In this document: one piece after another, positions 1 through 34,452 of the stretch
Position numbering within the stretch: the stretch's first letter is position 1
Layout: every line of letters starts with the position of its first letter
The notes under the pieces: generated by a model
What the model was told of the DNA's origin: nothing
Seen by the model: only the letters and a program-made list of their open reading frames with translations
Databases searched by the model: none
Made by a program: the position numbers and the translations under genes
Origin: Phormidesmis sp. RL_2_1
GTDB lineage: Bacteria > Cyanobacteriota > Cyanobacteriia > Phormidesmidales > Phormidesmidaceae
DNA length: 34,452 bases
Reading direction: 5' to 3'
NCBI GenBank assembly: GCA_012033015.1
Contig: JAAUPS010000019.1
Coordinates: forward strand, 1-34,452

Positions 1-1
1 C

Positions 2-1591
2 GACGACGGTATGGGCAAGTTGAACGACGAGGGGAACAAGTACAAGATCGACAACGCGCAGCGCGCGATCGACGGCGGTGCGGCGTCACTGTCCTGGTAC
101 GTCACAGGCGAGAAAAGTGAGAAAGGAGGCGTTCGTGGTGAGAAGCGCGGATTGGGGTGTCGCGCAAGTGCAGTACATTTGGGAAGACCTCTGCCAAGGC
201 CCCCACATCCCCCGCACCGGACTGATCGGCGCGTTCAAGGTGATGTCGATCCGCCTCGAGCCACTGGCACGGCGACGTGACAAAGGACCGCTTTCAGCGG
301 GTGTATGGCACGGCGTTTCCGACCAAGGATGAGCTGATGGGTCATCTCGAAAGACTTGAGGAGGCGAAGAAGCGGGATCACCGCGTGCTTGGAAAACGGC
401 TGGAGTTGTTCGCCATCGATCCGCTCGTCGGCTCGGGGCTGATTCTGTGGCTGCCGAAGGGGGCGATGGTTCGCGACTTGCTTGAAGAATTCGTCAAGGA
501 GGAGCTCCGCCAGCGCGGCTATCTGCCGGTGCATACGCCGAACATCGCCCGCGTGGAACTGTACGAAATCTCGGGGCATTTTCCGTACTACAGCGACAGC
601 CAGTTCGCCCCCATCGTCGCAGGAGCCGGACGAGCGATACCTGCTCAAGCCGATGAATTGCCCACACCACATCATGATCTACAAGAGCAAGCCGCGAAGC
701 TATCGCGACTTGCCGCTGCGGCTGGCCGAGTTCGGCACGGTCTATCGCTATGAGCAGTCTGGCGAATTGGGTGGCCTCACCCGTGTGCGCGGGTTCACTC
801 AAGATGACGCCCACTTGTTTGTCACGCCCGATCAGCTCAATGACGAATTTCTCAACGTGGTGGATTTAATTCAGACCACGCTGGTTGCGCTACAGCTCGA
901 TCATTCTTTTAGGGCAAGGTTGAGCTTTAGAGATCCGGAAAATAAATCGAAATATATTGGTTCAGATGACGCTTGGGAAAAGGCCCAAAATGCGATTCGT
1001 CACGCGGTGGAAGCGCGGAAAATGGATCACTTTGAAGGGATTGGCGAGGCCGCTTTCTATGGCCCCAAGCTTGACTTTATTGTGCGCGACGCCCTAGATC
1101 GAGAATGGCAGCTAGGTACGGTGCAGGTGGACTACACCTTGCCAGAGCGTTTTGATCTCGAATATGTGGCTGAAGATGGCAAGCGTCAACGACCGGTGAT
1201 GATTCACCGAGCCCCGTTTGGTTCGCTGGAGCGGCTGATCGGTATTTTGATTGAGCAGTATGCGGGTGACTTTCCGATATGGCTAGCGCCGGAGCAGGTG
1301 CGATTGCTGCCGGTAACAGCCGATCACTGGGCCTATGCCCAGAGCGCTGCTGTAGAGATGCGCAAGCTGAATGTGCGCGTTGAGGTAGATCAAAGCGGTG
1401 AGCGCTTGGGCAAGATGATTCGCAATGCTGAGAAGGCCAAAATTCCAATCATGTCAGTGATTGGCGATAAGGAGGTCGCGGGCAATATGCTGAGTATTCG
1501 CACCCGTAAAAGCGGAGATCTCGGTGCTCTGACGCTATCTGAGGTGCTCGCGCGTTTGGCGGTTGCTTTGCGCGATCGCAGTGACTTCTAA
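2..1591 (+). CDS. thrS: Threonyl-tRNA synthetase, 5'-truncated by window edge, three frame breaks
   Basis: Charges tRNA-Thr with threonine in the cytoplasm. The readable protein covers the end of the second editing-like (SAD) domain (EDLCQGPH near 165-190), the class II catalytic core and the anticodon-binding domain. The zinc ligands are visible: Cys in PMNCPHH, His in QDDAHLF and His in MIHRAPFGS. Motif 2 is [12 protein letters not shown]. Reading needs three frame changes, each fitting one extra base: somewhere in 80-170, at the CC of 251-252 (removing one C restores [10 protein letters not shown]), and near 615-622 (restoring [15 protein letters not shown]). From about 650 to the stop the frame is clean. 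GC is about 55-68% in lines sampled before about 840 and about 35-55% after. The sequence type recalls the planctomycete-like ThrRS form from memory, which is not tested here. It could be a real gene with sequence errors, a pseudogene or a chimera. Confidence 0.85.
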
Positions 1592-1699
1592 AGCTCCTGC
1601 TCGAAATCAAACGCCTTCTATCTAGCGCCTTTCAATCAAGCGCCTTTCATCAAGCGTCTTTTATCAAGCGCTGCTCTTAGCTAGGGTCACGGAACATTT

Positions 1700-1797
1700 C
1701 CCAGAAGCAGTTCCCAGAGGCAATTCCCAGAGGCAGTTCCCAGAGGCAGTTCCCAGAAGCAGTTCCCAGAAGCAGTTCCCAGAGGCAGTTCCCAGAG
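1700..1797. repeat. 13-bp tandem repeat, about 7.5 units
   Basis: The unit is cccagargcagtt (r = a or g), repeated seven times plus seven bases without gaps. Units differ only at one A/G position and one G/A in the second unit. There are no spacers, so this is a minisatellite and not a CRISPR array. Confidence 0.95.
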
Positions 1798-1885
1798 AGC
1801 GAGTGCTTTTCGCAGAGGACTTCTGATTTGATTTTGTCATGTAGCAATTAGCATATAGCGCTAGTTTCCGCCTAAAATTTAGGAC

Positions 1886-1966
1886 TATCGCTTCTGTCGA
1901 GTGAGTTAGGCCAATAGTAATCGCTCAAAGCCTTGAGTGACAGCGGCTAACTCGACGAGCGAAGTC
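1886..1966 (-). repeat. Dispersed TATAGC element, family 1, internally deleted copy
   Basis: Read on the minus strand this matches the family-1 elements at 4980-5083, 6054-6156 and 22115-22218. It has GTCGAGTTAGCCGCTG, then CAAGGCTT, then ATTACTATTG, then CTCACTCGACAGAAGC. It lacks the inner segment that holds the GTTGGCGTAGCCTC core, so it is 81 bp instead of about 104 bp. Termini are TATCGC and a degenerate partner. Confidence 0.75.
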
Positions 1967-1973
1967 AAAATAC

Positions 1974-2942
1974 ATGCTTAGCTTCGCTATATTTTCTCGA
2001 ACTAATTTTCTTGTGCCTTCTTCTGTCATCGTCACTGTACCTGCTACCACTGCCAACATTGGCCCTGGATTTGATTGCCTAGGGGCTGCGCTCAGCCTTT
2101 ACAACCGTTTCCACTTCACCCCCTTTACGCCCCTATCAGACAGTGAGCCTTTTCAGATCACCATAGAAGGGACTGAATCAACCCGAGTAAATACAGGGCA
2201 AAGCAATTTGGTATATCGCGCGTATCTGAAGTGTTACGAGCGCATGGGCCAAAGTGCACCGCCCGTGCATATCAAAATTGTTTTAGGGGTGCCTCTCTCG
2301 CGGGGACTCGGAAGCTCATCTACTGCAATTGTCGGGGGGATTGTTGGTGCAAATGTGCTAGCAGGTTCGCCCTTAGATCATTTAGCGTTGGCAGCTTTGG
2401 CCAATGATATGGAAGGTCATCCGGACAATGTGGTACCGGCTTTGCTCGGGGGCGCTCGGTTGGCGGCGGTGACCAAAGGACGCCTACAAATTTGTGATTT
2501 GCACTGGCATGAATCGGTGGTGCCGGTAGTGATCATTCCAGACTTTGAGCTATCGACGCTCGATGCTCGCCGGGTATTGCCAGCCCATTACAGTCGAGCC
2601 GATACGGTGTTCAACACCGCACATATTGCATTGTTGTTACAAGGCATTGCAGCGGGAAATGGCGATTGGATTGCCGGGGGAATGCGCGATCGCATCCATC
2701 AGCCTTATCGCAAAAAGCTCATCCCTGGCTACGGCGATGTGCGCAAAGCTGCTTTGCAAGCAGGGGCTTGGGGCCTTGTTATCAGCGGCGCAGGGCCAAC
2801 CTTACTGGCATTGTGCCCACAGCCGTCCGCCGATGCTGTGGGCGCAGCTATGGCAGCCGCTTGGAAGCAACAGCCTTTTTCTGCGCAAACTTACCGACTG
2901 AACCTGGATCACCAAGGCGCAGTGGTTGAATCTATTGGCTAG
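1974..2942 (+). CDS. thrB: Homoserine kinase
   Basis: Phosphorylates homoserine to O-phosphohomoserine, the step before threonine synthase in threonine biosynthesis. It is a cytoplasmic GHMP-family kinase. The three family motifs are present: PATTANIGPGFDCLG (residues 23-37), the phosphate-binding loop GLGSSSTA (about 110-117) and SGAGPT near residue 270. The ATG at 1974 gives 322 residues. A GTG at 2013 gives about 309, closer to the usual length, and leaves the conserved PATTANIGPG close to the N-terminus, so the GTG may be the true start. Neither has a clear Shine-Dalgarno. It lies 382 bases after thrS, so threonine biosynthesis and threonine charging genes are neighbours, although the repeat-filled gap argues against one simple operon. 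Confidence 0.95.
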   Translation: MLSFAIFSRTNFLVPSSVIVTVPATTANIGPGFDCLGAALSLYNRFHFTPFTPLSDSEPFQITIEGTESTRVNTGQSNLVYRAYLKCYERMGQSAPPVHIKIVLGVPLSRGLGSSSTAIVGGIVGANVLAGSPLDHLALAALANDMEGHPDNVVPALLGGARLAAVTKGRLQICDLHWHESVVPVVIIPDFELSTLDARRVLPAHYSRADTVFNTAHIALLLQGIAAGNGDWIAGGMRDRIHQPYRKKLIPGYGDVRKAALQAGAWGLVISGAGPTLLALCPQPSADAVGAAMAAAWKQQPFSAQTYRLNLDHQGAVVESIG

Positions 2943-3336
2943 GCTTAGTCCATTGATTCTACCGACAATAGACAAAACTAGACGGATACACAACCTCTGG
3001 CTACAACAAATAGCTACCAGAAAGGTGTAGATTTCTTATGCAAGCCAACCATCAACCGCAACCTTAGAATTTTCAACCTTGACTGCAACCCTAGATCTCA
3101 ACCTTGAGTAGTCAATTTGGATTCACAACTTGGGATTATTTTTGACTCAGGGCACACTTTCCCTATCAAGACCCTATCAAAGGTTGATTAAGTTTTGTAT
3201 ACTGTCCCTTGGGCGCATTCAAAAAAAATAGGTATTTTCCCCTATTGCCCGTCCGTTAGTTTCGCCTAGTGCAAGCTAGACCCTTCTTTCTCGGAATGAT
3301 TGCGCCAATGTCGCTCTCAAAATTGCGTGAATTGTA
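2943..3336. other. Intergenic region thrB-ndhD
   Basis: No gene or RNA is recognised in these 394 bases. Several degenerate CAACCTTGA/CAACCCTAGA units occur at about 3050-3110. A TATACT hexamer at 3198-3203 could be a -10 box for ndhD, but the base stretch 17 nt upstream (TATCAA) is a poor -35, so I do not call a promoter. Confidence 0.5.
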
Positions 3337-4926
3337 ATGATCGCCGAACAATTTCCGTGGCTGACGTTTCTCGTCATCTTCCCTCTATTAGCCGCAATGC
3401 CTATTCCATTGCTGCCCGATCAAGAGGGTAAGACTATTCGCTGGTATGCGCTAGGCGCAAGTCTTGCAGAATTTAGCCTAATTATTTATGTCTTCGCGAC
3501 CCAATATCAAATGGGCCTATCAGGGCTACAGTTGGTCGAAGAATTTCCCTGGATTCCCCAATTTGGCTTGAGTTGGTCGCTCGGCGTGGATGGTCTTTCC
3601 TTCCCGTTGGTCATCCTCAGCGGATTGGTCACAACCTTAGCCGTTTTGGCCTCTTGGAACATCAAGCTGAAACCGCGTCTATACTACTCCCTCATGCTGT
3701 TGATGTTCAGTGCGCAACTGGGGGTGTTTCTCGCTCAAGACATGATGCTGTTTTTCATCATGTGGGAGCTAGAGCTGGTGCCGGTATATCTACTGATTTC
3801 TATTTGGGGTGGAGAAAAGCGACAGTATGCCGCGACTAAGTTCATTATTTACACCGCCACTTGTTCGGTCTTTATTTTAGTCGTGGCTTTGGCTTTGGCC
3901 TTTTCCGGGGTTGGCTTTAGCTTTAATCTCAGCGAGTTGACCGCGAAAGAATACTCCCTGCCTTTTCAGCTTATTTGTTATTTGGGGCTGCTGATTGCCT
4001 TTGGTGCCAAACTGCCCATTTTCCCGCTGCACACCTGGCTCCCGGATGCCCACAGCGAAGCTCCGGCACCGGTTTCGATGATTTTGGCAGGCGTTTTATT
4101 AAAGATGGCTGGCTATGGTCTCATTCGCATGAATATTTCAATTTTGCCGGATGCCCATCTCTATTTCGCGCCGGTTTTGGCCTTTTTGGGCGTGATCAAT
4201 ATTGTGTATGCCTCCCTGACCGCCTTTGCCCAAGACAATCTTAAGCGGCGCATGGCCTACTCTTCTGTTGCCCATATGGGTTTTGTGCTGGTAGGTTTAG
4301 CGGCTTTCAATTCTTTGGGCATGAGCGGCGCAATGCTACAGATGATTTCTCACGGTCTGGTCGCTGCCGTACTCTTTTTCCTTTCGGGGGTTGCCTACGA
4401 GCGCACCCACACCCTTTCCATGGGGAAAATGGGTGGTTTAGCCAAGGCGATGCCGGTGGCCTTTGCCTTGTTTACAACTGGGGCCATGGCTTCCCTGGCG
4501 CTGCCTGGCATGAGCGGATTTATTGCTGAAATCACCGTATTCTTAGGCATGGCAACTAGCGATGCTTACAACGTGTTTTTTAAAGCTGCAATTGTACTGC
4601 TAGCGGCTGTCGGTGTCGTTCTATCGCCGATTTATCTGCTGTCAATGCTGCGCAACATTTTTTACGGTGAGCCAGGTGAAGTGGCGCTGCCTCAAGATAC
4701 ATCATGGGAAATTTTGCCCCGTGAGGCATTTGTGGCCCTGTGCTTGCTGGTGCCCATTATCACCATTGGGCTATATCCCAAAATAGCGATTCAGACCTAC
4801 AGTGCAAAGACGGTACAGGTGGCTGCTCAAATTCAGACCACGCTACCAGATGTCCCGAATGCTGCTCCTTTGTCGAAGGTAATGACAATGCCTGGAGCAG
4901 ATCAAATCATTGCGCCTTCGCTGTAA
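3337..4926 (+). CDS. ndhD: NAD(P)H-quinone oxidoreductase subunit 4 (NdhD)
   Basis: A proton-pumping, antiporter-like membrane subunit of the cyanobacterial NDH-1 complex in the thylakoid or plasma membrane, serving respiration and cyclic electron flow to plastoquinone. The 529-residue protein is almost wholly hydrophobic with about 14 membrane spans. It carries family landmarks: the conserved membrane glutamate in [12 protein letters not shown] (about 145-156), the conserved lysine in [19 protein letters not shown] (about 220-240), and LLKMAGYGL and [10 protein letters not shown] in the second half. The N-terminus ([17 protein letters not shown]) and segments such as [11 protein letters not shown] resemble the NdhD1/NdhD2 type more than the NdhD3/D4 CO2-uptake type. 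That subtype call is from remembered sequences and is less certain than the family. No other ndh gene is adjacent. Confidence 0.95.
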
Positions 4927-4979
4927 GCCAATAGGCTAACAAAAAGGAAATCCCCACTTTGCGGGCTAACGTGCCAATG

Positions 4980-5083
4980 TATAGCAAAGGTCGAGTGAGC
5001 TGCTGCTAGTCAAGGCTTTCAGCGTTGGCGTAGCCTCTCCGAGGAGAATTACTATTGTTTTAACTCACTCGACAGAAGCTATA
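4980..5083 (+). repeat. Dispersed TATAGC element, family 1 (full copy)
   Basis: About 104 bp with imperfect terminal inverted repeats: TATAGC(aaag)GTCGAGTGAG at the left and CTCACTCGAC(agaa)GCTATA at the right. The inside holds GCTGCTAGTCAAGGCTT, GTTGGCGTAGCCTC and CCGAGGAGAA. Near-identical copies lie at 6054-6156 and 22115-22218. It has no coding capacity. It is a non-autonomous, MITE-like or hairpin-forming dispersed repeat. Confidence 0.85.
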
Positions 5084-5172
5084 TTAGGGCGTTAGCCGTA
5101 GCTGGGCGCTAGCTGACGGGCGGTGCAAGCCGAGTAGAACTTAATAAGTTAAGTGTTGGCAGGACAGATGGC

Positions 5173-5508
5173 ATGAAGCTGACTAGATTAAACCATTTGC
5201 CTATTGAGTCAGTTTCTCACGATGCTGCTATCAAAAAGCAGGTGATGCTGCGGATGGGCGATGTTCCCCATCTGACGAATTTCTCTCAGGCGCGGTTTCA
5301 GCCGGGGCAGGTGGCACAGGCCCACGCCCATGAGGATATGCATGAGGTGTTTTTTGTAGAATCAGGCGAAGGTGCGATCGCCATTGATGGCATCCCCCAT
5401 GTGCTGACACCGGGTGTATGTGTTGCGATCGCACCTGGTGAAACCCATAAAGTGAGCAATACAGGCAATACTGATCTAGTCTTGACTTACTTTGGGCTCC
5501 AAGCTTAG
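5173..5508 (+). CDS. Small single-domain cupin protein
   Basis: A 111-residue protein made of one cupin beta-barrel (Cupin_2 type). Both cupin motifs are visible: motif 1 as HAHEDMHEVFFVESGEG (metal-ligand candidates His51, His53, Glu58) and motif 2 as PGETHKVSN (His92). A soluble metal-binding protein is therefore likely. The substrate cannot be told from sequence: cupins include dioxygenases, isomerases and sensors. The ATG at 5173 is the natural start, shortly after a family-1 repeat. Its stop codon overlaps the stop of the membrane protein gene on the other strand. Confidence 0.9.
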   Translation: MKLTRLNHLPIESVSHDAAIKKQVMLRMGDVPHLTNFSQARFQPGQVAQAHAHEDMHEVFFVESGEGAIAIDGIPHVLTPGVCVAIAPGETHKVSNTGNTDLVLTYFGLQA

Positions 5509-5925
5509 TTCTCTGCAGACCTTGCTTCAACCGATGCCTGACGATTCATTTGCAAAAAGCGCATAAGTCCGCCTAGCATAACGCCGCTGACTGCGATCAC
5601 AATATTCAATAGCGCAATAAACAATGGCTCTGTACCTGCTAAAAGTAGACAGCCCCCACAATATAGCCAGCATCAAACAAAATGCGCCAGCATGAGCAAG
5701 GGGCGCGCGCTGCGCTACGAGCGCTGTCAAGTAACCGCTGAGAGCAGAAAAGCCTAACCCACAGATAGCCGCAAAGGCTAAAAACTGGGAGGTAATCGCA
5801 TGACCTTCACCGCTTAGCCAAACTGAATAGAGCAAGGCGGTAGGCATACTAATCGTCAGATAGCCGACGCCTAAGCCCAAGAGTGTGAGAAGGACAGGCC
5901 GGAGTTGTAGATAGAAAGGTTTCAT
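5505..5925 (-). CDS. Small multi-span membrane protein of unknown function, one frame break
   Basis: The ATG at 5925 starts MKPFYLQLRPVLLTLLG, a hydrophobic protein of about 140 residues with four predicted membrane spans. The first frame breaks at a run of five C (plus strand 5653-5657). Removing one C joins LAILWG to CLLLAGTEPLFIALLNIV and continues to a stop at 5505-5507, ending MRFLQMNRQASVEARSAEN. Both the hydrophobic last span and the basic tail are sensible only in the corrected frame, so I treat it as one gene with a likely sequence error. A longer TTG start at 5985 is possible. No family is recognised. It converges on the cupin gene with overlapping stop codons. Confidence 0.7.
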
Positions 5926-6489
5926 AGCTAAAGAGGGTATCTCTGTAGATTTCGATGCGGAGTACGCTGTGATCAATTTAATCAAACTGATGCCTCAAGC
6001 CCATACCGATAAATCAGGCCAATACATCCTGTGAATATATCACTTGCCAGATATATAGCTTCTGTCGATTAGCCGCTGCTAGTCAAGGCTTCTAGCGTTG
6101 GCGTAGCCTCTTTGAGGAGAACTACTCTTGTCCGAACTAACTCGGCAGAGGCTATGGGCACTAGCCAAGCGAGAATATATCCATACTGAGCCAACTGTGT
6201 CACATCAAGCCACATCGTTAGCGTCTGCTAGCAAGCATGCCCGTATTTCGCCACATCCTGATAATGGGTATGGCTAATAGGTATAGCCAAGTCAGGATGC
6301 ATTCTGACTTGGCTCGTCGAGTTAGTCGTGATTGGAAAAAGTTGGCTAGGCTGCGTCACGCTGCATTTGCGCCTCGATAGCGGGTGGGTAGGCAGCGATG
6401 CCCGTAGCACATTCACCCTCGGCATTCTTTCACCTTTACCCTGTATTGCTGGAGTGGTGGGGTTTATTCAATCCTCATGCCTTAGGGTG
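5926..6489. other. Intergenic region downstream of the exopolysaccharide cluster
   Basis: About 560 bases without a convincing gene. It holds a full family-1 repeat (6054-6156). The short ORFs here (for example 6228-6425 minus and 6328-6513 plus) overlap each other on opposite strands and have no recognisable features. No terminator for the polysaccharide cluster is evident. Confidence 0.6.
6054..6156 (+). repeat. Dispersed TATAGC element, family 1 (full copy)
   Basis: Termini are TATAGCTTCTGTCGATTAG and CTAACTCGGCAGAGGCTAT. The inner part GCTGCTAGTCAAGGCTT and GTTGGCGTAGCCTC is almost identical to the copies at 4980-5083 and 22115-22218. This copy shows the left terminal repeat in its best form. 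Confidence 0.85.
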
Positions 6490-7943
6490 CTAGTAAGCGC
6501 CAGATTTCTTTAAAACGACCCCTACTGTTTTAAGCAAAATGGAAATATCTAACCACAGCGACCAGTTTTCAATGTAGCTGAGATCAAGCCTAAGCACATC
6601 TTCAAAATCTTCGATATCCGAGCGGCCCGATACCTGCCAAAGACCAGTGATACCAGGCAGCACTTCATGGCGAATAAAATGATGTTCAGAGAATCTTTCC
6701 ACATCTCTAATCGGCAACGGGCGAGGCCCCACTAGGCTCATTTCGCCTCGCAGTACGTTAAAAACCTGAGGCAGTTCATCCAAACTATAATCTCTTAACC
6801 ACTTGCCCACCTTGGTAATGCGGGGATCGGCTGCCATCTTAAAGAGAATCCCGTCTTGTGTTTTATTCGCACTTTCTAATGATTGTTGCAGTTGATCGGC
6901 ATTAGTCACCATGCTGCGGAACTTCCAAACCTTAAAAGGCCGACCATGTAAGCCTATTCGGGTTTGACGATAGAACACTGGGCCCGGAGAATCGAGCCGA
7001 ATCAACAGCATAATTGCCAAGTAAATCGGCGACGCTATGATGAGGATAATCAGCGCGCCAATAAAGTCAAAAATTTGCTTGATCTTAAAGTCTATGCCTG
7101 TGAGGACGGCAGGATTGAAACTCAGGGAAGGCAGCCCACCAATCACCCAGAGGTCGGCACCTTTAAATAAGGGCTCATCTCTGACAGGAATCACTCTCAA
7201 GGTAATACCGCTATTTTGAAAATGCCACGCTAGAAACAGTCTCTGTTTAATCGCGTGCCAAGTGACAAAAACCTCTGTAGCACCCATCCGTTTGAATCTT
7301 GCAAAGGTGGCTGCTCGCTCACTGCGATCTAGCGATCGCGCCGATAAAACACCTTGAATAATGTAGCGATTCTCACGATTGATCAGCTCAACTGCCCGCT
7401 CTTTATCCACAGCATCCGCCACCACAAATACCGGATAGTTAATTACGCCCTTTTGACGCAGCAGCCTAGTGGCCACATCAATCAAAAAATGAGCCAGACA
7501 GGTCGATAATATACTCAGCGATAAAAATATAAAAAATGAGATCTCGATACAAACTGATCGGGCGCGTAGAAAAACGCTATCAGCAGCAGCAGCGCATTAC
7601 CCAAAATGACTGCCTTGACCAGTCCCCGGTAGTCGCGTCGTTTATCGCCTTCTGCATAGAGCCCTCTAGCCGCCATAATACTGACGATAGTGCCAACCAC
7701 AGGGAGCACAGCGTAAGGGTTGACCTCTAATCGCCAAGGTGAATCCATGGGTGTGCTTAAGTGATTAGACACGAGCCAAGCCAACGCTAAAAATAGCGAA
7801 TCGACCATGAGTAAAGAAGAAAATCGCAGCCACTTAAACACTGTTCCTTTCCGAAATGTTGAAATTTGCGGTGAACGCAAATCGCTTGGGTGGCTAGCTT
7901 CTAGCAAATGTGGATGCTTAGTTTTGAGGACATTGCGATACAT
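6490..7943 (-). CDS. WbaP/CpsE-type initiating sugar transferase, one frame break
   Basis: Transfers a sugar-1-phosphate (usually glucose or galactose) from a UDP-sugar to undecaprenyl phosphate, starting an exopolysaccharide repeat unit at the inner membrane. The N-terminal part (from ATG 7943) has hydrophobic spans. A Rossmann-like CoA-binding region follows (VFVVADAVDKERAVEL). The C-terminal third is a bacterial sugar transferase domain: the membrane anchor KIKQIFDFIGALIILIIASP, then PGPVFYRQTRIG, FKVWKFRSM, DELPQVFNVLRGEMSLVGPR and GITGLWQVSGR. The frame breaks at the A6 run on the plus strand (7531-7536). Adding one A gives SHFFIFLSLSILST and full length, about 484 residues. It is the last gene of the minus-strand polysaccharide cluster. 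Confidence 0.92.
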
Positions 7944-8015
7944 GGTGATACTTCCAGAGCGATAGACTAGGAACCCGGCTTAATAAGTATTGGATGAAAT
8001 ACTCAAGTTCAAGAT

Positions 8016-8804
8016 TTAAAACAACAACAGCTTGAGAATGAACCAAGGCTCAACTAAATATCTTTGCCATAGACGCGCTGGCTCAGCGACTAGGCGAAAT
8101 AGCCACTCTAAGCCCCAGCGGCCAGCCCATCTCGGTGGGGTCGGAACAGCCCCTGCCACATAGTCAATGGCCGCTCCAGAGGGCAAAATAACGTGGGTTT
8201 TTAGTTCGGCTAGATTGTCTGCAATCCAATGTTCTTGCCGCGGCATACTCATGCCCACCATCAAAATATCGGGGCGGTAACGGTTGATGGTCTCAACCAC
8301 TTGCTGATTATCATCACTGTTGGGATCAGCATCGAAGTATCCGTGAGCGACCTCTATTTGCAGCGACGGATGCTTTTGGCGAAGAACGCAGGCCCCTTGT
8401 TCGGCGACACCGGGCTTTGATCCTAAGTAAAAGATTCGCCAGTTGTTCTGAGCGGCCTCTGCCATGATTGAATAGACCCAGTCGGCATAGGTCACTCTAT
8501 GCTCTCTTTGTAGTGGCAAGCCTAGGAGCTTTGCTAACAGCACAATGGCCATGCCATCAGCATGAATAAAGTCGGCCTTGGCGTAAAAATCGCGCATTTT
8601 ACGATCGTGATGATACACGTAGAGGCTGTGCATATTGTGGTTTGCAATCACATAGCGCTCATCAGTCACAATCGCCTCTTTGAGCAGCGCGTTGAGATCA
8701 ATCACCGTGAGGGCGTTGAGCCAAGTGCCTAAAAACCTGTGCGACTTCCGGGAGATCCCTACAGCAGGCCGTTCAACCGTCAACATTTTTTTAGAAGATA
8801 ACAA
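8016..8804 (-). CDS. WecG/TagA/CpsF-family glycosyltransferase
   Basis: A GT26-type enzyme that adds a sugar (N-acetylmannosaminuronic acid, ManNAc or a related residue in known members) to a lipid-linked intermediate in polysaccharide assembly. At 262 residues it matches the family. Landmarks are the acceptor-site region FIHADGMAIV (Asp83), MVGMSMPRQEHW near residues 180-192, and the basic C-terminal RWGLEWLFRLVAEPARLWQR that docks at the membrane. The TTG at 8804 has a GGAG nine bases upstream. An ATG at 8786 is the alternative. It lies 72 bases before the WbaP-type gene on the same strand, as expected for a second-step transferase. The sugar is not predictable. Confidence 0.93.
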   Translation of the reverse strand: MLSSKKMLTVERPAVGISRKSHRFLGTWLNALTVIDLNALLKEAIVTDERYVIANHNMHSLYVYHHDRKMRDFYAKADFIHADGMAIVLLAKLLGLPLQREHRVTYADWVYSIMAEAAQNNWRIFYLGSKPGVAEQGACVLRQKHPSLQIEVAHGYFDADPNSDDNQQVVETINRYRPDILMVGMSMPRQEHWIADNLAELKTHVILPSGAAIDYVAGAVPTPPRWAGRWGLEWLFRLVAEPARLWQRYLVEPWFILKLLLF

Positions 8805-9172
8805 CTTTCCCTACTCCTGCAGCATGGGTAACGGCTTCAACGTGGCCCTTGAGATGAGCCCTTTAGATTGGGCCCTTGAGATGAACCCTTGAGATTGGGC
8901 TCGTATATCCTACGTCCGTCTACGCACTGTCCATAGATGTACTGTCCGTAGATGTACTGACATCGTTACAGGATTAGACCGAAGCTTATCTGCTAAAGTT
9001 CCATAAGTAGAACATATGGCTGTTTTTCACATCTGGCTGATGGGGTCGGCATCTGACGGTTATCGTTTGTTGCAACCATTGCATTGCAGCGCAAAATCAC
9101 ACAGATTTACACCGCCTGCCTTGAGATCACCTGTTGATATCGATGAGATGTCTGAATTACTGCTTTTCTGAA
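8805..9172. other. Intergenic gap inside the polysaccharide cluster
   Basis: 368 bases with no gene. It contains imperfect direct repeats built on CCCTTGAGAT(GA)/AGATTGGGC (8846-8902) and two copies of ACTGTCC(A/G)TAGATGT (about 8927-8957). The gap may hold a promoter for the last two genes of the cluster, but I cannot point to convincing boxes. Confidence 0.55.
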
Positions 9173-10347
9173 TTACTGCTTTAAGATGTTGGCAACTTTT
9201 TGCGCGATCGCAGCCCAAGAATAGTCCGACTGAACCCGCTCAAACGCTGCTTCTGCCAGCGGTTGGTAAGCTTGAATATTTTGGCAAACGGCCAATAGGG
9301 TCTTGGCCATATCTGCAGCCGAATCTTCTGTGACCAATAGGTGCTGACGGTGGTGAAACGCCTCTAGCCCTCTCATCCCTTCAGGCGTGGAGATCACCAG
9401 CGTTTTACAGGCCAAATAGTCCATGGCCTTGTTTCTCGCGCCCCCAGCCACTGCAGCTTTAGGAAAGGGTAACAGACCGATGTCAGCGTAGTGCAAATGG
9501 GCCAAAAAATCTGCCCGACTTGGTAAAAAACCGGCAAAAGAAAGATTTTTGGGCAGTTTGCTATGGGTTTCTGGGGCTTCTCGGCCAATCACCACCACAT
9601 GAATTTCCTGAGCATGGGCCGTTAGGCACTCGGCAATATCGATTGATCGCGCCACAGACATGTCATTTGTCGGAAATTGAAACGTTTTCGGAGCGACCAC
9701 CACCGCAATTTTGGCAGGCCGCAGTGCTTGGTAGGGATCTGGCTCGCCTGAAAAGTTCAAAATGTCTTCAGGGATGCCATTGCCTAGGCAGTAAATGCGA
9801 TCGCTACTGACACCAAACCATTTTTTGATTCCCTGCACCACGGGCTTCCTGCAGCAATAATGGGTTTACCAGAGAGCACTAACAGACCCTGGGCCAGATA
9901 GGTTTTGACAAGCTGCTTAAGTTCTTGCAATGGCTGTGGTGAAGTGGATAGACGACTCCAATACTCAAAGGCAGAAAGGGTATGAAAATCGAAGACAAGG
10001 GCAGGTTTTGGGATGGTGTTTTGGGGCACAGCAGGTTTTGAGCTGGCTGGCTTTTTAGGAAAGCTACAGGCAATCAGCGCCGCGATCGCAGGCAAGGTTT
10101 CCTGGGCGTACACCACATCTGGCTGAAAATCGACCATGCTCTCGCGAATAGTCTTGATATAGGTGCTCAGGCTCCTATCGCCCACAGAGATACTTCTGGC
10201 ATAGTCCACCGCCGAACAATCGAGCCCTAACTGACACACCTCAAAATGCTCAGCCAAATACAGGCCTAAGTAAAAAGGGCGGGTAAAGGCTCCAAACGGT
10301 TCTTTAGAGTCCAGCGTTGAGACAATCAGTAACCGGCGTCTCATCAC
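9173..10347 (-). CDS. Glycosyltransferase family 4 (group 1), one frame break
   Basis: A GT-B fold glycosyltransferase for exopolysaccharide assembly in the cytoplasm or at the membrane face. The N-terminal half (MMRRRLLIVSTLDSKEPFG) is an acceptor-binding Rossmann domain. The C-terminal half has the donor-side features GVSSDRIYCLGNGI, FAGFLPSRADFLAHLHYADIGLLPF, GARNKAMDYLACKTLVIST and GLEAFHHRQHLLV. The two halves lie in different frames. Adding one base near 9841 joins IIAAGSP to VQGIKKWFG, giving about 391 residues, usual for the family. The GTG/ATG start (10347/10344) immediately follows the stop of the upstream GT2 gene, so the two are translationally close. Donor and acceptor are unknown. 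Confidence 0.88.
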
Positions 10348-11253
10348 TTAGCGCTCCTCTGTAAACGTGGGCGAAGCAGCCAAGTCACGGTAACCAATCA
10401 CCGCGCGCACATAGGGCAAACCCCAATAAGCAAACCAAAAAGGCCCCGAGTGCCTTCTGACAAATGTGGTCCAAGGCCGCAATGGAAACCCTTTGACCCC
10501 TAATACCTTTTTGAAGCGCTCCAACAGCGTTAAGCGGGTATCCACCCAGCTTCCCGAGACACTGTTTTGGGCACATTGGCCAATGTAGCCAGGGGCCAAC
10601 CAAACGCTGCAGCCCTGCTGCTGCGCCCGCAAGCCATAGTCCAAATCACCCAAACTATGCACAAAGCTTTTGTCGATGTTGCCCACTACGTTCGCAACTT
10701 CACGGGGAATCAGCACGCAGTTGCCATACATAGTTTCACATTCGCTAAGGCGATCGCCCGACGGGACAAACTCAAACTTATTCGAGTACCACTTGCGGGT
10801 ACGAATCGCGCCGCCATAGGTAGGCTCTCCCGTAAGTGGATCTTGGGTAGAGCCCACCACTATCGCATTAGCCCTGTTTTGAGCAGCAAGCTCAGCGTGA
10901 CAGGCCAACAAATCGGCAAAGGCATCGGGCCGCAGGATGGTGTCATCATTGAGCCAAAGGTAGTAGTCATAGTCTGCCTTAAGCGCCTCAGCAAAGGCCA
11001 AATGCATACCGCCGCCCCAAAATAAACTGCCGCTGCCTTGAATGACATTCACCTGGGGAAACTGACGATTAACGGCCGCAGTGGTGCCATCCGTACTGCC
11101 GTCATCGACCAAGTACACATCAAAACGAGTGCCTTGCTGATGCAAAGCCGCCAAGCACTCACAGGTTTGCTCTCGCCGGTTATAGCAGGTTAAAAGCACC
11201 GCTAAAGATGGCGCAAGACTTGATTTTTCAGCGAGCCGCGTGTTTTCAGTCAT
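10348..11253 (-). CDS. Glycosyltransferase family 2
   Basis: A GT-A fold glycosyltransferase, probably cytoplasmic, acting on the exopolysaccharide repeat unit. The N-terminal nucleotide-sugar site shows LLTCYNRRE, VDDGSTDGT (residues 49-57) and the metal-binding WLNDDT (100-105). The remainder (HSLGDLDYGLRAQQQG and the FVRRHSGPFWFAYWG tail) is like rhamnosyltransferase-type GT2 proteins. 301 residues is the expected length. It sits between the polymerase-like gene and a GT4 gene, on the same strand, and its stop is adjacent to the next start. The sugar transferred is unknown. Confidence 0.93.
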   Translation of the reverse strand: MTENTRLAEKSSLAPSLAVLLTCYNRREQTCECLAALHQQGTRFDVYLVDDGSTDGTTAAVNRQFPQVNVIQGSGSLFWGGGMHLAFAEALKADYDYYLWLNDDTILRPDAFADLLACHAELAAQNRANAIVVGSTQDPLTGEPTYGGAIRTRKWYSNKFEFVPSGDRLSECETMYGNCVLIPREVANVVGNIDKSFVHSLGDLDYGLRAQQQGCSVWLAPGYIGQCAQNSVSGSWVDTRLTLLERFKKVLGVKGFPLRPWTTFVRRHSGPFWFAYWGLPYVRAVIGYRDLAASPTFTEER

Positions 11254-11364
11254 GTGTTTTCAACAATCGATAAATTAAAAAATCAGGCTTAAAAGGGGAG
11301 ATAACAACAAAATCAAAACAACAAAATTGATCGCCAGGACTCACCATTAGGGATCACAGGCCAT

Positions 11365-11419
11365 ATCCTCTACACATCCTCTACACATCCTCTACGTATC
11401 CTCTACGTATCCTCTAGTG
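11365..11419. repeat. 11-bp tandem repeat, five units, reaching into a stop codon
   Basis: Unit atcctctacac, with later units atcctctacgt and a last atcctctagtg, five in a row. The array begins outside the wzy-like gene and includes its stop codon and last codons (gene end 11403). Confidence 0.9.
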
Positions 11420-12675
11420 TGGTCAGAGCCGTCACCTTCAAGCAAGCGATCAAAATGGCCAATGAAATCAAAATCAGCCATCCTTGGGGCCACATAACAT
11501 TTGAGATAAAGGCCCACAAACAGTAACCCACCACCGAACAGAGTAAGGCCCTTCCTGTGGTTGCCACCTCTTTGTTTTTAACCATAGAGAGCTTGAAAGC
11601 CTCGAACAACAGTACAACCAAAAACCCCACATAGGTCAAAGCGCCTAGCGCTCCCCAAGCGACAAAAGCCCAAACGTATCCGCTATGAGAAGGGACAACT
11701 TCATCGGTCAAGGGGTCAATAACGTTTAATAGCTCAGCCACAAATTCCCATCCCCTTGAACCAAAACCAAACAGCGGTGAATGCTCCATCGTATAGTTGA
11801 TCGTGGGTACCCAGGCGTGCTCTAACCGCCAGCCCAACGTTCCACCACCTTGAGATTCTGCCGCAAAAAAACGATTCACAATGGTTTCACTTGCTGCTGC
11901 CATTCCGGCACCAAGCAGCGCTAACGGCCCGGCAATGCACAAAAACCGATAGAGTGAAATCCGCCAATAAAACCAAGTCGTCAACAAGGGTAAAGATATT
12001 AATAAAGCGGTTCTGGTGCCGTTAAAACAAGCACCAATGGAAAATAAATTAAGAGCGTCCACCGCAGTAGCCCTCGTTTGATGCCCTTTTGTTGCTCAAT
12101 CCACAGCAGCACCAAGGGCAATATGGTGACAAAGCCATTGGCATCTTCGTTGGCACTGCCAAAAATGCCTGAAAGCTGCAGTCTTTCGCCTAACTGTCCG
12201 TAGTTAGACAAGGCACTGCCTAGGCTGCCACCGGCCTGTAAAACGATGCTCGGATATCGCAAAATACCTACGGCAAAGATGACCAATAACATCCATCCAA
12301 TGCTTTTTTTGATTTGTTCAACGGTGATGGGATTAAGCGAGAGGATAATCGCAAAGTAGAGTAAAAACCAAGTGGTGAACCTAACGCTACCAGTAGCGTG
12401 GGTTGGTAAAACCGCCTCGGGCAATGCCACAAGCTGCAGCAAATTAATAGACAGTAAAATGATCGGCGGTAAGCACAATGGCATCAGATGTTTCATTTTT
12501 GCATGGTCTGCCGAGGCAGCAACGCCACAATAGTGAACAGCAAAAAAGGAATGGTGGCTAGCCGAAACAATCTGATAAATGAATTGACGCTCGGCGTTTC
12601 TGCCACCACATGGACTGAGGTGACTAAGTAAAAGCAAAATAGGGGTGTCAGAAAATCTTCAGCTTTAATTTTCAT
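11403..12675 (-). CDS. O-antigen ligase/Wzy polymerase-like membrane protein, two frame breaks
   Basis: A polytopic inner-membrane protein expected to polymerise (Wzy) or transfer (ligase) lipid-linked repeat units in the periplasm. The joined protein of about 424 residues has some 10-12 membrane spans. The family signature TGTRTALL (usual form GSRT/GTRT) precedes the large periplasmic loop that ends in SPLFGFGSRGWEF and PSHSGYVW, including the conserved His. It is split by two one-base losses: at the T5 run on the plus strand (12496-12500), joining TMQK to MKHLMPL, and near 12020, joining LVLVLT to GTRTALLIS. The start ATG (12675) overlaps the end of the upstream GT4 gene by 11 bases. Wzy and ligase cannot be told apart by sequence alone. 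Confidence 0.87.
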
Positions 12676-13951
12676 CGGTCGAATCAGAAAGGGCCACCTC
12701 TTGAAAGAGCCAAGCGTATCGCTTTGCCTGAATAGCTAGCGTAAATTGGGTGATGACGCTTTCTCTCGCCTGTTTTGACAGTATATTTTGCTGTGAGGCA
12801 TCCTTTAAAATAAATCTCATGCCTGCCGCTAAGTCCTGTGCCTCGTAGGGCTTTGCCAAATATCCGTTGTTTTGATGCTCGATCATATCGGGCATCCCAC
12901 CAATATCAAACGCGAGGCAAGGTACCCCACAGGCTAATGCTTCTATGACCGTATTCGCTAGGTTCTCTTGGACAGAGGGCAAGACAAAAATATCTGCGGC
13001 TGAATAGACAAAAGAGAGTGAGAGATCGTCACTAAAACTGCCTAGATAATGGGTCTTAAAGCCAAATTTGGGCGGATCTTTGGGTTCACTGGCCCCGAAG
13101 ATAGCCACCTCTACTGTCTCAGCTAGTTCGGTGTGACTCAAGTGCTGCAGTGCCGCTTGTAAAAGGGGGAAGCCTTTGCGCTGATCGCTCGTCGCCATCA
13201 GGGAACCGAATAAAATTATTTGCTTGTCTTGTGGCAGCCTCAGCGCTGCTCTGGCGACTTTTTTCTCCATGGGCCGATAAACGGCAGGATCAATGCCGTT
13301 GGCAATGCACTCGACTCTGTGTTGGTTCAAAAGCGTGCTGGATTGGGCGCATTTTGTAGCCACTGGCTAGGGGTGACAATGGTTAGGTTAAGGCCCTTAA
13401 AGGCTTTGAGCTTGCGCTGCCAGATCCTATGGGCGAGGTCTTTGGGGTTATGGCTTTGGAGTTGGGGACAACTGTAACAGCGCTCTTGGTAGCGATCGCA
13501 CCCTTGATCGTAATGACATCCGCCGGTAAATGCCCACATATCATGCAGCGTCCAGACGATAGGCTGCGGTAATTTGGCCAAGGTCTCAATTTGGACAAAG
13601 CCATTATTGACCCAATGTAGATTCACCACATCTGGCGCAAGCTGACGCACTTGGCGAGCCACGCCATCGCCTAACCACTGCGGCGAAAAATTTTGTTTCC
13701 GGGCGCTGACGGTATTTTTTCAGCGGCAGTTGATCCAATGTCAGCCGGAGTCCTGCCTGGGCCTGGGTCAGCCCAGAGGTGGCCTTGCCGCCGATCACCT
13801 GTGCATCATCACTTTGCTTGACCTGCACCAACATTTGCGAAACCAGCCTGTCGGCAATCGCTTCGGTGCGCTGCAATCCCTGATGCAGCCGAAAAGCTGC
13901 TCGCGCGGCACCGCCATCGGTGTCAGAAGTACTTACAATTAAGGCTTTCAT
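12665..13951 (-). CDS. Glycosyltransferase family 4, two frame breaks
   Basis: A GT-B glycosyltransferase of the exopolysaccharide cluster. The start at 13951 reads MKALIVSTSDTDGGAARAAF, a typical GT4 glycine-rich acceptor loop. Later come VNLHWVNNGFVQIETL, WTLHDMWAFTGGCHYD with a Cys-rich stretch (CDRYQERCYSCPQL), IANGIDPAVYRP and the donor site SAADIFVLPSVQENLANTVIEALACGVP. Frame breaks occur at the A5 run 13686-13690 (one extra base; corrected reading ETKFSPQWLGDG) and at the T4 run 13354-13357 (one missing; corrected reading SQWLQKCAQSSTLL). The corrected protein is about 428 residues. The TLHDMW and C-rich segment are common in GT4 enzymes of the WcaC-like kind; that subtype is inferred. 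Confidence 0.87.
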
Positions 13952-14025
13952 GGGGTTTTTTAGATCACATCCACAGCACGAAACATTATTAGCCGCCGTC
14001 GGGCGATCGCCAATGGAGCTGATCG

Positions 14026-16290
14026 TTAACGACTGCCAGAGGTGGCATCCACTTTCATCACATCTGCCGAGATGTCAATATCAGCATGGGCAGAAGAGGC
14101 CCCCACCCGGTAAGCATTTTCTCGCGGAGAAACGCCGTAGGGTTCATACTCGGGTAAGGTGCCATTGACGACGATGCCTAAAACATTTTGGTGCGATCGC
14201 TCAATCAGCTCTTTGCAATAATTAGCGCTGGCCGCATCGGCGATCTCGGGTCTGACCACTAATAGCAACCCATCCGACATCTTTCCTAGCACCGAGGTGA
14301 TGGCGCCGCCACTGAGCGGCGGCGAATCGAGAATAATATAGTCAAATTGAGCCTGAAAAACCTCTAGCAGCTTGAGCATCCGCTGGGAATCGAGTAGGGC
14401 CACAGGGTTGGGCAGTGGCGTTCCCGCCAGCATCACCATCAGGTTGGGCATGACCTCTGTAATCGAATGATTCAAAGAACTCTGACCGGCTAACATATCG
14501 CTTAAGCCACTTCTAGCACCGCTGGCTGAACCACTGGCCGTGCCGTTTGCCGTGCCCATTTGATCAGGGATTTGCCACACCCAATGCTGGATCGGACGAA
14601 TTAAATCAGCATCAATGAGCAGTACCCGTTGGCCCGTTTGAGCCATAGAGGCTGCCAAATTACTGGCCACGGTAGACTTGCCTTCATTGGCCACTGAACT
14701 GGTCACCACGATAGTTTTAGGTGGGTTTTCAGTACTAAAAAACTTGAGATTGTTGCGAAGCATATGAAACGCTTCACTGTAGGGAGAAAAGTTGGCATTG
14801 GAGACCACAACTCGCGGAATCATGCGCTCATCGTTACCCCGACGGCGTGCGATCGCACCGGTTTCGCCAAAGCTAGGGATAATCCCCAAAACAGATAGGC
14901 CAAAACTGTCTTTGGCATCCTCGACACTTTTAATCGATTTATCACGCGCGGCTAACAAAAAGGCCACCGAAATCGCCATCAGCGTGCCCAGCATCGTACC
15001 AGCCGCCAAATACAGATTCAAAGGTGAGCTCGCACCCAATACCTCAGCAGGCTGAATAATCCGAACGTTGCCAACGTTTTGATTTTCTACCACCAGAACT
15101 TCTTGCAGTCTTTGGAGTAGCAGGCTATAGGTTGATTGAGCGGCTTCTAGCTGACGCTCTAGCTGGCGTTGCTCTTGCTCTAATTGAGGCAATATATTGG
15201 CCCGATTGGCATAGGAATCTCTGGCTGAAAGGAGTACCTGTGCCTGATTACGCAGACCGTTTAGCTGAGCTTCTAACCGGATATAGTCACCGACTAAATC
15301 AATTTCAGCCTCGCCGAGCTGCAGGTTGGTAGGCACATTGCCAGACTCAATAGCAACATCACCCACTCGATCGCTCAGCAATTGAGATAGGTTATCGAGC
15401 CTATTTTGTAAATCTACAATCGTAGGGTGCTGATCTTGAAAGCGAACTCGCTCAGTGGCTAACTCAGATTCTACCTGTTGATACTCACGAAGAACCTGCT
15501 GAACCCCTTCTGATTGGCTAACTGCAGTGGCGGCTAGGGCTGTTTGAGGATTGCGACCAACGCGATCGCGGAAAATATTAAACTGAGCCTGCGTATCTGA
15601 GAGCTGGGAGTTAATATCCGTAATTTTGTCAGTGACATCACTCAAAGCGAACACTGTTTTAGTCGTTTCTTCATCTAAAGCAACGATTTGATTGCGCTCT
15701 TTAAAATCACGTAACGCCGCTTCAGCCTGTAGCGCTCGCTGCTCAGCATCCGGCAGTTGCTTTTCAATAAACTCACGAGCAGCCACCGCCTCAGCCCGAT
15801 TCTCCCGTAAATGCTGCTCCAAATATACCGCCATCAGCGTATCCACCGCATATTTGGCGATTTCAGCCTCTTCTAGGCGAATCACCACCTGCAAAATATC
15901 GGTTTCCGACTCATGCGTGATATCCAGCTTAGACAACAACGCCTGAGGATCGACAAGTTCGTCCTCAGCATCTCGTAGATTAAGCCGCTCAATCGTCTCC
16001 CTAATCACCGGTACCGTACGCATTAGCCCAATTTCTGTCGAAATTGGATTGCTGATGCCATCTAGAGAACTCAACTTGCCACGCTCATCTGCCAATCCGG
16101 CCAATACTGAGGTATCGTCTTGCCTTTTGACCCGCACTTTTCCCTCAGCCGTATACAGAGGGTCCTTTAAAAAACCAACTGTACCAACCGCCGCCGCAGT
16201 CACCCCAAAAGCAAAGAGCGCAGGCAACCACTGTCGTCTCAAAATTCGCCAGTAGTGGGCCAAATCTATCTCTGTATTTTCTGCCTGCAT
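14026..16290 (-). CDS. Wzc-type polysaccharide copolymerase and BY-kinase
   Basis: An inner-membrane protein controlling chain length and export of polysaccharide, autophosphorylating on tyrosine. The 754 residues show the Wzz domain (IDLAHYWRILRRQWLPALF, first membrane span at about 18-40), a long coiled-coil periplasmic region (about 100-430), a second span (LYLAAGTMLGTLMAISVAF) and a cytoplasmic kinase domain. That domain has Walker A (SSVANEGKST, about 533-542), Walker A' (VLLIDADLIRP) and Walker B (YIILDSPP, about 650). The C-terminal tail has only three tyrosines (in EYEPYGVSPRENAY), fewer than the cluster of classic Wzc, so strong multisite phosphorylation is less certain. A clear SD (GAGGGG) precedes the ATG. 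It lies next to its export partner. Confidence 0.95.
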   Translation of the reverse strand: MQAENTEIDLAHYWRILRRQWLPALFAFGVTAAAVGTVGFLKDPLYTAEGKVRVKRQDDTSVLAGLADERGKLSSLDGISNPISTEIGLMRTVPVIRETIERLNLRDAEDELVDPQALLSKLDITHESETDILQVVIRLEEAEIAKYAVDTLMAVYLEQHLRENRAEAVAAREFIEKQLPDAEQRALQAEAALRDFKERNQIVALDEETTKTVFALSDVTDKITDINSQLSDTQAQFNIFRDRVGRNPQTALAATAVSQSEGVQQVLREYQQVESELATERVRFQDQHPTIVDLQNRLDNLSQLLSDRVGDVAIESGNVPTNLQLGEAEIDLVGDYIRLEAQLNGLRNQAQVLLSARDSYANRANILPQLEQEQRQLERQLEAAQSTYSLLLQRLQEVLVVENQNVGNVRIIQPAEVLGASSPLNLYLAAGTMLGTLMAISVAFLLAARDKSIKSVEDAKDSFGLSVLGIIPSFGETGAIARRRGNDERMIPRVVVSNANFSPYSEAFHMLRNNLKFFSTENPPKTIVVTSSVANEGKSTVASNLAASMAQTGQRVLLIDADLIRPIQHWVWQIPDQMGTANGTASGSASGARSGLSDMLAGQSSLNHSITEVMPNLMVMLAGTPLPNPVALLDSQRMLKLLEVFQAQFDYIILDSPPLSGGAITSVLGKMSDGLLLVVRPEIADAASANYCKELIERSHQNVLGIVVNGTLPEYEPYGVSPRENAYRVGASSAHADIDISADVMKVDATSGSR

Positions 16291-16351
16291 AAAATTCCCC
16301 TCTCGCGCCTTTTCCCTACCGCCTCATGTTTCCGCCGTTGATCAAACAGAG

Positions 16352-17499
16352 CTAGTCAAACAAATCAACCAGCAGCCTAAAAGGAGACAAAATAGTCCCA
16401 ATAGGGCCTAACAAACCATCTACATTGTCAGAAAACGTAGCTCGCCCTGAACGATTTACCACAATCACATCGTTATTACGCAGTGACGGATTGGTATTTT
16501 CATTGATACCCTCATCAAAAGCAACCGGAATAGTCCGCTGAGAAACCGTTCCATCTGGGTTAAGTCGAACCAACTCAACCGCACTGACATCGGCTCTACG
16601 GGGGTCAAATCCGCCTGCCGCGAGCAGCGCCTGATTGAGTGGGGCGTTAGGAGAAATTTCTAATGTCCCAGGAGCAGCTACTTCACCGACGACCGTTACA
16701 CGAATAGAAGACGGCGAAAATTAGCTGCTGAAAGTTGGGTAAGCTCTTCAGCAGTAAGGGCTGCAGCAGTCGGAATCCTAATCGCATCCCCATGGCGCAG
16801 AGTGATATCATCTTGAATTTGGCCCGTTTGCAAAAGCTCCCAAAGGTTTAACACCATGACTTGCTCTCTGCCGCCGGGCTGAATGCGACTCACTTCAACT
16901 TGCCGAACATTGGCTTTGTCAGTAATACCACCAGCCAACTGAATGGCTTCGATCACTGTAGGCCATTCTACAGCGGTGCCCAGTTCGCCATCCATCAGCG
17001 AAATCTCATAAGCACCGGGCTGATTCACTTCTCCTGATATCCCAATTTGGATAGGGCGAGGCACTATCAAATCCAGGGTTACCAAAGGCGTTTTAAGGTA
17101 AGAGCGGTAAGCCATCCCAATAGCTTGGGTGGCATCTTGTAGGGTTAGTCCGGTAACCGGTAACCGGCCAATCAACGGCAGATTTAATGAACCATCGATA
17201 GCAACTTGGGTTTCGCCATTATACTCAGGGACATTGAAAAAGACTAAAGAGAGTCGATCACCAGGGCCGAGTACATAGCTAGAATTCTGCCCGAAATCTT
17301 GATTGGAGTTTGGGCTCGAACTAGGACTCGAACGAGAAGGCGTGTTAGACGATTGGCCAGACAAATTGGGAAGTGCGCCGTCTTCTTGTGCTGCAGCAGA
17401 GAGCGGTAGCACAAGAGAGCCTACCAGGCTCATACATCCGCAGAGGCTGAAAACGAGTTTCAAAGAGAAGTTGAGCATTACAGAATTTGGCACATGCAC
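16352..17499 (-). CDS. Wza-type polysaccharide export protein (SLBB), one frame break
   Basis: An outer-envelope export channel for exopolysaccharide, partner of the Wzc-type protein. The start is GTG 17499 or, more likely, ATG 17478, giving a signal peptide (FSLKLVFSLCGC to SAAAQE). The Poly_export domain follows (YVLGPGDRLSLVFFNVPEYNG), then a first SLBB domain (IQIGISGEVNQPGAYEI) and a second one (RVTVVGEVAAPGTLEISPN) across the frame break. The break is at the A4 run 16717-16720 on the plus strand. Adding one base joins AANFS to PSSIRVTVVGEV, and the downstream frame is open to the stop at 16352. Corrected length is about 382 residues. It is the first gene of the cluster in transcription order. 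Confidence 0.92.
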
Positions 17500-17778
17500 A
17501 TTACATTGATATGTCGTTTACTCGGGGTGTCATGTTCCCCAAAAGCTTGACCCAAAAGCTGAACCCAAAAGCTGAACCCAGTGTGCGAAACGTATCCGTC
17601 GATTAAGCGCCCTATCAATCAAGCGATCTATCCCCATTAGGCTATATCGCTCAAGCCTCAGTATAAACCTGTCCATCAAAAAACTAAAAACGATCTGACT
17701 CGATTGTTCCCCTTGGCTTAAACTTTCCCCTCATCCATTTTCTAAATCTAAAGCGGCTTCACCCTAAAGCAGCTTCAC

Positions 17779-17876
17779 TATCTGAACTTGACATCTGACT
17801 ATCTGACTAAACTTGACATCTGACTAAACTTGACATCTGACTATCTGACTATCTGACTATCTGACTAAAACTTGAC
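17779..17876. repeat. Compound tandem repeat of CTTGACATCTGACTA and ATCTGACT
   Basis: Three long units begin with cttgacatctgacta, with a variable number of the 8-bp unit atctgact nested in them (one, none and three extra copies), and the array closes with a fourth cttgac. TTGACA in each unit mimics a -35 hexamer, but no matching -10 was found. Confidence 0.85.
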
Positions 17877-17933
17877 AATCAACCGTAAATTGACAGTCAG
17901 ATTCATTGCTTTTGACGTTGCAAGTGCAGCTAT

Positions 17934-17967
17934 CTCTTCAGCCATGTCACCTAGCATGGCTGAAGAG
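17934..17967. repeat. Perfect 13-bp inverted repeat
   Basis: Arms ctcttcagccatg and catggctgaagag are exact complements around an 8-base spacer. It is not followed by a T run on either strand, so it is not a standard terminator. It could be an operator or a hairpin in an untranslated leader. Confidence 0.85.
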
Positions 17968-18096
17968 CAAAACAGAAGTGCTTTAGCCGTTTTGATAGCA
18001 GTGCTGTTCGCCATCTATTCGAGAGAACAACAACACATCACTCACGTGCTAAAGTTGTGAGCCTATATCTTGCAATTATCTTGCAATAAGCCCTAA

Positions 18097-18513
18097 CTAC
18101 AGAGATATTGTTTCAATTAACGGACAAATGTCTCCTGGCTGAGGCTGAAGCTGAGCGGATGCCCAGCGATCTCGATACTGCTCTAGTTCCTGCTTAAATG
18201 CGCTCATCTCTTGAATTTGAGCCTCAAGCTGATCGATTTTCTCTTGCAGACGCGACTGTACCAAATCACAAGGCACATTGCCTTTTTTGTAAACATTGAG
18301 AATATCGCCAACATCTTCTAACGAAAACCCCAAGGACTGCGCCTTTTTGATGAACCGCACCTGCTGCACTGCGTCCAAATTGTAATAGCGATAGCCGTTC
18401 TCACCCCGCTCAGACGCCAATAAGTTCAGGCTTTCGTAGTAGCGCAGAGCACCTACAGCAGCGCCCGTCTGCTTAGCCACTTCACCGATTTTTAGACGTG
18501 TTTCAATCGTCAT
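18097..18513 (-). CDS. MerR-family metal-responsive regulator
   Basis: A dimeric DNA-binding activator that twists promoters with long spacers when it binds a metal. The 138 residues show the winged helix-turn-helix (LKIGEVAKQTGAAVGALRYY, about 7-26, and GYRYYNLDAVQQVRFIKKA), the dimerising coiled coil (about 85-118) and a C-terminal metal loop. Cysteines are at 82 (NVPCDLV) and 130 (DICPLIE). Cys at this first position is typical of divalent-metal sensors (ZntR, CadR, PbrR, MerR), while CueR-type copper sensors have Ser. The middle Cys of MerR is absent here. An SD (AAGGAG) sits about ten bases before the ATG. It is divergent from two multicopper oxidases and has its own operator upstream, so copper or a divalent metal is the likely signal. 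Confidence 0.93.
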   Translation of the reverse strand: MTIETRLKIGEVAKQTGAAVGALRYYESLNLLASERGENGYRYYNLDAVQQVRFIKKAQSLGFSLEDVGDILNVYKKGNVPCDLVQSRLQEKIDQLEAQIQEMSAFKQELEQYRDRWASAQLQPQPGDICPLIETISL

Positions 18514-18555
18514 AAATCTGCTCTCCTTACCAAGCTCACTACTAGTTTAAAGCCT

Positions 18556-18597
18556 TTGGCAAGCTAGTCTACAGTCTCTAGTAGACTACGGAGTCAA
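18556..18597. promoter_or_regulatory. Near-symmetrical MerR-type operator with divergent 20-bp-spacer promoters
   Basis: A perfect dyad (TAGTCTAC, 8 bases, GTAGACTA; 18565-18588) lies between promoter elements on both strands. On the minus strand TTGACT (18592-18597) and TAGACT (18566-18571) are 20 bp apart, leading to merR. On the plus strand TTGGCA (18556-18561) and TAGACT (18582-18587) are also 20 bp apart, leading to the first oxidase. A lengthened 19-20 bp spacer with a central dyad is the hallmark of MerR-controlled promoters. The minus-strand form recalls the PbrR/CadR/ZntR operator (from memory). Confidence 0.8.
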
Positions 18598-18644
18598 TCC
18601 TTGATTTCATACCTATTTCACGACTGGCTGTCACACTAAAGGTT

Positions 18645-18690
18645 CAAATAAAACCCCAAATAAAACCCCAAATAAAACCCCAAATAAAAC
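18645..18690. repeat. 12-bp tandem repeat in the leader of the first oxidase
   Basis: Unit caaataaaaccc, three full copies plus ten bases, between the MerR-type operator and the oxidase start. It would lie in the 5' untranslated region if the plus-strand promoter is used. Confidence 0.9.
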
Positions 18691-18738
18691 TTAGAATAAA
18701 AATCTAGCGCTCCCCCATCACTAATCCACCCGCGAGTT

Positions 18739-20247
18739 ATGAAACGTAGGCATTTCTTCTCTGTCAGTGCCGCTGGTGCCGGTGCTGTTTTACTCGCCCA
18801 GTGCAGACGCAGCGCTATACTCTCGTCTGAGGTTAGTGAAACTCAAACGGTAGCTCAGTCTTCTGGGCAATCCTCTGTCAACCCTGTCTATACCAGCAGT
18901 GACGGTCTTTTAGAGGTAGACTTGGAAGCGAGCTATCGAACCATTGACTTGGACGGTAAGCGTGCTAGGCTAATGGCCTATAACGGACAAGTACCTGGGC
19001 CAAGGCTAGAAGCAAAACCAGGTGATACGGTTCGGATTCGATTGACGAACAATCTGCCAGACCCGACAAACCTTCACTATCACGGGCTAAATATTTCACA
19101 CAGCGGCAATGCTGATAATGTCTTTTTGAGTGTGGCACCCGGTGAAAGCTTTACCTACGAGTTTACGATTCCTAAAGATCACCCGGCAGGCACATTTTGG
19201 TATCACCCTCACCGCCATGGTTTTGTGGCTGATCAGCTCTTTGCTGGGCTTTCTGGTTTTTTTATCATACGCGGCCCTCTAGACGAGATCCCTGAAGTGA
19301 AGGCCGCTCAAGAAGAATTTATCGCCCTTAAAGACTTTCAGCTCAACGAGGCGGGAAATATCGCTGCTTTAAATCGAATGGCATTGATGATGGGCCGGGA
19401 AGGTTCGCTGGTGACGATAAACGGGCAGGTTGAGCCTAATATTACCCGTTCAGCCAATGGGTTGCTTCGCTTGCGATTACTAAACGCTTCAAGCTCAAGG
19501 TTCTATCGCTTACAACTTGAACAGCATTCTATGCACTTAATTGCAACGGATGGTGGTTCGCTATCGGCACCTGTTGAACTCCAAGAACTGCTGCTAACAC
19601 CTGGAGAAAGAGCAGATGTGTTGATTCGATCGAATGGGACTTCTGGCTCATATCGCCTGCTCAATTTGCCATACGACAGAGGCGGGATGGGGATGATGAG
19701 GAATGAGGGGCACGCTATGAGAGGGATGATGGATAATATGGGTATGGAGCCGACTGAAAGTAACGGTGTGATGCCGCTAGCAACCCTCACTTTTAGCAAT
19801 GCTGGCGCTGAAGTTTCTTCCCTACCGGCGCAGCTCATTCCCGTTGTACCTCTGCCTACAGCGGAGAATACAAGGCGCATAGAACTCTCTATGCGGATGT
19901 CATTGATAGGGGGGATGGCGTTTACGCTCAATGGCAAAACCTATCGCGAAAACCGTACAGACATTCCTGTCTCGCTCGGTGCGATCGAAGAATGGGAGAT
20001 TGCCAATGTAGATGCAGATAGGATGGATCACCCTTTTCACCTCCATGCCGCACCTTTTCAAGTTGTGAGCCGAAATGGTCGTCCGGAACCGTATCCTGCC
20101 TGGAAAGATACGGTCTTAGTCCGTGGTGGTGAAACGCTTCGCATTCGCATTCACTTTAAAGATTTTCCAGGCAAAAGTGTTTATCATTGCCATATTCTTG
20201 ATCACGAAGAACTAGGAATGATGGGCATTATTGATGTTCAAGCATAG
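18739..20247 (+). CDS. Multicopper oxidase, CueO-like, with Met-rich segment
   Basis: Oxidises a substrate (in CueO, Cu(I) or phenolics) with reduction of O2 to water, outside the cytoplasm. The N-terminus has twin arginines (MKRRHFFSVSAAGAGAV) and then LLAQC, so Tat export and possibly lipid anchoring are likely. Three cupredoxin domains follow in 502 residues. All copper-ligand motifs are present: HYHG (about 112), YHPHRHG (about 154), HPFHLH (about 430) and HCHILDHEELGMM (about 482-494), including the type 1 Cys and axial Met. A Met-rich insert (about 315-350, with RGGMGMMRNEGHAMRGMM) resembles the CueO copper-binding segment. It is divergent from the MerR gene and shares its operator, which suggests a role in metal detoxification. 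The substrate is not proven by sequence. Confidence 0.95.
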   Translation: MKRRHFFSVSAAGAGAVLLAQCRRSAILSSEVSETQTVAQSSGQSSVNPVYTSSDGLLEVDLEASYRTIDLDGKRARLMAYNGQVPGPRLEAKPGDTVRIRLTNNLPDPTNLHYHGLNISHSGNADNVFLSVAPGESFTYEFTIPKDHPAGTFWYHPHRHGFVADQLFAGLSGFFIIRGPLDEIPEVKAAQEEFIALKDFQLNEAGNIAALNRMALMMGREGSLVTINGQVEPNITRSANGLLRLRLLNASSSRFYRLQLEQHSMHLIATDGGSLSAPVELQELLLTPGERADVLIRSNGTSGSYRLLNLPYDRGGMGMMRNEGHAMRGMMDNMGMEPTESNGVMPLATLTFSNAGAEVSSLPAQLIPVVPLPTAENTRRIELSMRMSLIGGMAFTLNGKTYRENRTDIPVSLGAIEEWEIANVDADRMDHPFHLHAAPFQVVSRNGRPEPYPAWKDTVLVRGGETLRIRIHFKDFPGKSVYHCHILDHEELGMMGIIDVQA

Positions 20248-20295
20248 CTGTTGGAACGCTGACTTAATCAGCTATATTCTGTAGGATCGTGATTG

Positions 20296-20349
20296 ACTAA
20301 TAGCCTGTGCCGGATTAATAGCCTGTGCCGGATTAATAGTCTGTGCCGG
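20296..20349. repeat. 18-bp tandem repeat, three units, at the edge of a family-2 element
   Basis: Unit attaatagcctgtgccgg in three head-to-tail copies, with small changes (actaa in the first, agt in the third). The last copy forms the left end of the dispersed family-2 element, so the array looks like repeated duplication of that element's terminus. Confidence 0.9.
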
Positions 20350-20465
20350 ATACATAACGCCGACGGCGAGGCTACGCCAACGGGTTCACGCGCGTCGCTT
20401 GACCTGCTGTCACGTCATGGTTTTAGCCAACACGCTGTACCTCAGCCCAGCGACCAGAGCTATAG
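20335..20465 (+). repeat. Dispersed TATAGC element, family 2
   Basis: About 131 bp, highly similar along its whole length to 33004-33134. It contains CATAACGCCGACGGCGAG, GAGGCTACGCCAAC, GCGCGTCGCTTG and GCTGTACCTCAGCC and ends in GCTATAG. The core GAGGCTACGCCAAC is the reverse complement of the family-1 core GTTGGCGTAGCCTC. The left terminus has drifted (AATAGT instead of TATAGC). It sits between the two oxidase genes. Confidence 0.85.
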
Positions 20466-20501
20466 ATCTTGATAGCAGTCGCCCATAAATCGCAGGTGCC
20501 A

Positions 20502-21986
20502 ATGAAACGTCGCCAATTTAACCGTCACCTCATTGACTTAGCCGCGGCAACGGCGAGTGTTTCACTCTTGTCTCAGTGCAGTGGCGAAACCCCTCGCAAA
20601 AATGCTCGCTATGATACAGCGAGCCCCCGGACGGGCGGCCAACCAATTGCCATTGCTAGCACAGAAGGATTGCTAGCACTATCGCTGACGGCAACATCAC
20701 AAACGCAGACCATTGCCGGAAAACCTTTGAATCTGCTTGCTTATAACGGCCAAGTCCCCGGCCCTGTTCTCGAAGTGCGTACAGGCGATGTGGTTCGGCT
20801 TACCCTCGTTAATCATCTGAGCAGCCCAACTAATCTGCACTATCACGGTTTGCATATTTCACCTGAAGTCGATGATGTTTTTCGAGAGGTGGCAGCAGGA
20901 GAACGCTACACTTATGAGTTCCAAATTCCTAAAACTCATCCTGCTGTTACAGGTTGGTACCATCCCCACTACCATCTCCAGGTAGCCTCGCAGGTATTCG
21001 ACGGATTAGCAGGGCCGCTAATCGTCCGAGGCGCGCTCGACGATATTCCTGAAATTCGACAGGCAGCGGAAGCGCTACTGGTTCTAAAAGATTTTGAGCC
21101 GAAGCTTCAGGGCGGTTCTCAAAATCTCTCGACGTTGGCCAAGCGATGGGGGCGAGAAGGTCGTTTGCTGACGGCAAACGGTCAGCAAAATCCAATGGTT
21201 AAACTTCCTCACAATGGGCTGCTGCGGCTACGGTTAATCAATGCTTCAGCCTCGGGCGTTTACCAACTTCGGTTACCAGACCATCCCTGGTTTTTGATCG
21301 CAACAGATCGAGGTGCGATCGCAGAACCGATTGAGCTTGAAACCCTTTTGCTATCTCCCGGCGAACGCGCCGAGCTACTGATTCCGGGCAGTAGAGAACC
21401 CGGCAACTACGAGATTGTGAGCGTACCCTATGATCGCGGGCTCTCCGAGATGATTGAGTCTATGGGAGAAGCGGCTCGGCAAATGCCAGGCATCGTACTA
21501 CCAAAGCACGCGACGATTGCAACCCTGCAATACCAACCCAGCGATCGCAAAGCGCCGCTCCTGCTCCCCCAACAACTTATCCCCGTCGAGCCTTTGCCCG
21601 AGCCCGAAATACATCGTGAATTTGTGCTCGATCATGGCATTGATCGTTCTGCTGGTTCAACTGGATTTACAATCAATGGTCAGTCTTTTGTGATGGGCCG
21701 AGTCAATACCCATGTGCGCCTTAACCAAGTTGAAGATTGGCATATCATCAACAGAGCAAGTATGGCCCACCCTTTTCATTTACATACCAATCGCTTTCAG
21801 GTGATTGAACGCAACGGTCAACCAGAACCTTTTAGAGCCTGGAAAGATACTGTCGCTATCGGCAGCTACGAGAGCGTCACCTTGCGAATAAAATTTGAAG
21901 ATTTTGCGGGCCAGACAGTCTATCACTGCCATATCCTCGACCATGAAGATCAAGGTATGATGGGCATCGTGGATATTCAAACATAG
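20502..21986 (+). CDS. Second multicopper oxidase, paralogue without Met-rich segment
   Basis: A three-domain multicopper oxidase acting outside the cytoplasm. The ATG at 20502 gives a Tat-like N-terminus (MKRRQFNRHLIDLAAATAS) ending in a lipobox-like LLSQC. A TTG at 20469 would only add eleven residues before the twin arginines, so the ATG is preferred. Copper motifs: HYHG (about 113), YHPHYH (about 152), HPFHLH (about 422), HCHILDHEDQGMM (about 474-486). It is clearly paralogous to the oxidase upstream, from the NLHYHGL region to the shared C-terminal MMGI.DIQ. However, the region matching the Met-rich insert is replaced by ordinary sequence (SEMIESMGEAARQMPG). The two probably differ in substrate. 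It is downstream on the same strand with a repeat-filled gap, so co-transcription is possible but unproven. Confidence 0.95.
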   Translation: MKRRQFNRHLIDLAAATASVSLLSQCSGETPRKNARYDTASPRTGGQPIAIASTEGLLALSLTATSQTQTIAGKPLNLLAYNGQVPGPVLEVRTGDVVRLTLVNHLSSPTNLHYHGLHISPEVDDVFREVAAGERYTYEFQIPKTHPAVTGWYHPHYHLQVASQVFDGLAGPLIVRGALDDIPEIRQAAEALLVLKDFEPKLQGGSQNLSTLAKRWGREGRLLTANGQQNPMVKLPHNGLLRLRLINASASGVYQLRLPDHPWFLIATDRGAIAEPIELETLLLSPGERAELLIPGSREPGNYEIVSVPYDRGLSEMIESMGEAARQMPGIVLPKHATIATLQYQPSDRKAPLLLPQQLIPVEPLPEPEIHREFVLDHGIDRSAGSTGFTINGQSFVMGRVNTHVRLNQVEDWHIINRASMAHPFHLHTNRFQVIERNGQPEPFRAWKDTVAIGSYESVTLRIKFEDFAGQTVYHCHILDHEDQGMMGIVDIQT

Positions 21987-22025
21987 GCACAAAGACAGTT
22001 ATAGAAAGTAAGGATGCATTCTTAC

Positions 22026-22083
22026 TTTGTCTTGGTGAGCATTCCTTGTCTTAGTCAGCATTCCTTGTCTTGGTGAGCATTCC
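22026..22083. repeat. 19-bp tandem repeat, three units
   Basis: Unit cttgtcttggtgagcattc, repeated three times with a changed second unit (ttagtcagc), just downstream of the second multicopper oxidase. Confidence 0.9.
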
Positions 22084-22114
22084 TTAGCGCCGTACGACGA
22101 CGCAGGGTCTTCTC

Positions 22115-22218
22115 ACCGCTGCTCGTCGAGTAAGCTGCTGCTCGTCAAGGCTTCCAGCGTTGGCGGAGCCTCTCCGAGGAGAATGACTATTGTCCTAACT
22201 CACTCGACAGAAGCTATA
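22115..22218 (+). repeat. Dispersed TATAGC element, family 1 (full copy)
   Basis: Same orientation and architecture as 4980-5083: GTCGAGTAAGCTGCTG, GTCAAGGCTTCCAGC, GTTGGCGGAGCCTC, CCGAGGAGAA and CTCACTCGACAGAAGCTATA. The left TATAGC has decayed while the right terminus is intact. Confidence 0.85.
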
Positions 22219-22347
22219 CTTTCGCAGATGGTTTACCCCTTCAATCGCCTGTAGTCGCCAACCCCAAAAGCCTGGACTTGAATTAGAATGAGCCTGACCA
22301 ATTGCCGCCTACCGCTTAAACCGAACTGACGCTAGATAAATCCATTT

Positions 22348-23196
22348 ATGGCAGCCTTTACAGATAACCACTGGCAGGATAGTAACTGGCAGTCGTGGTA
22401 CCAAAATTTTGATGAGCATCACAGCCTAGCAGAGCGTCGTCACTGGTATAGCCAAGTTGCAACTGCCTATCGATGGGCCAGACCCCGCTATCCGAATACT
22501 CTGATTGAGCAGGTCATCGCACAGGCAAAACTCAGCGCAGCCGATGCTTCACCAGGCTCAATGTCAGCTTCTGTTCTAGAAGTGGGTTGTGGGCCAGGGA
22601 TTGCAACCGCCGCCTTAGCAGCCAAAAACTTAACAATTACAGCGATAGAACCGAGTTCAGCCGCCTGTGCCTTAGCCCGCCAAGCCTGCAAAGATTATCC
22701 AAACGTCAACATTTACAACAGCACCTTCGAAGAGTATCCGCTCAATACACAACAATTTGATGCGGTGCTCGCCGCCACCTCCTTTCATTGGCTCTCCCCC
22801 GATACGGCCTGCCAAAAATCAGCCGCAGCGCTTAAACCAGGAGGTTCACTCATTTTGCTATGGGCAACGCCACCCCAGCCCAGCGCAGAAATTTGCCATG
22901 CCCTACAACCCATCTATGATCGCTACCAGCTTTCTGACATGGGTCAAGAACAATATCGCACCCAAGCTTACTACCAGCACAACTTCGAGACACTTGCAAA
23001 CACCGTAAACGACTCTGGTTTTTTTCAGCCTAGCCGCGTTACGATTCAACGCTGCCAGTCCACTTACAGCATTGAAAAATATCTGGCCTTGCTGAGCACC
23101 CTCTCTGGCTATATTGCGCTCGAAGAACAAGTCCGAGAAAATTTGCTGTTGGCCTTATCAGCGCAATTGGCCCAACAGCTAGAACAGGTGCACTAG
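22348..23196 (+). CDS. Class I SAM-dependent methyltransferase
   Basis: A soluble Rossmann-fold methyltransferase of 282 residues. The SAM-binding motif I VLEVGCGPGIAT lies at about 76-87, the acidic end of strand 2 is in ITAIEPSS, and motif II-like residues occur in FDAVLAATSFHWL and LKPGGSLILLWATP. The TSFHWL segment and the C-terminal YLALLSTLSGY are like the Methyltransf_11 proteins annotated as trans-aconitate-type or unknown methyltransferases. The substrate cannot be assigned. The C-terminus (AQLAQQLEQVH) may be shortened by another one-base error, since hydrophobic and Trp-containing codons continue in the next frame; this is only a suspicion. Confidence 0.9.
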   Translation: MAAFTDNHWQDSNWQSWYQNFDEHHSLAERRHWYSQVATAYRWARPRYPNTLIEQVIAQAKLSAADASPGSMSASVLEVGCGPGIATAALAAKNLTITAIEPSSAACALARQACKDYPNVNIYNSTFEEYPLNTQQFDAVLAATSFHWLSPDTACQKSAAALKPGGSLILLWATPPQPSAEICHALQPIYDRYQLSDMGQEQYRTQAYYQHNFETLANTVNDSGFFQPSRVTIQRCQSTYSIEKYLALLSTLSGYIALEEQVRENLLLALSAQLAQQLEQVH

Positions 23197-23366
23197 AAAC
23201 CACCCACTGGCTTGGCTCCCAGGTGGCACCTTTGCTAACAGCCGCTAACTGAGATAGGTATTCAACACTCACCGTACTTTGCAAAAAATAACGGTTGGTT
23301 GCATTAAGACACTGATATGGCAGCATGATTAATAGTAGTCAATCACCTTGAAGTGTCCACGCTTAA

Positions 23367-24376
<1,010 letters not shown>

Positions 24377-24439
24377 ACTGAGCATTTTGTCACCCGAACA
24401 TTGAAATGAAAGGTTAAATACTGACAAATATTAATTAAT

Positions 24440-25318
24440 ATGTCAGAACTTAGCTGGGGAAACTACCGCCAATTGTTTCAGCTTTGGGAGATTATCTTGA
24501 GCATGTTAGATCCTGACCTTTGCCAGGAAGTATCGCCTACCCAGACTTGGGCCCATGCAAGCTGGGCGCTGACAGGCATACTGTCTCAGCCGGGGCTGGT
24601 GTTTTTAGCGCTATTGGGTTTGGCCGTATGGCCTTGGGTGCTGCACCAAAGCCGTTGGAAGAAGCCTTCTGTGATATTGAGCGGATGCTTAATGGTGGGT
24701 TATTTGCTGATCCTATCGCCTGTATTTATGGATGTAGGCAATCGGCTATTGGTGAGCTTTGTGCCACCTGATTCTGGTGAAAAGGCTGACGCTATTGTGG
24801 TTTTGGGGCGAGGGCCTTTGCAAAATCCGGTACGGGCGCAGGCGGCCAAGGTTCTTTGGCAAAAGCAGCGAGCCCCGCTGCTTTTTAGCAGTGGCCGGAT
24901 TGATGCACCGTTGATTGCTGGTTTGGTGCGGCCAGCAGTACCCGCTCAAGCAGTTTCCGGGGAGCCCTGCTCAGCGACCACTGAACAAAATGCAGCGTTT
25001 ACGACGGCGATTTTGTGGCCCCAAGGGGTGCGCAAAATAATTTTAATTACCGACCCGCCGCATATGCTGCGATCGCTTCTCACTTTCGAGAGCTTTGGCT
25101 TTAAGGTGATTCCCCACATGATTCCGCTGGCCCCTGGTACCAGCGCTATTACCAGGCGTTTTTTAATCTTCAGAGAAAGCCTTGGCTTAGTCAGCTACGG
25201 TTTGATGGGTCGCTACTTTACAAGAGAGGTGCCCCCCACCTCAGTCATTTACGCCCATCAACCACGCGATCGCCCATCTGAGAACATCGATAGTCGCAAC
25301 AACCCAACCCAGAGTTAA
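24440..25318 (+). CDS. YdcF/DUF218-family membrane protein
   Basis: A 292-residue protein with two N-terminal membrane spans (PGLVFLALLGLAVWPWVL and LSGCLMVGYLLILSPVFM) and a DUF218 domain beginning at KADAIVVLGRG (about 114-124). The domain continues through PLLFSSGR, the ATTEQNAAF segment in the conserved E-N region and IILITDPPHMLRS. Family members such as ElyC and SanA act at the envelope, but the reaction is not settled, so I give no specific function. The start may be 24440 or the ATG at 24503. It lies after por with a spacer of about 100 bases. Confidence 0.88.
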   Translation: MSELSWGNYRQLFQLWEIILSMLDPDLCQEVSPTQTWAHASWALTGILSQPGLVFLALLGLAVWPWVLHQSRWKKPSVILSGCLMVGYLLILSPVFMDVGNRLLVSFVPPDSGEKADAIVVLGRGPLQNPVRAQAAKVLWQKQRAPLLFSSGRIDAPLIAGLVRPAVPAQAVSGEPCSATTEQNAAFTTAILWPQGVRKIILITDPPHMLRSLLTFESFGFKVIPHMIPLAPGTSAITRRFLIFRESLGLVSYGLMGRYFTREVPPTSVIYAHQPRDRPSENIDSRNNPTQS

Positions 25319-25376
25319 CCCTGTTTATGTCCCTTTTACTTTAGCCATTAAACAGCAAAAATCTCTGGGTACTACC

Positions 25377-26131
25377 ATGAATACAGACTCTCAAACCAAA
25401 TATATTGCCGCTTTAATTGAATTACACCGTGGACTTGATCGCAAAGGGCCGGGTGACTCTGATTTCTCGCGCAATATTTTGAACAGTCTTGTTACTTTAC
25501 CTCCCAAGCCACGAATAGCTGATCTCGGCTGTGGCAGCGGTGCTAGCGCATTGCTACTAGCCACACACTACCAGAGCACCGTCAAGGCAGTAGATGTCTC
25601 CTCGGTTTTTATCGATGAACTCAAAACTCGCGCAAACAGCTTACGCTTGAGCATGTCATCATTCCGATTCAAGGTGACATGGCTCAGCTCGATTGGCCAG
25701 AGGGCTCGATTGACCTGCTTTGGTCTGAAGGAGCTGCTTATCATCTTGGGTTTGAGCAAGCTCTTAAAATCTGGCGACCACTGCTTACGAACCATGGCAT
25801 TGCCGTCATATCGGAGATCAGCTGGTTAACGGATAATGCGCCACAGCCTGCTAGCGCTTATTGGCAAAACGCCTATCCAATGATGGGGACTGAGGCTGAG
25901 AATGTCGCTAAAGCCAGTAGGTCTGGCTTTAGCGTCCTTTCTACACATCGGCTGCCGAGTCGAGCTTGGTGGCTCAATTATTACGAACCGCTCCGTAAGC
26001 GAATGCAGTTGCTGCTCGAAATCTCCCCCAGCCATCAATCCGTTATTCGTGAAACTGAAGAAGAAATGAGACTATTCCAAAAATTCAGCAGCTCCTATGG
26101 TTATACATTCTATGTTCTGCAAGCAGTTTAG
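25377..26131 (+). CDS. Class I SAM-dependent methyltransferase, one frame break
   Basis: A soluble methyltransferase with motif I IADLGCGSGASALLLA at about residues 46-61 and strand 2 VKAVDVSS. Near 25646 one base seems missing. Adding it joins NSLR to LEHVIIPIQGDMAQLDWPEGSIDLLW and the rest of the fold (GAAYHLGFEQALKIWRPLL, GIAVISEISWL). The corrected protein is about 252 residues. The EGAAYHLGF and EISWL segments are seen in uncharacterised methyltransferases in bacteria; the substrate is unknown. It begins 59 bases after the YdcF-type gene on the same strand. Confidence 0.85.
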
Positions 26132-26470
26132 AAAAAATAGATAACGCCAGTCCGTTTTTTTTGCTGTAATTAAAGACCTCTTGGCCTGCAACTACAATGT
26201 AGCTACATTCTATAGCCTCTGTCGAACTAGTTATTACTCCGGCAATAAATATAGATCCGACAGAATAAGCCTAAGGCCTATCCTACCTAGGCATTTTACT
26301 GAAAGTAACGGCTGAAACGACGTAGATTCGTTAGTCGATTGACAATAATTAATACGAGGTTTCAATACTTACAGCGTTTCGCCTCCCAAAAATCATTAAA
26401 TAGCGTTATTGCCAGCCCAAGACACCGAGACACGAGCGAAAGTGTTACTAGAGGGCGTCACTGAGAGACG
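26132..26470. other. Intergenic region with a decayed family-1 half element
   Basis: 339 bases with no gene. At 26213-26271 CTATAGCCTCTGTCGAACTAG matches the left terminus of family 1 and CCGACAGAA a right terminus, with unrelated sequence between. No terminator is identified between the convergent methyltransferase and cupin genes. Confidence 0.55.
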
Positions 26471-27289
26471 TTACTGAGAGGTCTCACTGAGAAAAGACAG
26501 ACCTAACACCAAGCAACCACAATTTTCATCTGCACTGACTTCATAAGACTGAGCTTCTACGGTAGTTGCGACAACCAACATTTTCTCATGGAATATGGAG
26601 CCATCTATATAGCAGCTTCCCTTAAGTACAAGCAAATAGTTACCCTGGTACTGATAACTTTGAGAAGATGTACTCTTAATGAACTGAGAACTTATGCCTC
26701 CGCGTGGATCTAGGGGCACATCATATATCCACAGACCGTCTTGTTCATGCTCGAATGAATATTTGTTCTCGAATGGAAAGAGGCTTGCGAGATCGCTAAC
26801 AGCGGTATTGATTTGAATCGGTGTGTATTCTTCAATCAAGTTGTTACCGGCAAAGTCAGGTGGCGAGGCGTAAGCCAAAATGAAAAAGCCAGTGCTCTGA
26901 GAAATTTCATGTCGGCTTCCAGGCGGATTAAAGTAAAGCGAACCCGTGGGGTAAACCCCCTTAGCATCACGCTGGGTGCCATCGATAGTAAATACAGCCT
27001 CGGTCATGGCATGGTAGTGCTCCCCAACGGTGCCATCAGGAATGGTGTACCATAAAATGCTGATATGCTCAGCATCTGCAGATCCAGAAAGAATTAACTT
27101 TTCCAGATTAGGTCTAAAAGTGAAAAAGTCATAGTTGTTAGGATTTGTTGTCAGATCATTTAGCTCCACTATTATCGAATTGTTTAGACCAGTAACACTT
27201 TGGTCAGTAACACTTTTTGGCAAGTTTTCTAATAATTCCGGCATATCTGTCGCTATCACATTGTCTAATTTAGCACTGGTGTCCGCCAA
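26471..27289 (-). CDS. Cupin-domain protein, probably two cupin folds
   Basis: A soluble protein of up to 272 residues. The first half holds a metal-type cupin site: EHYHAMTEAVFTIDG (His91, His93, Glu97) and PPGSRHEI (His127). The second half (YQGNYLLVLKGSCYIDGSIF) looks like a second cupin barrel without obvious His ligands. This arrangement resembles ChrR-like or AraC-sensor-like cupins, but no partner sigma factor or DNA-binding domain is adjacent, so the role is unknown. The TTG at 27289 gives the full frame. The ATG at 27244 (MPELLENLPKS) is a more usual start. Confidence 0.8.
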   Translation of the reverse strand: MADTSAKLDNVIATDMPELLENLPKSVTDQSVTGLNNSIIVELNDLTTNPNNYDFFTFRPNLEKLILSGSADAEHISILWYTIPDGTVGEHYHAMTEAVFTIDGTQRDAKGVYPTGSLYFNPPGSRHEISQSTGFFILAYASPPDFAGNNLIEEYTPIQINTAVSDLASLFPFENKYSFEHEQDGLWIYDVPLDPRGGISSQFIKSTSSQSYQYQGNYLLVLKGSCYIDGSIFHEKMLVVATTVEAQSYEVSADENCGCLVLGLSFLSETSQ

Positions 27290-27698
27290 AGAAATTACAA
27301 CTCATTAGGCTGAGATGACACATAGCGAATCAAATTACGGTCTCTATGTGCGCATCATTGTATGCGTGCATCAAATATTACGCACCAATCCCTGTGCAAA
27401 ATTTTGCAATTATACGGAAACTTTCGGGGCAATTTGCTCCCTGGGATATTTATGTAGAAAGTTTCAGCGTAATTATTTTGTTCAGGGTAGTATCGTGTAG
27501 AGGGTAGATATACAGAAGGCTGCCGTATATTAGATTTTTAGGTCGCTTCATACCCCGGTGTAGTCGGTGCATAAATATCCTGGTTGTGTGCAAGAAATCA
27601 AGAAAATCTTCATTGAGGTGGCAATCATAAGAAGTAGATTGTTATACTAAGCCGTTAAATATAAGGTTATTAGTTAGTGCCATTAGGGCAGATCAAAC
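27290..27698. other. Intergenic region upstream of the cupin gene
   Basis: About 410 bases without a convincing gene. A perfect 14-bp palindrome TGCAAAATTTTGCA is at 27395-27408, about 106 bases upstream of the cupin start, and could be a regulator site. A short frame at 27315-27500 has no recognisable features. The stretch ends at a transposon terminus. Confidence 0.55.
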
Positions 27699-27713
27699 GA
27701 CTCTGTTGCAAAA
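27699..27713. repeat. IS6-family terminal inverted repeat (one end)
   Basis: GACTCTGTTGCAAAA matches the known form of IS6-family ends (GG-TCTGTTGCAAA). It lies about 42 bases beyond the stop codon of the IS6-type transposase remnant. The matching other end (TTTGCAACAGAGCC) was not found near 28200. Confidence 0.75.
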
Positions 27714-27754
27714 AAATAACTGAGAAGAAAATATCACTATTGATATCTTCCCCA

Positions 27755-28205
27755 TTACACAGCCACTCCGAAGATTTCATTGATGAAAGAGATCTGTCCC
27801 ATGACATCTCCTTTTTCGGCACCGTTAATCTGGCCCTTACAAATCATGTTCACCGCCTCATACCCTTTGAGCGTACGTCGGGCAGTGTTGAATGAAGCAA
27901 ACCCTAGGCCAGCCTTAGTGCGCTGTTTTATGAATCGGTGATCTTGCTCGGCAATATTGTTCAAATCCTTGACCTGCTGGGTTCCCGTCGCTTTGGGCAA
28001 GGATTTATCTTTCTTTATCTCATCGAGCGCAGGCGGATAAGCCGCATTCTTATCCACTGTCATTACCCTGGGCTCATTCGACCTTCACGCCCCGCTCTCA
28101 CATCATTTCCTTCCAATCCCGGTCGCTCAGGCTACAGCGTAGATCATCACACCGTCAGTAAGATAATTTCTGGCTGAAAGTGACGCCACTTGAACGGTTC
28201 TGAGG
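27755..28205 (-). pseudogene. IS6-family transposase remnant with internal deletion
   Basis: Reading on the minus strand, the N-terminal signature FKWRHFQPEIILLTV is visible at about 28155-28197, then a decayed SLSDRDWKEMM-like stretch with stop codons, then an open frame of 102 residues from 28063. That frame has TVDKNAAYPPALDEI, LNNIAEQDHRFIKQ and GYEAVNMICKGQ. In IS6 transposases the second catalytic Asp is in TDKN and the Glu in the EQDHR region. The part with the first Asp (DETY) is missing, so the enzyme cannot work. One transposon end remains at 27699-27713. Confidence 0.88.
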
Positions 28206-28283
28206 AAATCATGAACTATTCACAGACGCGAGCGACGACACCGTTAGATCGCCCGGTTGGTGATCGACATCCCGTTTTTTCAA

Positions 28284-28568
28284 CACTTTTTTAAGACTGC
28301 CGCTTGTCCTTATCCTGACTACGGCACTCTGCCTGCCCAGGTGGTAGCCATTTCTCCAGATGCATTGCCTGCTAGGCAAATACCCGGAAACCTACCGGTC
28401 AGCCACCTTTATAAAGTGACCCTACAGCTCCAACAGGTTTTCTTGGAAGCCGAAGGGCCCAACTACACTATCCAATCTGGAATGGAAGCCCGTGCTGATA
28501 TCCTCACAGAGAAAGCGACCGTGTCGCAATATCTACGCCGTCAACTTCGGCTTACTACCCAGATGTAG
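28284..28568 (+). pseudogene. C-terminal stub of a HlyD-type secretion adaptor
   Basis: The frame (open from 28257) reads PYPDYGTLPAQVVAISPDALP, then LYKVTLQLQQVF and GMEARADILTEKATVSQYL, ending in RRQLRLTTQM. These match the C-terminal beta-barrel and tail of membrane-fusion proteins of ABC/type I exporters, which in cyanobacteria typically end in a similar RKLRL tail. The usual N-terminal membrane anchor, hairpin and lipoyl domains are absent; upstream sequence is unrelated. So this is a truncated relic of an exporter, about 95 of an expected 400-500 residues. It lies 384 bases before a peptide gene with an export leader. Confidence 0.75.
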
Positions 28569-28951
28569 TCCGTAGCTTATCGATCGGATTAAACTCAGGA
28601 AGTCTCAGCTTGCAGAGGATTCTGGGCAGGAAGACATGGGCAATACAACATTTCAATTTTGGGCAGATAAGGAGTTTAGTGAACTTTGACTTCCGACAAT
28701 ATACTGATACAGCTACTGACATAGCGGAGCGGCTGTGCAGTTACCCATAGCTTTAATCATCGCCAGTGCTTCATCAGCTAGTCATAAAACGCCTCCGACG
28801 TTAAAAAGTAAAACATACCATCTTCACACAAGATTCCGAAATTACTCTCCTTTGTACAACCCTCGATTATGTTTCTATAAAAATAAGCAAATAAGAGATT
28901 GTTGCTTTTTCACACACTCTACCCAATTAGTAAATACAAACCTATTATCCT
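28569..28951. other. Gap between exporter stub and GG-leader peptide gene
   Basis: 383 bases without a recognisable gene; the second half is AT-rich. A promoter for the peptide gene is expected here but no clear -35/-10 pair was found. A frame at 28735-28968 has no support. Confidence 0.5.
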
Positions 28952-29176
28952 ATGTTGGCTCCTTTTAGAAATCAAAAGAAGACTGATGTTCAAGTCATCT
29001 CTGGCACCGAAGCGCTTTGGAAACCTTTAGAAGAAAAGCAAGAAGAAATCATTAGCGGTGGCAAGACCGTCATTGGCTACGCCTATTATGGTGCGTCCGG
29101 GCAGGTTAGCAAGTCTAGATACGACTGGCTCCAACGTAACAACCTGTATAGTTACAAGACCCCGATTTTTGGCTAA
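28952..29176 (+). CDS. Double-glycine leader peptide, candidate bacteriocin/RiPP precursor
   Basis: A 74-residue peptide. The first about 37 residues look like a leader: acidic with ALWKPLEEKQEEIISGG, where the final GG is the classic cut site of peptidase-containing (C39) ABC exporters, with hydrophobic and acidic residues at the usual spacing before it. The 37-residue core begins KTVIGYAYYGASGQV and ends YSYKTPIFG. It has five Tyr, several Ser/Gly/Asn/Lys and no Cys, so lanthionine or disulfide forms are excluded. The gene lies 384 bases after the stub of a HlyD-type exporter, which supports the peptide-export reading. No maturase or C39 transporter is in the window. The ATG at 28952 has no clear SD. 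A small non-secreted protein is the alternative. Confidence 0.62.
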   Translation: MLAPFRNQKKTDVQVISGTEALWKPLEEKQEEIISGGKTVIGYAYYGASGQVSKSRYDWLQRNNLYSYKTPIFG

Positions 29177-29231
29177 CTCAAAATTACCAGGGCAGAGTAG
29201 CTGAAGGGGTGTAACCAAAATCTGATGTAAG

Positions 29232-29264
29232 CCCTGTAAGCCTTTATCTAAGAGGTTTACAGGG
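29232..29264. terminator. Hairpin downstream of the GG-leader peptide gene
   Basis: Arms ccctgtaagcc and ggtttacaggg pair over 11 bases with one G-T wobble around an 11-base loop, 56 bases after the peptide stop codon. No T run follows, so a terminator role is uncertain. Confidence 0.4.
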
Positions 29265-29717
29265 GACGTCAATATTTCCTGACTAAATCTCGATTTTAAG
29301 CATTCGGAAATGCCCAGATTCCTTGCGAGCAGACTGCAGTCAAAATTGATCTCCACATCAAAATTAGGTCACACCCAGATGAAGTAGCATAGTTGAACCA
29401 AAATTCATTGGTAGGTTTTTATCTGTGACCACGCGCGTGATTCTGTGAATAGTTTCTAACTACGTTCCGTCTCTAGGATTACTGGACGGAACAGAATCGA
29501 CGGTTAGGTATTACGGGTATCAACTTAAAGCGAAACACAACGACCAAGAATAGCAGTATCAAATCATACACATAGTGAAAAAGCTCTGTGGATTGTCATA
29601 GAGCCTTATATCGTAGCCCTGAGAACAAAGGTCGGATACGATCGCCTATGTATAGAGCACTGTTGGCTAACTCCAAAAACATCAGAAAAACGGTAAGCTG
29701 AGGCAGATCTATTGCTA

Positions 29718-29749
29718 TCAGGAAGTGCGATCACCAAAGCACTTCCTGA
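29718..29749. repeat. Perfect 11-bp inverted repeat next to an IS1182-type remnant
   Basis: Arms tcaggaagtgc and gcacttcctga around a 10-base spacer, 13 bases before the remnant start. It may be a terminator-like hairpin that insulates the transposase, as is common at insertion-sequence ends. Confidence 0.8.
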
Positions 29750-29761
29750 AGAAAGAATGCT

Positions 29762-29935
29762 ATGTCCCTAAAGCCTCAAGCAGACTTGCTAGTGCCTTCT
29801 GATACACAGCGAGTTGCCAAAGCGGTCTTCAAGAAAGGCAATCCCTAGGTGACACTGCACGATGAATTCGGCCAAGCTGCCGAAGCGGTGCGTTCTGACA
29901 AGTCAGCGCTACGCGAACACGTATCGACGTTGAGG
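29762..29935 (+). pseudogene. IS1182-family transposase remnant
   Basis: From ATG 29762 the frame reads MSLKPQADLLVPSDTQRVA, then KAVFKKGNP, a TAG stop (29849-29851) and VTLHDEFG. This matches the conserved N-terminus of IS1182-type transposases (MSLKP...P..T..VA..AF.KGN...LRDELG). It then jumps to QAAEAVRSDKSALR, which in intact enzymes lies further downstream, implying an internal deletion. Only about 58 codons remain. Confidence 0.65.
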
Positions 29936-30049
29936 CTAAAACAATGTCTGCAAGTTGGAATTTTGAATTGCTGAGTTCACTTAGCCTATGATCGGGGCAA
30001 ACTCTAATCGAGAAGCTTGGTGAATCGAGAAGCTTGATGAGACTCAACG

Positions 30050-32722
30050 ATGATCAGGGATAGAAACGTATTGGATCTGGTTTGTTACCCCGTCACCATA
30101 GCAGTCCTAGGATTCTGTTGGGTCTTTCCCCTAGGTAGCCAGAATCCAGTTAGGGCAGAGATCATAGAAGATGGGACGGCAGGCACGGTCGTGACCGATT
30201 TAGGCGCTTACACGTCAATCACAGGTGGAACCCAACAACTGACCACCTTATTTCACAGCTTTGAAAACTTTTCGCCAGAGACAACAGCCGTTTATTTTGA
30301 GTTGGATCCTACAAACCACAGTGCTGTAGATTTGGTGCTGGCACGAGTAACCGGGGGGAATACTTCATTTATTGATGGCACTTTAGGCTTATCTGGAGGG
30401 AATAGCCCCGATCTGTTCTTGATCAATCCCAACGGCATTACCTTTGGGTCGGGAGCCTTCTTGGATCTTCCTGGTTCGTTGATGGTCTCTACTGCCGACA
30501 GTGTGTTGTTTGCAGATGAACTCAACTTTAGTAGCAGCCATCCAACTGCACCACCACTGTTGACCTTGAGTACTCCCATTGGTTTACAGTTTGGGGCAAC
30601 AGCTACTCCAATCACGGTAGAAGGAAGCTTCCTAGAAGTCCTACCGGGTGAATCCTTTGGCTTTTTTGGGGGAGATGTGACACTGAGTGGCGCATTTGTG
30701 TCTGCCCCAGCAGGCGTTCTGGCGATCGGCAGTGTTTCATCCGGCAGTCGGGTCGCTATTGCTGGTGATACCCTACTGGCAGACTATGCCAATGTCAGCG
30801 AGTTCCAAGATATCTTACTGAACCAAGCTACCTTTGCTGATGTGAGTGGTGATGGCGGCGGACGGTTTCAACTTCAAGGGCGAGTGGTCAGTCTGACAGA
30901 AGAGGCATTTCTCGCCGCTGATAACTTTGGTGCTACCGATGGTGGCACCGTCAGTATCCGTGGTTCAGAACAGGTGCTCCTTTCTGGTCCCAATGACCCG
31001 CTTGCCTTTTCAACAGCGATCTTTTCAGGAGCGTTTTCCACTGGTCAAGGCAATAACCTGTTGATTGAAACCGATCAGCTAATCTTGAGTGAATTGGTCA
31101 ATGTTGCAGTGGATGCCGGTGACGCAGGCGCAGCTGGCAATCTCACAATCAACGCCACCGAGATTCATCTGATTTCGTCCATGGAGCCAGTTTCAGGTCC
31201 AGTATTGAGTGCAGAAACCTTTGGATCAGGACAAGGTGGCGATATCATCCTGACCGCTGATGTGCTCACGGTCGATAATGCAACAATTACAACGTCTACC
31301 TTTATTAATGGCAATGCCGGAAACATCAATCTCAAAGTGGGGACTCTCGAGCTCAGCAATCTGGCTCAGATAGATAGTGCAACCCTTGGCAGTGGCAACG
31401 GTGGCGAATTAAACGTAACCGCTACAGAGTCTATCAGCATCACCGGGAACGATGTTGTCCTAGGGAATGCTTTCTCAAGCGGATTTTTTGTATCGGCTGA
31501 TCCTGGAAGTACAGGCTCGGCTGGCAATCTGTCCCTGACGGCCCCGGTTATTAGCATTCGTGATGGGGGTACGGTGTCTGCCAATACCTTTGGTTCTGGG
31601 AATGCGGGCAGTATTATGATTCGGGCCGAGGAACTCTATGTTGCCGAGCCCATATTTTCCTTGACAGCCGTTAGTGGCATTGTGACAACTGTTGTCCCTG
31701 GGGCGAGTGGCCAAGGAGGCTCCATTGATATTAAAGCAAACCGGGTAAGGGTTTTCAATGGTGGCCAAATTACAGCATATACCCAAGGCAGCGGCAATGC
31801 AGGCAATCTAAATATTCAGGCTGGCGAGATTCAGGTGACGGGTGCGTCCAATACACTATTGCTGCCAAGTGCGATTACGGCCACATCTTCTACTGCTGCA
31901 TCAGCAGGTTCAATAAGAATAGCGGGTGGTTTGGTGAGCATTGAAAATGGCGCTGAAATCTCGGTCAGTAGCACTCAGGGTGGTGGTGCAGGTGATCTTG
32001 AGATTTCTGCGGATAGTGTTTACCTCAACGACGGCTTTCTATCCGGCAATGTTTCTGCTGGGATAGGAGGCAATCTAAATCTTTCGACCCAAGACTTGCT
32101 GCTACTTCGTAATGGTAGTTTGATCAGTACCAGTGCCACGGACACGGCTACTGGAGGAAATATTTTTCTCAACGCACCCATTATTATTGGTACTGACAAT
32201 AGTGACATCATTGCCAACGCCGTATTCGGCTCCGGCGGTAACGTCAATATCACAACAGACTTATTGCTGGGCTTAAAATTTCGCGAGCAGCGTACGCCCA
32301 TGAGTGACATTACGGTTAGCTCAGAGTTTGGTCTCAGTGGGAATGTTGAGATCAGCAATATTAATACCGATCCGGTTTCTTCGTTAGTTGCTCTGCCCGA
32401 GAATCTATTAGATGCCAGTCGTCAGATTGCTCCGCGATGCGAAGCGAACGAGGGATCTTTTACGATCACCGGGCGTGGTGGGTTGCCACCCACACCTGCC
32501 CAAGACGTTACCCATAGCCCCTGGCTAGACTTCCGTGTCACGGATCATCACATCAGTGCCACGGATCATCACATCAGTTCTGGAGAGCCCCTTGAGGTTG
32601 TCAGTGTGGAACCACTAGCTGAAGCGGATACTTGGCATGTTAACCCAGTCGGTCAAATTGAGCTCACTGCTGTCGTGAATTCTAAACCTAGGATTCACGA
32701 CAAAGCCACCTGCTCTCAGTAG
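30050..32722 (+). CDS. Two-partner-secretion exoprotein with filamentous-haemagglutinin N-terminal domain
   Basis: A large secreted beta-helical protein, exported through a TpsB pore and possibly an adhesin. The 890 residues begin with a signal peptide (hydrophobic VTIAVLGFCWVFPLG, cleavage likely near VRAEII). The TPS domain follows (about 38-190: TTLFHSFENFSPE, DLFLINPNGITFGSGAFLDL), then a long glycine-, serine- and asparagine-rich repeat region typical of a right-handed beta-helix. The C-terminus has the cyanobacterial signature QIAPRCEANEGSFTITGRGG LPP, then PWLDFR, a short duplication (TDHHIS twice) and a final Cys. The frame is intact, in contrast to the decayed neighbours. No TpsB gene is in the window. 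Confidence 0.93.
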   Translation: MIRDRNVLDLVCYPVTIAVLGFCWVFPLGSQNPVRAEIIEDGTAGTVVTDLGAYTSITGGTQQLTTLFHSFENFSPETTAVYFELDPTNHSAVDLVLARVTGGNTSFIDGTLGLSGGNSPDLFLINPNGITFGSGAFLDLPGSLMVSTADSVLFADELNFSSSHPTAPPLLTLSTPIGLQFGATATPITVEGSFLEVLPGESFGFFGGDVTLSGAFVSAPAGVLAIGSVSSGSRVAIAGDTLLADYANVSEFQDILLNQATFADVSGDGGGRFQLQGRVVSLTEEAFLAADNFGATDGGTVSIRGSEQVLLSGPNDPLAFSTAIFSGAFSTGQGNNLLIETDQLILSELVNVAVDAGDAGAAGNLTINATEIHLISSMEPVSGPVLSAETFGSGQGGDIILTADVLTVDNATITTSTFINGNAGNINLKVGTLELSNLAQIDSATLGSGNGGELNVTATESISITGNDVVLGNAFSSGFFVSADPGSTGSAGNLSLTAPVISIRDGGTVSANTFGSGNAGSIMIRAEELYVAEPIFSLTAVSGIVTTVVPGASGQGGSIDIKANRVRVFNGGQITAYTQGSGNAGNLNIQAGEIQVTGASNTLLLPSAITATSSTAASAGSIRIAGGLVSIENGAEISVSSTQGGGAGDLEISADSVYLNDGFLSGNVSAGIGGNLNLSTQDLLLLRNGSLISTSATDTATGGNIFLNAPIIIGTDNSDIIANAVFGSGGNVNITTDLLLGLKFREQRTPMSDITVSSEFGLSGNVEISNINTDPVSSLVALPENLLDASRQIAPRCEANEGSFTITGRGGLPPTPAQDVTHSPWLDFRVTDHHISATDHHISSGEPLEVVSVEPLAEADTWHVNPVGQIELTAVVNSKPRIHDKATCSQ

Positions 32723-32792
32723 GGGGCAGTGAGGTTAGCTAGGGGTACGGTTAACCTAGGCCAGGGAATTGCTTCACCCAACTCGGCCTCAA

Positions 32793-32827
32793 AACCGAAC
32801 GTAAGACTTTCGACCTCATCCGGCTTC
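32793..32827 (-). ncRNA. Group II intron domain V
   Basis: AGCCG pairs with CGGTT at the base, with a GAAA-type loop in between, in the position expected downstream of an intron-encoded protein. It is a remnant and probably inactive. Confidence 0.65.
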
Positions 32828-33003
32828 TATCTCACTAGGCTCAATGTCATGAGTACCAGTCGTTAACAGGTTCGCTGTGTGTGCCTGGTCGTGGCAGTGA
32901 CGATGCAGCAAGGCCAGATTCTGATAACGACGGTTGTCGTGATTGCCGTCGAGGTGATGAATCTCGATGAGCGAATCTGGCGAAAAGTTGAGTCCACAGT
33001 GTT
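32816..33003 (-). pseudogene. HNH endonuclease end of a group II intron maturase
   Basis: The minus-strand frame reads HCGLNFSPDSLIEIHHLDGN, then HDNRRYQNLALLHRHCHDQ and stops at 32816-32818 inside domain V. The zinc-ribbon Cys, the IHHLDGNHDN active-site signature and the LLHRHCHD end are typical of the HNH nuclease of intron reverse transcriptases. All upstream domains are lost where the family-2 repeat begins. Confidence 0.8.
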
Positions 33004-33134
33004 TATAGCGTGTGCCGAATGCATAACGCCGACGGCGAGGCTACGCCAACGGGTACAAGCGCGTCGCTTGGCCTGTTGTCACGTAGAGGCTTCAGCCAGC
33101 GTGCTGTACCTCAGCCAAGCGACCAAAGCTATAG
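33004..33134 (+). repeat. Dispersed TATAGC element, family 2, inside decayed mobile elements
   Basis: Starts with TATAGCGTGTGCC and ends with GCTATAG. The copy is about 131 bp, almost identical to 20335-20465 in the same orientation. On its left is the truncated group II intron and on its right the truncated transposase, so it marks a breakpoint in both. Confidence 0.85.
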
Positions 33135-33581
33135 GAGCAGCAAACAGCGCTTTGCCCTCACCTATCAGCAAACTCAGTGCGCTGAAGTAGTGGCCGCGTA
33201 TCCATTCCGGCTTGTTGACGTTCTCTGACTCTTGATGTAAGCCTTTGACACCGGGCATCTTGCGAGCTTCCTTGCCCACTTTTATCCCATCACTGAGATA
33301 AACTAGCTGACCTTTCAAGCGCTGGGCGGCGGTCTGCGACGATAGCCACTGGCCCCAGCGCCAGCAGACTTCATCTATCTTGAAGGCCCTGGAATGAAAC
33401 CAATGCAGCGCTGCGCTGTAACAGGATTCATCTAATCCCAAGCCATTCACATAGCTGGTGACGGCTGATGGCTGAGTAGCAACCCCCACATCATCAGCAC
33501 AAACCATGCGTACGGGACTTCTCGACTGAAGGCGGGACGTAGGGTTTTTAGGATTTGCTCAATCCGGGCGTAGAGTTCCAT
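33135..33581 (-). pseudogene. IS4-like DDE transposase, truncated at the C-terminus, frame break
   Basis: From ATG 33581 the frame reads MELYARIEQILKTLRPAFSR, then EVPYAWFVLMMWGLLL. After a frame change at about 33445-33470 it continues with SAVTSYVNGLGLDESCYSA, HWFHSRAF and LVYLSDGIKVGKEARKMPG, then GLHQESENVNKPEWIRGHY up to FAAPI. This is the N-terminal and middle part of a cyanobacterial DDE transposase of the IS4/IS701 kind (SDGIKVGKEARKMPGVK carries a catalytic Asp). The C-terminal half with the last catalytic residue is absent, replaced by the family-2 repeat. The family name is less sure than the transposase call. Confidence 0.78.
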
Positions 33582-33617
33582 AATTGAACTGGTTGTTTGT
33601 GATGATTCAACCAGTCT

Positions 33618-33654
33618 CGAACATTCCTTTTAGCCAAAGGGCAAGGAATGTTCG
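33618..33654. repeat. Perfect 12-bp inverted repeat upstream of a transposase
   Basis: Arms cgaacattcctt and aaggaatgttcg around a 13-base spacer, 37 bases upstream of the transposase ATG. It may be part of the insertion-sequence end or an mRNA hairpin shielding the transposase from outside transcription. Confidence 0.85.
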
Positions 33655-33711
33655 TGGCTTTTAGCGCTCTCAGATCACACTTCGAGAAAAACTTCGCACT
33701 GCCTAGATGGA

Positions 33712-34026
33712 TTATCTCAAAGCTGAGTATCCACCTAAGTTAGTCGTCCCTGAAAAACCTAACTCAGCTCTATAGCTTCTTTGTTGTTGTTCAATCCGTT
33801 TTACTCGGCTCAACAACACTTCCATGTCTGCATCTAGCTGCGGTAGCTTTCGTTCAATATCTCGAATCATACGACCCAAGTAAGTACGCAGTTTTCGCGT
33901 CTGTTTTCTCGCTTGCTGGAGCTGCCAAGCAACGCCATAGCGGCTTTGTTTGAAGAAGGCGTACTTCCCAACCCTCACATAGCTTTGACGTAATTTGATG
34001 CCTCTCTTTCTGGCAGCGAAAACCAA
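33712..34026 (-). pseudogene. IS5-type transposase fragment (middle part)
   Basis: The 104-residue frame has KLRQSYVRVGKYAFFKQSRY, then ARKQTRKLRTYLGRMIRDIE and RKL. This is a recognisable basic middle segment of IS5-family transposases, which usually continues to a C-terminal KAHKPYEFG region. That region, the N-terminal domain and the catalytic residues are all missing, and the tail (SGTTNLGGYSALR) is unrelated. It is a fragment next to the isochorismatase-family gene. Confidence 0.7.
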
Positions 34027-34072
34027 TGTTATTCTGGCTTGATTAGAAAGTCTCGCGTCGGGCCGAAAACCT

Positions 34073-34452
34073 TCATTGCCATGTTTCGAGTGCTGTTAAT
34101 ACTGCTGTTGAATCTGCTGTCCAGCCGACGATACCGCTTTGGGCTCTGACCATTTCCAAGGTGGCTTGTTTGAACGCTGGAAAATAACTTTCGGTGCAAT
34201 CTTGCACCAAAAGACACTCATACCCTCTGTCATTGGCTTCTCTCATGGTGGTTTGTACGCACACTTCAGTGGTCACGCCTGTCAACAAAAGATGGGTGAT
34301 GCCCTTTTCGGTGAGCACTTGTTGCAAGGGAGTGTTGTAGAACGCACCTTTGCCTGGTTTGGTAATCACGGTTTCGCCGGGAATAGGTGCAAGTTCGGCA
34401 ACGATACTGTTACCTGGTTCTCCTTTGATCAAATCCGCCCATGGGGCTGGTC
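34073..34452 (-). CDS. Isochorismatase-family cysteine hydrolase, 5' end beyond the window
   Basis: A soluble hydrolase acting on amides or vinyl ethers; members include nicotinamidase, biuret or ureidoacrylate hydrolases and isochorismatase. The visible 126 codons start inside the protein ([20 protein letters not shown]). They carry the conserved Lys in [11 protein letters not shown], the cis-peptide and catalytic Cys region [18 protein letters not shown], and [13 protein letters not shown]. The catalytic Asp lies upstream, outside the window. The [22 protein letters not shown] pattern is closest to the cysteine hydrolases often annotated as biuret/ureidoacrylate amidohydrolases, but the substrate is not decided. 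The stop is at 34073-34075. Confidence 0.9.

Follow-up and report, generated by a model that had tools for sequence, protein, structure and literature searches.

A double-glycine leader peptide gene between an exporter remnant and a two-partner secretion gene in the cyanobacterium Phormidesmis sp. RL_2_1

Introduction

What is the nature of a small peptide gene that carries an export leader and lies beside the remains of an exporter? The question is posed by a stretch of 34,452 nucleotides from Phormidesmis sp. RL_2_1, hereafter the window, in which an open frame at 28952–29176 follows a piece of a HlyD-type adaptor gene. The window is contig C436 of its assembly (G000; 5.56 Mb in 436 contigs, completeness 95.71, contamination 6.98%). 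An orphan double-glycine (GG) peptide beside a broken exporter is a known kind of locus, and the more interesting point lies outside 28952–29176: it is the GG gene together with a gene for a two-partner secretion (TPS) exoprotein. We lean, by a modest degree, towards the view that the product is a C39-exported peptide of the EbfG/PteB kind, surface-related and linked to TPS genes, and more than mere debris of a bacteriocin locus.

Results

The gene runs on the forward strand from an ATG at 28952 to a stop codon that ends at 29176, and encodes a precursor of 74 residues, MLAPFRNQKKTDVQVISGTEALWKPLEEKQEEIISGG before and KTVIGYAYYGASGQVSKSRYDWLQRNNLYSYKTPIFG after the predicted cut. The leader (28952–29062, forward strand) has 37 residues and ends in EALWKPLEEKQEEIISGG, with the two glycines at residues 36–37, after which a C39 peptidase is predicted to cut; its assignment draws on two leader alignments (A2 and A3) and a leave-one-out HMM described below. 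The core (29063–29173, forward strand) is of equal length and contains eight aromatic residues, six of them tyrosine, five lysines or arginines versus one acidic residue, and no cysteine; a preliminary description of the locus had likewise called it Tyr-rich and Cys-free. With a codon table trained on 13 window genes, which themselves score 0.06–0.22 per codon, the frame attains a log-odds of 0.153 per codon (leader 0.265, core 0.042), a value reached by none of 96 spurious open frames inside the training genes and by one of 72 intergenic open frames. Codon use typical of genes, together with a leader that scores above shuffled sequences, thus bears out the 74-residue gene with a GG leader of that description, and the gene is confirmed as real. 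An Rfam scan of 27500–30100 gave no match. Neither a promoter nor a terminator of the peptide gene was found above chance, and the lack of a promoter-like site on the forward strand between 28569 and 28952 counts against the reading that we favour.

How typical is the leader? For a general comparison, 21 GG leaders were hand-picked from a screen of 20 exporter regions chosen through matches to the HlyD stub or the C39 family; two of the 21 come from the window's own genome, and the peptides of C108 (L064), L076, L077, L079 and most of L078 were screened yet excluded from the set. An ungapped PSSM of these leaders gives the peptide 23.0 bits, a score that no shuffle out of 20,000 attains, and ranks it third among 2220 six-frame open stretches (nine stretches of its own genome); the two ranked above it are GG peptides from C207, of which one belongs to the training set. 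A local HMM of the same leaders assigns it only 8.7 bits, with 2 of 20,000 shuffles scoring higher. The hydrophobic residues I−4, L−12 and W−15 stand where we take GG leaders to carry them, around an acidic middle, and where alignment A1 also has them, the agreement being weaker in the local general HMM. The glutamate at −11, a position held by S or T in most other leaders, counts against our preferred reading.

A narrower leader type emerges from the relatives, beginning with weak whole-peptide matches in G039 that turned out to be GG peptides sharing its motif. We define it here as the LW type: LW (LF or FW once each), Q−8 and E−6 in most members, and then GG (LW..Q.E..GG). A five-row profile (A2) found eight further leaders at E <= 0.006, and the 13-row profile (A3) finds 14 leaders at eight loci in 4 of the 63 genomes of the order, 13 of which went into A3 and so match it necessarily. 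The loci lie on C436 (the window), C236 and C108 of G000, on C12 (four copies), C4 (four copies) and C9 of G039, on C544 of G043 and on C3 of G014. Trained on 12 LW-type leaders with the window peptide excluded, an HMM gives this peptide 15.4 bits, again unmatched by any of 20,000 shuffles, and ranks its frame best of 620 in the window, which places the leader within the type. Across 388 genomes of the class, A3 matches at E <= 0.002 in 17 genomes, four of them being the genomes with LW-type loci, which belong to the host's family. Outside this family it yields 22 leaders in 17 regions, with both C39-ABC and HlyD genes in 12 regions and neither in five; the 12 regions indicate that the model does find C39 substrates. 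Among the 20 out-of-family leaders inspected, 17 have ELF before the acidic stretch and one has LW, so that the LW type does not form a class of its own but belongs, as a variant, to a more widespread cyanobacterial leader. Two GG peptides from regions with C39-ABC and HlyD genes (L212 in G525:C1 and L207 in G218:C37) have extremely Tyr-rich cores.

The peptide matches no family in Pfam, NCBIfam or PHROGs at E up to 10, in keeping with the earlier remark that the core belongs to no known family. It shares the GG cleavage site with NHLP and Nif11-type RiPP precursors and matches none of their models in Pfam or NCBIfam at the same limit, both of which presumably contain them. No homologue was found in the PDB at E up to 1 or among plasmids (a single match of 33.9% at E 0.6), and none of 108 pattern stretches in genome_contigs or 12 in viral_contigs was confirmed. 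Whole-peptide matches at E <= 1 occur in 21 of 143 relatives; G092, which carries an EbfG4 peptide, is not among them, so that similarity to the EbfG family is absent at this level. Four of the 24 weak whole-peptide matches in other genomes (E 0.005–0.9) have GG leaders: two on G039:C12, one on G039:C9 and one on G134:C27. A short frame on G043:C730 has KGG at the matching place and no methionine before it, and was taken as a chance match; all others form part either of longer or stop-broken frames or of short frames that lack a GG leader. A core shared with the peptides of G039:C12 and G000:C236, suspected by eye, was rejected when the window core ranked 4434 against 5000 shuffles. Neither the 143 relatives nor 386 genomes of the phylum yielded an orthologue, and the same is true of plasmids, viral_contigs and genome_contigs; selection on the frame is therefore beyond measurement. 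Conservation of the frame in related genomes, which the preliminary description had proposed as a test of itself, thus found no support, and the lack of orthologues and of core similarity to the G039:C12 and G000:C236 peptides counts against our preferred reading.

Upstream of the gene lies the C-terminal stub of a HlyD-type adaptor (28290–28568, forward strand), approximately the last 92 of some 443 residues, which was recognised by homology and has no Pfam match. Its open frame starts at 28257, the first part being without homology; residues 12–103 correspond to residues 349–443 of a 443-residue HlyD frame on G043:C669 with 44% identity through the last residue, and the identity to the HlyD of G000:C108 is 31%. 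The truncated adaptor noted earlier therefore proves to be a real C-terminus, from which about 348 N-terminal residues are missing. The closeness of the two genes also holds, with 383 rather than 384 bases between the stop codon of the stub and the ATG of the peptide gene. HlyD genes of this type adjoin C39-ABC and GG peptide genes in several relatives, and no cognate C39-ABC gene lies near the peptide gene: the window holds the stub only.

Mobile elements flank this arrangement. On the reverse strand at 27749–28214 there is an IS6-type remnant, identified by Pfam (the C-terminal part of DDE_Tnp_IS240 in 27755–28063) and by repeat comparison; two pieces of it align at 78% identity with a copy on G000:C178, the stretch between the pieces having been lost. 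Since this remnant is also disrupted and lies about 75 bases from the HlyD homology, the event that cut the adaptor gene can be inferred only. A MITE-like repeat of approximately 170 bases (29207–29376, no strand assigned) starts thirty bases 3′ of the peptide stop codon. It has imperfect inverted ends, GGGTGTAACC and GGTCACACCC, as well as a near-perfect inner inverted repeat, CCTGTAAGCC and GGTTTACAGG; elsewhere in the assembly it has two matches of 119–164 bases with 89–93% identity (C433:7390–7552 and C91:14380–14498) and one of 35 bases (C91:8301–8335). Further on, a short frame at 29762–29848, MSLKPQADLLVPSDTQRVAKAVFKKGNP (28 residues), has no Pfam match, and we take it to resemble the start of an IS1182-type transposase. 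The Pfam scan of 20 window proteins recognised no RiPP-modifying enzyme; methyltransferase domains occur at 22348 and 25377, roughly 3–7 kb upstream of the peptide gene. The gene of the second domain is apparently split into overlapping frames at 25377–25829, with the domain match, and 25679–26131, without one.

Could the peptide be exported from another locus, as had been suggested? The assembly has five C39 matches, all on contigs other than the window. On C108, an intact C39-ABC gene (740 aa, with C39, ABC membrane and ATPase domains) and a HlyD gene of 442 aa adjoin an LW-type precursor and an AAA_35 gene. The suggestion of a possible exporter elsewhere is thereby supported, and the shared leader type makes C108 a plausible candidate for the exporter in trans; with 436 contigs and 6.98% contamination, C108 may derive from another organism than the window. 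At two further loci, C39-ABC, HlyD and TPS genes are each split into two frames on C207, as is the ABC gene on C363. The remaining two, C427 and C145, were scanned for leaders only. C39-ABC and HlyD genes are both absent from the fetched region at four of the eight (G039:C12, C4 and C9, and G000:C236), two of which are tandem arrays; both genes are found at C108, a piece of C39-ABC at G043:C544 and G014:C3, and the HlyD stub in the window. AAA_35 (AAA-like) genes adjoin the LW-type GG genes at L064 (G000:C108, 4653–6002) and L131 (G000:C236, 6606–8201).

Five of the eight LW-type loci have a TPS gene close by. As a rule, TPS exoproteins are large, beta-helical, and either secreted or located at the cell surface. 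The gene in the window (30050–32722, forward strand, 890 aa) matches PF05860 at E 5.4e-40, and its domain lies 1093 bases from the leader; the nearest TPS domain is 1150 bases away at C236, 499 at G039:C12, 519 at G039:C4 and 483 at G043:C544. The contigs of C108 (8033 bases) and G039:C9 carry no TPS match, and the nearest to G014:C3 is 1.03 Mb off; since its contig ends 44 bases past HlyD, C108 is uninformative on this linkage. The matches number 13 in G000, 16 in G039, 10 in G043 and 15 in G014. Under uniform placement, five of eight loci within 1200 bases correspond to P 4.5e-9 (four of seven without the window, P 3.5e-7), three of eight within 600 bases to P 1.5e-5 and five of eight within 2000 bases to P 2.9e-8; these values are guides only, because the limits were set with the gaps already known, and a model of uniform placement takes no account of the clustering of genes.

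A tree of 48 TPS domains contains two sister pairs, G000:C236 with G039:C12 (99/99) and G039:C4 with G043:C544 (100/96), and LW-type GG genes adjoin all four. The GG-linked TPS genes cluster modestly on the tree (6 changes, with 13 of 500 shuffles as low), the nine GG rows of this count including G097:C128, a true TPS frame whose row is truncated at the region end, contains 13 stops and sits in the wrong place. With other GG leaders, GG, C39-ABC, HlyD and TPS genes stand together on one strand at G000:C207 and at G011:C264, where the TPS gene is cut by the contig end, and G097:C128 has TPS, GG, C39-ABC (in two frames) and HlyD on one strand. At L184 (G097:C12), a TPS gene and the frame from 2694 point away from each other; the latter encodes a GG peptide whose core, WSDWGWTDWGTWYADAAADAAYYGY, is rich in Trp and Tyr.

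The search was also run in the reverse direction, from 48 TPS regions that comprise all loci of G000, G039, G043 and G011 and three of the eight of G097, several of them cut by contig ends. A GG leader of at least 15 bits was found in nine, eight of which were already known, so that the 40 newly fetched regions contributed one; a reversed-sequence control gave none in 9373 frames. The GG-bearing regions number 3 of 13 in G000, 2 of 16 in G039, 1 of 9 in G043, 1 of 7 in G011 and 2 of 3 in G097. None of the 17 out-of-family leader regions has a TPS gene next to the leader, which, like its lack at G039:C9 and G014:C3, counts against our preferred reading. Both this result and the yield of the newly fetched TPS regions speak against a TPS link as a general rule. 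In the window itself, 873 bases including inserted elements lie between the peptide and TPS genes, which makes a shared transcript doubtful. Literature searches, with most subscription journals outside their reach, returned nothing that joins cyanobacteria, double-glycine and two-partner secretion; as far as they reach, the TPS link of a GG leader type has not been described.

Discussion

The closest parallel is offered by Synechococcus elongatus PCC 7942, where the GG motifs of EbfG1–4 and the C39 cysteine of PteB are reported to be needed for biofilm and for efficient export (PMC4997328), and where EbfG1–3 form amyloid (PMC9981879). Here too, small proteins with GG motifs are associated with a C39-type exporter. 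The HlyD stub of the window matches the HlyD of G092, whose neighbouring peptide contains LLQTANSVAAAIAK, listed as a peptide of mature EbfG4 in PMC4997328, and the window core shares its richness in Tyr with the EbfG1 and EbfG2 peptides given in that paper. The differences are equally apparent: the core is unrelated in sequence, the exporter in cis is broken, the leader is of the LW type and a TPS gene is adjacent, whereas G073 and G092 have no TPS match at all. The parallel would thus be one of working in a like manner only.

The second point of comparison is the survey of Wang 2011 (PMC3140520), which gives 290 precursors in 145 clusters from 58 genomes, with very little core conservation, and calls such peptides putative bacteriocins. 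Its clusters resemble the present locus in having a GG precursor near C39-ABC and HlyD genes, a hypervariable core and frequent rearrangement, being often truncated, inserted or frameshifted, partly via transposases. The window differs in that the TPS neighbour is a main feature here, whereas neither "hemagglutinin" nor "two-partner" appears anywhere in the survey's main text. The peptide is also distinct from the TPS exoproteins themselves, as it matches no Pfam family and has an export signal of a different kind.

Is the gene, then, what remains of a bacteriocin or RiPP operon that has died, the C39-ABC gene and most of HlyD having been lost beside an IS element and export having ended? The preliminary description saw it as the survivor of such a locus. 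This view is partly supported, as its two grounds, the GG leader and the truncated adaptor, stand. The truncation near the IS6-type remnant, the MITE-like element just downstream, the split-frame genes at C207 and C363 and the frequent decay of the clusters in Wang 2011 are what such a history would leave behind. It does not account, however, for the intact peptide frame with its gene-like codon use, for the intact exporter at C108 or for the recognised neighbours, which include no modifying enzyme; nor does a mere survivor fit well with the absence of exporter genes from the fetched regions of half of the eight LW-type loci, or with the TPS gene, passed over in that description, that adjoins five of them. 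We therefore hold a dead operon to be fairly unlikely.

An active antimicrobial or signalling function, as a class II bacteriocin or pheromone-like peptide exported in trans, appears quite improbable. GG leaders with C39 exporters do serve both bacteriocins and peptide signals, which speaks for it, yet neither an immunity gene nor a modifying enzyme was recognised near the peptide among the 20 window proteins scanned. Wang 2011 names cyanobacterial peptides of this sort putative bacteriocins (PMC3140520), but a characterised cyanobacterial case, EbfG, acts in biofilm (PMC4997328). That the frame merely resembles a GG leader by chance we regard as very improbable indeed. Such a frame would be expected to have no homologue and a modest score in the local general HMM, both of which are observed, and one intergenic frame does equal its codon use; against this, two leader scorings are unmatched by any shuffle, the codon use is gene-like, and the gene is flanked by a HlyD piece on its 5′ side and a TPS gene on its 3′ side, an arrangement with parallels at related loci.

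We return to the preferred reading of a C39-exported, surface-related peptide. From the frame, the leader, the stub, the intact exporter genes and the TPS linkage, all established by computation, we infer how the gene would be expressed and its product cleaved and exported, by which exporter, and what role or contact with the TPS protein it may have. The precursor would be translated, as its codon use supports, and its Glu/Gln-rich leader recognised by a C39 domain that, judging from the leader, would cut after Gly37. A C39-ABC and HlyD pair would then carry the 37-residue Tyr-rich core across the envelope. Because only the HlyD tail of the adjacent exporter is left, this would take place in trans; C108, whose genes are intact and whose precursor has a leader of the same type, would be the most plausible route, provided that it belongs to the same organism. 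By analogy with EbfG/PteB, and given the TPS neighbour, the core would most likely act as a small component of the surface or matrix. Polysaccharide genes at about 6490–16290 (sugar transferase, WecG, glycosyl transferase 2 and Wzz/GNVR with a P-loop domain), some 13 kb from the peptide gene, are compatible with a surface theme.

A bolder proposal can be made, which we consider rather unlikely as a whole and put forward tentatively. LW-type GG peptides and TPS exoproteins might form a two-component surface system in the host's family of cyanobacteria: the peptides, which often would come from tandem arrays and leave in trans through a C39 type I exporter, would bind to a large TPS protein that takes another route out of the cell, or cap it, or polymerise on it. 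On this view, the window would be a copy of the system that has been rearranged and can still be read.

Conclusions

Cyanobacteria commonly encode GG peptides, most of which bear the label of putative bacteriocin with no function tested. The repeated occurrence of one leader type beside TPS genes, including sister TPS genes across genomes, suggests a testable role for some of them as small partners of large secreted proteins. GG genes without an adjacent exporter need not be debris, and two kinds of protein, the GG peptide and its large secreted neighbour, may cooperate at the cell surface.
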